A DNA stretch of 49,317 nt, from contig JADLCR010000002.1 in the NCBI GenBank assembly GCA_020847095.1, positions 1-49,317 of the forward strand. Reading direction: 5' to 3'. A program made the position numbers and the translations under genes. Source of the stretch: Oligoflexia bacterium (GTDB taxonomy: Bacteria > Bdellovibrionota > Bdellovibrionia > JABDDW01). Within the stretch, counting starts at the first letter, position 1, and every line of letters starts with the position of its first letter. This document shows positions 1 to 49,317 of the stretch, one piece after another. The notes beneath the pieces were generated by a model. It made no database searches, had not been told where the DNA came from, and saw nothing but the letters and a program-made list of their open reading frames with translations.

Positions 1-389
1 AGTGCACGTCCGATAAGCAAAAAAGCACCGCTCAAAATAAAACCGAACACAACGGTGAGACGGCTGATGTTCTGCGCTTTCGTGAAGAACGTTAAGCTGA
101 ATGCCGTTAACTCACTCCAAAAATACGCTGAAAGCAATCGGCGCAACTGATCTAAACCTAACGGCCCTGGTTGGCAGCGATAGACCGAGGCCAACACAAA
201 TGAAATAATACATAATCCTGCTGGAATCAAAGCAAGACCTGCGAACTCTTCAAGGGAGTGAGAAGGAAAACCAAAAACCAAGTCGTAAATTTCACGTGCC
301 AAAATGTAGCCCAAATAAACAGCTACAAAATCGACAAGAATTAACCCCGTTAAGGAAATTAACGAAAAGGACCGTGGTCTTGAACCCAT
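1..389 (-). CDS. Polyprenyl-phosphate glycosylphosphotransferase, N-terminal part (runs off the left edge)
   Basis: An open frame on the minus strand begins with ATG at 389 and stays open to base 1, giving about 129 residues. It shows roughly four hydrophobic helices and a segment SRLTVVFGFILSGAFLLIGR, which is typical of the membrane domain that precedes the catalytic half of WbaP/ExoY-type sugar-phosphate transferases. Such enzymes load the first sugar phosphate onto undecaprenyl phosphate at the inner membrane and so start O-antigen or exopolysaccharide repeat units. The catalytic domain lies outside the window, so the family call rests on the N-terminus and on the neighbouring glycosyltransferase gene, whose stop lies only 9 bp downstream of this start on the other side of the junction. 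The same strand and tight spacing suggest one operon. Confidence 0.7.
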   Translation of the reverse strand, partial: MGSRPRSFSLISLTGLILVDFVAVYLGYILAREIYDLVFGFPSHSLEEFAGLALIPAGLCIISFVLASVYRCQPGPLGLDQLRRLLSAYFWSELTAFSLTFFTKAQNISRLTVVFGFILSGAFLLIGRA

Positions 390-398
390 AAATCTAAT

Positions 399-1556
399 TT
401 ACTTTTTTGGACCGGCGAACTCAAAGGGTAAATTTTGCCCCAAAACTCGCTCATAAGAATTTACAATGCGCTGCGAAATTGTCGGAATTGAGTAGAGATT
501 CGCGTATTTGAGTGCCGCATTCTTCAGCTCCAAGCGCCGGTTTTGGTCTCCCATTAGGTCTTGGAGCCTTTGGACGAGATTTTCAATATCGGCTCGCTTG
601 AACAGCTCAACAGCTCCATCGACCCTTTCGTTAAGCTCGGCATTGATAGCGTGATCAGAGGTTAAAACAGGGCAACCCATTGACAGCGCCATGGCCAAAG
701 AACCAGAGCCTGTGGTCTCTCTAAACGGGGACAACACCAATGATGCTTCTGCCAAGATAACAGAAGCCTTTTCGATAGGTATAAAACCTGTAATCTCTAC
801 CGAATCTCCAAGACCAAGGCGTTTAATTTTACGCACACAGGTCTTGAAATAGGCCTTATCCTTTCGGGTTCGCACGCCTCCGGCCAATATGAGTTTTCGA
901 TTCTGAAACTCTTTCGGAAGTCGCGCCCAGGCCTCAATCGCCAAGTCCTGTCCCTTATCGGGAGTAAAGAAGCCAAAGACTACGACCGGCCCGTTAGCGG
1001 CAGCACTTGATTTGATTTTTGATTCGGGAACAAAGTGAGCAATGGTCTCAACACGCTCTTGCCCTGAGGATCTAATCAAGTTCATTTGATGCCTCGAGTG
1101 AACATAAACATTGGCCAAGTCCCCCCAAGTAGCTCGCCCCCAAATTCTCGCCAGCCACGGAAGGAGAGTAGCGTTCACCGCCGCTCGCAGCGGAATTTGC
1201 CAAGCTGAGCGGTTGAGCGGATACCGATAGTCTTCGGCAATGACGGTATGTGCTGTGGCGACCATTCGACAATTTCTTAGGCGGCGGCCCAGAGCACGCT
1301 TCAACCGCGGAAAGATATAAAACGGAGGGTTTTTGCCACCAAAAAGGCCATACTCGTGTTGAAAATGGATGAGATCAGGCTGTTCATTCACCAAGTGCCG
1401 GAGCAGCCGTCCCGGAGTTCGAAACTCATCAAGAGACACGACTTCGATTTGCCACCCTTTTTGATCGCAAAGTCTTTTGACTTCAGGAAAAAGGGACTTC
1501 GAATAATCGGCAATTCCGCATTTTCGGTTCCAGCTTGTCACCCAGCGTATCTTCAC
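399..1556 (-). CDS. Glycosyltransferase family 4 (GT-B fold)
   Basis: This 385-residue protein starts at a GTG with no clear Shine-Dalgarno sequence. The N-terminus carries the pattern TSWNRKCGIADYSKSLFPE seen in many GT4 enzymes. The donor-binding half contains FGFFTPDKGQDLAIEAW and then FRETTGSGSLAMALSMG followed by PVLTSD. Where GT4 enzymes have E-x7-E, this protein reads E-x7-A, so the second Glu appears to be lost or shifted. It should act in the cytoplasm, adding a sugar from a nucleotide donor to a lipid-linked glycan. The donor cannot be told. It lies just upstream of the initiating glycosylphosphotransferase on the same strand, which fits assembly of the same repeat unit. Confidence 0.85.
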   Translation of the reverse strand: MKIRWVTSWNRKCGIADYSKSLFPEVKRLCDQKGWQIEVVSLDEFRTPGRLLRHLVNEQPDLIHFQHEYGLFGGKNPPFYIFPRLKRALGRRLRNCRMVATAHTVIAEDYRYPLNRSAWQIPLRAAVNATLLPWLARIWGRATWGDLANVYVHSRHQMNLIRSSGQERVETIAHFVPESKIKSSAAANGPVVVFGFFTPDKGQDLAIEAWARLPKEFQNRKLILAGGVRTRKDKAYFKTCVRKIKRLGLGDSVEITGFIPIEKASVILAEASLVLSPFRETTGSGSLAMALSMGCPVLTSDHAINAELNERVDGAVELFKRADIENLVQRLQDLMGDQNRRLELKNAALKYANLYSIPTISQRIVNSYERVLGQNLPFEFAGPKK

Positions 1557-1561
1557 ACTAT

Positions 1562-1620
1562 TCTTATGCCATTAATCGAATTTTTTTGGAATTGCTCGTT
1601 TTGTTACCTATGGCATAAGA
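1562..1620. promoter_or_regulatory. 11-bp inverted repeat in divergent promoter region
   Basis: TCTTATGCCAT at 1562-1572 is the exact reverse complement of ATGGCATAAGA at 1610-1620. The repeat sits between the divergently read glycosyltransferase and gmhA-like genes. Each arm contains a -10-like ATAAGA/TAAGAT element pointing outward. For the plus strand, TTGCTC lies about 18 bp upstream of TAAGAT at 1616-1621. A symmetric operator or paired promoters is inferred. Confidence 0.45.
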
Positions 1621-1647
1621 TAGCCGCTCAAAAGGGAGACCGGAAAC

Positions 1648-2256
1648 ATGGCTGCGTCATTTGAAAGTCGTTACTTCGCTGAGGTTCAGAAAATCGCCAC
1701 TACAATCAACTTAGACACCATTGCCAAGATGGTTTCCATTCTCAACGACCTACAAGAGCGTCACGGGCGACTTTTCTTTTTGGGAGTTGGCGGAAGTGCT
1801 GCCAATTGCACCCACGCCGTCAATGACTTCAGAAAGATTGCCGGAATCGAATGCTACTCACCCGTTGATAATGTGGCTGAACTCACGGCAAGAATTAATG
1901 ACGACGGGTGGGAGACGGCTTTTACAAACTGGCTTAAAATTTCAAGACTCAGCTCTAAAGATGCCCTTTTTATTTTTTCGGTCGGCGGGGGAAATAAAGA
2001 AAAAAACGTAAGCGCCAATTTGGTTCACGCGATGGATTTTGCGAAATCAGTGGGCGCTAGGATCATGAGTATTGTTGGTCGAGATGGGGGCTATGCAGGG
2101 AAAGTCTCCGATGCCTGCATCATCATCCCGACCCAAAGTCAGGACACCATCACGCCCCATGCAGAGGCATGGCAAGCCGTCGTTTGGCATATGCTCGTGG
2201 CTCATCCACAGGTCATGAAAAATGCAAACAAATGGGAATCGATCGACAAAAAATGA
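1648..2256 (+). CDS. gmhA: SIS-domain sedoheptulose 7-phosphate isomerase, GmhA-like
   Basis: This 202-residue protein has the sugar-isomerase fold. FFLGVGGSAANCTHAVNDF carries the phosphate-binding Ser/Gly loop, and a second SIS pattern follows at IFSVGGGN and IMSIVGRDGGYAG. GmhA converts sedoheptulose 7-phosphate to D-glycero-D-manno-heptose 7-phosphate, the first committed step of heptose nucleotide synthesis. Length matches the family (about 190-200). The start is an ATG preceded by AGGGAGA. The gene overlaps the next one by 4 nt (ATGA), and that product is the matching GmhB-like phosphatase. HddA- and HddC-like genes downstream point to the GDP-heptose rather than the ADP-heptose route. 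A phosphosugar isomerase of another specificity is possible but less likely here. Confidence 0.85.
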   Translation: MAASFESRYFAEVQKIATTINLDTIAKMVSILNDLQERHGRLFFLGVGGSAANCTHAVNDFRKIAGIECYSPVDNVAELTARINDDGWETAFTNWLKISRLSSKDALFIFSVGGGNKEKNVSANLVHAMDFAKSVGARIMSIVGRDGGYAGKVSDACIIIPTQSQDTITPHAEAWQAVVWHMLVAHPQVMKNANKWESIDKK

Positions 2257-2798
2257 CGTCACAAAAGGCGGTCTTTCTTGATCGGGACGGAGTCATCAAC
2301 GCAGCTATCGTTCATGATGGATTACCCTACCCACCACAATCCATTGACACCCTTCGAATTATTCCAGGAGTGAGCCAGGCACTGGAAAAGCTAAAGTCGC
2401 TGGGATTCTTAACGGTGGTCTTTACTAACCAGCCGGACGTTTCGAGGGGAAAACAAACTCAAGAAGAAGTCGAAAACATCAACAACTTACTCAAAGCCCA
2501 ACTGCCTCTTGATTCGATAAAAACCTGCTACCACTCAGACAGCGACAAGTGCCAATGTCGAAAACCCCTACCCGGAATGATTTTAGAAGCCAGCCGCGAG
2601 CTCGGCATTGATCTTGGAAAATCTTTTGTCGTCGGAGATCGATGGCGGGACATTGATGCCGGTAAGGCTGCTGGCTGCAGAACTTTTTTCATCGATTACG
2701 GGTATTCGGAGAAGAGGCCTGAGCCCGACTGGGTCGTGCAGTCGCTACTCGAAGCGACTCAAATCATTGCTCATCTAGAATCGCAGTCAATCGGCTAA
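2253..2798 (+). CDS. gmhB: D-glycero-D-manno-heptose 1,7-bisphosphate phosphatase, GmhB-like (HAD family)
   Basis: This 181-residue HAD hydrolase starts at an ATG that overlaps the stop of the isomerase gene. HAD motif I is FLDRDGVIN with the nucleophile Asp, motif II is VVFTNQ, and the last motif is VGDRWRDIDAGKAAG. Between them CYHSDSDKCQCRKP matches the C-x-H-x(n)-C-x-C zinc loop that marks GmhB. The enzyme removes the C7 phosphate from heptose 1,7-bisphosphate after the HddA-type kinase has acted, leaving the heptose 1-phosphate for nucleotide activation. The 3' end overlaps the convergent glycosyltransferase gene by 35 bp. Confidence 0.88.
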   Translation: MTSQKAVFLDRDGVINAAIVHDGLPYPPQSIDTLRIIPGVSQALEKLKSLGFLTVVFTNQPDVSRGKQTQEEVENINNLLKAQLPLDSIKTCYHSDSDKCQCRKPLPGMILEASRELGIDLGKSFVVGDRWRDIDAGKAAGCRTFFIDYGYSEKRPEPDWVVQSLLEATQIIAHLESQSIG

Positions 2799-3918
2799 GA
2801 AACTCCAGCCTCAATTGATCAATGCCAATTCCAATTTTGGCTGATGGCAATTTTCCATTAAATCCACTGGCCACGCAGCCGCTACGCTTGAATGCGCCAA
2901 CTAATTCTTCGGCTCCGCCACCTTCTGAATATATCACCGGTATTCCCCAGGATTGAGATTCAGAAATCACCATGGGAGCGTTTTCTTTAACCAACGAAGG
3001 GATCGCTATGGCCGACGCTCCTGAAATTAAATTCCATTTTTTTTGAGTATCGGCCACACCAACGTAAATCAAATTTTCAAGTGTGGCCTTTTCAAATTGA
3101 GGGCGTAAGGGTCCATCGCCAGCGACTACAAAGTTAAACTCGCGAAACTGCTGGGCCCACTCCAACATTTTAAGTGGTCCTTTTTCATAAGAAAGCCTTC
3201 CCAAATACAAGACATAGGGTTTGTCGGCTTGAGACCCCATGGTCATAACCTCTTGAGGCGCACGATCAAAGGCAATCGAATACAAAGTCTCGCTCTTGCC
3301 TTTGAAACTTAAGGCCCCTAATGCCTTTTCTAACATTTTTAATGAAAACGTTGAGACCGCAGCCAGGACATCAACATGTGGCAGAACTCTCTTTGCAACA
3401 CGACGATTTTTATAAATCAGGGCATAGAGAAGTGATTGTACCCAGCCGTGCTGGCAGTTTTTGAAAAAGCTGCGATGACTCCCTTTTGTCCAACAATCGA
3501 AACATTCACTTTTTCGATCAAAAACCAGCCCGTTAGCGCAGATCAGGCGAGCATTGTGAACCCAAGAAACAACCTTAATTTCCTTGGTTTGACAAAACTG
3601 AGGCAGGTCCAAAGATATGGTCGGAATAAAATTATTGAAAATAACATGGCTATACCGCTCTGAGTCGACGACGCGCTTAACTTTTTGGAAACTTGGTCGA
3701 AGCCTCTCAATACCCAAAGCCATAAACAAAACTTCAAGGGCATCCACCATTCGAACAAATGGATTGAGTGAGGCAAAGTCCATCACGTCGAATTTAATCT
3801 GAAGCTGCCGAAGCGCAGGCAACAATGTAGAATCCAAAAAGACATCTTCACCGCCGCGATGGCGATACCGCCGGTGGATGACCAGAACACGAGTCAAATT
3901 TTTATTGGCTTTGTTCAC
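2764..3918 (-). CDS. Glycosyltransferase family 4
   Basis: The protein has 384 residues and starts at a GTG without a visible ribosome-binding site. The N-terminus LVIHRRYRHRGGEDVFLDS resembles the acceptor side of GT4 enzymes. The donor side shows VLYLGRLSYEKGPLKMLEWA and then ENAPMVISESQSWGIPVIYS, which has the E-x7-E spacing of active retaining GT4 enzymes. It should transfer a sugar in the cytoplasm during assembly of the surface glycan. It is read against its neighbours. Its 3' end overlaps gmhB, and its start lies 24 bp from the divergent GT2 gene, so the two share one very short promoter region. Confidence 0.85.
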   Translation of the reverse strand: MNKANKNLTRVLVIHRRYRHRGGEDVFLDSTLLPALRQLQIKFDVMDFASLNPFVRMVDALEVLFMALGIERLRPSFQKVKRVVDSERYSHVIFNNFIPTISLDLPQFCQTKEIKVVSWVHNARLICANGLVFDRKSECFDCWTKGSHRSFFKNCQHGWVQSLLYALIYKNRRVAKRVLPHVDVLAAVSTFSLKMLEKALGALSFKGKSETLYSIAFDRAPQEVMTMGSQADKPYVLYLGRLSYEKGPLKMLEWAQQFREFNFVVAGDGPLRPQFEKATLENLIYVGVADTQKKWNLISGASAIAIPSLVKENAPMVISESQSWGIPVIYSEGGGAEELVGAFKRSGCVASGFNGKLPSAKIGIGIDQLRLEFLSRLTAILDEQ

Positions 3919-3942
3919 TGGTTGTGAAGTATCAAATTACCA

Positions 3943-4716
3943 ATGGGGAATCCATTGGAACTTTCCGTATTAATTCCAACTTACAATGAGCGAGACATCG
4001 TTTCACATGCCCTTGTTGAAATTGAAACCGCCCTTGGAGCCCTTGCAAAGCAAACAGAAATCATTATCGTTGACGATGGAACCGACGACCTTCCAGAAGT
4101 TGTTTCCAAGTCAAAGAGCAAACTTTCATTTCAAAATGTCGAAGTGATTCGTAATCACCCGCCCTTAGGAAAAGGGCGATCGCTTGTTTCGGGGTTTCAA
4201 CGCGCTCAAGCACCGGTGGTTGGCTTTCTCGATGTGGATCTCTCCACGCCTCCGAGCTATATATTAAAGGCTTTTACGAGCATCAAATCGGGCCAATCCG
4301 ATATCTTCATTGGCTCGAGAAAGGCCTCGGGCTCAGAAGTCACGAGAGAGCAATTTTGGCTTAAAGACATATTAGGTCATGTCCTTGGTTATTTAGCACG
4401 TGGAGTCATTTTCTTTAGAATGCGCGCCTATGCTGATACTCAATGTGGTTTTAAATTTTATCGCAACGACGTGGCAAAAACTCTTTACCGTGACCTTGTG
4501 GCTCCCGACGGTCTGAACGATTTGGAGATTCTTCTACGCGCCAACCTGCTTAAGATGCGGGTTCAAGAATGTGGTGTTGTCTGGACCGACCTGAGGGAAA
4601 GCAAACGCACTCTCCGACGCATTTTAGTGGGGGAACTTATTGCGATGTGTCGAATCCTTTGGACCTACAAGATTCAGGCCTCTCAAAGCCGTAAGCGACT
4701 TGCAACCTCCAAGTAA
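3943..4716 (+). CDS. Glycosyltransferase family 2, dolichyl-phosphate glucosyltransferase-like
   Basis: This 257-residue protein opens with LSVLIPTYNERDIV, has IIIVDDG at about 40-46 and the metal-binding DVD at 97-99 in GFLDVDLSTPP. The middle GSRKASGSEVTREQFW and the later FYRNDVAKTLY pattern resemble ALG5/DPM1-type GT2 enzymes. These make polyprenyl-phosphate sugars that later feed membrane GT-C enzymes. Unlike ALG5 it has no clear membrane anchor beyond one short hydrophobic stretch (GHVLGYLARGVIFF). The exact product is unknown. No Shine-Dalgarno sequence is visible at the ATG. The transaldolase gene follows after 41 bp on the same strand. Confidence 0.8.
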   Translation: MGNPLELSVLIPTYNERDIVSHALVEIETALGALAKQTEIIIVDDGTDDLPEVVSKSKSKLSFQNVEVIRNHPPLGKGRSLVSGFQRAQAPVVGFLDVDLSTPPSYILKAFTSIKSGQSDIFIGSRKASGSEVTREQFWLKDILGHVLGYLARGVIFFRMRAYADTQCGFKFYRNDVAKTLYRDLVAPDGLNDLEILLRANLLKMRVQECGVVWTDLRESKRTLRRILVGELIAMCRILWTYKIQASQSRKRLATSK

Positions 4717-4757
4717 CTCCGGCTAAAAGATATAAAGACAAAAATAGGAGACTTTAC

Positions 4758-5471
4758 ATGGGCTTAAAACCGATGCGCATTCACATTTATGCTGACGGAG
4801 CCAACCGTGACGACATGCTACGGCGCTACAAAGAAGGTGCTGTCAAGGGTTTCACGACAAACCCAACACTGATGGCAAAGGCCGGCATCCGAGATTACGA
4901 ATCTTTTGCGAAATCTGTTTTAGAAGTCATCAAAGACCTCCCCATCTCTTTCGAAGTTTTCTCCGATGATTTTCCAGAAATGAAAAAACAAGCATTAAAA
5001 ATTAAGTCCTGGGGAAGCAACGTTAACGTAAAAATTCCCATTTCAAATACCAAAGGTCAATCGTCGTCACAGTTGATAAAAGAATTGTTGGCCGAAGGCA
5101 CAAAGCTCAATGTGACGGCCATTTTCACAAAAGAACAGCTCACCGAACTTCGAGCCATCATGAATAAAAATGATGATGTCATTGTTTCTGTTTTTGCAGG
5201 AAGAATTGCCGACGCTGGTTTTGATCCCGTCCCGTTAATGAGTGAAACCGTAAAAATGTTTTCTGATTTACCAAAGGCAAAAGTCCTTTGGGCTTCTCCA
5301 CGCGAAGTTCTCAACGTCTACCAAGCTGATGAATGCGGTTGCCACATCATTACTGTCACAGACGACATTCTCAAAAAACTAAGCCTCCGTGGAAAAAACC
5401 TAGGAGAGTTTTCTTTAGAAACCGTAAAAATGTTTTACGACGATGCCACCAGGGCCGGGTTTCAACTTTGA
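4758..5471 (+). CDS. Transaldolase (TalC/fructose-6-phosphate aldolase type)
   Basis: The 237-residue protein is a class I aldolase of the small transaldolase family. It shows YADGAN near residue 11, GFTTNPTL at 31-38, and the Schiff-base Lys92 in NVNVKIPIS. Length is slightly above the usual 215-220. The ATG at 4758 follows AGGAG with a 7-nt spacer. Transaldolase can make sedoheptulose 7-phosphate from fructose 6-phosphate and erythrose 4-phosphate. Because it sits inside a heptose cluster, I infer that it supplies the GmhA substrate. Its stop overlaps the TTG start of the next gene (TTGA). Confidence 0.85.
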   Translation: MGLKPMRIHIYADGANRDDMLRRYKEGAVKGFTTNPTLMAKAGIRDYESFAKSVLEVIKDLPISFEVFSDDFPEMKKQALKIKSWGSNVNVKIPISNTKGQSSSQLIKELLAEGTKLNVTAIFTKEQLTELRAIMNKNDDVIVSVFAGRIADAGFDPVPLMSETVKMFSDLPKAKVLWASPREVLNVYQADECGCHIITVTDDILKKLSLRGKNLGEFSLETVKMFYDDATRAGFQL

Positions 5472-6430
5472 AGGTTCTAATCACCGGAGTTGCGGGTTTT
5501 ATCGGAAGTCACCTCGCCGACCATTATTTGGCCCAAGGAGTTCAAGTCGCAGGGATTGACAATTTCTCAACGGGCCAATCGGAATTTTTAGTCGGCGCTA
5601 ATAAGAATCCCGGTTTTAAACTCTTTCAATCGGACCTTTTTAATTACACCAACACGGAAAAGATTTTAAAAGAATTCAAACCCGATGCGGTCGTCCATTT
5701 GGCAGCAAATGCAGACGTGCGATTCGGGCTCAATCACCCGCGCAAAGATTTAGAACAAGGAACCATTTGCACATTCAATATTTTAGAAGCCTCAAGGCAA
5801 GCTGGCGTTAAACAATTTGCCTACTCTAGCACCGGTTCAGTTTACGGCGAGCCCACTGTATTTCCGACTCCCGAAAGCTGTTCATTTCCGATTCAAACAA
5901 GCCTTTATGCGGCAAGCAAACTAGCTGGTGAAGCACTAATCCAATCTTATGCTGAAGGTTACGGCATCAAGGGATACATTTTCCGATTTGTCTCTATTTT
6001 AGGCGAACGATACACCCACGGTCACATCTTTGATTTCGCCAAGAAGATTAAGGCCAATTCCAAGTCCATCGAAGTCTTGGGTGATGGCAATCAGCAAAAA
6101 GCTTACCTCTATGTCGGCGATTGCATCCGTGCCATCGACCACATCATGAAGACGCAAAATGAAAAAATTAATATTTTTAACTTAGGCCCCGATGAATACT
6201 TAACTGTTAATCAATCTCTTGATGTGATCTGTAAAACAATGAACGTCCAGCCCACTCGCGACTACACCGGCGGTAAAAGAGGCTGGATTGGTGATAGCCC
6301 TTTTATTTTTCTAGACTGCACCAAGCTTAAAAAAACAGGTTGGAAGGCCACCCGCACCATTCGCGAAAGCGTTGAAATCACTTTAAAGTATTTATTGGAA
6401 AACTCTTGGTTACTAGAAAGAAGGTCTTAA
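5468..6430 (+). CDS. NAD-dependent epimerase/dehydratase (extended SDR)
   Basis: The start is the TTG at 5468, because LKVLITGVAGFIGSHLADHY begins exactly there and the codon overlaps the upstream stop by 4 nt. The product has 320 residues. The Rossmann loop is GVAGFIGS, the active-site pair is YSSTGSVYGEP and YAASKLAGE (Y-x3-K), and a sugar-binding half follows. The family includes UDP-hexose 4-epimerases and related enzymes on nucleotide sugars. Its place directly before the HddA-like kinase suggests a heptose-related substrate, which the sequence alone does not prove. The next gene starts one base after its stop. Confidence 0.8.
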   Translation: MKVLITGVAGFIGSHLADHYLAQGVQVAGIDNFSTGQSEFLVGANKNPGFKLFQSDLFNYTNTEKILKEFKPDAVVHLAANADVRFGLNHPRKDLEQGTICTFNILEASRQAGVKQFAYSSTGSVYGEPTVFPTPESCSFPIQTSLYAASKLAGEALIQSYAEGYGIKGYIFRFVSILGERYTHGHIFDFAKKIKANSKSIEVLGDGNQQKAYLYVGDCIRAIDHIMKTQNEKINIFNLGPDEYLTVNQSLDVICKTMNVQPTRDYTGGKRGWIGDSPFIFLDCTKLKKTGWKATRTIRESVEITLKYLLENSWLLERRS

Positions 6431-7408
6431 ATGATTCTCACAAGAGCACCGCTTCGAATTACTTTTGGAGGCGGCGGAACTGACCTACCGTCTTACTATC
6501 GAAAATTCGGCGGTGAATTGGTTGCGGCAGCCATAGATAAATATATCCACATCGCCCTTCACAAAATCTTTCCAAATGAATTTATTATTAAATATTCCCA
6601 AATCGAAAGAACACCGCACCTTGAAGAAATCAAACATCCGATCATTCGAGAGGTCTTGCGATTTCATGGAGTTGATCCCCGATTAGAGATTCTCAGTATG
6701 GCCGACATTCCAGATGGCACGGGCTTGGGATCATCGGGAAGCTTCACCGTCGCGCTGATTAAGGCAATTTCTTTTTACAAGCGTCAGCATTTGCTCACAC
6801 AGGAATTAGCTGAAGAGGCTTGTGATATTGAAATTAACAAGTTAGGGGCACCAATCGGGAAGCAAGATCAATATGCCGCCGCCTACGGTGGCATTACTTG
6901 TTTTAAATTTAATAAAGACGACACCGTCACCGTTGAGCCGGTTCACATCAGCCCCGAGACTTTGCACTCTCTAGAAGACGATCTTCTATTATTTTTTACC
7001 GGTTACAGCCGAAGTGCTTCAGCCGTTCTCAGTGAACAAAAGAAAAAATCCGAGTCCCTTGATAAAGACATGCTTGAAAATCTTCACTTCACGAAAGAGC
7101 TCGGCATTCAGTCTCGAAAAACATTGGAATCAGGCGATTTGAAAGAATTCGCCAGACTCATGCACGTCCATTGGGAAAATAAAAAGAAGAGATCCCAGTC
7201 GATGACCAAATCAGATATCGATAATGCCTATAATGTTGCCATGGATAACGGAGCACTGGGCGGAAAATTGATCGGAGCCGGAGCTGGGGGCTTCTTAATG
7301 TTTTACACAAAAGACCACAGCCTTCTAAGAAATGCGATGAGCAAACTCAATTTGGAAGAGGTGCGTTTTAAGTTTGATTTTGAGGGAGCAAAGGTCGTTT
7401 CAACATGA
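6431..7408 (+). CDS. hddA: D-glycero-alpha-D-manno-heptose 7-phosphate kinase, HddA-like (GHMP family)
   Basis: This 325-residue GHMP kinase begins RAPLRITFGGGGTDLPSYY, a hallmark of HddA and related sugar 1-kinases. The ATP loop is PDGTGLGSSGSFTVA near residue 95, and the C-terminal GHMP motif is GGKLIGAGAGGFLMFY. HddA phosphorylates C1 of D-glycero-D-manno-heptose 7-phosphate in the alpha configuration, which leads to GDP-heptose. The gene starts directly after the upstream stop and overlaps the next gene by 4 nt. The presence of gmhA, gmhB and hddC homologues makes the heptose assignment strong. A fucokinase-like role is the main alternative. Confidence 0.88.
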   Translation: MILTRAPLRITFGGGGTDLPSYYRKFGGELVAAAIDKYIHIALHKIFPNEFIIKYSQIERTPHLEEIKHPIIREVLRFHGVDPRLEILSMADIPDGTGLGSSGSFTVALIKAISFYKRQHLLTQELAEEACDIEINKLGAPIGKQDQYAAAYGGITCFKFNKDDTVTVEPVHISPETLHSLEDDLLLFFTGYSRSASAVLSEQKKKSESLDKDMLENLHFTKELGIQSRKTLESGDLKEFARLMHVHWENKKKRSQSMTKSDIDNAYNVAMDNGALGGKLIGAGAGGFLMFYTKDHSLLRNAMSKLNLEEVRFKFDFEGAKVVST

Positions 7409-8736
7409 GCCAAACCGTTCTCGTCGTTGGGACATGGCATTTAGGATCAGTCATTGGGGTGTGTACCGCAAATGCGGGTCAAAACGTTTACCTATGGGAT
7501 CAAAATGACAATGTTAAAAGCCAGTGGTCAAAAGGTAGCCCTCCCCTGCATGAGCCGGGGCTTACCGATATGGCGACGAAGCTCTTTGGAAAAAACCTTT
7601 TTTGGGCGTCTGACTTAAAATCAGTCAGTCAAAAAGCTCAGTGGATTTTTCTTTGCTACGACACGCCCATAGACGACAAAGATGAAATACTGCTCGATTC
7701 GGTGGAAGACGGATTTAAAACCGTATTGAACCAAGGGTTTTCAAATGATTGCCGATTTTATTTTACAAGCCAACTTCCGGTTGGAACCTCACGTCGATTT
7801 CGAAATCTGATAACAAAGGCGAATCCGCACTGGCAAGGTCATGTCATTTACCAACCTGAAAACTTGAGACTGGGCGAAGCCATTTCATGCTTTCTAAAGC
7901 CCGATCGCATGGTGCTAGGAATCGACTCTCAGGACAATTCAATTCGAAACAAACTGCGCGACGATTTTTTGAAATTGACTGGAATTACAGACGTCCCTGT
8001 AAATCTCATGAGCCTCGAAACCGCAGAGATGACGAAACACGCTCTTAACGCGTTTCTCGCCGTGAGTGTGGTTTTTGCTAATGAGTTGGCAGAAATTTGC
8101 GAGGAAACAGGGGCTGACGCTTGGGAAGTTGTAGCGAGCCTCAAACAAGACGCTCGAATCGGGCCAAAAGCCTTTTTGCGACCGGGCATGGGCTTTTCAG
8201 GCGGGACACTCGCCCGTGATGTCAAAACACTTAGTCATTTGACTCCTCCGAATAAAAATCACAGTTTTTTTAAAGAACTCTACTCCATCAACCAAGCGCG
8301 TAACCTCTGGATCAAACGACAGCTGGAAAGCCGACTTGGTTCCCTCAAAGGAAAGAGAATCACGCTATTGGGAGTGACCTATAAGCCCCAAACAAGCACG
8401 GTGCGCCGTTCACCGGCGTTAGAACTCGGCCAGCTTCTTAAAAGCGAAGGAGCAAAACTCGTAGCCCTAGATCCGATGGCTGACCTTTCTGAACTCACAA
8501 CAGCAGAGCGACAAGGTTTGCCATTTGAACTGATGCAATCGCCTGAGGAGGCGTTGAAGAAATCGCATGGCGCGGTTTTGATAACGGAATGGCCACAATT
8601 TAAGGAGCTTAATTGGACTCAATTGAAAGACACCATGGAAGTGCCTCTCCTCGTAGATACAAAAAATTTCTTATCCCAAATAGGCCAACTCGGGTATCGC
8701 GTCGTGATTCCCGGAAAACCAAAGGATCTGACATGA
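7405..8736 (+). CDS. UDP-glucose/GDP-mannose dehydrogenase homologue lacking the catalytic Cys
   Basis: The 443-residue protein aligns with nucleotide-sugar 6-dehydrogenases. It has an NAD-binding loop GTWHLGSVIG at 9-18 in place of GxGYVG, TSQLPVGTS near 121, and ETAEMTKHALNAFLA with Lys211 and Asn215. The C-terminal segment GVTYKPQTSTVRRSPALEL is also typical. The catalytic region reads PGMGFSGGTLARD, so the thioester-forming Cys is replaced by Thr268 while the Asp four residues later (272) is kept. The usual PEFLREG reads PENLRLG, so the Glu that hydrolyses the thioester is also lost. It may carry out only one oxidation, or different redox chemistry, on a heptose nucleotide. It overlaps both neighbours by 4 nt. 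Confidence 0.85.
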   Translation: MSQTVLVVGTWHLGSVIGVCTANAGQNVYLWDQNDNVKSQWSKGSPPLHEPGLTDMATKLFGKNLFWASDLKSVSQKAQWIFLCYDTPIDDKDEILLDSVEDGFKTVLNQGFSNDCRFYFTSQLPVGTSRRFRNLITKANPHWQGHVIYQPENLRLGEAISCFLKPDRMVLGIDSQDNSIRNKLRDDFLKLTGITDVPVNLMSLETAEMTKHALNAFLAVSVVFANELAEICEETGADAWEVVASLKQDARIGPKAFLRPGMGFSGGTLARDVKTLSHLTPPNKNHSFFKELYSINQARNLWIKRQLESRLGSLKGKRITLLGVTYKPQTSTVRRSPALELGQLLKSEGAKLVALDPMADLSELTTAERQGLPFELMQSPEEALKKSHGAVLITEWPQFKELNWTQLKDTMEVPLLVDTKNFLSQIGQLGYRVVIPGKPKDLT

Positions 8737-9572
8737 AAAAGCGCGTGCTGATTACCGGCGCCGGTCGTGGAATCGGGCAAACCATTGCCGTAACACTCAC
8801 CGGACTTGGCTTTGAAGTCAGCGGGTGTGCTCGTTCACAAAAAGAATTGCAAGAAACCAAGGACCTCACCAAAGGGGCCATGCATACGACCCCAGTTGAT
8901 GTGACAGACGAGCAAGACTTACGAAAGTGGATTCTCACTGAAATGGCCAAACCCGGCGCCGAACCTTGGGGCCTTGTAACCGCTGCCGGGATTTATGGCC
9001 CTATCGGGTCTTTTGTGGATAATTCTTGGGACGATTGGAAAAAGGGAATTGAGATCAACCTGTATGGCACCGCCTTGGCCTGTCAGATTTTTGCCGGTGA
9101 GTTGATCCGACTCAAAAAACAAGGCTCTATTGTCTTGCTGTCTGGAGGTGGAGCCACGCAGCCGCTTCCCCAATTTTCGAATTACTGCGCGGCAAAAGCG
9201 GCTGTCGTACGATTCGGAGAAACTCTTGCCCAAGAACTCAAACCACACGGAATTACTGTCAACGCCGTCGCACCAGGAGCGGTTAATACAAAACTAACTG
9301 AAGAGCTGCTTCAAGCGGGACCAGAAAAGGCCGGGCGCGACATGTACGAAAAAGCGCTTAAACAAAAAGAATCCGGTGGCACAAGCCCTCAAAAAGGATC
9401 GGACCTCGCCGCCTATCTATTGAGCCATGAGGCGCGCCAAATCACGGGACGACTTATTTCAGCCGTATGGGATCCGTGGGGAACCATGCACGAGAATGCA
9501 GAAGAAATTATGAGAACGGATATTTATACTCTGCGAAGAATTGTTCCAGAAGATAGGAAAAATCGACCATGA
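8733..9572 (+). CDS. Short-chain dehydrogenase/reductase (classical SDR)
   Basis: The ATG at 8733 overlaps the upstream stop (ATGA) and begins MKKRVLITGAGRGIGQTIA, so the longer open frame upstream is not used. The 279-residue protein has the NAD(P) loop TGAGRGIG, a VTAAGIYGP variant of the NNAG motif, and catalytic Ser, Tyr and Lys in LLSGGG and YCAAKAA. The segment AVAPGAVNT follows, as in classical SDRs. It is likely to oxidise or reduce a hydroxyl or keto group on the sugar handled by the flanking enzymes. This is inferred from position only. It overlaps the Gfo/Idh/MocA gene by 4 nt. Confidence 0.85.
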   Translation: MKKRVLITGAGRGIGQTIAVTLTGLGFEVSGCARSQKELQETKDLTKGAMHTTPVDVTDEQDLRKWILTEMAKPGAEPWGLVTAAGIYGPIGSFVDNSWDDWKKGIEINLYGTALACQIFAGELIRLKKQGSIVLLSGGGATQPLPQFSNYCAAKAAVVRFGETLAQELKPHGITVNAVAPGAVNTKLTEELLQAGPEKAGRDMYEKALKQKESGGTSPQKGSDLAAYLLSHEARQITGRLISAVWDPWGTMHENAEEIMRTDIYTLRRIVPEDRKNRP

Positions 9573-10561
9573 AAGTGGCCATTCTTGGTTGTGGATTAAT
9601 TGGCGAGCGTCGCGGTCTTCAGATTGCTCCTCACGAAATTGTTGGAGTCTATGACCCGGATGCCGAACGCGCTAACAGCCTCGCAAAAAAACTCAATACA
9701 AGAACTTTTCAAAATGAAGAGGACTTACTCAAGAATTCACGGTGCGATATTGTCATCATTGCAACTCAAAACAATCAATTGGCCCCCTTGGCGTTAAAGG
9801 CCATTGAGGCCCTTAAGCACGTACTTGTGGAAAAACCCGCCGCCATTCAAGTAAACGAACTCGTAGCGCTAAAAGAGGCTGCGAAAAAATCAAAGGTCGC
9901 CGTCAAGGTTGGATTTAATCATCGGTTTCACCCGGCTCTAATGAAAGCCAAAGAACTCTGCGACGAAGGCGCTCTAGGAGAGCTCATGTTTTTACGAGGG
10001 CGCTATGGGCACGGGGGCCGTCTCGGATATGAAAACGAATGGCGTTCCAATGCGAAAATTTCGGGTGGAGGAGAATTAATTGATCAAGGAGTTCACCTTC
10101 TTGATTTGATTTATTACTTTCTTGGCCCGCTGCCGCACCACACGTCAATGGTCACCACAAGCTATTGGCCAATCAAGGTCGACGACAATGCGGTCCTTAC
10201 ACTTTCGGACGGCAAGAAATGGGCAACTTTTCATGTGAGTTGTTCAGAGTGGAAAAATACCTTTTCTTTAGAAATATATGGCCGCACTGGAAAAATTTTA
10301 ATTGGCGGCTTGGGGAAGAGTTACGGCAAAGAAACTTTGACTTACTATCGTATGCTTCCTGAAATGGGCCCACCCGAATCAAAAACCTTTGAGTTTGATT
10401 CAGAAGACCGGTCTTGGAGTCATGATTTAGAAAATCTCGTCAATCACATCACTTCCGGCAGTCCGCTACTTGGAGATTTGGACTCGGCCCTTTACGCCCT
10501 CAAACAGGTGCGCGAAGCTTATCGCGCCAATGGATTCTTAAACTTGCCATGCAGTGTTTAG
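9569..10561 (+). CDS. Gfo/Idh/MocA-family oxidoreductase
   Basis: This 330-residue protein has the N-terminal Rossmann loop GCGLIGERRG, the catalytic Lys in the EKPAA motif, and the GGGELIDQGVHLLDL motif with its conserved Asp and His. These features define the family, which oxidises or reduces sugar carbons with NAD(P). In polysaccharide clusters such enzymes often make 3-keto or amino sugar precursors. It follows two other redox genes with 4-nt overlaps, and its end overlaps the guanylyltransferase gene by 13 nt. The three probably act in sequence on one nucleotide sugar (inference). A DegT-type aminotransferase at 19983-21107 might use the ketone. Confidence 0.85.
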   Translation: MKVAILGCGLIGERRGLQIAPHEIVGVYDPDAERANSLAKKLNTRTFQNEEDLLKNSRCDIVIIATQNNQLAPLALKAIEALKHVLVEKPAAIQVNELVALKEAAKKSKVAVKVGFNHRFHPALMKAKELCDEGALGELMFLRGRYGHGGRLGYENEWRSNAKISGGGELIDQGVHLLDLIYYFLGPLPHHTSMVTTSYWPIKVDDNAVLTLSDGKKWATFHVSCSEWKNTFSLEIYGRTGKILIGGLGKSYGKETLTYYRMLPEMGPPESKTFEFDSEDRSWSHDLENLVNHITSGSPLLGDLDSALYALKQVREAYRANGFLNLPCSV

Positions 10562-11286
10562 TTTTAGCCGGGGGCCTCGGCACCCGAATGAAATCGGTAT
10601 CGGTTAACAAGCCTAAAGCCCTCTTACCAGTGGGCCATCAAACTTTTATCGATTGGCAGCTGCAATGGTTGAAATGTCTTGGCATGAACAGCGTCGCCCT
10701 GTCCCTTGGGCACGGTGGCGAAGTTATCGAAGCCCATCTTCGTACAAAACTCGGAAGCCCCAACTACCCGTCGCTAGCTTTTGTTTATGATGGCCCGGAA
10801 CTGCTTGGTACCGGTGGCGCCGTAAAAAAGCACCTTCATATGCTCGATCAAGATTTTATTGTGACCTATGGGGACACCATTGTTTTTGCGCCGTTAAATA
10901 AGCTGATGACAAGTCATAAGGATTCAAAAAAACCCCTGACCATTGTCATTCTTGAAAACCGAAATCAAGGTGACAAGAGCAACGTTGTCTTTACCAACCA
11001 GCGATTTCATTACGATAAATTTAAGACCACCCCGGAAATGCATCATATCGACTCTGGAATGCTCGTTATTTCAAAGGAGCATTTTAAGTCCAATTCTCAC
11101 GAACAGAAATTTGATTTGGCCTCGTACATGACGAAATGTTGTGAACAGGGCTTGGCCAATCCTTTCTTGATCGAAAGATTGTTTATCGAATTGGGATCCC
11201 CGGCGGGATACGAAAACTTCAAAAAGATTTTCGAAGCACCTGACTTTTCATTAGAAAAATTAGCGAAAAGCGCAGGGCTTTTATGA
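10549..11286 (+). CDS. hddC: Nucleotidyltransferase, HddC-like heptose 1-phosphate guanylyltransferase
   Basis: The 245-residue protein starts MQCLVLAGGLGTRMKSV and continues with NKPKALLPVG, the nucleotide-binding signature of sugar-1-phosphate nucleotidyltransferases. GTGGAVKKHL and the metal-binding YGDT follow. The short length without a C-terminal beta-helix domain fits HddC-type enzymes. The predicted reaction is GTP plus D-glycero-alpha-D-manno-heptose 1-phosphate giving GDP-heptose. GTP specificity is inferred from the presence of GmhA-, HddA-, GmhB- and Gmd-like enzymes and is not read from residues. It overlaps genes at both ends. Confidence 0.83.
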   Translation: MQCLVLAGGLGTRMKSVSVNKPKALLPVGHQTFIDWQLQWLKCLGMNSVALSLGHGGEVIEAHLRTKLGSPNYPSLAFVYDGPELLGTGGAVKKHLHMLDQDFIVTYGDTIVFAPLNKLMTSHKDSKKPLTIVILENRNQGDKSNVVFTNQRFHYDKFKTTPEMHHIDSGMLVISKEHFKSNSHEQKFDLASYMTKCCEQGLANPFLIERLFIELGSPAGYENFKKIFEAPDFSLEKLAKSAGLL

Positions 11287-12026
11287 AGGAAACGCAACTT
11301 TTTAAGCTGCCCTTTATTTATGGCGATCACCAATCTCAACTACAATATATAAAGTCGTTAACGCAGAAATCTCGCGGAAGCAGTGTCATTTTTTGCAACG
11401 CACATTTAATTTCCGAATGCGCCACTCACCCGGCGTTTTATGAATCAATGAAGTCTGCCAGCGCGGTCATTTTTGATGGTGTACCTCTCGTTTGGACCGC
11501 TCGGATGTGTGGAATGAAGGATCCCAACCGGTACTCTGGCGCCGATTTTATGACTGATTTTTTTCGGGCCACACCCAACGAAAAGCACTTTTTCTTAGGC
11601 TCCACTCAGCAGGTGCTCGATAAAATTAAATTACGATTTCCCCATTTGAACGCCGAATACTTTTCGCCTCCGTTTAAAGGTCATTTCGATCAAAATGAGC
11701 TCCAAGATCATCGTCAACGGGTACTAGAATCAAGAGCCCGATTCGTGTGGGTGGGGCTGGGGGCTCCCAAACAAGAAAACTACGTGCTCACCCAGGCCCC
11801 GCAAACAAAAGGGGTCGTCTGGCTGGCCGTGGGAGCGGCATTCGATTTTTTGTCGGGTCAAAAGGCCCGAGCACCCCAATTTTGGCAAAAATACGGCTTA
11901 GAATGGGCCTGGAGGCTCGTTCAGGAGCCTAAACGTCTTGGCCCCAGGTACCTTAAAACCAACCCCCTGTTTGTTTTGGCGGCGGCCAAAGAAGTATTAC
12001 GGAACTTGCCTCGTAAAGCTCTCTAA
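11283..12026 (+). CDS. WecG/TagA/CpsF-family glycosyltransferase (GT26)
   Basis: This 247-residue protein has the family patterns SSVIFCNAHLIS, VIFDGVPLVW, NRYSGADFM with the conserved Asp, and VWVGLGAPKQENYV. The C-terminal block AVGAAFDFLSGQKARAPQ and LEWAWRLVQEPKRLGPRYLK is diagnostic. GT26 enzymes such as WecG and TagA transfer N-acetylmannosamine or its uronic acid to a lipid-linked sugar at the cytoplasmic face of the inner membrane. The real donor here is unknown. It overlaps hddC by 4 nt, and galE follows after 16 bp, so it belongs to the long operon. Confidence 0.88.
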   Translation: MKETQLFKLPFIYGDHQSQLQYIKSLTQKSRGSSVIFCNAHLISECATHPAFYESMKSASAVIFDGVPLVWTARMCGMKDPNRYSGADFMTDFFRATPNEKHFFLGSTQQVLDKIKLRFPHLNAEYFSPPFKGHFDQNELQDHRQRVLESRARFVWVGLGAPKQENYVLTQAPQTKGVVWLAVGAAFDFLSGQKARAPQFWQKYGLEWAWRLVQEPKRLGPRYLKTNPLFVLAAAKEVLRNLPRKAL

Positions 12027-12042
12027 GGTACAAAAATCCTTC

Positions 12043-13017
12043 ATGATTAAGGTACTTGTAACCGGTGGAGCCGGCTATATCGGATCCCATGTTTGTCGTC
12101 ACCTTCATGACGCGGGATATGAAGTTTTTGTTCTCGACAACCTTTCTACGGGATCGAAGGAAAATATCATTTCTCCAGCAACATTCATTGAAGGTTCCGT
12201 CGGCAATCCTGAGCTCGTGCGTCAGATTTTAACTGATCATGAAATTAAGAATGTGGCCCATTTCGCTGCCTCCATTGTCGTCCCTGAGTCCGTAGAAAAT
12301 CCGCTCAAATACTACGAAAACAATGTGTGTCAGACCGTGGGACTTCTCGATGGTTGCCTTAAATCTGGGGTGACATCCTTCTTATTTTCTAGCACCGCCG
12401 CCGTTTACGGCACCGGAAATCAATCAGAAATTTCAGAACAATCAGAAATTGCGCCGATGAATCCCTACGGCTCCACAAAGGCCACCGTTGAAACCATGCT
12501 AAGAGAAGTTGGCGCGGCCTCGGGAATGCGCCATATTTCTTTGAGGTATTTCAATGTCGCAGGGGCCGATCCGCAATCAAGACAAGGCCAGCGAAACAAA
12601 AAATCCACCCACCTGATCAAGGTGAGCTGCGAAGCTGCTTTAAAAAGACGGCCCTTTGTGGAAATTTTTGGAACAGATTACTCAACAGAAGACGGCAGTT
12701 GCGTTCGTGATTTCATTCATGTCGAAGACTTATCCCAGGCCCATGTTCAAGCGCTCCGTTATCTCTCCAAGGGCGGGCCATCGGATATATTTAATGTCGG
12801 TTACGGAGAGGGATATTCGGTCAAGCAAGTCATCGCCGAGCTCAAATCCGTTTCAGGCGTTGACTTTGAAGTTCGAAACGCTAAACGACGCTCAGGAGAC
12901 CCGGCAAGACTTGTCGCGAAGTCTGACAAAATACGAGAAAAACTGGGCTGGGAACCTAAATATCAAAGTTTGAGAAAAATTGTGACCGATGCTCTGAATT
13001 GGGAGCGTCAGCTTTAA
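12043..13017 (+). CDS. galE: UDP-glucose 4-epimerase
   Basis: The ATG at 12043 begins MIKVLVTGGAGYIGSHVCRH, so the open frame upstream is not part of the gene. The 324-residue extended SDR has GGAGYIGSH, the catalytic SSTAAVYG and NPYGSTKATVE (Y-x3-K), and RYFNVAGADP, which is typical of GalE. CVRDFIHVEDLSQAH follows further on. It interconverts UDP-glucose and UDP-galactose in the cytoplasm and so feeds the glycosyltransferases. Length is slightly shorter than E. coli GalE (338). The gmd gene follows after 9 bp. Confidence 0.9.
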   Translation: MIKVLVTGGAGYIGSHVCRHLHDAGYEVFVLDNLSTGSKENIISPATFIEGSVGNPELVRQILTDHEIKNVAHFAASIVVPESVENPLKYYENNVCQTVGLLDGCLKSGVTSFLFSSTAAVYGTGNQSEISEQSEIAPMNPYGSTKATVETMLREVGAASGMRHISLRYFNVAGADPQSRQGQRNKKSTHLIKVSCEAALKRRPFVEIFGTDYSTEDGSCVRDFIHVEDLSQAHVQALRYLSKGGPSDIFNVGYGEGYSVKQVIAELKSVSGVDFEVRNAKRRSGDPARLVAKSDKIREKLGWEPKYQSLRKIVTDALNWERQL

Positions 13018-13026
13018 GGAGTAACA

Positions 13027-14088
13027 ATGGCTTCACCAAAAAAAGCGCTCATTACGGGCATCACTGGGCAAGACGGCTCCTATCTCACCGAGTTGCTCTT
13101 AGAAAAGGGGTACGAGGTTCATGGAATTATTCGCCGCTCCAGTAGTTTCAATACGGATCGGATTGAACACTTGTATCGCGATCCTCACAATAGAGACACA
13201 CGCCTTTTTCTCCACTACGGCGATTTAAGCGATTCAACCAACCTCAATCGAATCCTTAAGAAAGTACAACCTGATGAAATTTATCACCTAGGGGCCCAAA
13301 GTCATGTTCGTGTGAGTTTCGATATGCCCGAGTACACAGCCGACGTCACCGGAGTCGGAACCATCAGACTCTTAGACGCGATTATCGATTCGGGAGTTCA
13401 AACAAAATTTTATCAGGCATCCTCTTCCGAAATGTATGGCAAAGTCCTCGAGGTGCCTCAAAAAGAGAGCACTCCCTTTTATCCTCGAAGCCCCTATGGC
13501 TGTTCAAAGGTTTTTGCCTATTGGACAACCGTGAATTATCGGGAAGCGTACAATCTCTTCGCTTGCAATGGCATTTTGTTTAACCACGAAAGCCCTCGCC
13601 GCGGAGAAACTTTTGTCACTCGAAAAATCACCCGAGCACTTGCCAAGATTCTCAACGGAAAACAAAACGATTTATTTCTTGGAAATCTCGACGCCAAAAG
13701 AGACTGGGGATACGCAAAAGACTACGTCCATGCGATGTGGTTAATGCTTCAGCACCAAACGCCTGATGATTATGTCGTAGCCACTGGCGAAACCCATTCA
13801 GTGAGAGAATTTTTGGAGATCGCCTTTGGCCTTGTAGGGCGAAACTATGAAGACTATGTGAAAATCGACCCAAAGTACTTTCGACCAACTGAAGTGGATC
13901 TCTTGATCGGTGATCCCACCAAAGCCAAAAAGGTTTTGGGCTGGAACCCCACCGTCTCATTCAAGGAATTAGTAACCTTAATGGTCATCGAAGACCTAAG
14001 ACTCGAAGGACTTGATCCTGAAAAATATATTAAACTAAGTGAGAGGATTCATGAACCGCTGGAGCGTGAGCAATCCCGTAACATTTAA
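13027..14088 (+). CDS. gmd: GDP-mannose 4,6-dehydratase family (Gmd-like)
   Basis: The 353-residue protein starts after TAAGGAG. It has [20 protein letters not shown], the substrate loop [13 protein letters not shown], the catalytic [10 protein letters not shown] with [11 protein letters not shown], and [15 protein letters not shown]. These match Gmd closely. Gmd converts GDP-mannose to GDP-4-keto-6-deoxymannose. In Campylobacter and Yersinia close relatives act instead on GDP-D-glycero-D-manno-heptose. Since this cluster makes GDP-heptose and I see no mannose-1-phosphate genes, a heptose substrate is a reasonable inference. It overlaps the fcl-like gene by 38 bp. Confidence 0.9.
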
Positions 14089-15019
14089 CGACTTTCAAGG
14101 ACTCAACATTGTCGTCACTGGAGGAAGTGGATTTCTGGGACGCCATGTAGTTCAAGAGCTGTTGAATCGGGGTGCTGAAAAATCGCGCATCCGGATTCCG
14201 AGAAGCGCAAACCTTGATTTGCGCCGTCCCGATCATGCTGAAAAAGCCGTCGCGGAGGCGGATCTTGTCATTCACTTGGCGGCCAGGGTGGGTGGCATTG
14301 GACTAAACCAAAAACTACCGGCGGAGCTCATCTATGATAATTCCATGATGGGTTTAAATGTGATTCATGGGTGTTACAAATCCAAGGTCAAAAAACTTGT
14401 TGTAGCGGGTACTGTATGTGCCTATCCCAAATTTACTCCCACTCCCTTTAAAGAAGACGACCTTTGGAATGGCTATCCTGAAGAAACAAACGCTCCTTAC
14501 GGCGTGGCAAAAAAAATGTTATTGGTGGCCCTGCAAAGTTATCGCTCTCAATACAATCTAAGGGGCATTTATTTGCTTCCTGTAAATCTCTACGGCCCTC
14601 ATGACAATTTTGACCTGGAATCGTCGCATGTCATTCCCGCTATGATTCGAAAATTCATTGAAGCCAAGGTCAATGGGGTTTCAAACGTGACCCTTTGGGG
14701 CGACGGCACCCCTTCTCGCGAATTTTTATTTGTAGAAGACTGCGCCCGAGGGCTTATCGAAGCAACGCTCGGTTTTGACGGTCCTGAGCCAGTCAATTTA
14801 GGAACCCAGGAAGAAACCAACATTCGCTATTTGGCTGAAACGGTCAAAGACCTAGTCGGATATAAAGGCGAAATAATTTGGGACAAATCTAAACCAAACG
14901 GACAGCCCAAACGCCAGTTAGACACTTCACGCGCCGTGGAAGCTTTTGGATTCAAAGCCCAGTGGACGTTACGTGAGGGACTTAAAAAAACCATTTCCTG
15001 GTACGAAGCTCAGAAATGA
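14051..15019 (+). CDS. fcl: GDP-L-fucose synthase-like epimerase/reductase (Fcl/WcaG family)
   Basis: I chose the ATG at 14051 because GAGAGG lies 4 nt upstream of it. The product has 322 residues. Features are [23 protein letters not shown], the catalytic GTVCAYPK with the conserved Cys, the APYGVAKK Tyr/Lys pair, and [12 protein letters not shown] with the conserved His. Fcl epimerises C3 and C5 and reduces C4 of GDP-4-keto-6-deoxymannose. Homologues in 6-deoxy-heptose pathways act mainly as C4 reductases beside a separate RmlC-like epimerase. That is the arrangement here, because an RmlC-like gene follows with a 4-nt overlap. Confidence 0.85.
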
Positions 15020-15549
15020 AGATAACAAAAACTGAAATTGCAGGCGTATTTATCATCGAACCCCAGCTTTTCTGGGACGACCGCGGTTTTTTCACAGAAG
15101 CTTGGAATAAAGAAATATTTAACAAAAATGAAATTCCCGCTGATTTTGTACGAAGCGCTATTTCATACAATCCCAAAAAATGGACTTTGCGTGGCCTGCA
15201 CTTTCAGACAGGGTCCCACGCAGAGGCAAAGTTAATTCAAGTTTTCAAAGGTCGAATTTTTGATGCGGTTGTTGACATCAGAAAAGGAAGCCCCACGTTT
15301 GGTAAATATTTTTGTTTTGAGCTTGGTGAAAAGGATCGAAAGCTCATTTATGTTCCGAGAGGAATGGCTCACGGCTTTTTGACACTCGAAGACGAAACAG
15401 TTGTAACTTACCAGCTCGATAACCACTACGCACCATCGGCTCAGTCTGGAATTCGGTTTGATGATCCAGCTTTTAAGGTGCCGTGGCCTCATACTCCAGC
15501 AAATATTTCAGAAAAAGATCTGCAGTTTGCTGATTTCAAATCATCATGA
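15016..15549 (+). CDS. RmlC-like sugar 3,5-epimerase (cupin)
   Basis: This 177-residue cupin matches dTDP-4-dehydrorhamnose 3,5-epimerases. It has FWDDRGFFTEAWN near 19-31, LRGLHFQ with the base His62, VFKGRIFDAVVDIRKGSPTFG, PRGMAHGF and the Tyr132/Tyr138 pair in VTYQLDNHY. No RmlA, RmlB or RmlD homologue is present, so dTDP-rhamnose is unlikely as the product. In GDP-6-deoxy-heptose pathways such as the Campylobacter DdahB/MlghB branch, an RmlC-like enzyme epimerises GDP-4-keto-6-deoxyheptose. The adjacent Gmd- and Fcl-like genes support that reading. It overlaps neighbours by 4 nt on both sides. Confidence 0.85.
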   Translation: MKITKTEIAGVFIIEPQLFWDDRGFFTEAWNKEIFNKNEIPADFVRSAISYNPKKWTLRGLHFQTGSHAEAKLIQVFKGRIFDAVVDIRKGSPTFGKYFCFELGEKDRKLIYVPRGMAHGFLTLEDETVVTYQLDNHYAPSAQSGIRFDDPAFKVPWPHTPANISEKDLQFADFKSS

Positions 15550-16451
15550 ACAAGAAGCGCATTTTAATAACCGGAGCGGGCGGGTTTATTGGGGGCCAAA
15601 TTGCAAGGCACCTTATTGAAACCGGCCATGATGTTTTTGCCATCTCAAGACCGGGTCGCGCTACCAACTTAGGACTCACTCTCGCAGAAGGCGATCTTTT
15701 CGACTTCGAAAGCACACAGAAATGGCTCCGAAATTGGCAACCCGAAGTTTTGATTCATGCCGCTTGGTATGTTGAACACGGAAAGTACCTTAACTCGGAA
15801 GAGAACCGAGGGTGGGCCCAAAAAAGCTTCGAGCTGTTTAAGCAGTTTTATCAACATGGAGGCACCCATATATTAGGAATTGGAAGTTGCTTCGAATATG
15901 ATTGGTCCGTTTCGGAAATGGATGAGTTGCAAACTCCGCTACGACCAAGCTCCCTGTACGCGCAAGCCAAGCACGATCTTCATCTTCACCTGGGCGGACT
16001 CGCTCATGCCTTTCAAAGAAAGTACACTTGGGGACGAATATTCTTTCCGTACGGCCCTGGAGAGTTTCAGACTCGGTTTGTTCCGGCCGTGATCGGAGGC
16101 CTCAAAAAGGAGCATCCGAAAATTACCGTATTCGAAAAGCGAAAGCGGGATTTTATCTATGCTAAAGACATTGCCCGAGCCGTAGGGTTTTGCATTCAAA
16201 ATCAAATTGACGGCCCCATTAACATTGGAACCGGTCAGGCACCTGGTCTCTTAGAAATAGTTAAGATTGCGGCCCAGGTGTTGGGCGTGAAAAATTACGA
16301 TATTCAGTTGCCTGATATTGAAGATCAGGAACCTGAAGTGGTTGTGGCCAAACCAGGAATCCTGGCTTCAAGTGGCTGGACTCCCGCTTTTAGCCTACAA
16401 AGTGCTTTGCAAGAATACGTTTCCGAACTCCAAAAACTCAAGCCCTTGTGA
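15546..16451 (+). CDS. NAD-dependent epimerase/reductase (extended SDR)
   Basis: The 301-residue protein begins KKRILITGAGGFIGGQIARH. The active site appears to be GIGSCFEYDWSVSE followed by SSLYAQAKHDLHLHL (Y-x3-K). FPYGPGE and DFIYAKDIARA are typical of NAD(P) sugar reductases and epimerases in O-antigen clusters. It ends the long forward operon, 4-nt coupled to the RmlC-like gene, and may be an alternative C4 reductase acting on the same keto sugar. Substrate is unknown. Its last 57 bp are overlapped by the convergent protease gene. Confidence 0.8.
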   Translation: MNKKRILITGAGGFIGGQIARHLIETGHDVFAISRPGRATNLGLTLAEGDLFDFESTQKWLRNWQPEVLIHAAWYVEHGKYLNSEENRGWAQKSFELFKQFYQHGGTHILGIGSCFEYDWSVSEMDELQTPLRPSSLYAQAKHDLHLHLGGLAHAFQRKYTWGRIFFPYGPGEFQTRFVPAVIGGLKKEHPKITVFEKRKRDFIYAKDIARAVGFCIQNQIDGPINIGTGQAPGLLEIVKIAAQVLGVKNYDIQLPDIEDQEPEVVVAKPGILASSGWTPAFSLQSALQEYVSELQKLKPL

Positions 16452-17303
16452 ATTTACGAAATCTAACGCCAGAGTGCTTCGAACCGCTCTTGATTTGTAA
16501 GCTTCGTAGATAAAGCCACCTTTTGGCTTTTTCGGAAAGTTCGCATTGTATCTCCCGATGGCAAAGTTAAGTCCGATAAGGCGCGCTTGGGAGTCCACCA
16601 CCGGCCCTCCACTATTTCCTGGCAAATTGTCGGCATCGTGCAAGATATGAGTACGAACCTTTAAATGTCGCAATTCAGGTAGAACACTTAAAACTTTTCC
16701 TGAAGACATCACGAGCTGCTCAGGAAAACCTGGCGGGCCATTAGTCCAAATCTTGCGTCGATCGAATTTGGGGTACCCGAAGCTATGGACATCAGTTCCA
16801 ATCATTGGCTCCGCTAGATTCCAATCTATGGGCTTAGCATCCCAATTTGATTTAGGTCGTTTGACTGTAAAAATCGCTAAATCGAGAACACGATCAATCG
16901 CAACGACCCGTTGAACCAACTCCTTAACGAGTTTTTTTCCTTTAAGCGCCACAAGGGAGCCACTGAAGCCCACTTGAGAATCTTGAGTTATAACCCATTC
17001 GACAGTGTTGTTATTCAACCCGAGACCTGCTTGATGAGGCTGATCGACAACGTGGGCGTTGGTTATAAACACAAGCTCCTCTTTGCCTTTTGAATTCATT
17101 CTTCCGATAAAGACTGATGAAGCTTGAAAGTGAATTTTTCTTGTATTGCGGTTGATAACAAAAATGCCGAACGTACTCTCGGCCACTTTCGTTAACGTTG
17201 CGTTAATTCCTGAGCTAACCGGATAAAACCCTTCGTCTGCCTTAGCCGTCACTCTCCCCAGAACAACGACCCAGATCGAAAGGGCCATGCAGATAGACCG
17301 CAT
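16395..17303 (-). CDS. Exported trypsin-like serine protease
   Basis: The 302-residue protein has a signal peptide (about 1-20, hydrophobic MALSIWVVVLG, then VTAKA) and a chymotrypsin-type catalytic triad: His84 in TNAHVVD, Asp141 in VLDLAIFTV and Ser231 in NLPGNSGGPVVD. No PDZ domain follows, so it differs from DegP. The enzyme is expected in the periplasm or outside the cell. The ATG lies directly behind a G-rich ribosome-binding site that could be masked by a hairpin (17307-17343). The EamA gene is 46 bp upstream on the same strand. The substrate is unknown. Confidence 0.85.
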   Translation of the reverse strand: MRSICMALSIWVVVLGRVTAKADEGFYPVSSGINATLTKVAESTFGIFVINRNTRKIHFQASSVFIGRMNSKGKEELVFITNAHVVDQPHQAGLGLNNNTVEWVITQDSQVGFSGSLVALKGKKLVKELVQRVVAIDRVLDLAIFTVKRPKSNWDAKPIDWNLAEPMIGTDVHSFGYPKFDRRKIWTNGPPGFPEQLVMSSGKVLSVLPELRHLKVRTHILHDADNLPGNSGGPVVDSQARLIGLNFAIGRYNANFPKKPKGGFIYEAYKSRAVRSTLALDFVNSQGLEFLEFGNVFLQSTL

Positions 17304-17306
17304 CCC

Positions 17307-17343
17307 CCACCCCCTATAAATTTTTTACATTTCTCGGGGGTGG
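17307..17343 (-). promoter_or_regulatory. Inverted repeat covering the ribosome-binding site of the protease gene
   Basis: CCACCCCC at 17307-17314 and GGGGGTGG at 17336-17343 are exact reverse complements around a 21-nt AT-rich loop. In the minus-strand transcript the second arm GGGGGUGG is the Shine-Dalgarno region, ending 3 bases before the ATG at 17303. Folding would hide it. The same hairpin could instead act as a weak terminator after the EamA gene. Confidence 0.5.
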
Positions 17344-17349
17344 AGCCAA

Positions 17350-18234
17350 TTAAGTCGAGTAAATTCTGCGACGAGGTACGAGAAAAATCGAAACAAACAG
17401 ACACGCCGTGCCAATAATCATGGCTGTATTGATGTTTTCAGCGAGCAAGACCGCACCCCAAGCGAGCGCGAGCGGACCCTTGAGATTTCCCATCACCCCG
17501 GCCATAAGGGCTGAGGTGCTCGATACGCCTTTATTCCATAGGAAAAATCCAATGCCCGTGGCAACGATCCCAAGATAGCCGGGAAGCAGCATTTGTTCTG
17601 GAGACATGCTGGTCAATGCGGAGGTGTCTGAGAGGAAAATCGCAGGAATGAGGCAAACGGCCGCCCCAATAAAAAGTCCGCGATAGGTATGATCATCATC
17701 CCATCGCCTTTCCAACTGAAACTTATCAATAAGGACATTTCCCAAGGCAAAACACAAATTACTTAGATTGATTAAAACAAATCCGGTCCAACCGTGATTG
17801 TCAAAGCCCTGCCAAAGCTCTTTGGGGAGGCAAATCGCGGCCCCCCCGACCGAAAGTACTACGGCGCCAAGGGCCCGCCGGTCCCAAGTGTTAAGCCCGG
17901 CAAAAAGGCTCAAAATATAAATGTAAATGGGCGTTAAAAGAGTCAGCGCTCCAACGAGCCCGCTGGGCAAATAGGCCAAAGAGGCTGTGTATAAAATGTA
18001 TGTTAAGGCGAATTCAAAAACGCCAATGAGAATTCCAGGAAGCCAGACTAAATGACGCTCAGGTCCGCCAAACGTGTAACGGGTCACGAGCCGCCTTTGT
18101 ACGAGCCAAACAGTGATCCCACCCAGCAAAAGCCGAATAAAAACCAATTGCCATGGGCCCAGCACCAAGAGCGCCTTCTTTGCCAGCGCAAAAGAGAGCC
18201 CCCAAATGAGCGCCGTTAGAAAAAGATAAATCAC
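17350..18234 (-). CDS. EamA/DMT-superfamily transporter
   Basis: The product has 294 residues with about ten hydrophobic helices. It begins at the GTG at 18234, which overlaps the stop of the upstream LSm-like gene (GTGA). The N-terminus IYLFLTALIWGLSFALAKKA is the classic start of an EamA repeat, and a second repeat starts near HGWTGFVLINLSNLCFALG. Members export amino acids, metabolites or drugs from the cytoplasm. The substrate cannot be read from sequence. The long extension upstream of the GTG belongs to another reading frame. Confidence 0.85.
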   Translation of the reverse strand: MIYLFLTALIWGLSFALAKKALLVLGPWQLVFIRLLLGGITVWLVQRRLVTRYTFGGPERHLVWLPGILIGVFEFALTYILYTASLAYLPSGLVGALTLLTPIYIYILSLFAGLNTWDRRALGAVVLSVGGAAICLPKELWQGFDNHGWTGFVLINLSNLCFALGNVLIDKFQLERRWDDDHTYRGLFIGAAVCLIPAIFLSDTSALTSMSPEQMLLPGYLGIVATGIGFFLWNKGVSSTSALMAGVMGNLKGPLALAWGAVLLAENINTAMIIGTACLFVSIFLVPRRRIYST

Positions 18235-18446
18235 CAGCCCACCTCCACCCGCTCCACTTGATTCAAGGTCACGATATGGAGCTGAGGGTTTGCCGGTTCC
18301 TTTTGCAAAATATGATAATCGCCTTGATCGGTTTTGTGAATGACAGTGCCTTTTATGACGTTTCCTGATTTCAAAAACGCCGTTACGGTCCACCCGATTT
18401 CAAGGCTTAACTGAAGATTTTCGCTCGAATCGTTTTGCGATTTCAT
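18231..18446 (-). CDS. Small protein with an LSm/Hfq-like fold pattern
   Basis: The 71-residue product starts at the ATG at 18446 (MKSQNDSSENLQ). A strand-turn-strand pattern follows: GWTVTAFLKSGNVIKGTVI resembles the Sm1 motif and HIVTLNQVERVEV resembles Sm2, with a short helix-like lead before. Length is like bacterial Hfq (70-100). The canonical Hfq YKHAI segment is absent, so RNA binding is only a guess. The gene is translationally coupled to the EamA transporter and divergent from mutT. A small SH3-like barrel of another sort is the main alternative. Confidence 0.6.
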   Translation of the reverse strand: MKSQNDSSENLQLSLEIGWTVTAFLKSGNVIKGTVIHKTDQGDYHILQKEPANPQLHIVTLNQVERVEVGW

Positions 18447-18510
18447 CGCGACAGACTGTAATCGAAAAAGATGACAAAGTACATGCAACTGACCTATTCT
18501 GCAGGGAGTT

Positions 18511-18936
18511 ATGAATAAACTGAAAAAAAGAGGCATTTGGATTCCCGTTGTTACCGGTCTACTGAGAAAAGAAGGAAAGATTCTTTTAGGTCGCCGACCG
18601 GTTGGGGAAAGTCTTGCCGGAGCTTGGGAGTTTCCAGGTGGTAAAATTGACCAAGGAGAACTCCCCCAAGAAGCCCTTGCTCGCGAGCTTCAAGAGGAAG
18701 TGGGTATTGAAGCAGAAATAGGACCTTTGAGATTGGTTCACACCCACTCTTATGGGGAGCGCGGAGTTCTTTTGGTGTTTTATGACGTTCACTTCTGGAA
18801 GGGCGAACCAAAAACTCTCTATCACGAAGATCTCATTTGGGTGGCCCCTGATGAGCTCCGTCGTCTTGAAATTCCAGAAGCCAATCGACGGATTCTGGAT
18901 CACCTTATTCATATTTTGAAGAATCCCCAAACTTGA
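18511..18936 (+). CDS. mutT: Nudix hydrolase, MutT-like
   Basis: The 141-residue protein has a complete Nudix box at about 44-66: G-x5-E at GKIDQGE, then x7-R-E-x2-E-E-x-G-I. GRRPVGESLAGAWEFPGG before it is typical of MutT. MutT cleaves 8-oxo-dGTP to the monophosphate in the cytoplasm and so prevents mutations. An ADP-ribose or other nucleotide substrate cannot be excluded. The ATG follows CAGGGAG. A possible promoter is ATGACA at 18471-18476 and TATTCT at 18495-18500. Confidence 0.88.
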   Translation: MNKLKKRGIWIPVVTGLLRKEGKILLGRRPVGESLAGAWEFPGGKIDQGELPQEALARELQEEVGIEAEIGPLRLVHTHSYGERGVLLVFYDVHFWKGEPKTLYHEDLIWVAPDELRRLEIPEANRRILDHLIHILKNPQT

Positions 18937-18943
18937 GGGTGCA

Positions 18944-20011
18944 ATGGCCAAAGTCTGCATTGTCACTATGGAATTTCCCGACAATGATCAGTCGCCCGTT
19001 CCGCTTGCAAGCCTGACCCTTGCTCAGTGCTTAAGTTCCTTAGGACATCAAGTCAACGTTGCCACCTGGGCGGACAAAGAAATTGTTAATTCAGCGGATC
19101 GCTTTTTGATTCACAAGATATTTTCCAATGAGCCCATCCAGACTGCGATTCGATGGGCGAAATTTTATGCCGCTCATCAACCCGAAATTATTCATATTGT
19201 TTGGCAGTCAACAAGAGGGCCTCGGCAGTGGGCCTTTGTCGGATTTTTGATGGGGCTTGTGATTCCAAGTGCCGTCGCCTCGGGCGCCAAAGTCATTTCT
19301 AGTGATCTTCAATATTCTAGGAACATTATTAACAGATTGGCATTTCCGCTCTTGAAGTCCTCATTTAAAACGGACCTCGTCTTTTCGCTTCCTATCTCAA
19401 ATGATGTCAAGTCGGCTGAAATTTCAAACAAAACCCTTTCATGGTTTTGCTCGCCAGAATTTTCCAAAACCTCCGAACAAAGTTTTTTAAGTTTACTGAA
19501 ATTTATCAAAGATGCCCCGCAATGGAAGTTGCAGCTCATCGCCCAGGTTGAGTCACTTTCTCCCATTCAAAGGCTGCGCCTTGAAGAATTGATATCAAGC
19601 CAGAACTTGCGCTCCAAGGTGAGTTGGACTTGGGTTCGAGGGTTCAAAAACTGGGCTATGGCCGCAAACGGAGTCGCCGTTTTTTTTAACGAATTTCCAA
19701 TAAACCCATTATTGAATCAGATTTATCGAAGATATCTCAAACAAGGGCAAATACTGATATTCAACCATGAATGTTCCACCGCCATTGATGGACTGCTTGT
19801 GTCGGGGCAAAACTGTTTTTTATTGAACAAAGATGAAGCTAAGCTTGGCCAAGTCATCACGGCCTTGAAATCTGAAACAATGATCGCCGAGCTTCAAGGG
19901 GCCGCTCAAAAAATAAATAGCCTTAATGGCGACGATCTGAAGATCAATGAGTTAAATAGATTTTACACCGAAGTCTTAGGCGCTAGGCCAAAATCTCTTC
20001 TAGGGCTTTAA
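18944..20011 (+). CDS. GT-B-fold glycosyltransferase-like protein, divergent
   Basis: The 355-residue protein starts 7 bp after mutT. The N-terminus KVCIVTMEFPDND, then PLASLTLAQCLSSLGHQVNVATW, has the layout of the acceptor domain of GT4 enzymes, including the alternation of nucleotide-fold strands and helices. HQPEIIHIVWQSTRGPRQW parallels the xPDIIHxH segment. The donor half has no clear K-G or E-x7-E signature, so activity is uncertain. The genes around it (an aminotransferase, GT4 and O-antigen ligase) make a role in surface glycan synthesis likely. The last 29 bp overlap the convergent aminotransferase gene. Confidence 0.6.
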   Translation: MAKVCIVTMEFPDNDQSPVPLASLTLAQCLSSLGHQVNVATWADKEIVNSADRFLIHKIFSNEPIQTAIRWAKFYAAHQPEIIHIVWQSTRGPRQWAFVGFLMGLVIPSAVASGAKVISSDLQYSRNIINRLAFPLLKSSFKTDLVFSLPISNDVKSAEISNKTLSWFCSPEFSKTSEQSFLSLLKFIKDAPQWKLQLIAQVESLSPIQRLRLEELISSQNLRSKVSWTWVRGFKNWAMAANGVAVFFNEFPINPLLNQIYRRYLKQGQILIFNHECSTAIDGLLVSGQNCFLLNKDEAKLGQVITALKSETMIAELQGAAQKINSLNGDDLKINELNRFYTEVLGARPKSLLGL

Positions 20012-21107
20012 TCACTGACAGTTGTTCTTGGTCCCGAAGCTCCGGAAATATCGGAAGCGCCAAGGCCCGAGAGGCGGCAAACTGAGATATCGGAAATTCA
20101 TTTTCGTTATATCCGCCCATTGCCTTAAATACGGGTTGGGCTGGAATCGTCTTTGGATAAAAAATATCCGTGGGAATTCCCTTTTGCTCAAGCGCCGCTC
20201 TTACTTGGTCTCGATTTTCAACCAGTACCGTAAACTGATTCCAAACATGAAACCGTCCCCCTAGAGTTTTGGGAAGACGAATTTTATTCTTCTTTTCAAG
20301 GGGCCCAAGGGCCTCTTGATATTGTCTTGCAAGCGCTTGGCGTCGACTGACAAGTCGATCAAGATGACGAAGCTTCACTCGGCAAACGGCAACCTGAAGA
20401 GCATCCATTCTAGAGTTCCAACCTAAAATATCGTGCGTGTAACGCACTTTCATTCCGTGGGCTCTCAATAATTTCACTTTATCTGCAAGTTGTGAATCAT
20501 TGGTTGTCACCAATCCGCCTTCACCGGCTCCACCAAGATTCTTTGTCGGATAAAAGCTTGTGGCTCCCATGAGGCCCATGCCTCCCGATTGAAGATTGTG
20601 ATATTTTGCCCCGATACTCTGAGCAAAATCTTCCACAATGGGAATTCCAGTTTTTCGGCTAAGTGCCATCAACGGCTCCATCTCGGCCGTTTGACCAAAA
20701 AGGTGAACGGGCATGATCGCCTTGGTTTTAGAAGTTATCTTTGATTCAATTTGAGAAGGATCTAGGTTAAATGACTCTAGATCGATGTCGGCAAAAACAG
20801 GTTTTGCTCCGGCCAACAAAATCGAACTGGCTGAAGCAAAAAAGCTAAACGGAGAGGTAATCACTTCGTCCCCGGCGCCAACTCCCATGGCCTTCAAGGC
20901 CAATACAAGCGCATCGGTGCCGGATCCGCAAGTCAGAGCGAACTTTACCCCAATGTAAGAGGCAATTTCTTGTTCGAAATCCGTAACTTCTTGGCCCAAA
21001 ATAAAAGTCTGTTTTTCAAAGATCTGATTAACCCGCTCAAGGACCTCGCCTTTTATTTCTTGGTACTGCCGGGTGAGATCAAAAAATGGAAAATTTGGAT
21101 TGGCCAT
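19983..21107 (-). CDS. DegT/DnrJ/EryC1/StrS-family sugar aminotransferase
   Basis: The 374-residue PLP enzyme has the entry motif FFDLTRQYQEI, the cofactor region CGSGTDALVLAL, VEDFAQSIGA with Asp160 and Gln163, and the internal-aldimine Lys189 in TSFYPTKNLGGAGEGG. The C-terminal half includes HDILGWNSRMDALQVAV. Members transaminate keto groups on nucleotide sugars at C3 or C4. It could use a ketone made by the redox enzymes at 7405-10561 (inference). It is read away from the GT4 gene at 21217. No other aminotransferase occurs in the window. Confidence 0.9.
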   Translation of the reverse strand: MANPNFPFFDLTRQYQEIKGEVLERVNQIFEKQTFILGQEVTDFEQEIASYIGVKFALTCGSGTDALVLALKAMGVGAGDEVITSPFSFFASASSILLAGAKPVFADIDLESFNLDPSQIESKITSKTKAIMPVHLFGQTAEMEPLMALSRKTGIPIVEDFAQSIGAKYHNLQSGGMGLMGATSFYPTKNLGGAGEGGLVTTNDSQLADKVKLLRAHGMKVRYTHDILGWNSRMDALQVAVCRVKLRHLDRLVSRRQALARQYQEALGPLEKKNKIRLPKTLGGRFHVWNQFTVLVENRDQVRAALEQKGIPTDIFYPKTIPAQPVFKAMGGYNENEFPISQFAASRALALPIFPELRDQEQLSVIKALEEILA

Positions 21108-21179
21108 AGTGCCTCGCTTTGGTTGAGCAACTCACCCCTCATTCATAATCACGGAAATAGCATATGTCACGTTAAAGTA

Positions 21180-21209
21180 TTGATTTGAGTACCAAAAACC
21201 AATTACGCT
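21180..21209 (+). promoter_or_regulatory. Possible promoter for the GT4 gene, giving a leaderless message
   Basis: TTGATT at 21180-21185 and TACGCT at 21204-21209 are spaced by 18 bp. The ATG of the next gene is 8 bases past the -10 element, so the transcript would begin at or near the start codon. No clear Shine-Dalgarno sequence is present. Confidence 0.35.
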
Positions 21210-21216
21210 TCTAGGC

Positions 21217-22467
21217 ATGAAGCGAAGCTTTCCAGCCCAGCTTAATATTTGTTTTACGAGCCACCGGTACCCCTTGTCTGAGTGGGCGGCGCCTTACGGT
21301 TTTTTGTGGGTTTTGACCCAACGACTGGCTGATCGCGGCCATAAGGTAACTGTTATTACGACTGAATCCCCCCGAGATCGCCTATCAATGAAGTACAACG
21401 GAGTCGATGTGCATTACCTCGAAAGAGGGCTTTATTCCGATACCATTGGTGGGCGCCGTGAAGCTGTTTACGAAAAATTTGAGGAACTTCACTTCCAACA
21501 ACCCTTTGACATTGTTCATAGCGTTGACGACTCAGGCCTTTACATTGCCCTTCACAAGAAAGTCCTTCAGGCACAAGTCATTCTAGATGCCAGCGTGCTC
21601 GAACTTGACCAGATTTTAGGTATCCTGGGACTAACTGAAGAAACTGTTTTGAGTTACCTGAGTGCGAGCTTTTCTATCGTTTACCGTTTCTTGAAAAGCT
21701 TTTTCAGTGAAGCTCACACCGGCTTAAAGCGCGCCAACGGAATTTTCGTGGCCTCGCCCGACGAACAAGAAATCCTAGAGCGCTTTTACTTTCTCCCCTC
21801 TATAAAATCTTTTGTTGTTCCCTTGGGTATGGATGGAAGTCGTTTTGAACCAAGGCAAACCAAGGCTCAAGTCCTACAGCAGCTGGGCATCGAACCCGAT
21901 ACGCAGCTGATCCTGACGGTCACTCCCATGCTACACGTGGAAGAAACCAAGAATCTGCTGACGGCCTTTGAACGTGTCGTCGTTAAAAAGCCAAAAACAG
22001 CGCTAGTTGTCATAGGAGAGGGGCCTAAGTTCAAAGAAATTGAGCTTCACGCCCTAAATCTGGTTTTGGGCAGCAAAGTGCACTTTTTGGGAGACGTGAG
22101 TCCCGAACAGCTTAACGAGCTGATTAATGCAAGCGACGTGTTCGTCAATCTCTACTCACGGTCCTCGGGCTACGAACAATCCGTATTAGAGGCAATGGCC
22201 TGTTGCAAAACCGTTATCACAAGCAATGTGGGAACCAGCCCTCATGTCATTCAAAATGGGACCGACGGGTTCTTAGTTCGACCAACCGAAATCGGCTCGC
22301 TCTCTCGACTCTTGATCCAAGTCGTTTCTCACCAGGTTGATACGCGGAGCATCGGAGATAAAGCGCGAAAGAAGGTTCTGAAATTGTTTGATAATGAACG
22401 AATGGTTGACGAAACTATGAATGCATACAAAAAGATACTTATCACTTGCGGAAAGTACAAAGCGTGA
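21217..22467 (+). CDS. Glycosyltransferase family 4
   Basis: The 416-residue protein begins with NICFTSHRYPLSEWAAPYGF and LTQRLADRGHKVTVITTE, a standard GT4 acceptor domain. The donor domain has VTPMLHVEETKNLLTAFE, VIGEGPKFKEIE, VHFLGDVSPEQL and SVLEAMACCKTVITSNVGT. The terminal Glu of the E-x7-E pattern is kept, and the first position is not clearly Glu. It should add one sugar to a lipid-linked glycan in the cytoplasm. It is coupled to the O-antigen ligase gene by a 4-nt overlap. Confidence 0.88.
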   Translation: MKRSFPAQLNICFTSHRYPLSEWAAPYGFLWVLTQRLADRGHKVTVITTESPRDRLSMKYNGVDVHYLERGLYSDTIGGRREAVYEKFEELHFQQPFDIVHSVDDSGLYIALHKKVLQAQVILDASVLELDQILGILGLTEETVLSYLSASFSIVYRFLKSFFSEAHTGLKRANGIFVASPDEQEILERFYFLPSIKSFVVPLGMDGSRFEPRQTKAQVLQQLGIEPDTQLILTVTPMLHVEETKNLLTAFERVVVKKPKTALVVIGEGPKFKEIELHALNLVLGSKVHFLGDVSPEQLNELINASDVFVNLYSRSSGYEQSVLEAMACCKTVITSNVGTSPHVIQNGTDGFLVRPTEIGSLSRLLIQVVSHQVDTRSIGDKARKKVLKLFDNERMVDETMNAYKKILITCGKYKA

Positions 22468-23771
22468 GCAAAGACCAAGTTTTTTCATCAGTTAAGTCTG
22501 CCTGTCTAAAATCCGTTGTCGGGCTTTTCTTTATTTACGCATTGGCCTTAACTTCGTCGATGGCGGCCATGGAAATTAGTAGTTGGACCATCGCACTTTT
22601 GTTTACCCTTTACTATTTAACCGATCGATTTTCGAAGAAACGCTCAGTGGAAGTGTTCACGCTTGGGGCAGAAGTTCCGATTTTTTTACTGATCATTTTT
22701 GTGGCAATCGGTTTAGGACAAAGTCCTGCGGTCACTGACAACGCCACCTATTTTGCCGCTCTCGGGAGTCTAAGAAATCTCATTTTATTATTCTTTTTAG
22801 CCTACGGCCTGCAGCTACTGAGAAATCTCAACGGGCTACTATTCACCTTAGTTGCCGGCGCAACACTGGTCGCGGGATACGGCATCTGGCAACACTTTAC
22901 TGGCATTGATCTTTGGCGTGGAGACAATCGGGCTTTAGTGCCGATCAATTGGGGAGATAAAAACCTCTATTCCACCGTTGGTTTTTTCAGCCACCATCTC
23001 ACGTTTGGTCATAGTTATATGATGATTCTCTGTCTCCCTTGGGCGGCTATGATTTTACAAAAAAGGCGCCCCTGGTACTGGCATTTGGGAATTGGGCTGT
23101 CTTTTGCGGTCATTCTCACGAGCATCATTTGTACTTATGGTCGAGGCGTTTGGATCGCGCTCGCCGTAGCCCTTCCCATCATGGCTTTGTTTGCCAGTCG
23201 AAGACTCTTTATTTTCAGCCTGTTATTATTGTCTATCGTCAGCGGCATTTTGATGAAGGTCTCACCCGAATTTAAAGAGCGGGCTTTATCAGTCTTCGCA
23301 CAAAACTATCACAGCAACGAAGAGCGAAAAAAGCTTTGGCAGGCCAACGTTCAGATGTTTCAAGATTCGCCATGGCTTGGAGTCGGATACCGGCAAAATG
23401 AGGCGCTTTCTCAAGAATATTATAAAAAAATGGGGATCGCCGAAGGCATGTCAGGACACGCCCATAGCAATTATCTCGAGATGCTTTCGACAACCGGAAT
23501 CTTAGGGTTCGGCGCTTACATGCTTTTCATATTAGCTTTTGTTTTGCTCACCATTCGGCTCTATGGCTCCATTCCGCGCACCCATTACTGGCACCGCGTT
23601 TTCGCTCTGGCCGCCTTGGGAGCTCAGATCGCGCTTCACGTTGGAGGGCTCACACAGTGGAATTTCGGAGATTCCGAGGTCCAGCACCAGTACATTTTGT
23701 GGCTCGCCATTGTCGGATACATGAGTCACCGGTACTACTGTCATATTGTTTCCGACGACCACGCCCTTTGA
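22464..23771 (+). CDS. O-antigen ligase/polymerase family membrane protein
   Basis: I chose the GTG at 22464 because it overlaps the upstream stop (GTGA) with GGAAAG before it. This gives 435 residues with about ten to twelve hydrophobic helices. The Wzy_C-type region has TYGRGVWIALAVALP and a large periplasmic loop with NEERKKLWQANVQMFQDSPW, then LGVGY and SGHAHSNYLEMLSTTGILG, where the conserved Arg and His lie. Such proteins join O-antigen to lipid A core (WaaL) or polymerise repeat units (Wzy) on the periplasmic side. Sequence alone does not separate the two. Confidence 0.85.
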   Translation: MSKDQVFSSVKSACLKSVVGLFFIYALALTSSMAAMEISSWTIALLFTLYYLTDRFSKKRSVEVFTLGAEVPIFLLIIFVAIGLGQSPAVTDNATYFAALGSLRNLILLFFLAYGLQLLRNLNGLLFTLVAGATLVAGYGIWQHFTGIDLWRGDNRALVPINWGDKNLYSTVGFFSHHLTFGHSYMMILCLPWAAMILQKRRPWYWHLGIGLSFAVILTSIICTYGRGVWIALAVALPIMALFASRRLFIFSLLLLSIVSGILMKVSPEFKERALSVFAQNYHSNEERKKLWQANVQMFQDSPWLGVGYRQNEALSQEYYKKMGIAEGMSGHAHSNYLEMLSTTGILGFGAYMLFILAFVLLTIRLYGSIPRTHYWHRVFALAALGAQIALHVGGLTQWNFGDSEVQHQYILWLAIVGYMSHRYYCHIVSDDHAL

Positions 23772-23824
23772 TCGCTAATGCTGGGCATTAATCCCAAAAA
23801 ACCTCATCTTTCTAAAGATTTGTA

Positions 23825-23852
23825 TTGAATAGGGGGACTTCACCGGTATCAT
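23825..23852 (+). promoter_or_regulatory. Sigma-70-type promoter for the IHF gene
   Basis: TTGAAT at 23825-23830 and TATCAT at 23847-23852 are spaced by 16 bp, upstream of a strong GGGAGG ribosome-binding site and the ATG at 23880. Confidence 0.5.
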
Positions 23853-23879
23853 TAAATCAGAAACCTGGGAGGCACTCAC

Positions 23880-24194
23880 ATGACCAAAGCAGATCTTATC
23901 AACAAGATCTCCGAGAAAGCCGGCATTACTCGCGTTAAGGCAGAAACCGTTGTGAATACCATTTTTGACTGTATGGTGGAGTCGCTCATGAGAGACGACC
24001 GCATCGAAATCCGAGGCTTCGGAAGCTTTGTGAACCGCCAATACGGCGCCTACCAGGGCCGAAACCCTCGCACTGGCGAAGTCATTCATGTGGGAGAAAA
24101 GAAGCTTCCATTTTTTAAAGTCGGTAAAGAATTAAAAGAAGAAGTTAACGGCGCACCAAAGTCTAATAAAGGTGGCTCAGGATCCGAAGGCTAA
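23880..24194 (+). CDS. ihfB: Integration host factor beta-type HU-family protein
   Basis: The 104-residue protein starts MTKADLINKISEKAGIT and has the DNA-bending arm GRNPRTGE with the intercalating Pro. RIEIRGFGSF and KLPFFKVGKELKEEVNG favour IHF-beta over HU. A Ser/Gly/Lys-rich tail of about 14 residues (PKSNKGGSGSEG) extends beyond the usual end. It should bend DNA in the nucleoid with an IHF-alpha partner that is not in the window. The gene is single, with its own promoter, and ends 7 bp from a convergent gene. Confidence 0.9.
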   Translation: MTKADLINKISEKAGITRVKAETVVNTIFDCMVESLMRDDRIEIRGFGSFVNRQYGAYQGRNPRTGEVIHVGEKKLPFFKVGKELKEEVNGAPKSNKGGSGSEG

Positions 24195-24201
24195 TCAGCC
24201 C

Positions 24202-25011
24202 CTAGAACTCTTCAAAATTACCATCAAAAGGTGAAGGAGCCAGTGGTTCGGCTTCGTCTGGCGCACTCTCTGTTGGACCCTTGGTCACCGGCTCGCGGCT
24301 CCAATCATCATCAGCTCTCAAACGCTCGGCCCCACTTTCTAACCGATTTGTATCGAGCCGATTATCAATCGAAAAGATACTTCGACCTTGGGCCAGCTTA
24401 TAACTGATCTCCACATATCCCCATTCGCCAAACTTAAACAGGTAACCTTTGCGTGAATGTTGCAAATCTAGAACTAATCGCTCGTTGATGTATCGAATCA
24501 GCTCTGACCGGTAGCCGTTAGAGTCATCAATGGCAAGCTCCGCCAGAGATTCCATCACAGCCTTGCGGTTGGCCAAAAACAACTCATAGATCTTTTTCTT
24601 TGCTACTCTTCTCGCTTTATCGATCGCCGTCCCTCGCATCAATCTTTCGTAGATTTGAATCCGCGTGGGAGCCTTACTAGCGCCAAGTCCTGCGCGACGG
24701 CGCAAATCGGTGTTTTTTACAGCGAGCTCTCGAATCGCATCCTCAACTTCATAAATATAACTTTGATAAGTTTCCGACTCCGCAAGCGATTCCTTTTTGC
24801 GATCTTTAAAACGATCTGGCTGAACAATGCGTAAATACAGGAGATCGCCCTTCACCTGCTTTTCTAAGGTTGTGAGGTCAAGACCTGATACCTCGCTGCC
24901 TTTAAGGTAAGCATCGACGCCGCCAGTGATGTTAAAGGGGACCTGTTTTGTTGGCCTGGCTTGGGAAAAATTTCCCCAAATCACAAGCGCCAAGAGAGCT
25001 AGAGTTTTCAT
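24202..25011 (-). CDS. Exported protein of unknown function
   Basis: The 269-residue product has a signal peptide (KTLALLALVIWGNFSQA). The body is mostly helical and charged, with KARRVAKKKIYELFLANRK near the middle, then a beta-rich part GYLFKFGEWGYVEISYKLAQ. The C-terminus is acidic and Pro-rich and ends NFEEF. I recognise no family. It is predicted to be periplasmic or outer-membrane associated. No partner on the same strand lies close by. Confidence 0.7.
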   Translation of the reverse strand: MKTLALLALVIWGNFSQARPTKQVPFNITGGVDAYLKGSEVSGLDLTTLEKQVKGDLLYLRIVQPDRFKDRKKESLAESETYQSYIYEVEDAIRELAVKNTDLRRRAGLGASKAPTRIQIYERLMRGTAIDKARRVAKKKIYELFLANRKAVMESLAELAIDDSNGYRSELIRYINERLVLDLQHSRKGYLFKFGEWGYVEISYKLAQGRSIFSIDNRLDTNRLESGAERLRADDDWSREPVTKGPTESAPDEAEPLAPSPFDGNFEEF

Positions 25012-25104
25012 TTACTGAACATCCGCTTCTATCTGTAAAACAATCGTAAACCCACGACAATAGTACAGTATTTGATGCTTCGTGTCAAAGATTTAGTAGG
25101 TATT

Positions 25105-25133
25105 TTGAATTTTTTCTATACCTCAAAATTCAA
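25105..25133. repeat. 9-bp inverted repeat upstream of epmA
   Basis: TTGAATTTT at 25105-25113 and AAAATTCAA at 25125-25133 are exact reverse complements with an 11-bp spacer. They lie 47 bp before the start of the epmA-like gene. A TTATAA element further on could be its -10 box. An operator is possible. The AT-richness makes chance occurrence likely too. Confidence 0.3.
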
Positions 25134-25179
25134 TGATTTCATTAGGTTAGATAAGACGCCCTATGTTATAAGTGCGCCC

Positions 25180-26493
25180 ATGCTACAAAATAAATCAACC
25201 ACTACTAAGACCACCATTCGCCGCTCGGAATTGCAGCCATCAGGTACCTATGCGCCATGGAAAAGCACCGTTAGCCTTTCTCAAGCGCTTCGGCAGTCAC
25301 AACCCTATAAGACCGCGGGAAGAGTTGTTAAGTCTGAAAACGGCGAGATTGAACTTACCTCCGATGGGGTAACGGCTCGATTTAAAATGACTGAAATTCG
25401 GGGACAAGCTCCGATCAACTCTATAGTTGGAATCAGAGTCATGCCCAATAAGCCCGTTCATAAAATCGTCGATCTCACGGTCTTAACATTACCCCAAAGC
25501 GCAAACCCATTTTTGTCAGACCGCGTACAATCTCAATTTAAAACCCTCCCAAGGTGGAATCACTTCATCAATGTATTGAGACAGTTCTTCATTCGAGAGG
25601 GATACCACGAGGTTCAAACCCCTACCCTTGTACCGTCTCCCGGACTTGAGCCGTACTTGGATCCTTTTAAGACGGAGTTCAAACTTTGGAAGGAAAAAAA
25701 GGCCCTCTATCTGCCAACCAGCCCAGAGTTTCATTTGAAAAAGGCTCTCGCTCAGGGGTTTGAAAAAGTATTCGAACTAAAGGAATGCTTTCGTAACGGT
25801 GAAAAGACAGAACATCATTTGCCTGAGTTTCTTATGCTGGAATGGTACAAAGCCTATCGATTACCAGAAGATCTCATTTCTGAGATCAAAGATCTCTTCA
25901 TTCATCTTTCAAATTGCCTCAAAGTACCAGTGGCTCCAGTAAAAGTAGCGCGGATGGAATCCATTTGGAGCATCGTCTTGGGTTTTGAACTAAAGCCCAC
26001 AACGACGGCTGAAGATCTCATTAAACTTTGCGAGTCAAAGGGAGTTCCTTTTCAAAAAGGTGAGGGGTTTGACGATTTGTTCCACAAACTCTTCATTCAA
26101 TTTATTGAACCTTGGCTGGCGGCCCAAAACGCTCCCTATATTGTTCGCCACTTCCCGCCAACTCAATGTGCTCTGGCCCGACTAACACCTGAAGGTTGGG
26201 CTGATCGATTCGAGATTTATTGGAAGGGCCTGGAGCTGGCCAATGCGTTTAACGAACTTAACGACCCAACTGAACAGCGAAAGCGGTTTGAAGCCGATCT
26301 CGCTCTAAAAGTTAAATTGGATAAAGAAGTCGTTCCAGTCGACGAAGAATTCTTGGCCGCTTTAGATTGGGGAATGCCCCCAGGTTATGGAATTGCCTTA
26401 GGAGTTGAACGCCTATTCATGGCATTTTTTGATTTAAAGACAATCAAGGAAGTTCGACTTTTCCCTGGTGGCGTCCCTCTAACTGAAGCTTAA
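25180..26493 (+). CDS. epmA: EF-P lysyltransferase, EpmA/PoxA-type, with an N-terminal extension
   Basis: I chose the ATG at 25180 (MLQNKSTTTK), giving 437 residues. Class II synthetase motifs are present: REGYHEVQTPTLVPSPGLE (motif 1), ELKECFRNGEKTEHHLPEF then LMLEWYKAY (motif 2), and GYGIALGVERLFMAFFDL (motif 3). ERFEVYYKGIELANGF of E. coli EpmA corresponds to DRFEIYWKGLELANAFNEL here. EpmA attaches beta-lysine to elongation factor P. E. coli EpmA has 325 residues. The extra N-terminal 110 residues include a strand-rich part (KTAGRVVKSENGEIELTSDG) that looks like an OB fold. No epmB or efp is in the window. The 3' end overlaps the convergent gene by 50 bp. Confidence 0.88.
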   Translation: MLQNKSTTTKTTIRRSELQPSGTYAPWKSTVSLSQALRQSQPYKTAGRVVKSENGEIELTSDGVTARFKMTEIRGQAPINSIVGIRVMPNKPVHKIVDLTVLTLPQSANPFLSDRVQSQFKTLPRWNHFINVLRQFFIREGYHEVQTPTLVPSPGLEPYLDPFKTEFKLWKEKKALYLPTSPEFHLKKALAQGFEKVFELKECFRNGEKTEHHLPEFLMLEWYKAYRLPEDLISEIKDLFIHLSNCLKVPVAPVKVARMESIWSIVLGFELKPTTTAEDLIKLCESKGVPFQKGEGFDDLFHKLFIQFIEPWLAAQNAPYIVRHFPPTQCALARLTPEGWADRFEIYWKGLELANAFNELNDPTEQRKRFEADLALKVKLDKEVVPVDEEFLAALDWGMPPGYGIALGVERLFMAFFDLKTIKEVRLFPGGVPLTEA

Positions 26494-28267
26494 GGTCATC
26501 CAAAAACTTCTTGCCGCCCTTGCTCATAAATAAGCGACTAATAACCTGCTCATTGATTTCATCAATTGGAACTGCCAATGTTTTGCTTTTCTCTTGTCGC
26601 TCTTCATCGGTTAATGCGCCTTCATGATCTATTTTTAAGGCGTCCATAACAGCGCGAATCGCAACCACGATATTCATTTCATCAGTCATGAACTGACCCT
26701 CCATGGGATTGGCAAGCTTTCCTTCTTCGACAGCGTAGGCGTCAGGAATGAGCGCTTCCATTCCCCACAAAGAAGTTTCGTTTGCCGCATACCCCACCCC
26801 TAACGCAACGGCGCCCTTTTTTAGCCAGGTGGCGTATTTAAGTTTACTTAAAACATAGCTGTCAATTGCCAGCGATAAAGCCGCGGCCACAAAGGTCATG
26901 GATCTCTTAACGCCTGAGTCATGTTTCACAATATATTCGTTCAGGTTTTGCTTGGCTGAATTCACTTCAGTGACGCGATATTTTTCGATGAGCGCCTTAT
27001 TTTCAAGAACATATTTCTGCAGCAGCTCATATGCTTCTTTACCGAAAATTTGCTCATAAGATAGTTTTTCGCAGGGAGCGATCGGATCCTTAAAGAGTGA
27101 GGCAATGCTGTCTTTTTGAGAATCAAGCTCCGCACCACCAATTCCACAACGAGTTACCACTTGATCATTTTCAGTTTTTTCAAATACGGGAAGTGTCTGT
27201 CGCCGAAAACCAAGCAGGCCTTGTTTGAAATCCGACGAAGTAACATCAAAACCCAAAACCGGCTGCTGAATTTTCAGAGCTGGCAAGTATGATTCCATAA
27301 ACCAGCGCATGATGAATTTTTGTGAATGAAACGGCTCGGTCCAAACAAGCAAGAATTTAGACGCCCAATTTTTAATAGCTATTTCCCAAAGCCCCTCATC
27401 AAGCGAGCCGTTCTGTAGCTCTCTCTTTCGACGCTCATCAGTTGGGACGAGTTCGGACTTAAGCTTGAGGTAATCAGCCGTAATCTGCCGGCTGTAATAA
27501 CTTTTCCCTATCAGAACCGCCATTTCACGGGCCATTGCCAGAGCGATTTGATTCTCGCCCCCTTGCTCTTTACTAATGAGCAAATAGTTCTGGGCAATGA
27601 AGGTGTCCGCCGTTATTTCAAACGCCTCAATATCTTCAACTTCTTTCCAAATAACTCCATTGGTTTTGAGTCTGGCCTGGCTAACTGGTTGTTGGGATAA
27701 AAAAACTTGCGAAAGACCGATTTTCTTTTTGATCGTACGATCGCCAGCTGCCCATTGTCTTTCAATTGCCGAATTAACAATTGAAACGGCCTCAGAAAAG
27801 TACTTTCGAATTTTTGGAACATGTACGGGGTCTTGTAAGTAACCGCCCCACAATCTGATGAAATAAAGTCGTGTCAAATCATCAAGCTTCAGACTTTCTT
27901 GCCTTGCGCGGGGACTTGCGTCACCGTTTTGCATTAATGCAAACACAAAAACTGAACTACGGGCAGCGGCTGTTCCGGCGGCTTTAGCATATGGGGCGAC
28001 GGTTTCAGCTGCCGGTGCTAACCGAGTGCCCAGAGCCACTGTTTGGGTTCCAATTTTCTGGACAACTTTCTTTGCGACGACATCGGTTCCGGTCTTTTGA
28101 GCCATCCATCGCGCCAGCTGCATCATTCCCCAAGATTCAAAAAATGTTTGAGTCAAAGTCTTAGAATTCTGACTCTCAGGTGGTGGCGGGATTTGCGCCG
28201 CCCCCATTGAACCAATGGTCAATATGAGTGTGGCCAATAAAAGGGTTATGAGTTTTTTTAATTCCAT
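26444..28267 (-). CDS. Large exported protein of unknown function (607 residues)
   Basis: The ATG at 28267 follows GAGG with a 5-nt spacer and overlaps the end of the upstream 1130-residue gene, so the two are translationally coupled. A signal peptide (KKLITLLLATLILTIGSMGAAQ) leads into a long, mostly helical region. A hydrophobic stretch FVAAALSLAIDSYVLSKL and the motif KGAVALGVGYAANETSLWGM lie near residues 485-530. A short acidic and basic tail follows. I recognise no family. It is probably a periplasmic or membrane-associated partner of the larger protein. Confidence 0.75.
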   Translation of the reverse strand: MELKKLITLLLATLILTIGSMGAAQIPPPPESQNSKTLTQTFFESWGMMQLARWMAQKTGTDVVAKKVVQKIGTQTVALGTRLAPAAETVAPYAKAAGTAAARSSVFVFALMQNGDASPRARQESLKLDDLTRLYFIRLWGGYLQDPVHVPKIRKYFSEAVSIVNSAIERQWAAGDRTIKKKIGLSQVFLSQQPVSQARLKTNGVIWKEVEDIEAFEITADTFIAQNYLLISKEQGGENQIALAMAREMAVLIGKSYYSRQITADYLKLKSELVPTDERRKRELQNGSLDEGLWEIAIKNWASKFLLVWTEPFHSQKFIMRWFMESYLPALKIQQPVLGFDVTSSDFKQGLLGFRRQTLPVFEKTENDQVVTRCGIGGAELDSQKDSIASLFKDPIAPCEKLSYEQIFGKEAYELLQKYVLENKALIEKYRVTEVNSAKQNLNEYIVKHDSGVKRSMTFVAAALSLAIDSYVLSKLKYATWLKKGAVALGVGYAANETSLWGMEALIPDAYAVEEGKLANPMEGQFMTDEMNIVVAIRAVMDALKIDHEGALTDEERQEKSKTLAVPIDEINEQVISRLFMSKGGKKFLDDLKLQLEGRHQGKVELP

Positions 28268-31200
28268 ATCCACCTCGGCACTGGGGTTGTCGTGGGTGTT
28301 GGAGCTGGTGATGACTTCGTTGAGTTAGATGATCCACCTTCACCTTTGTTCGCCTCGACTCCGTATTTACTCTTGTCGATGACCGGAAATCTGTAAGATT
28401 TGCGCTGGCCCTTAAGAGACTCAAAACTGACTCCCTCTGGGTACTCACCTTTTTCAAGACGTGCTTTTTCTTCTTCTGCGGCCTTAATTTCTTCAACCAT
28501 TTTCTCAGGATTTGGCGCCTTGATTGGAGACAAGATGGCTTTGACGTCCTCTTCCGCTCTTGCAAACACTTTGAGTGCCTTATTAACTTGATTCACAAAA
28601 TACTGATTCAAAAAGTGACTTCTTTGATCTGGGGTAAACAACCCGATTTTCTCTCTGGTGAGATCTTCCAATGGGGGTGACTTGATTCCGAGATTGGCCA
28701 ATGAGTTGACTTGAAAATAAAAGTCATCTTGCATCGACACAAACTGGGTCAACCTAAAATCAGTGACTACGAGGTTCTTCGAAAATGTGCCTGCCGCATC
28801 TTTGATGCTGGACAATAGATAAGGAGTCTCCCAAGCGAGCTTAATGTCGGCATTTTCTTTCTTCGAGGCCCGCGCTGCATCCAATAGTACTTGCGTAAAT
28901 GCCGTTTGAGGCAAGATCGCACCGAGTTCGAGGTAAATATCACGAAGTCCACGCAACTCTTCAATCAACGAGTCCTTAATGTTAAATGGAACCGGAATCT
29001 TTTGCAGATCCGCAGCCCAACCAACTAAAATTGGGGGAGCTTGGTAAAAATAGACGTTGTAGGCCACTGTTCTTAAGGAACGTCGAAATTTTTCTGAAAG
29101 GGCTTCTTCTTCTCGCGTCAAATCTTTTTCGCGCTTATCGAGATAGACGTCGACTGCTTCTATCGAAGGATTAGCCGGATTGATTCCTTGTTTTGCCAAA
29201 AGACCTCGCATGCTTAACTCTTGAGCCAACGCCTCTTTAAGTTCTTTTTCACTCGGCGTAGGTTGGGGCTTTGGACTTGGAGCACTTATTGCCGATGGAG
29301 TAGGAGCAACCGGTGAAATGGCCCTTTCTTGAACAGCGGCCATTCCCTCTTTGCCCGCAGCCAATAACTGTTCGATTTCTGCCCTTTCTCTTTCGGACAT
29401 TTGAAATTTTGGCGCCTTCGGGTCACGCACATGCCAGGCTTTGCCGAGCTGAGCCCCAAACAAAGGATGGCTCGGGTCGTTACCTTTGACTTTGTAAACT
29501 TTGAGCAAATCTAACTCATCGGCCTCAAAGCTTGAGGCTTCAGAAAAATCTGCCAAGAGCCAATTGATATCTTCATTAGCAAACTTATGGGGATCAATAT
29601 TGCTCAACAAATAATCAGGGTCTGATTTCGATGCCCCACGAGCAAGCCATCGCAAATACCTTGCCTCTTTGTAAAAACGCTCCCGTGGCTCAAGTAGACT
29701 CGGAAAGAATGTTCCATATTCAAAATTAAACCGATTCAAAATCAACGTTTGGCGATAGTTTTCCCAGGTTTCTCCATATTTCCTAAGCGCCGCATTGAAA
29801 TCTCGAATGGCTAGCGGATCACCCATTTTGACGTAGCGTTGAGCCGACTCAAGCATCGCCTTCTTTTCTTTATCGATCATGGTTTTAATATTTCCGATAT
29901 GCATGAACTCAATATTTATGGGGCTATGAAAACTCCATTCACGCACACGATTCCCGAACCATTCCATTTCCCATAAAAATTCAATGGTCCCAATCGTTCC
30001 CACTCCGAGAGCTAAAGCGCCATGGTGCCCCCTCAAAACCTTTTCAACAAAAAGTCTTCGGAAGGTACCCATCTCCGCCACTTGCGAAGCCGCTCGCATT
30101 TGACCAATAGGATCACGAATAAATGCATAGGGATTGATTTTTCTAATGGCATTGGTCATCCAGCCAGGCAGCTTGCCTTCAAACCAGGCGGCCCACGCAA
30201 GACTTGATTGAATTTTCGAGCGCTGAAGCAAGATCATTTTGAGGGCTTTTCTTTGTTGATACCAAGGCTTCACCGCGCCCATTTTCGACGAGCTTTCGCC
30301 AAGTTCGTTATAATATTTTCCGAAGACATTTTTGATGGTCATTTGTTCTTGAGCCGAAAGTGAATCTTCAATTAATTTTTTATTCTTCTCAATAAAATGC
30401 CAGGTGAAAGATGTCTTGATGGCATAAACTCCAAGCACGACAGCCATCATGACGGTGGTGTGATTAAGAAGCTCTTTAAACTCATGCTCTTCGTAAGTGA
30501 TCATGTCGACAAACATCTCATCAAGCTTGGTAAAAAGACTCTCTGTGAATCGATCACATTGCGCCTTTAGGGGCTTAATAAGATTAATGAGTTCAGCTCG
30601 GCTCGCTTCAAGCTTCTTTCGATCTGCTTTTCCCAGAGAATGCTGGCCTAATTTAAAGTTGAGCTTACCCACCTCTCGGGTAAGGTTTCCCATCCCTTCG
30701 CCATCACAAGCATTGTGGACGGCACTCCACTCGGTCAAAGTTTTGCCCATATACACTTTGTTAAAAACGTGTTGGCCAAGAGTACCTAAAACCATGGACA
30801 TATTTCCGAAAACCGAGGGCCCGGTCTTCATAAAACTTTGAATGGGTATTCCCGCTGCCGCACTCACCGAACTCCACACGGTCATGTCAATCCACATATG
30901 AAGGCTTTGGAGGGCCTGCAAGAATGCGAAAAACTGCATCGGATTTCGGCTAATAATGGCCTTTCTCATGGCATCTAGGATCTGGCCCATCGAAAAGCCG
31001 ACTACTCCATGCATGAATGAACCAATCTGAGCTTCTGTGAAACCACGGGCCGTCAATTTGTTTTTCATAGCCTGATCGCCTTCCAAAACTTTCTTTGCTT
31101 CAGAGGGCAAAATGTAACGCTTTTGAATTTCCGCAAGCGACGGACGCATTTCCATGATTCGTTGCCGTCGCTTTAAAGTTTCAGGCACGTAAAGACCGGC

Positions 31201-31650
31201 CTTTTCAAATGGCTCGACCCCAACTAACTCCAAAGTTTGCATGAGTCCGTTTTTGAAATTGCCGTTGTTAAGCTCCACGATCTTGGTTTCAAGGAGATAC
31301 ATGAGCTCTTGCGCATCACCTTTTGACATGTTGGGATCGGCCTTGATGCGATCCACAATGCGTTTAATGGTGATAATTTCTTGGGCGTTTTTTTCGTTAG
31401 CTTGAACGTAAAATTGAATTTCCTGAAGACTCGGAACCTGGCCGCCCAACTGTGCCAGAGCCTTGACTAAATCTTGCGCAATCTCTTGCTGCCTTTTTGT
31501 TGGAGGCTGATACCCCGAGGGCTCTAAACCATAGGGCGCCGGGGCCTTTGGGCCCTCTGGCGTTTGAGCAACAGCCAACGGCACCAAGCTCGTATTTAAA
31601 ACCAGCGACCAAATTAGAATGATCAATATTAATGGGCGTTTAACCGTCAT
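28258..31650 (-). CDS. Very large exported protein of unknown function (1130 residues)
   Basis: A signal peptide (RPLILIILIWSLVLNTSLVP then LAVAQ) is followed by a Pro-rich segment and long helical regions. Hydrophobic stretches occur at TTVMMAVVLGVYAIKTSF and HGALALGVGTIGTIEFLWEM. A Pro/Ser/Thr linker (SPVAPTPSAISAPSPKPQP) near residue 780 divides the protein into two parts. The C-terminus has coiled-coil-like charge patterns and a final Ser/Thr/Pro tail. No family is recognised. Its stop lies inside the start region of the 607-residue gene. Together they look like an envelope complex. Confidence 0.75.
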   Translation of the reverse strand: MTVKRPLILIILIWSLVLNTSLVPLAVAQTPEGPKAPAPYGLEPSGYQPPTKRQQEIAQDLVKALAQLGGQVPSLQEIQFYVQANEKNAQEIITIKRIVDRIKADPNMSKGDAQELMYLLETKIVELNNGNFKNGLMQTLELVGVEPFEKAGLYVPETLKRRQRIMEMRPSLAEIQKRYILPSEAKKVLEGDQAMKNKLTARGFTEAQIGSFMHGVVGFSMGQILDAMRKAIISRNPMQFFAFLQALQSLHMWIDMTVWSSVSAAAGIPIQSFMKTGPSVFGNMSMVLGTLGQHVFNKVYMGKTLTEWSAVHNACDGEGMGNLTREVGKLNFKLGQHSLGKADRKKLEASRAELINLIKPLKAQCDRFTESLFTKLDEMFVDMITYEEHEFKELLNHTTVMMAVVLGVYAIKTSFTWHFIEKNKKLIEDSLSAQEQMTIKNVFGKYYNELGESSSKMGAVKPWYQQRKALKMILLQRSKIQSSLAWAAWFEGKLPGWMTNAIRKINPYAFIRDPIGQMRAASQVAEMGTFRRLFVEKVLRGHHGALALGVGTIGTIEFLWEMEWFGNRVREWSFHSPINIEFMHIGNIKTMIDKEKKAMLESAQRYVKMGDPLAIRDFNAALRKYGETWENYRQTLILNRFNFEYGTFFPSLLEPRERFYKEARYLRWLARGASKSDPDYLLSNIDPHKFANEDINWLLADFSEASSFEADELDLLKVYKVKGNDPSHPLFGAQLGKAWHVRDPKAPKFQMSERERAEIEQLLAAGKEGMAAVQERAISPVAPTPSAISAPSPKPQPTPSEKELKEALAQELSMRGLLAKQGINPANPSIEAVDVYLDKREKDLTREEEALSEKFRRSLRTVAYNVYFYQAPPILVGWAADLQKIPVPFNIKDSLIEELRGLRDIYLELGAILPQTAFTQVLLDAARASKKENADIKLAWETPYLLSSIKDAAGTFSKNLVVTDFRLTQFVSMQDDFYFQVNSLANLGIKSPPLEDLTREKIGLFTPDQRSHFLNQYFVNQVNKALKVFARAEEDVKAILSPIKAPNPEKMVEEIKAAEEEKARLEKGEYPEGVSFESLKGQRKSYRFPVIDKSKYGVEANKGEGGSSNSTKSSPAPTPTTTPVPRWIWN

Positions 31651-31734
31651 GTTTTAATTCTCTCCAACGCACTATTTTGAGTTTGCAACCCAAGGGCCAG
31701 TCATAGCTATTTTATGAGCGCCTGCGGAGAGCTT

Positions 31735-31820
31735 CACCCGGGTTTAAACCCCTTGAGCCTAAGGGGTCGACCCTGGTCACCCAGCTGACTAAGCCTTGGA
31801 CAGCAGGGCTACAAAAACAA
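31735..31820 (-). other. Structured leader between two exported-protein genes
   Basis: The segment holds a 12-bp palindrome GGGTTTAAACCC (31740-31751), a 7-bp stem ACCCCTT/AAGGGGT (31748-31754 and 31761-31767), and a 10-bp palindrome GGGTCGACCC (31764-31773). It lies between the terminator of the upstream gene and the start of the 1130-residue gene, so it would be a 5' leader on the minus strand. I recognise no riboswitch class. Confidence 0.4.
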
Positions 31821-31844
31821 AAAGGCCGGATTTCTCCGGCCTTT
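31821..31844 (-). terminator. Rho-independent terminator
   Basis: AAAGGCCGGA (31821-31830) and TCCGGCCTTT (31835-31844) form a perfect 10-bp stem with a GAAA loop in the minus-strand RNA. A U-rich tail (UUGUUUUUGU) follows. It lies 31 bp downstream of the exported-protein gene 31876-32703. Confidence 0.85.
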
Positions 31845-31875
31845 CAACTGCTTAAGGTTTAATTCGTAATAAAGG

Positions 31876-32703
31876 TTAGATTGAGCAACGACCTTCACGA
31901 AGGCTTCGAGCCAATCGGGTTGCTTCAGCTTCAATTCGCTCCACAGCCCCTTTATCAATTTTTGCAACAGCCTCTCGGCGGTTAGCAGAAACGAGGGCCT
32001 GATTGCCGGTTGCTTCTAAATGGTTCACCAACAAGATGTCGCGAACAGAAGAAAGCATCAACACATCTTGGTTGCCAGAAATAGTTGGATTGTCACGGGC
32101 AATAGCACCTTGACGATCGAGAAGGCGGCGGAAGTTTTCCAACACCTGAGCCCCCGCGGCTGTGTATTCCGCTTCTTTAGCTTTTAAATCAGCAACGATT
32201 TCAGCGGCGGTTGCTTTGTCAGCCAAGCGGGCGTAAGCCAAACGCTTTGCAGCGGCTCGGTAAAGTCCAGCTTTACCGCGAAGCTCACCGTCTTTAACTT
32301 CTTTCAAGCCCGCAGCGCCAGTCAATCCAGCAGCTCTGAGCTCGTTAGCCAAAATTTTCACAGCTTCGAGCTGTTGAGAATTTTCACTCAAATTTAATCG
32401 GGCTAATACATCAACGTTTGCATGGTCAAAAAGACCAGTGCTTGAGAGTAGATCTCGAGTTGTTCCATCAAGCTTAGCTAGCTCTTTTGAGAGTTCTTGT
32501 TTTCTAACTTGGATGCTCTCTTGAACTCGGCCATCGGCTCCACGAGGTCTTGAATTTTCGATCGTGTAACCGCGCATAGCATCTTCAGCGGCTTTATCTT
32601 TTACAGTTAGTTTGAGTCCGCCCTTTGCCGGCTGACCTTGTAAAGCGAAAGCGTTGACTGAAACAGCCACGACTGCCGCGCTAAGAATTGTAAAAAGCTT
32701 CAT
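31876..32703 (-). CDS. Exported helical protein of unknown function
   Basis: The ATG at 32703 follows a strong AAGGAG and gives 275 residues. The signal peptide is KLFTILSAAVVAVSVNAFA. The mature part is rich in Ala, Arg, Glu and Leu and is predicted nearly all-helical, with repeated REGRC/ARLAR-type basic helices. One Cys lies three residues from the end. I recognise no family. The strong ribosome-binding site and the good terminator suggest that it is well expressed. Confidence 0.75.
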   Translation of the reverse strand: MKLFTILSAAVVAVSVNAFALQGQPAKGGLKLTVKDKAAEDAMRGYTIENSRPRGADGRVQESIQVRKQELSKELAKLDGTTRDLLSSTGLFDHANVDVLARLNLSENSQQLEAVKILANELRAAGLTGAAGLKEVKDGELRGKAGLYRAAAKRLAYARLADKATAAEIVADLKAKEAEYTAAGAQVLENFRRLLDRQGAIARDNPTISGNQDVLMLSSVRDILLVNHLEATGNQALVSANRREAVAKIDKGAVERIEAEATRLARSLREGRCSI

Positions 32704-33017
32704 TTTGTTCTCCTTAAGCACGTTAATGTACCCTAGCGGTTCAATCTCATAAGCAATCACAGGGCCAACCCAAATCGAATATAAACCGCTTAAAATTGAT
32801 CTGAAGATTTAAGATCGAAATTATTGCAGGATAGGACAAGAAAGGGCGTCAATCTGTAAACATCTTACGCACCGAAAGTGCCCAGCCACGATTCACCATA
32901 AAAAAATTATCGAATTCCTTTTGACAGACACTGAAGCTTTTACTATCTATGCGCCAGGGTAGGTAAAGGCCGAGTTGGGGAATTTGGCCTTCAACTAAAA
33001 AATCGATAGGGGGGTGG
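32704..33017. other. Gene-free stretch between divergent genes
   Basis: These 314 bp separate a minus-strand and a plus-strand exported-protein gene. They hold the plus-strand promoter at 32921-32949 and a small inverted repeat AAGGCC/GGCCTT (32966-32971 and 32986-32991) in the predicted leader. A competing pairing AGTTG/CAACT (32973-32977 and 32992-32996) crosses it. The rest shows nothing I can identify. Confidence 0.5.
32921..32949 (+). promoter_or_regulatory. Sigma-70-type promoter
   Basis: A consensus TTGACA at 32921-32926 is followed, after 17 bp, by TATCTA at 32944-32949, with TACTAT overlapping just before. It would drive the exported-protein gene at 33018 with a leader of about 60 nt. 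Confidence 0.5.
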
Positions 33018-33467
33018 ATGGTTTTTAGGGGGACGTCCTTAGTCATAGCAGCAGCACTCAGCTGTTTGTTATCTAGCAAAGCCAATGCACAAATCTCTTT
33101 TCTTCAGCGCTGCTTCGGTAAGCCGGAGCTTACGCAGATGAAACTCACTTGTGAGTATCAAGGCGAAAAAATGAAGTACCCCATCCGCCTGACACTCCAA
33201 AACGGGGAAGGGTTTTTGGTCGAATCCGGTAAAGGGGGCATTTACAAACGCCACCTGAATCTCACACGAGTGCAACACCTTCCACCGGCACTCACGGACA
33301 AGGGGTTTATTTCTAACCATGTGCGATTTCTGGCCACTGACGGTGCGAGTACCGCCGTGGTGGATATCCCGTGTGGCGACCCGTCAGTCGTATTAGTTGG
33401 ATTGGGAAGACCTTCAAACGAGCAGGCCATTCCCGCTCAAGAAATAGGTACTTGTTCCATTCAATAA
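33018..33467 (+). CDS. Small exported protein of unknown function
   Basis: The 149-residue product has a signal peptide (TSLVIAAALSCLLSSKANA) and a mature part of about 125 residues with a beta-rich pattern. It contains four Cys residues (RCFGK, LTCEY, IPCGD, GTCSI) that could form two disulfides in the periplasm. A G-rich ribosome-binding site precedes the ATG. No family is recognised. It converges on the VIT-family gene with a 10-bp gap. Confidence 0.7.
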   Translation: MVFRGTSLVIAAALSCLLSSKANAQISFLQRCFGKPELTQMKLTCEYQGEKMKYPIRLTLQNGEGFLVESGKGGIYKRHLNLTRVQHLPPALTDKGFISNHVRFLATDGASTAVVDIPCGDPSVVLVGLGRPSNEQAIPAQEIGTCSIQ

Positions 33468-33477
33468 TAATTGATGC

Positions 33478-34188
33478 TTAAGAGCCGCCGATCAAACGGG
33501 CCACAAAGAAGGCCACGGCGGCTGCAGCCCCACCGACCAGTAGCGTTTGCAAAGCGCTTCGCTTAGGTTCGCCACTCAGATACTTGCCCTTAATATATCC
33601 AAAAATAATCAAAGCTAGACCTGTTAGAATGATCGACCACTGCAAGGCCTGAGTCAGGTCGTTAAATGCTATATAAGGAGACAAGGGAATGATTCCGCCA
33701 ATAATGTAGGCGGCTCCAATAGTCACAGCCCCCTTGATAGCTCTTCGGTCGTCAGGCTTTTCAAGACCTAGTTCAAATCTCATCATAAAATCAACCCACG
33801 CTTCAGGATGCTTCACAAGCGCATCGACTACGGACTTTACGTCTTTTTGCTCAAGACCGTAGGCCTCGAAGACTTCATAGATTTCACCTTCTTCGACGTG
33901 GGGAATTTCTTTTATTTCTCTAAATTCCCGGGCCCGTTCTCGCCTGTAGTGCTCAAGTTCTCCACGGGCGGCCAGGTAACCACCGAGGCCCATGGCAATA
34001 CTGCCGGCGGCACTCTCAGCCAATCCCGCCGTCACAATGACGGAGGTGCCCACCTGAGCGCCAAACAGCCCGGCCGCAAGGGCAAACGGAACCGTAAGGC
34101 CATCAGACACACCGAGCACCAAATCTCTTACGACTTGAGGACTCTCGAAATGGGATTCCACATGATGATGAGAAACTGGTCTTGCCAT
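33478..34188 (-). CDS. VIT1/CCC1-family Fe2+/Mn2+ transporter
   Basis: The 236-residue protein has VVRDLVLGVSDGLTVPFALA and AGLAESAAGSIAMGLGGYLA as the first two helices. A cytoplasmic helical domain with acidic clusters (HVEEGEIYEVFEAYG) follows, then three more helices. This is the layout of VIT1/CCC1 transporters, in which the acidic middle domain binds metal. Such proteins move Fe2+ or Mn2+ across a membrane, usually by exchange with protons. The direction in bacteria is not settled. The gene stands alone on this strand. Confidence 0.88.
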   Translation of the reverse strand: MARPVSHHHVESHFESPQVVRDLVLGVSDGLTVPFALAAGLFGAQVGTSVIVTAGLAESAAGSIAMGLGGYLAARGELEHYRRERAREFREIKEIPHVEEGEIYEVFEAYGLEQKDVKSVVDALVKHPEAWVDFMMRFELGLEKPDDRRAIKGAVTIGAAYIIGGIIPLSPYIAFNDLTQALQWSIILTGLALIIFGYIKGKYLSGEPKRSALQTLLVGGAAAAVAFFVARLIGGS

Positions 34189-34242
34189 AAGTCATGTTTA
34201 TTCGACAATGAGGATATAACTCAACGCTGAAGAGAGGACTAA

Positions 34243-34944
34243 GTGGATTATTTCTTGAAGGCTCGATCTAAACTCAATTCTCTTAGCTTTCAGATGCGTA
34301 AAGTATCGGCGTCCTTACTTCCAGGCCCTGCTCCTAAAGGGGCGACCGATGAGGACCGGTTGTTGCAGCTAGAATTAGAACAGTTTTTATCTCAGTTTTC
34401 TTGGCCTGATCTTTTAAGCTCTCACTCCGGCCCCGTCGTTCGATTGTTAGATGTTGGAGCTAGAAACTTTTTTCTGGCTCCGGTCTTACAACGTTTTGTA
34501 AAGAGTTGTCATAAAACTCCAGAGCTTCACGGTATAGAACTAGACCCCTATCGGAGACTTTCCAATCTGAGAACCCGTTGGGATTACGGGAGATATTACG
34601 CGCAAGCCGTCGAAAACGGTTTTTTTCACCCTCAAGATTTTTTGTCTTGGAAGCAGCCAGCCCATGGCATTTTGCTTTTGAATCCATTTGTTACGACCTA
34701 CCCGCAAATTAAATGGGGATTAAGCCTTGAATGCTTTAAGCCCCATCAAATATTTCGCCATGCTTTTAATCTCACGAGACTTTTTGGCGGGTTCGTCATT
34801 GTTTCGTTTCCGTCGCCTTTAGAAAAAGTCATTGGTCTTGAAATGGCCATCGCCTGCGGATTTGAAATTGCCGATGAGGTTGTTTGGAAGCCCTCGGCTC
34901 AAAGCCTTCAGAAAAAGCCAAGACTCGGCTTCTTATTAAAGTAG
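34243..34944 (+). CDS. SAM-dependent methyltransferase-like protein
   Basis: The GTG at 34243 follows AGAGAGGA and gives 233 residues. VVRLLDVGARNFFLAPVLQR resembles the SAM-binding motif I, and ELHGIELDPYRRLSN resembles motif II with its acidic residue. The later part LLLNPFVTTYPQ could be motif IV (an NPP-like position read as NPF). The target is unknown. The gene ends 2 bp before a convergent gene. Confidence 0.6.
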   Translation: MDYFLKARSKLNSLSFQMRKVSASLLPGPAPKGATDEDRLLQLELEQFLSQFSWPDLLSSHSGPVVRLLDVGARNFFLAPVLQRFVKSCHKTPELHGIELDPYRRLSNLRTRWDYGRYYAQAVENGFFHPQDFLSWKQPAHGILLLNPFVTTYPQIKWGLSLECFKPHQIFRHAFNLTRLFGGFVIVSFPSPLEKVIGLEMAIACGFEIADEVVWKPSAQSLQKKPRLGFLLK

Positions 34945-34946
34945 TG

Positions 34947-35597
34947 CTATTGATTGACGTGACACTCGAGTGATTCGGTTTTCGATTTTAAAAGCACCTT
35001 CAATTGATTCGTAACCCTAAAGATGAGTTTGTCTTGTCTTTCAATCTGAACCTTTGACTTTCCTGACACCATTTTTCCACCTCGCGCTTCGTGGCGCTCG
35101 ATTAAGAGACTGGTGCCGGACTTTTGGAGAGTGACTTTTGTTTCATTTGGCTTTTCGAAGTGGCGCGCATTGACGTCAAAGGCAACAGAGTATTTGTACA
35201 TATCGTCGACCTGGGCTGGATAATCTTCGCTGATTATAACTTCTAATTCGCGATCGGGCCTTATCGTGATTTGAACGCGGCATTTGGGCGTGCTCAATGC
35301 CAGATGCGTTTGGAGCACAGCTCTTTTCTGAGAGTCATTCAAATCATCGGTGTCTTTTAGATCGCTTTCAATTTGTCGGCGTTTGACTTTGAGCATTTGC
35401 TGAAAGGTGGTTTCTGACATTTGCCCTTCGTAGATGGATTCCATCGCATTGATAGGCCCAAGGGTGGATCTTAGCTCAGTAATCAAGGCATGGATGTTTG
35501 AGGGCCTGTCTTGACCTTGCGCCTGACTGCTTGTGGCTACTAAGAGCAGGGCGGCGGCAATCGTTCTTAGAATTTTAATGATCGTGAGACTTCCCAT
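34947..35597 (-). CDS. Exported protein of unknown function
   Basis: The 216-residue product has a signal peptide (IIKILRTIAAALLLVATSSQAQ). The mature part starts with a helical region and continues with strands rich in charged residues (RVQITIRPDRELEVIISEDY). It has two Cys residues (KCRV and ECHV). I recognise no family. It is read away from lexA and is predicted periplasmic. Confidence 0.7.
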   Translation of the reverse strand: MGSLTIIKILRTIAAALLLVATSSQAQGQDRPSNIHALITELRSTLGPINAMESIYEGQMSETTFQQMLKVKRRQIESDLKDTDDLNDSQKRAVLQTHLALSTPKCRVQITIRPDRELEVIISEDYPAQVDDMYKYSVAFDVNARHFEKPNETKVTLQKSGTSLLIERHEARGGKMVSGKSKVQIERQDKLIFRVTNQLKVLLKSKTESLECHVNQ

Positions 35598-35742
35598 TGA
35601 GAGTCTGGTTGAGCAATCAAGGAGCCAATGTAGGTTGTCCTCTGATTTATTTTAAGCCTGAGTTTAAGTAATCCTTTCAGCGAGTTGCCTTTCTTGGGCC
35701 CCTCATTCGGAGAGGCTGGTTTAGGGGTTTAATTTTTTCGCA

Positions 35743-35771
35743 TTGACTTACACATAACTTACACATATGCT
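35743..35771 (+). promoter_or_regulatory. lexA operon promoter
   Basis: TTGACT at 35743-35748 and TATGCT at 35766-35771 are spaced by exactly 17 bp. The ATG of lexA begins 7 bases past the -10 element, so the message should start at or beside the start codon. No Shine-Dalgarno sequence precedes it. Confidence 0.7.
35746..35767 (+). repeat. 11-bp tandem repeat in the lexA promoter, probable LexA operator
   Basis: ACTTACACATA occurs twice without a gap (35746-35756 and 35757-35767), filling the spacer between the -35 and -10 elements. It can be read as TTAC-N7-TTAC, a direct repeat with one helical turn between half-sites, as in the GTTC-N7-GTTC operators of alphaproteobacteria. Binding by LexA is inferred from position. 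Confidence 0.55.
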
Positions 35772-35777
35772 TAAAAC

Positions 35778-36398
35778 ATGGGAAACACACCTCTAACCCC
35801 TAAAGAAATGATGATCTTGGAATTCATCAAGGACTTCTGGAAAAAGAAAGGACATGCGCCATCCTATGAAGAAATCAAGAGTCGGTTTGGTTTTGCTTCG
35901 TTCTTCTCTGTCCAACGATACCTTAAGCAGCTGGAGCTCAAGGGTTATGTTCGTTCCCCTTGGGGCAACAAAAAGCGCGCCCTTGAGATTGTGGATACTG
36001 ATGAGCGTAGCGATTTTAGTTTGCCTCTTGTGGGAAGGGTCGCTGCTGGGCGTCCCATAGAAGCCATTCAAACAGACAACTCCATCGACGTTCCTCAATG
36101 GATGGTTCAAGGCGGCCCTGCTAACAAATTCGCCCTCGAAGTACGCGGCCAATCCATGATCGAAGATGGTATTCATGACGGCGATATTATCGTCGTTCAA
36201 AAACAGTCTGTGGCTCATAACGGACAAACCGTGGTGGCACTGGTGGATGATCTGGAAGCCACCGTAAAGCGTTTTTACAAAAAGGGAGACACGGTTGAGC
36301 TTCGCCCTGCAAATCCAGAAATGAAATCCATTTATGTGCCCACCGAACGCGTCTCTATTAATGGCGTTGTCGTAGGGCTCATTAGAAAGTTTAGGTAA
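35778..36398 (+). CDS. lexA: LexA repressor
   Basis: The 206-residue protein has an N-terminal winged helix (LTPKEMMILEFIKDFWKKKG, then YEEIKSRFGFASFFSVQRYL) and a C-terminal S24 protease domain. The self-cleavage site is Ala90-Gly91 in VGRVAAGRP, with catalytic Ser126 in GQSMIEDGI and Lys164 in ATVKRFYKK. It should repress SOS genes and cleave itself when RecA filaments form. The recognition helix differs from E. coli, which agrees with a different operator. It heads an operon with imuA, imuB and dnaE2, 3 bp before imuA. Confidence 0.93.
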   Translation: MGNTPLTPKEMMILEFIKDFWKKKGHAPSYEEIKSRFGFASFFSVQRYLKQLELKGYVRSPWGNKKRALEIVDTDERSDFSLPLVGRVAAGRPIEAIQTDNSIDVPQWMVQGGPANKFALEVRGQSMIEDGIHDGDIIVVQKQSVAHNGQTVVALVDDLEATVKRFYKKGDTVELRPANPEMKSIYVPTERVSINGVVVGLIRKFR

Positions 36399-36401
36399 GC
36401 C

Positions 36402-37040
36402 ATGAGTGAACTCGCCACCCAGCTTATTTCTGCTGACCACCTCGAAGAGATTCAAAAAGGAATTCCCACAGGAATGCCCAATCTTAACGAGGCTCTCCCC
36501 TGGCATGGCTTACCTAAAAATGCTTTGACGGCTTTTATCGGCCCTCAAGGTTCCGGACGACTGCGACTTTGGGCTTCGGCCATGAGTCAGGAGTCTGGCT
36601 TTGGTGCTTTTATTGAAAAACAGAAACAGTTGTACCCACCAGCGCTGGCCCAGTTGGGTGTTGATCTTCAAAAGCTTCTGATTATTAGAGCCCATGAAGA
36701 TAAAAAAGTTTTGTGGTCTCTCGGGCAGATACTCCAAAGTCGCGCCTTTGGATTAATTGCCTGCCAGTCACCCTCCACCCTAAAACCCTCCGACGTCCAC
36801 AGAATCGCTAGCCTAAGCCGCTCTTCTGGAGCCAGCGTGGTATTTTTCTTTGACCGCCTTCCTGTTGACTTTCCTCATTGGCTTTTCCAACTACAGGTAA
36901 GCTTTCAGCAACCTAATCGTCTTGTGATTGAAAAGGCACGAGTTCAAAAACCCGATCCCATTTCTGTTGATAAATATGAGACAGCGCATCCTATGTCTGA
37001 ACATTTCAAACAGTACCGCCTCCTTGGAAAGTGCGGCTGA
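36402..37040 (+). CDS. imuA: ImuA, accessory protein of the mutagenesis cassette
   Basis: The 212-residue protein has a RecA-like fold with a P-loop-like FIGPQGSGRLRLW at about 45-57, and lacks the full GKT of a Walker A motif. It belongs by context to the ImuA group (also called SulA2 or RecA-like) that works with ImuB and DnaE2 in translesion synthesis after DNA damage. The gene follows lexA after 3 bp and overlaps imuB. It is expected to be induced with them by the SOS response. Confidence 0.85.
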   Translation: MSELATQLISADHLEEIQKGIPTGMPNLNEALPWHGLPKNALTAFIGPQGSGRLRLWASAMSQESGFGAFIEKQKQLYPPALAQLGVDLQKLLIIRAHEDKKVLWSLGQILQSRAFGLIACQSPSTLKPSDVHRIASLSRSSGASVVFFFDRLPVDFPHWLFQLQVSFQQPNRLVIEKARVQKPDPISVDKYETAHPMSEHFKQYRLLGKCG

Positions 37041-38229
37041 GGCTTGCCTCGCCCTCACTCCTTTGATTCATTTGCGGCACCCTCATTGGTTATTTTTAGA
37101 TATCACCAAGAGGCCGCGCTCTGTAAGTGAGTCCGATCTTCTGAATCGCTTAACCGACATCGATCGGCACTTGTGCTTGGGGATAAGTTTTGGGCTGCAC
37201 AACTCCACCGCCCAAGCTCAAATCACCGCCCAAGCTCAGGTGCCCGACTCGCAACTTTTACAGCTGCCTCTCGAGTTTTTGATTTATTGCGAAGGGCTCA
37301 AACCCTTTGAACCCGAAGAAAAATCAAAGATAAGGGCCCTCATTGAAACTCTTGAAACATTGGGACTCAAAACGCTGAAAGATTTTGTGGATATTCCGGC
37401 GACATCTATTAGCCAGCGCTGGGGTGCCTTGGGAAGCCTGCTTCGACGACGCCTTTTAGGTCAAGACTATGAACCCATCGATATTTTTGAACCGGCGCCC
37501 GTGCTGCAAGAGACATATGCCTTTGATTTTTCATGCGTCAATCTCAACAACCTTACAGAAGCCTTACACGAAGTTTTGAAACGGCTTGAATGGCGATTAA
37601 TAGGATCGGGGCGCTGGGCCCAGAGCATGTCTCTTGAAGTTCGTCATCAATACTCCAATAAAAATGAAGTGATTACGATTCAACCAGGCATACCAACCTC
37701 TGAAGCTCAACAGTGGATAAAACTTTTAACTCGTAAACTTGAAGGCTGGTCTTTTGAAAATCCTGTGGCCGAGATTTCAGTTTTGGCATTTGCCTCAGAC
37801 CGGCAGTCTCTGCAGCTTCATTTATGGAATGATTTTGAAAATGATTTTGAACGCGTGACTCCCGTAATCAACTCTCTAAGCACTGAACTTGGCCTCAACT
37901 CTGTGGGCTTCGCAGTTCTAGAAAATTCTCATGTTCCCGAAAATGGGTGGACCTTGAGCCAAATAAAAATAAAGCCTCAGGCAAAGAACGCTTTTTTGCC
38001 CCATGGGCCACGCCCCACCAAGCTACTCACCATACCGCAACTTTTAAGCAAAAAAGAAGTTGATGAGTTGCAGTATATTTTTCGAGGATCCGAACGCATC
38101 GAAGCCGAATGGTGGTCCGACTCTCCTATTGATCGCAATTACTTCATCGCTCGCCAAGGATCTCAATTGGTATGGGTCTTTAAAGAAGTAAAAACTCAGA
38201 AGTATTTTTTGCATGGGTATTTTGACTAA
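36976..38229 (+). CDS. imuB: ImuB, Y-family polymerase-like protein without catalytic residues
   Basis: I chose the ATG at 36976 (MRQRILCLNISN), giving 417 residues. A TTG at 36928 is an alternative. The start overlaps imuA by 65 bp. The Y-family N-terminus normally has an Asp-x-Asp metal site. Here the strand reads ILCLNISNS, so catalytic residues are missing, as in other ImuB proteins. The helix-hairpin-helix region is GLKTLKDFVDIPATSISQR. ImuB is known as a scaffold that links ImuA, DnaE2 and the sliding clamp. The end overlaps dnaE2 by 17 bp. Confidence 0.87.
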   Translation: MRQRILCLNISNSTASLESAAEACLALTPLIHLRHPHWLFLDITKRPRSVSESDLLNRLTDIDRHLCLGISFGLHNSTAQAQITAQAQVPDSQLLQLPLEFLIYCEGLKPFEPEEKSKIRALIETLETLGLKTLKDFVDIPATSISQRWGALGSLLRRRLLGQDYEPIDIFEPAPVLQETYAFDFSCVNLNNLTEALHEVLKRLEWRLIGSGRWAQSMSLEVRHQYSNKNEVITIQPGIPTSEAQQWIKLLTRKLEGWSFENPVAEISVLAFASDRQSLQLHLWNDFENDFERVTPVINSLSTELGLNSVGFAVLENSHVPENGWTLSQIKIKPQAKNAFLPHGPRPTKLLTIPQLLSKKEVDELQYIFRGSERIEAEWWSDSPIDRNYFIARQGSQLVWVFKEVKTQKYFLHGYFD

Positions 38230-41200
38230 AAAAGAAGGTCGGCGATTTATCGAGCTTTTAGCTCGATCAAATTTTTCCTTCCTTAAAGGCGCCTCCCACC
38301 CTGAAGACTATATTCTACAGTCTTTAAAAGTCGGCATGCCTGCGGTCGGTCTATGCGACATTGATGGATTTTATGGGGCGGGACGAGCCTTTCAAGAATC
38401 TGAGCGCAGTCATCAAAGATTTTTTATCGGGGCTACGCTCACGCTCACGGATAGCTCGCCCGTAGCACTGGTTCCTATGAATAAGGTCGGCTACGGGCAA
38501 CTTTGTCGTCTCATCACTCTTGGGAAGAGGCGAGCTCCGAAGGGTCAAAGTGCTTTGTGTTTGCAAGACCTTCTCGCTCCAGACATTCAATGTCTAGCTT
38601 TTGCTTTGCCGCCTTTTGAGCAGCATCACCTTGAACAGCTCCAGCATGCTTTTTTAGATCGTCTTTACCTGGGGCTTTATCGGCATCAGAACTGGATTTC
38701 AGAGCGCCAGACACAACATGGCCTTAAGCTTTCCAAAAAATTGGGAATTGAAGCTATTGCAACCAATCTTCCTTTGATGCATCACCCATCACAAAAGCGG
38801 GTGCTTGATCTTGTGACCTGCATCGCCAAAGGACTTAAGATTCAAGAAGCCGGCAGGGAATTATCATTAAATAGCGAGGCTTTTCTAAAATCTCACGACG
38901 AAATGCTTAAACTTTGGCCCGATCATCCCGAGCTGGTGTATCGCACCTACGATGTTGCTCAACGAATAAAGTTCTCTTTTAAAGAGCTTCGCTATCGGTA
39001 CCCTCAAGAAGCTCTTCCCGAAGGGGAAACTGACTCTAAGGCTTATTTTGAGAAAATCGTTTGGGAATCAGCTCTTAAAAAATATAAAGGCCGGATCCCC
39101 GCAAAAGTTCGTGGCCAGATCACTCAAGAACTTAATTTGATTTTTGAGTTGGAATTTGAAGATTACTTTTTGACGATCTGGGATATTATTCACTTCGCTC
39201 AAGAGCAAAATATCTTGTTTCAAGGGCGCGGTTCAGCCGCCAACTCAGTCATTTGTTATGTTTTGGGTATTACGGCCATCGACCCAGTCCAAATGGATCT
39301 CTTATTCGAGCGCTTCATTTCGCGAGAACGGGGCGACCCCCCTGACATTGACGTTGATTTTGAGCACGAACGCCGTGAAGAAGTTATTCAATACATCTAT
39401 AGAAAATATGGCGACGCCCATGCGGCAATGGTGTGTGAGGTTATTTGCTTTCGATCACGCATGGCGCTGCGAGAAACAGCCAAGATCTTTGGCCTTGATC
39501 ACCAAACAATTGGAAAAATGATTAAATGGATGGGGCGTGAGGGACTTTCTCGCCTCACAACACTTGAAGGTCAGACTCAACTTTCAAGCTGGGGAATTTC
39601 CCCAACACTTTTTCAGCAAATTTTAGACGGAGCTTTGAGACTTAAAGGCTTTCCTCGGCACTTGGGGATTCATACTGGAGGTTTTGTTCTCTCTCATGAT
39701 CCTTTAATTGAAACCGTTCCCGTGGAGAAGGCCACCATGGAGGGGCGCTACGTGGTTCAGTGGAATAAAGACGATCTTGAAGCTCTCGGTTTAATGAAGA
39801 TCGATGTTCTAGCTCTGGGAATGCTCACCTGCCTTAAAAAGTGCTTAACTCTTTTAAAAAATCATAAAGGCAAAGACTTTGAACTCAGCACCATTCCCCT
39901 TGAAGATCAAAAAACTTTTGAAATGGTTCAACGCTCCGATACCGTCGGCGTTTTTCAAATTGAATCACGCGCACAAATGTCAATGCTTCCTCGAATCAAA
40001 CCCAAATGCTTTTACGATTATGTTGTGGAGGTTGCAATCGTACGCCCCGGCCCTTTGCAAGGAGGCATGGTACATCCTTATATCCGACGCCGACAAGGCT
40101 TAGAGCAACCCACCTACGCCCACCCCGCTTTAGAGCCCGTGCTCAAGAAGACTTTGGGTGTGCCGATCTTTCAGGAACAAGTGATGAAAATGGCCGTTGT
40201 TGTCGCCGGCTTCACTCCCGGAGAATCAGACGAACTCCGAAGAGTGATGTCGTCAGCATGGCGCAAAGGTGAGCGCATGAATATTCTCAAAGAACGTCTT
40301 CTCTATGGAATGCTTCAGTTCGGTCTCACTCATGAATATGCTGAAAAGATCTACAAAACCATTGAGGGGTTTGGATCTTATGGATTTCCCGAATCTCACG
40401 CAGCTTCTTTTGCCTTATTAACAGCTGTTTCTTGCTATATCAAATGCCACTACCCCGATGTCTTTGCCTGCGCTCTTCTCAACTCCCAACCTATGGGCTT
40501 TTACTCCCCGCGCAGTCTCTTGGCCGATGCCCAGCGCCATGGCGTTAAGATCTTGCCTCCCGATGTGAATCTATCCCTTTACGACTACAATCTAATTGAA
40601 GACTCTTGTCTTCGCGTTGGTCTACGCGCTCTTTATGGTGTTCCAAAAAAAGATTTAGAAAGTCTCATCGCTCATCGCCAAAGATACGGCTACTCCTCGA
40701 TCGAAGATTTTATCATTCGATCTGGAGTTTCTCGCCCCACGCTTTTGCGTCTCGCCGCGGCCGGCGCCTTTGGAACCTTTCGAGCCAATCCCCGCGACGC
40801 CCTATGGGAAGTATTAAAGTCACCAAAACTTAAAGGTCATGCCCATGACTTTGAACTGTTGGCCGATCATGGTGAGGCCCAAACGCAGAAATTTTCTAAG
40901 ATGAATCCGTGGGAACAAGTGCAAAATGATTATCAGGCGTTAGGTTTTAGTATCGATTGGCACCCCATGAAGGCTCTTCGCCCGACCCTAAAAGCCTCAA
41001 AATTGCACACTTCAAAAGATATTTTCTTTCTTAAGCACGGAAGCACCGTTCAAGTTGGCGGATTAGTCACCGTGAGGCAAAAACCCCCCACAGCTCGTGG
41101 TACGATGTTTATGACCCTAGAAGATGAGTTTGGATTTATTAACGTCATCGTTCCAGCCTCTGTTTATGAAGCGCATTTGCCCATGGCGGTGACCGAACCG

Positions 41201-41338
41201 CTCCTTCAAGTGAATGGACATCTTGAGTTTAGATCCGGAGTGCGCAACGTGCACGCCGTCAATATATTACCGCTTAAAATTCAGCGCATGAACGACGCTG
41301 AGCGCGACCTTATGGACCGATCCAGAGATTTTTCTTAA
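38213..41338 (+). CDS. dnaE2: Error-prone DNA polymerase DnaE2 (ImuC)
   Basis: The 1041-residue protein is a C-family polymerase of normal DnaE2 length. The N-terminal PHP domain starts LLARSNFSFLKGASHPEDYI, and the usual TDHDG reads CDIDGFYGAG, so a metal-binding His is lost and PHP nuclease activity is unlikely. The palm aspartates are in DPPDIDVDFEH (Asp378 and Asp380). FQGRGSAANSVICYVLGIT is present, as is GFGSYGFPESHAASFALL. A C-terminal OB fold (VQVGGLVTVRQKPPTARG) closes the protein. It extends primers past lesions with ImuA and ImuB. The 3' end overlaps the convergent gene by 29 bp. Confidence 0.93.
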   Translation: MGILTKKEGRRFIELLARSNFSFLKGASHPEDYILQSLKVGMPAVGLCDIDGFYGAGRAFQESERSHQRFFIGATLTLTDSSPVALVPMNKVGYGQLCRLITLGKRRAPKGQSALCLQDLLAPDIQCLAFALPPFEQHHLEQLQHAFLDRLYLGLYRHQNWISERQTQHGLKLSKKLGIEAIATNLPLMHHPSQKRVLDLVTCIAKGLKIQEAGRELSLNSEAFLKSHDEMLKLWPDHPELVYRTYDVAQRIKFSFKELRYRYPQEALPEGETDSKAYFEKIVWESALKKYKGRIPAKVRGQITQELNLIFELEFEDYFLTIWDIIHFAQEQNILFQGRGSAANSVICYVLGITAIDPVQMDLLFERFISRERGDPPDIDVDFEHERREEVIQYIYRKYGDAHAAMVCEVICFRSRMALRETAKIFGLDHQTIGKMIKWMGREGLSRLTTLEGQTQLSSWGISPTLFQQILDGALRLKGFPRHLGIHTGGFVLSHDPLIETVPVEKATMEGRYVVQWNKDDLEALGLMKIDVLALGMLTCLKKCLTLLKNHKGKDFELSTIPLEDQKTFEMVQRSDTVGVFQIESRAQMSMLPRIKPKCFYDYVVEVAIVRPGPLQGGMVHPYIRRRQGLEQPTYAHPALEPVLKKTLGVPIFQEQVMKMAVVVAGFTPGESDELRRVMSSAWRKGERMNILKERLLYGMLQFGLTHEYAEKIYKTIEGFGSYGFPESHAASFALLTAVSCYIKCHYPDVFACALLNSQPMGFYSPRSLLADAQRHGVKILPPDVNLSLYDYNLIEDSCLRVGLRALYGVPKKDLESLIAHRQRYGYSSIEDFIIRSGVSRPTLLRLAAAGAFGTFRANPRDALWEVLKSPKLKGHAHDFELLADHGEAQTQKFSKMNPWEQVQNDYQALGFSIDWHPMKALRPTLKASKLHTSKDIFFLKHGSTVQVGGLVTVRQKPPTARGTMFMTLEDEFGFINVIVPASVYEAHLPMAVTEPLLQVNGHLEFRSGVRNVHAVNILPLKIQRMNDAERDLMDRSRDFS

Positions 41339-43070
41339 ATCGAAAAATAAAACCTACAAAAATGAGCAATTGAGCAAAAAAGAAAAACCAAGCAACCCAA
41401 CGAAGGAAATACCAAAGATCAGGCGCCACAAACCTATATTCAAGACGATGAGCCCCCGGCGCCACCTCTAAAACCGCCCTTGTGTCAGAATAAAAAATAT
41501 CATCCCAACCAACACGCTGACCGTCCAAGTAAATCTGATTCCAAGGAAAAACAGATACATTTGTAAAAACCAAATGACGAGGCGGAACTGAGATTTCAAT
41601 GGGTTCGACAAATCCAAAGCGCTCTCCAACGCTCACCTTAAAAAATGCATCTCCTCTTTTTCCGCCAACTTGACTTAACTTTTCTAAATTAATCTCCCGC
41701 TCCCCCTCTAAAACGGCATAACCATAGTACCCGTAAAAATTTGGCGGAGGAGTTGTTAGCGATTCACCCTGACTGGCCCATACGGGAGATTGAGTTTGAA
41801 TTGGATGAACAATGGTTAATCCACGAACCTGCTTAAGACCGATACTTAAAATGGTCAAGATCACACTCAGAATCAAGCCCCCCTTGAAAATCTTGGTTGA
41901 TTCAAGCTGACTTAACGCTCCCCTCGTACCAATGCGAATCAAGGCAATGATTAATCCCAAATTAATATAAGTAATAAAGCGATAGCCAAATTGTACGATA
42001 TGAAAGGGTGTCGGCAAAAAATCCCAAATGGGAGTTTTAAGAGACAACACAAAAGAGCTCAGAAAAAGAAGAACTCCCAAGTGAATCACCTTATCCTTCA
42101 AGACGGGCTTATCTCTTTGGCCCCGAAAAATCTGAAACAGAACAGTGATCAAAACAATAAGAAGCCCAACATTTATCTGGCTATCTAGGTAGGGAGTCGA
42201 GATTTTTGAAAGATCGGGATCTTTAATTAAATCGACGCGGGCATCATAAGGAATCGGCATCAATCGAGTTAAAATATGATCGATATCCTTAGGAAACTGA
42301 AAAATGTTCTCAGAAGTTTTATTAATGAATAGTCGACCCCAGAATTCTGAAAGGGCATAAATCCAATGGCTCACCGAAAGGAGAACGACACTCCCAACCC
42401 CAAAAAGATGAACGAGAGCGGTTCGAAATCCCTGGGCCTTTACAAGCAAATGAAGCCAAAGTGTACCCAAAATCAAAACAGAGAAGAAAAATGTAATGCT
42501 ATGGGTGCCCGCAATTAAAGTGAGACAAATGGATACAAATAAAGATCCAAAAAAGTTGAATCTCTTACTCCAAAGGTCGCCAAAAAATAAAATCGAAAAT
42601 ACCCCAAGGCTCAAAACTTCGGCGCCAATAAATTCGGTCAGCGCCCCTCGATTAAATAAATTTGTAAGGGCATAAGTACTCGTCATCAGTAGCATGGCGA
42701 TCGCGAATCGAGTCCACCACTTTAGCCTTATTTTTTCTAACCCCTTCCAAAGAACAAGGGCTTTGATCAAAAGAATGGCGAGAAGAAAAACGCGCATCAC
42801 AGTGTTAGCTGAAAGTGCCCCGCTAAAAAAGCCGAGCACTGGATACAACAAAGGGGCATAAAAAATAGGATAAGCTAGACCAACAAATGGACTGGAATTG
42901 ATGACTGGGGCCAATTCACCTGTATTCCAAAGGTATTCTCCTTGGTAGGCAATCATCCAAAGGTGATTGGCCCAATCCACAGGAAAATTATGATTCCAAC
43001 AAAATAGCGGCAAAACCGCTCCCCAAGCCAATATCAAGACAATCAGAATGTCGGACCAGATTTTCTTCAT
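41310..43070 (-). CDS. Polytopic membrane protein, GT-C/YfhO-like
   Basis: The 586-residue protein has about 11-12 hydrophobic helices and a C-terminal extramembrane domain. The first loop after helix 1 (NHNFPVDWANHLWMIAYQGE) contains acidic residues, as in GT-C glycosyltransferases. LFNRGALTEFIGAEVLSLGV resembles the RGA-x-E pattern of bacterial integral membrane proteins related to YfhO. The C-terminal part has YLDGQRVGWDDIFYSD, then LEVAPGAHRLEYRFVAP, a beta domain seen in those proteins. It might transfer a sugar from a polyprenyl carrier in the periplasm. The substrate is unknown. Confidence 0.7.
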   Translation of the reverse strand: MKKIWSDILIVLILAWGAVLPLFCWNHNFPVDWANHLWMIAYQGEYLWNTGELAPVINSSPFVGLAYPIFYAPLLYPVLGFFSGALSANTVMRVFLLAILLIKALVLWKGLEKIRLKWWTRFAIAMLLMTSTYALTNLFNRGALTEFIGAEVLSLGVFSILFFGDLWSKRFNFFGSLFVSICLTLIAGTHSITFFFSVLILGTLWLHLLVKAQGFRTALVHLFGVGSVVLLSVSHWIYALSEFWGRLFINKTSENIFQFPKDIDHILTRLMPIPYDARVDLIKDPDLSKISTPYLDSQINVGLLIVLITVLFQIFRGQRDKPVLKDKVIHLGVLLFLSSFVLSLKTPIWDFLPTPFHIVQFGYRFITYINLGLIIALIRIGTRGALSQLESTKIFKGGLILSVILTILSIGLKQVRGLTIVHPIQTQSPVWASQGESLTTPPPNFYGYYGYAVLEGEREINLEKLSQVGGKRGDAFFKVSVGERFGFVEPIEISVPPRHLVFTNVSVFPWNQIYLDGQRVGWDDIFYSDTRAVLEVAPGAHRLEYRFVAPDLWYFLRWVAWFFFFAQLLIFVGFIFRFKKNLWIGP

Positions 43071-43166
43071 GACATAATTTTACATAATTCTTTGATTTAT
43101 TTGTGAGCGATCTCCGCATTATACTGGACATCAGGGTAACGCGAATCTTTAGGGTAAGGGGTAAGC

Positions 43167-44261
43167 GTGAGTAAGGGTAAAAGTCGGGAGACCATTCAGG
43201 TCGCTTTTTGGGTTATTTTTGTCATAGTCCTTGGATGCGCTCCGTCCTCGGGTAAGTTTACAACTCCTCAACCTTCAAGTCTCAAGATCTCCCCTGGACC
43301 TTCAACGGCCCCGACAATAGTCATGTCACCAATTCCCTCACCCAGTGGTGGGATTACTCCAACCCCATCTCCATCACCTAGTCCGTCTCCATCATCAACA
43401 CCACGGCCTAATGTGACCGAGGCATGGTTTACCTCTGCCCCGCAGTCGGTTGATCGCTTGGAGCTATTTAACCAGCCACAGATGTGGGAAATGGCCCGTG
43501 GGCGCATGAAAGTTTATCAGTTTTATGGGTGGCAGCTGGCAAATGAAGAATTGACCAAAGTCGTGGGTGTTGATGCTCTTCGCAAACTCAAAAACTGGAA
43601 AAAAGAAGTGGCCCTCGAAGTTGGCGCCCTTAAAGAGTGGGACTGCGTAGGCAACATTGCATTGAGAGATATAAAGTTGTTTGTGGATAATGCCATTGCC
43701 AATGGGGGAGCCGTGCACCATCTCGCGATGGATGAGCCCCTTTTGGCCGGCGTTGAATTTTGCAAATTAAGTGAAGCCGAAACCACAAATAGAACGGCCC
43801 AATTTATGAAAGACACAAGGGCCGCATTGCCAGGACTCACTTTAGGTTCTATCGAGCCCTACCCTCACTTTAAGTTTTCGCAGCTAGCGACCTTTTTAAA
43901 TACTTTAGTCCAAAAGGGATCGAAGCCAGATTTTTTCCACCTCGATGTAGATCGAAATCATCCGTTTGCAACCAAAGACAATCTTATTCGTGATTTAAGA
44001 AAATTCCGTGATCTCTGTCAAAGTTTGGGAATCCCTTTTGGAGTTATTTTAAACTCTCATAAAGACTCGTCTGACCAAACTTTTTTTGTTGATTCTCAGT
44101 TTTGGATTACCATTGTAGACGAGGCCATCGGAGCCCCCGATCGCAGCATTTTTCAAAGCTGGTCTACAAAGGCCGTTCCCAAAAACCTTCCGGATTCTGG
44201 GAACGGCGTGTTCAGCCTAACTAAACTGTTAGTTGAAGGATTTGACTACTTAACTCGTTAG
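43167..44261 (+). CDS. Lipoprotein with Pro/Ser stalk and barrel-like domain
   Basis: The GTG at 43167 gives 364 residues. The lipobox VLGC places the lipidated Cys at 24. Residues 25-80 are a stalk of Pro, Ser and Thr (for example TPSPSPSPSPSS). The remaining 280 residues alternate strands and helices with acidic residues at strand ends: HHLAMDEPLLAG, LTLGSIEPYPHF, FFHLDVDRN and GVILNSHKDSS. That pattern suggests a TIM-barrel, glycosidase-like fold (inference). It would sit at the outer membrane. A -10-like TATACT lies at 43120-43125. Confidence 0.72.
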   Translation: MSKGKSRETIQVAFWVIFVIVLGCAPSSGKFTTPQPSSLKISPGPSTAPTIVMSPIPSPSGGITPTPSPSPSPSPSSTPRPNVTEAWFTSAPQSVDRLELFNQPQMWEMARGRMKVYQFYGWQLANEELTKVVGVDALRKLKNWKKEVALEVGALKEWDCVGNIALRDIKLFVDNAIANGGAVHHLAMDEPLLAGVEFCKLSEAETTNRTAQFMKDTRAALPGLTLGSIEPYPHFKFSQLATFLNTLVQKGSKPDFFHLDVDRNHPFATKDNLIRDLRKFRDLCQSLGIPFGVILNSHKDSSDQTFFVDSQFWITIVDEAIGAPDRSIFQSWSTKAVPKNLPDSGNGVFSLTKLLVEGFDYLTR

Positions 44262-44267
44262 TTGCAA

Positions 44268-44717
44268 TTACGGAATCTGTTTTGGTTCGCCGCAAGGGCC
44301 ACGAGTTACCGGAACTTGCACAGTAGCCGAATAATTGCGTTCACCAGCACGAGCTTTTATTTCTACTGATAAATAATAGGTCACGCCTGGAACCAAATAT
44401 TCCAAACTGGTTGAGTAGGAATAAGTTTCGCCCTCAACGAGATTGAGGGGCAAATAGTAGTGGCGACCAGCTCTATCAACGGCCTGCAATTCAACAAAAT
44501 TGACCTGCTCTCCACGTCGGGTATTCACCTTGACGGTGATAGATCCAGAACCCATGGTTTCAACGTACCCTTCAATAGAGGCAAACTTGCGCCCACCTTG
44601 AGGGGACTCTAGAAAAATCGGTCCTTGAATCGTACCAGGATTTGGCCGGCAGGCTTGAGCTTCAATAGTGCCAAGTGCAACCATTGTGGTTAATAAAATT
44701 AAACCAAGTAGTTTCAT
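44268..44717 (-). CDS. Exported beta-rich protein of unknown function
   Basis: The 149-residue product has a signal peptide (KLLGLILLTTMVALGTIEAQA) followed by a Cys. The mature part has strands with GSITVKVNTRRGEQVNFVEL, YYLPLNLVEGE and YYLSVEIKARAGERNYSATV, resembling a single immunoglobulin-like or fibronectin-type domain. Two Cys residues (QACRP and GPCGE) could pair. AGGAG-like bases precede the ATG. The function is unknown. Confidence 0.7.
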   Translation of the reverse strand: MKLLGLILLTTMVALGTIEAQACRPNPGTIQGPIFLESPQGGRKFASIEGYVETMGSGSITVKVNTRRGEQVNFVELQAVDRAGRHYYLPLNLVEGETYSYSTSLEYLVPGVTYYLSVEIKARAGERNYSATVQVPVTRGPCGEPKQIP

Positions 44718-44798
44718 AACATTTCTCCTCTTTATAAGAGGCCACCTTCTGAAAGTTTTATGCCAAATTCAAAGGAAGCGGTCGTTTCTAGAATACAA

Positions 44799-44820
44799 CA
44801 AGGGGCCACAAGGCCCCTTG
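44799..44820 (-). terminator. Stem-loop, probable terminator
   Basis: CAAGGGGCC (44799-44807) and GGCCCCTTG (44812-44820) form a 9-bp stem with a 4-nt loop. It lies 68 bp downstream of the barrel gene 44889-45446. On that strand a U-rich but broken tail (UUGUUGUAUU) follows. Confidence 0.6.
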
Positions 44821-44888
44821 AAATTAATTTAAAATGTCAGTGACTTAAGTTCTGATGATTAATTTTCAAATGTCGTATGAAAATTATC

Positions 44889-45446
44889 TTAGAACCTAAA
44901 ACTTAAAGCCAACATCGGAGTAATCCAGGTTTCTGTGAGATCGGCGTTCACTTCAGCACCCGTAGGTGGAGCTCGTTTGGTAAATTTCAGATTAGCATAG
45001 GTAATCTGTGGTCCGAATGAAAGACTTGGGCTTAAGGTAAAGCGATAACCAAGTGAGGAATAGAATCCCGAACCGTTCTTATATTTCGTCGTCGATCCAC
45101 CACTTTCACGGCTAAGATCCGACGCAATCATATAACTAAAATGGAGAAAAAAATTCTCCGCTTCCAACCCTAATGTCGGTCCATAGGACATGTAACTGTC
45201 CTTAGAAGTGCTTGATCCAGAATTAACAGTAATTGATTCCGTGGCTACCAGCGCACCAACAAATATCGGTCCATCAAATTGATAGCCGGCAGTCAGATGT
45301 AGGGGCATGGTCGTTCGTGTTGCGGTAGTTCCCGAATCCGTCTCCGACGCATACAAATACATAAAGGCCGGATCAATTCGGATCTGCCCAGCATGGGCCA
45401 TGGAATTTAGGCCTAATAGTGCCACTAAAATAACAATGTTTTTCAT
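44889..45446 (-). CDS. Outer-membrane beta-barrel protein
   Basis: The 185-residue protein has a signal peptide (NIVILVALLGLNSMAHA) and about eight amphipathic strands with aromatic girdles (IRIDPAFMYLYASE, LHLTAGYQFDGPIFVGALVA, FFLHFSYMIA, FYSSLGYRFTLSPSL, PMLALSFRF). The last residue is Phe, the usual outer-membrane insertion signal. The size matches eight-stranded barrels of the OmpA/OmpW type. The role is unknown. Confidence 0.8.
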   Translation of the reverse strand: MKNIVILVALLGLNSMAHAGQIRIDPAFMYLYASETDSGTTATRTTMPLHLTAGYQFDGPIFVGALVATESITVNSGSSTSKDSYMSYGPTLGLEAENFFLHFSYMIASDLSRESGGSTTKYKNGSGFYSSLGYRFTLSPSLSFGPQITYANLKFTKRAPPTGAEVNADLTETWITPMLALSFRF

Positions 45447-45558
45447 CTCTCGTTCCCCTTGTTGAAAGGCCTGTTGTGTTGTATACCATTTCGAGTTGAT
45501 TTCATCATTGTGACGACCGTGATCGAAGTCAAGAATGTTATTAGCGGGGGAGACGAAT

Positions 45559-46224
45559 TTGATTATTTACACAATTTTTATTGGATTTTTGCTGGCGTCG
45601 CAGTCTCAAGCGCAGTATAAACCAAGGCCCGCACCTATTCATGGCTACGTAAACTGCCCCGATCAATTTTATCAATCACACGACGCTTGGAAAGTCACAA
45701 GCCTTTCGGTTCAATACTTGAGATCAAGCTCTCAATCCCGACCGGAAGTACGAATTAGCGGAGACTATCATTTTGTCAATTGCGTGATTCTTCCGAACGG
45801 AAATCGGTTTAAGGATACTTATTTTCAAATTCCCTCACAACACCCTGAGTTTGATCCAAACAAGAGACGAGTGCTGATGTTTTCAGAACTTAAACCCAAC
45901 AGCAAGAGCGAGAAACGCAGGTTCTATGCCCCGATTTCAACGACTGAAGATCCAACCCTCGGAAGGCAGATTCATCATTTCGAGGGAGTTTATGACCTTA
46001 AGACCGTCTTGGCAGACGAGTATGATGCATTTCTCGAAGGACAAACTATTTTGAAATCGTACATCATTCGTACAGGTCATCCTGAAGTGAAGCGACCCGA
46101 CCATCATTTTGAACCCCATATTAAAAAATATGGACTGTCGTGGGGAATTGAACGTGTTTTCGTTCGATTTTCTCCGTCGTCGGCTCCGGAAGTCATTCGA
46201 CCCACTAACAAAGGGGAACGATAA
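45559..46224 (+). CDS. Exported protein of unknown function, first of a tandem pair
   Basis: I prefer the TTG at 45559, preceded by GGGGGAG, because the product then begins with a clean signal peptide (IIYTIFIGFLLASQSQAQ). An ATG at 45535 is the alternative. The protein has 221 residues and a mature part that starts PAPIHGYVNCPDQF. It contains HHFEGVYDLKTVLADEYDAF followed by LEGQTILKSYIIRTG. The same layout recurs in the next gene, so the two look like diverged paralogues. The family is unknown. Confidence 0.7.
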   Translation: MIIYTIFIGFLLASQSQAQYKPRPAPIHGYVNCPDQFYQSHDAWKVTSLSVQYLRSSSQSRPEVRISGDYHFVNCVILPNGNRFKDTYFQIPSQHPEFDPNKRRVLMFSELKPNSKSEKRRFYAPISTTEDPTLGRQIHHFEGVYDLKTVLADEYDAFLEGQTILKSYIIRTGHPEVKRPDHHFEPHIKKYGLSWGIERVFVRFSPSSAPEVIRPTNKGER

Positions 46225-46857
46225 ATGAAAAAAATAATTTCAAGTGCCATTTTGCTTTTTGTTAATTTAGCCGTGGCTCAAACTCCAGAAATTCCTTCGG
46301 ACAGCTATCCTATTTACGGGTACGCCCGCTGCGAAAAGTTTTTGGATCGCTCCAGCTGGTCATTTTATGTGGCTATAGAAAGGGCCGATTGGATCCACGA
46401 ACGCACTCGATATGATCAGGATCAGGGGAAATACGTTAGCGAGCCTTCGGACTTCGGATCGGTTTTTCTCACTTTGTCCAATCGAGAGTTTAAGTGTAAA
46501 AAATTTGAAAAAGAATATCGATGGATCCCACTTCGTCGAAGTTCAACCAGCCTCGTTCAAGTCGTTTGCAAAAAAGGTGGGATGTTTTCCAAATTCTATG
46601 ATTCGATGCGACCCATTGCTTTTGGCCCAGTTCACCAACCACGTCGGGCCGATACGCCAGAGTACTGGGACTTTTACGGCGTCAGTCATTTTGAAGTCCC
46701 CCTTGAAAAGTGCCTATCAAAAGAGCAGAAAGAAAAATTCCTCAATGGAGAAGAAGTGTCGATGGAAATCTACACGCGCTACCGCCGAGCAGAAGGCGAG
46801 AACTATATGTTTTCTAAGCTTGAGATCCTTCGTTTAAGTCAGGGCAAGGTTAAGTGA
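46225..46857 (+). CDS. Exported protein of unknown function, second of a tandem pair
   Basis: The 210-residue product starts directly after the upstream stop, with GGGGAA before the ATG. A signal peptide (KKIISSAILLFVNLAVAQ) is followed by YPIYGYARCEKF, matching the upstream IHGYVNCPDQF. Later SHFEVPLEKCLSKEQKEKFL and NGEEVSMEIYTRYR match HHFEGVYDLKTVLADEYDAF and LEGQTILKSYIIRT in the neighbour. A two-gene operon from an old duplication is likely. No family is recognised. Confidence 0.75.
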   Translation: MKKIISSAILLFVNLAVAQTPEIPSDSYPIYGYARCEKFLDRSSWSFYVAIERADWIHERTRYDQDQGKYVSEPSDFGSVFLTLSNREFKCKKFEKEYRWIPLRRSSTSLVQVVCKKGGMFSKFYDSMRPIAFGPVHQPRRADTPEYWDFYGVSHFEVPLEKCLSKEQKEKFLNGEEVSMEIYTRYRRAEGENYMFSKLEILRLSQGKVK

Positions 46858-46900
46858 CGTCCATCACTGAGGCTTATTTCTAGAGAAGATTCATTTTGAA

Positions 46901-47746
46901 ATGAATTCTTTGATATTATTTTATCGACTAATTATTGCTGGATCATTCATTTATTGCTTCGCCCATGAGCCATGCTTGGCAAAAGTCAGTCTTCTCGAAA
47001 ACTTAGGAACAAATATCGACGAATCATTTATGGGATCCAATTTGCTCCTTCATGCAGCCGGCATTGGATCCACTGTATTTATTGTGAGAACCGGTATCGA
47101 CGCTAAGGTCCGGGATACTTACCGTCATTCGAAAAACGAAGGAGCTATTCCTGGGGCCATTTTAGGATCGGGGCTTGTTGCCGTTGGCCTGGCTTCGACG
47201 CTTTACTTTGACTCGGTGGAAGCAGACAGCTTGTCCCAAGGCGCTGCCGTCGCAATCCTACAATCGGCGGCCATTACGGTGACATATGTTATTTTTCTTA
47301 AGATCACTACAGGACGCGCCCATCCGACGAATGACTGGAACCTAAGCTCCCAAGACCAATCTCAACAGTGGCAATTTGGATTGATGAGAAATGGCCCCAC
47401 TGCCTATGGATGGCCTTCAGGACATGTGTCCCATGTGACGGCCGTTATGAGTGCGCTGGCGCATTATTATCCCGAAAAGTCCTGGCTTCGCTGGACCGGT
47501 TACAGTCTGGTGGCCTACATGCTTTACGCTGTTTCAGCATTCGATTCAGGGCAAATGCACTGGTTTTCCGATGGAGTAGCTGGCGCCTTTTTTGGATATG
47601 CCATTGGCTCTACCGTGGGCAAAAACTTGCGCGCCAATCGTCACACAGAGGGCACCTTCACAAAAACTACACCAAAAAGCCAATGGTCCTTTCTCCCTAT
47701 TCTAGCCCCCAAAACAGTGGGACTTTCGGTTCAACTATCTTTTTGA
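46901..47746 (+). CDS. PAP2-superfamily membrane protein with variant active site
   Basis: The 281-residue protein has a signal-like N-terminus and several helices. The PAP2 motifs are KITTGRAHP (134-142), WPSGHVSH with His175, and DSGQMHWFSD with His220 and Asp224. In the standard K-x6-R-P motif the Arg is His141, and the Arg expected six residues before His220 is Phe214. PAP2 enzymes remove phosphate from lipids on the periplasmic side, for example undecaprenyl diphosphate or lipid A. The changed Arg positions may weaken phosphate binding. The protein ends TVGLSVQLSF, a terminal Phe like that of barrel proteins. Confidence 0.8.
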   Translation: MNSLILFYRLIIAGSFIYCFAHEPCLAKVSLLENLGTNIDESFMGSNLLLHAAGIGSTVFIVRTGIDAKVRDTYRHSKNEGAIPGAILGSGLVAVGLASTLYFDSVEADSLSQGAAVAILQSAAITVTYVIFLKITTGRAHPTNDWNLSSQDQSQQWQFGLMRNGPTAYGWPSGHVSHVTAVMSALAHYYPEKSWLRWTGYSLVAYMLYAVSAFDSGQMHWFSDGVAGAFFGYAIGSTVGKNLRANRHTEGTFTKTTPKSQWSFLPILAPKTVGLSVQLSF

Positions 47747-47836
47747 TTGAAAGAATTTTGCAGTCCTTGGCCTCAACTCTGCACTTAGCCACTTCGTTAG
47801 AATCATACTGAATTTAAATTTTTTGAGGAGAAACTC

Positions 47837-48277
47837 ATGAAACTATTTTCCATTTTGATTATTCTTTTGACACTTTCACAGGCCCATGGCGCCGACGCAA
47901 AAAGATTTAGCACTCATATCTGTGGGGATAATATCTTATCAGAGGAAGGACAGATCTTGTCGGTCTGTATTGGATATTTGGAATTTACCGATAACAGCCT
48001 CGCTGAAGCTGTTGGTTTTAAGCTCAAAGACGGTTCAACAGATTTTTATACAGTTATAAAGCGACAAGATGTCGGTCAGAGATCGGAAGCCGTTAAATTA
48101 CGTTTCTTTGGTACAAAACGCGGATCCGTTTTACCTCGCGCAGACTTTCCCGAGCGAGTCATTGATGTAGTATGGACGCTAAATTTCGAGGATTACGTAG
48201 TCACAAGCGGCGAAATCAGCGGAACCATTTCTGGCGGGGAAACCTTTACCGTCCCCGAACTAAAGCGCGATTTTTGA
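47837..48277 (+). CDS. Small exported protein of unknown function
   Basis: The 146-residue product starts after GAGGAG. It has a signal peptide (KLFSILIILLTLSQAHG) and a strand-rich mature part with two Cys residues (HICGDN and SVCIGY) that could pair. YLEFTDNSLAEAVGFKLKDG and VVWTLNFEDYVVTSGEISG suggest a small beta-sandwich. I recognise no family. Confidence 0.7.
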   Translation: MKLFSILIILLTLSQAHGADAKRFSTHICGDNILSEEGQILSVCIGYLEFTDNSLAEAVGFKLKDGSTDFYTVIKRQDVGQRSEAVKLRFFGTKRGSVLPRADFPERVIDVVWTLNFEDYVVTSGEISGTISGGETFTVPELKRDF

Positions 48278-48535
48278 TTTTTGGGATGTTGTATTAATAT
48301 CTGGCGCTTTTTCTAATGCTGCAGATTTGGAGTTCGTTCGAAATGGGATTGTCTTCGCCAATCGCTCTTCAGATCTAACAAACAAGATCAACTGTCCTGA
48401 AAAGTGCCTGCTCTATTAAAGATTACCTTGTCGAACTAAGGAATGCATCCCTCTATAGCTTGCCGGCCTTAAATCTAAATGATAGGTTGCCGTTCTAATG
48501 ATGTTCATTCTGCCGCTATTTGGGAGGAGTTTTTA
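48278..48535. other. Gap without a supported gene
   Basis: These 258 bp lie between two exported-protein genes. One forward frame reads LISGAFSNAADLEFVRNG and ends at a stop at 48417-48419. It looks like the end of a signal peptide, but no start codon is available, so it may be a gene remnant or chance. Confidence 0.3.
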
Positions 48536-49072
48536 ATGTTTAGAAATATTTTATTACCCATATTAGTTATTCTATCTTTGACACAAGTTGTGCAAGCCTA
48601 TCATTTTCAGATTGGTGATCGTGTTGTTGCCTACTATCACACAAGTGGAATCATCGTCGAAATTAACGATTACAATCGTACAGCGGTCGTTAAGTACAAC
48701 GGTGAACATTACACTGAAGTATCTCTTAAGGGTCTTGTCCCTGAAGCTCCATGTGTCAATGGATTTAATTTAGGGGATAGAATCGTTATAGTTAAAACAG
48801 CCTACGCGACGGCCAATATAGTCAACTGTTATGCCGATGGATCGGTGGATCTTCAATATGATATCGGTGGTGTTGAAAATCGTTCGACCAAGATAATTTC
48901 AAAAGTCCTCACACACATCAATGGATTTAAGGCGGGAGATAGAGTGATTACGGACATGAATATGACTGGAGTCATTGTCGAAGGCTATCAAGATCGAACT
49001 GTTTTAATTCGCTATGATGGATGGGGCCTTGGAGTCAGGCCTACCAATCAAGTTCATAAGATCAAAAATTAA
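48536..49072 (+). CDS. Exported protein with three SH3-like repeats
   Basis: The ATG at 48536 follows GGAGGAG and gives 178 residues. The signal peptide is RNILLPILVILSLTQVVQA. Three repeats follow, at about 24-69, 77-124 and 131-176. Each begins with hydrophobic-x-x-G-D-R-[VI], continues with [GN]-I-V or V-I-V-E, and has a V-x-[YV]-x-Y-[DN]-G strand. The pattern resembles SH3b, Tudor or KOW-like small barrels. The first and third repeats are closest, and the middle one has drifted. The protein may bind peptidoglycan or another polymer in the envelope (inference). Confidence 0.78.
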   Translation: MFRNILLPILVILSLTQVVQAYHFQIGDRVVAYYHTSGIIVEINDYNRTAVVKYNGEHYTEVSLKGLVPEAPCVNGFNLGDRIVIVKTAYATANIVNCYADGSVDLQYDIGGVENRSTKIISKVLTHINGFKAGDRVITDMNMTGVIVEGYQDRTVLIRYDGWGLGVRPTNQVHKIKN

Positions 49073-49250
49073 GTTTGATAGTTGGTGCGCGAGTCGAACA
49101 AGTAGACGAAGCGCGTACTATGTATGTATTCGGGCTAAAGCTTTGATCGGATGATCCTACGTCTTTAAGGGCAGGTCTTGCTATTTATTCAAGTGTTATC
49201 CGATTACTGTTTTCCGTGAAGAACCGATAGACCGTTCGCCGATCTGTTTC

Positions 49251-49309
49251 CCTTTCTCGATTTTTCGGTGCCTGCTTTCAGCGAAGGCACACGAAAAATC
49301 ATCGAAAGG
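49251..49309 (+). promoter_or_regulatory. Long hairpin masking a ribosome-binding site at the right edge
   Basis: GATTTTTCG (49259-49267) pairs with CGAAAAATC (49292-49300), GTGCCT (49268-49273) with AGGCAC (49285-49290), and CCTTTC (49251-49256) with GAAAGG (49304-49309). The last arm is part of AAAGGAG, a strong Shine-Dalgarno sequence, and the window ends 6 bases after it. A gene is expected to start just outside. The stretch 49073-49250 shows nothing else I can identify. Confidence 0.6.
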
Positions 49310-49317
49310 AGAACATA

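Follow-up and report, generated by a model that had tools for sequence, protein, structure and literature searches.

UDP-glucose dehydrogenases (UGDs) oxidise C6 of an NDP-hexose with NAD, capture the resulting aldehyde on a catalytic Cys, carry out a second oxidation and release the uronic acid by hydrolysis, with two NAD+ used. Other described systems bear on the locus presented here. HldD, the ADP-heptose 6-epimerase, is a single SDR-fold enzyme that performs chemistry at the heptose C6 via a 6-ketone. In WbpA/WbpB-type pairs a UGD-family enzyme is combined with a Gfo/Idh protein; WbpA keeps the Cys and makes a uronic acid, and an aminotransferase follows. In Campylobacter jejuni, the GDP-heptose C4-dehydrogenase Cj1427 converts an NDP-heptose into a ketone, within a pathway that includes GmhA, HddA, GmhB and HddC (PMC10680097). 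As far as the available portion of that article goes, the GDP-heptose modification enzymes of Campylobacter include neither a UGD-fold enzyme nor a C6 dehydrogenase, and the inversion of GDP-heptose C6 in Campylobacter capsules is stated to be unresolved.

The window analysed in this work, that is, the whole stretch of 49,317 nucleotides from an Oligoflexia bacterium (contig JADLCR010000002.1, assembly GCA_020847095.1), carries at 7405..8736 on the forward strand an intact open reading frame of 443 aa, with an ATG start and a TGA stop, that overlaps a kinase gene upstream and an SDR gene downstream by 4 bases each. Its product, hereafter the Thr-type dehydrogenase, scores above the Pfam cut-offs of PF03721, PF00984 and PF03720 (77.2, 79.6 and 84.6 bits vs 27, 25.4 and 30, respectively) and above that of TIGR03026 over its full length (258.6 vs 189.8 bits), but below the NCBIfam equivalog cut-offs of TuaD (227.4 vs 700) and AglM (209.6 vs 670). 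An AlphaFold2 model computed with 50 family sequences as input reaches a mean pLDDT of 94.4, and the best Foldseek matches of this model are UGDs over the whole length (TM 0.85-0.89, best E 2.8e-36). The protein is a complete member of the NDP-sugar dehydrogenase superfamily with its three-domain fold. At 25-34% identity to Sphingomonas elodea UgdG (4a7p), Burkholderia cepacia BceC (2y0e) and human UGDH, it has in common with these enzymes the fold, the residues that bind NAD and NDP, and the Lys, Asn and Asp of the first oxidation. It departs from them in the replacement of Cys by Thr, Tyr10 by His, Thr118 by Gln and the second Glu by Leu, further in the changes of Gly9 to Trp, Phe to Asn and Asp/Asn325 to Thr, and in having a heptose-type cassette as its genomic home.

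Catalytic positions were set by alignment to solved UDP-glucose dehydrogenases, with the reference numbering of PMC4794789. The motif FSGGTLARD, YGGSCFPKD in the solved enzymes, places Thr268 (codon ACA, 8206..8208, forward strand) on the catalytic Cys, while Leu156 of PENLRLG (codon CTG, 7870..7872, forward strand) aligns with the second Glu of PEFLxEG, which corresponds to Glu145 in S. pyogenes and Glu165 in the human enzyme. The cofactor loop GTWHLG spans residues 9-14 and carries Trp in place of the second Gly of GxGYVG. The placing of Thr268 and of the Leu of PENLRLG, the loop sequence GTWHLG and the retention of Lys211, Asn215 and Asp272 had been proposed in the initial annotation and agree with the alignment. 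Overall, W11, H12, Q123, N153, L156, G267, T268 and T332 are changed in the active site, whereas E152, E208, K211, N215, N226, R251, D272, K327 and R334 are kept; among the latter, E152, K211, N215 and D272 represent the invariant Glu141, Lys204, Asn208 and Asp264 of the canonical four-electron enzymes (UDP-glucose, GDP-mannose and UDP-ManNAc dehydrogenases). T332 pairs with L156, so that the normal contact between Glu145 and Asn/Asp325 is replaced on both sides. H12 for Tyr10 and Q123 for Thr118 alter two more positions of the normal mechanism. In this regard, a survey of 229 enzymes shows no variation at Cys260 and Thr118 and 98% conservation of Tyr10; Thr118 and Tyr10 serve the catalytic water and thioester hydrolysis, the last hydrolytic step being reportedly catalysed by Tyr10 (PMC4794789).

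The loss of the Cys had been presented as a peculiarity of one protein, a view that does not hold. Relatives were sought in the phylum of the genome, in plasmids, in GTDB species genomes (the best 80 of 319 confirmed relatives were used), in viral contigs and in phages. Thr occupies the Cys position in 48/48 sampled clade members and Cys does so in 34/34 canonical relatives; Q123 and H12 are likewise present in all 48 of the former, and every full-length member checked reads GGTL[A/G/N]RD, PEN and Q123. Clade members are 35-57% identical to the Thr-type dehydrogenase and come from many bacterial phyla, with others on plasmids and on some archaeal contigs. Fifteen positions are fixed differently between the 48 clade and 34 canonical sequences (W11, H12, L13, D86, D93, Q123, N153, L156, H212, G267, T268, L269, R271, T332 and R335). 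As the genome scan patterns included WHLG or AEM.KHA, they account in part for the fixation of W11, H12, L13 and H212; in the genome set, T268, L156, Q123, N153 and G267 are fixed independently of the patterns. K211, N215, D272, E152, R251 and R334 are invariant or nearly so in the clade and K327 is found in 45/47 members, while the equivalents of Cys260, Tyr10 and Thr118 each give way to a single residue that is the same throughout the clade.

In a tree built by a quick method and containing long branches, a single branch (SH-aLRT 99) parts the Cys-less group from all canonical sequences. The inner order of the group does not track the phyla, which suggests horizontal transfer. The Thr-type dehydrogenase thus belongs to a widespread UDP-glucose dehydrogenase branch whose sampled members all have Thr for the catalytic Cys. 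A lone loss-of-function mutant was rejected given that the trait is fixed in the clade, and so was a sequencing error, since the reading frame continues through the flanking codons and the same residues recur in a sister genome (G002) at 56-57% identity. One Streptomyces plasmid match (H7) was discarded as a clade member, being a canonical Cys enzyme. Neither the clade nor its cassette could be traced in the open-licence literature; subscription literature may catalogue Cys-less members. The sister genome also encodes, at about 91.4 kb of G002:C36 (L149/L173), a Cys-less relative with Asn at the Cys position (GGN), in which the Glu at the Glu145 position is kept and whose neighbours differ, with aminotransferase-like and transketolase-like ORFs.

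The initial annotation had further proposed that both residues of the thioester chemistry were lost, and this is true of the Cys only. The Glu best linked to thioester hydrolysis, human Glu161, which by our own count along the human sequence we take to be the first Glu of PEF and hence E152 here, is retained in 47/47 clade members. A mutant of Glu161 in the human enzyme was crystallised with a covalent thiohemiacetal intermediate (PDB 3khu title). What has been lost is the second Glu of PEFLxEG, which lies near the diphosphate and is only 76% conserved (Glu145; PMC4794789). In 34 canonical Cys-containing relatives this column reads E in 21, P in 10 and Q in 3 and, because 13 of them carry P or Q, the change from Glu to Leu is not diagnostic on its own. 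A search by conservation for another Cys that could fill the site returned only C232, conserved in 92% of the clade; this residue lies in another helix and is a Cys in 35% of canonical proteins too, so that a compensating Cys was rejected.

The gene sits in a conserved nine-gene mobile cassette. In the window, all on the forward strand, a SIS-domain sugar-phosphate isomerase (1648..2256), GmhA-like in profile scores but below the GmhA cut-off, is followed by a GmhB-like HAD phosphatase (2253..2798, likely start ATG 2253). After two glycosyltransferase genes come a transaldolase (4758..5471), an NAD-dependent epimerase family protein (5468..6430, exact start uncertain), whose closest solved structure is A. 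fulgidus GalE-1 (3ehe) and whose second-best PDB match is 8rdg, and an HddA-like GHMP kinase (6431..7408), a putative heptose kinase from its profile scores and best PDB match. Directly 3' of the Thr-type dehydrogenase lie a classical SDR oxidoreductase (8733..9572), whose ATG at 8733 overlaps the dehydrogenase stop, and a Gfo/Idh/MocA oxidoreductase (9569..10561) with intact EKP and DQGxH motifs, both ketone/alcohol-type enzymes; then an HddC/MurU-like sugar-1-phosphate nucleotidyltransferase, assigned from profile scores (10549..11286), and a WecG/TagA/CpsF glycosyltransferase (11283..12026), which is also present in G002 and falls outside the general cassette. In the epimerase, SDR, Gfo/Idh, kinase and transaldolase, the catalytic motifs appear to be preserved. 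The 3' flank of the cassette (11283-15549) comprises the WecG-type gene together with GalE-like, GDP-mannose 4,6-dehydratase-like, GDP-fucose synthase-like and RmlC-like genes, and G002 has a WecG-type gene and three epimerase/dehydratase-type genes in the same order.

Across 43 loci of at least 18 kb, chosen by the sequence of the dehydrogenase alone, the partners recur as follows: Gfo/Idh in 42, SDR and epimerase in 40 each, kinase in 35, transaldolase in 31, SIS in 30, nucleotidyltransferase in 29 and HAD in 28, with all eight together in 22. When neighbouring ORFs were clustered, other families appeared each in at most 11 loci. By comparison, homologues of SIS, transaldolase and kinase were found in 0/16 control regions (11 to 20 kb) around canonical Cys-type UGDs taken from the bacterium's own class and genome. 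The full gene set also occurs in Rhizobium jaguaris and on plasmid 3 of Lawsonia intracellularis (L014, NC_008014.1), an obligate intracellular pig pathogen, where the annotation is generic (galactokinase, transaldolase, nucleotide sugar dehydrogenase). Viral contigs (L101-L119) hold short relatives of about 230-250 aa without the C-terminal NDP-binding domain and with GGH/T/S at the Cys position; in two of them (L102 and L117) the short relative stands beside homologues of the epimerase, kinase, transferase, SIS and transaldolase, and a version of the cassette seems to be carried by viral contigs.

By analogy, the cassette looks like a pathway for an unusual seven-carbon sugar. The transaldolase exceeds the TIGR02134 cut-off (311.3 vs 281.95) and the best PDB match of the kinase is 3k85 (1.4e-50). 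The term heptose is nevertheless an analogy only, because the neighbours fall below the equivalog cut-offs of the GDP-heptose enzymes: SIS 42.9 vs 209 for GmhA, kinase 184.7 vs 600 for HddA, HAD 124.1 vs 178 for GmhB and transferase 98.0 vs 300 for HddC. The SIS protein lacks the acid/base Glu and His positions of GmhA, and an octulose is a further possible product of the transaldolase. Elsewhere, the same genome encodes a true GmhA and two further transaldolases; the cassette SIS and transaldolase are therefore dedicated copies, and the idea that the pathway depends on an ordinary GmhA supply was rejected. Since the genome also harbours a second SIS isomerase beside a second HddA-like kinase (L154, G000:C42, about 17.6-18.1 kb), at least two heptose-type pathways are probable in this organism.

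These findings allow us to propose, tentatively, that the Thr-type dehydrogenase is an NAD-dependent, two-electron NDP-heptose dehydrogenase that would convert the secondary C6 alcohol to a ketone, to be processed further by the SDR and Gfo/Idh proteins. A two-electron outcome of any sort is likely. NDP-heptose is the substrate that we infer by analogy with the neighbouring genes, while carbon 6, the order of the steps and the final product of the pathway are a guess. In the proposed scheme, the transaldolase would yield a seven-carbon ketose phosphate, which the SIS enzyme would turn into an aldose phosphate; kinase and phosphatase would lead to the 1-phosphate and the nucleotidyltransferase to NDP-heptose, on which the epimerase and the Thr-type dehydrogenase would then act. 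As C6 of a heptose is a secondary alcohol, one hydride transfer would give the 6-ketone and oxidation would end there, leaving Cys, thioester and hydrolysis without use. The exchanges of Cys to Thr, Glu to Leu, Phe to Asn, Thr to Gln and Tyr to His would widen the pocket or alter its polarity and may make room for the extra CH2OH. SDR and/or Gfo/Idh could subsequently act on the keto-sugar, by reduction or a further oxidation, and so provide an epimerised heptose for surface glycans. In line with this notion, the kept residues belong to step one and the replaced ones mostly to later steps, and a secondary-alcohol precedent exists in the UGD fold, namely human UGDH with UDP-4-keto-xylose (PDB 9dh0 title). 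The retained equivalent of human Glu161, tied to the second half-reaction, argues against a C6 ketone.

The same residue could be read as a sign that the enzyme still carries out the four-electron oxidation to the acid, in a manner that dispenses with the covalent thioester. Histidinol dehydrogenase offers a parallel in its oxidation of an aldehyde hydrate, and T268 or H12 would perhaps position the water. Asp272, Lys211 and Glu152 are indeed retained and, because a Cys->Ala UGDH mutant still oxidises added aldehyde (PMC3184952), an acid might form via the hydrate. We consider it improbable, however, given that no member keeps Thr118 or Tyr10, the residues in charge of the catalytic water and of hydrolysis (PMC4794789), and that the cassette brings ketone-type partners but neither a decarboxylase nor an amide synthase. 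The mutant also fails to complete the reaction from UDP-glucose (PMC3184952) and the second oxidation should be impaired without the Cys, both of which would suit an enzyme whose target is a primary alcohol (hexose C6 or heptose C7) and whose reaction ends with an aldehyde for its SDR or Gfo/Idh partner. This too has a low probability in our view: aldehydes are reactive, human UGDH releases none, and the clustering of neighbouring ORFs revealed no conserved aminotransferase or aldolase in the cassette that could consume one.

A different substrate, such as an NDP-octose or a modified hexose, or a different ring carbon such as C4, as in human UGDH with UDP-xylose, is unlikely, though somewhat less so. 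The transaldolase could take a five-carbon acceptor, the cassette SIS is not a true GmhA and C4 oxidation has been observed in the UGD fold (PDB 9dh0); yet heptose enzymes are the nearest relatives of kinase and transferase, and the NDP-sugar contacts that bring C6 to the nicotinamide (K211, N215 and R251) are kept. That the protein is catalytically dead or only structural, as the loss of the catalytic Cys might suggest, is very hard to reconcile with the strict conservation over many phyla of K211, N215, D272 and the NAD and diphosphate contacts, and with a strictly fixed Thr. The initial expectation that the usual four-electron oxidation does not take place, and that the enzyme may stop at an aldehyde or act at another carbon, hence seems reasonable, with the Cys gone, the residues for alcohol oxidation and for binding of NAD and nucleotide sugar kept, and a heptose-type operon around the gene.

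Compared with the described systems, the proposed C6-ketone enzyme would have chemistry at C6 through a 6-ketone in common with HldD, but in another fold and with separate reductases alongside. The locus resembles WbpA/WbpB in placing a UGD-family enzyme beside a Gfo/Idh sugar dehydrogenase, and differs in the absence of the Cys and of a conserved aminotransferase. Formation of a ketone from NDP-heptose would be a point of likeness with Cj1427, which however acts at C4 and recycles its bound NADH with alpha-ketoglutarate (PMC10680097). The novelty lies in a branch of the NDP-sugar dehydrogenases that lacks the Cys, probably performs a two-electron oxidation and comes with a conserved pathway of its own.

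Database names of the clade genes (UDP-glucose 6-dehydrogenase or nucleotide sugar dehydrogenase) imply a uronic acid, a product that the known mechanism probably cannot deliver in these enzymes. The clade represents a natural experiment in which a four-electron enzyme probably became a two-electron one. It is conceivable, albeit with some reserve, that the nine genes form a phylum-spanning, horizontally moved pathway for an undescribed nucleotide-activated higher sugar, in which a UGD-fold enzyme was turned into a dedicated C6 secondary-alcohol dehydrogenase of NDP-heptose and dehydrogenase and reductase together change C6. Such a C6 dehydrogenase would offer a testable kind of answer on C6 inversion, in organisms elsewhere than Campylobacter, and the cassette would add a nucleotide-sugar pathway to those known, present in bacteria and archaeal bins as well as on plasmids and viral contigs, with L. 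intracellularis, a pathogen of pigs, among its carriers.
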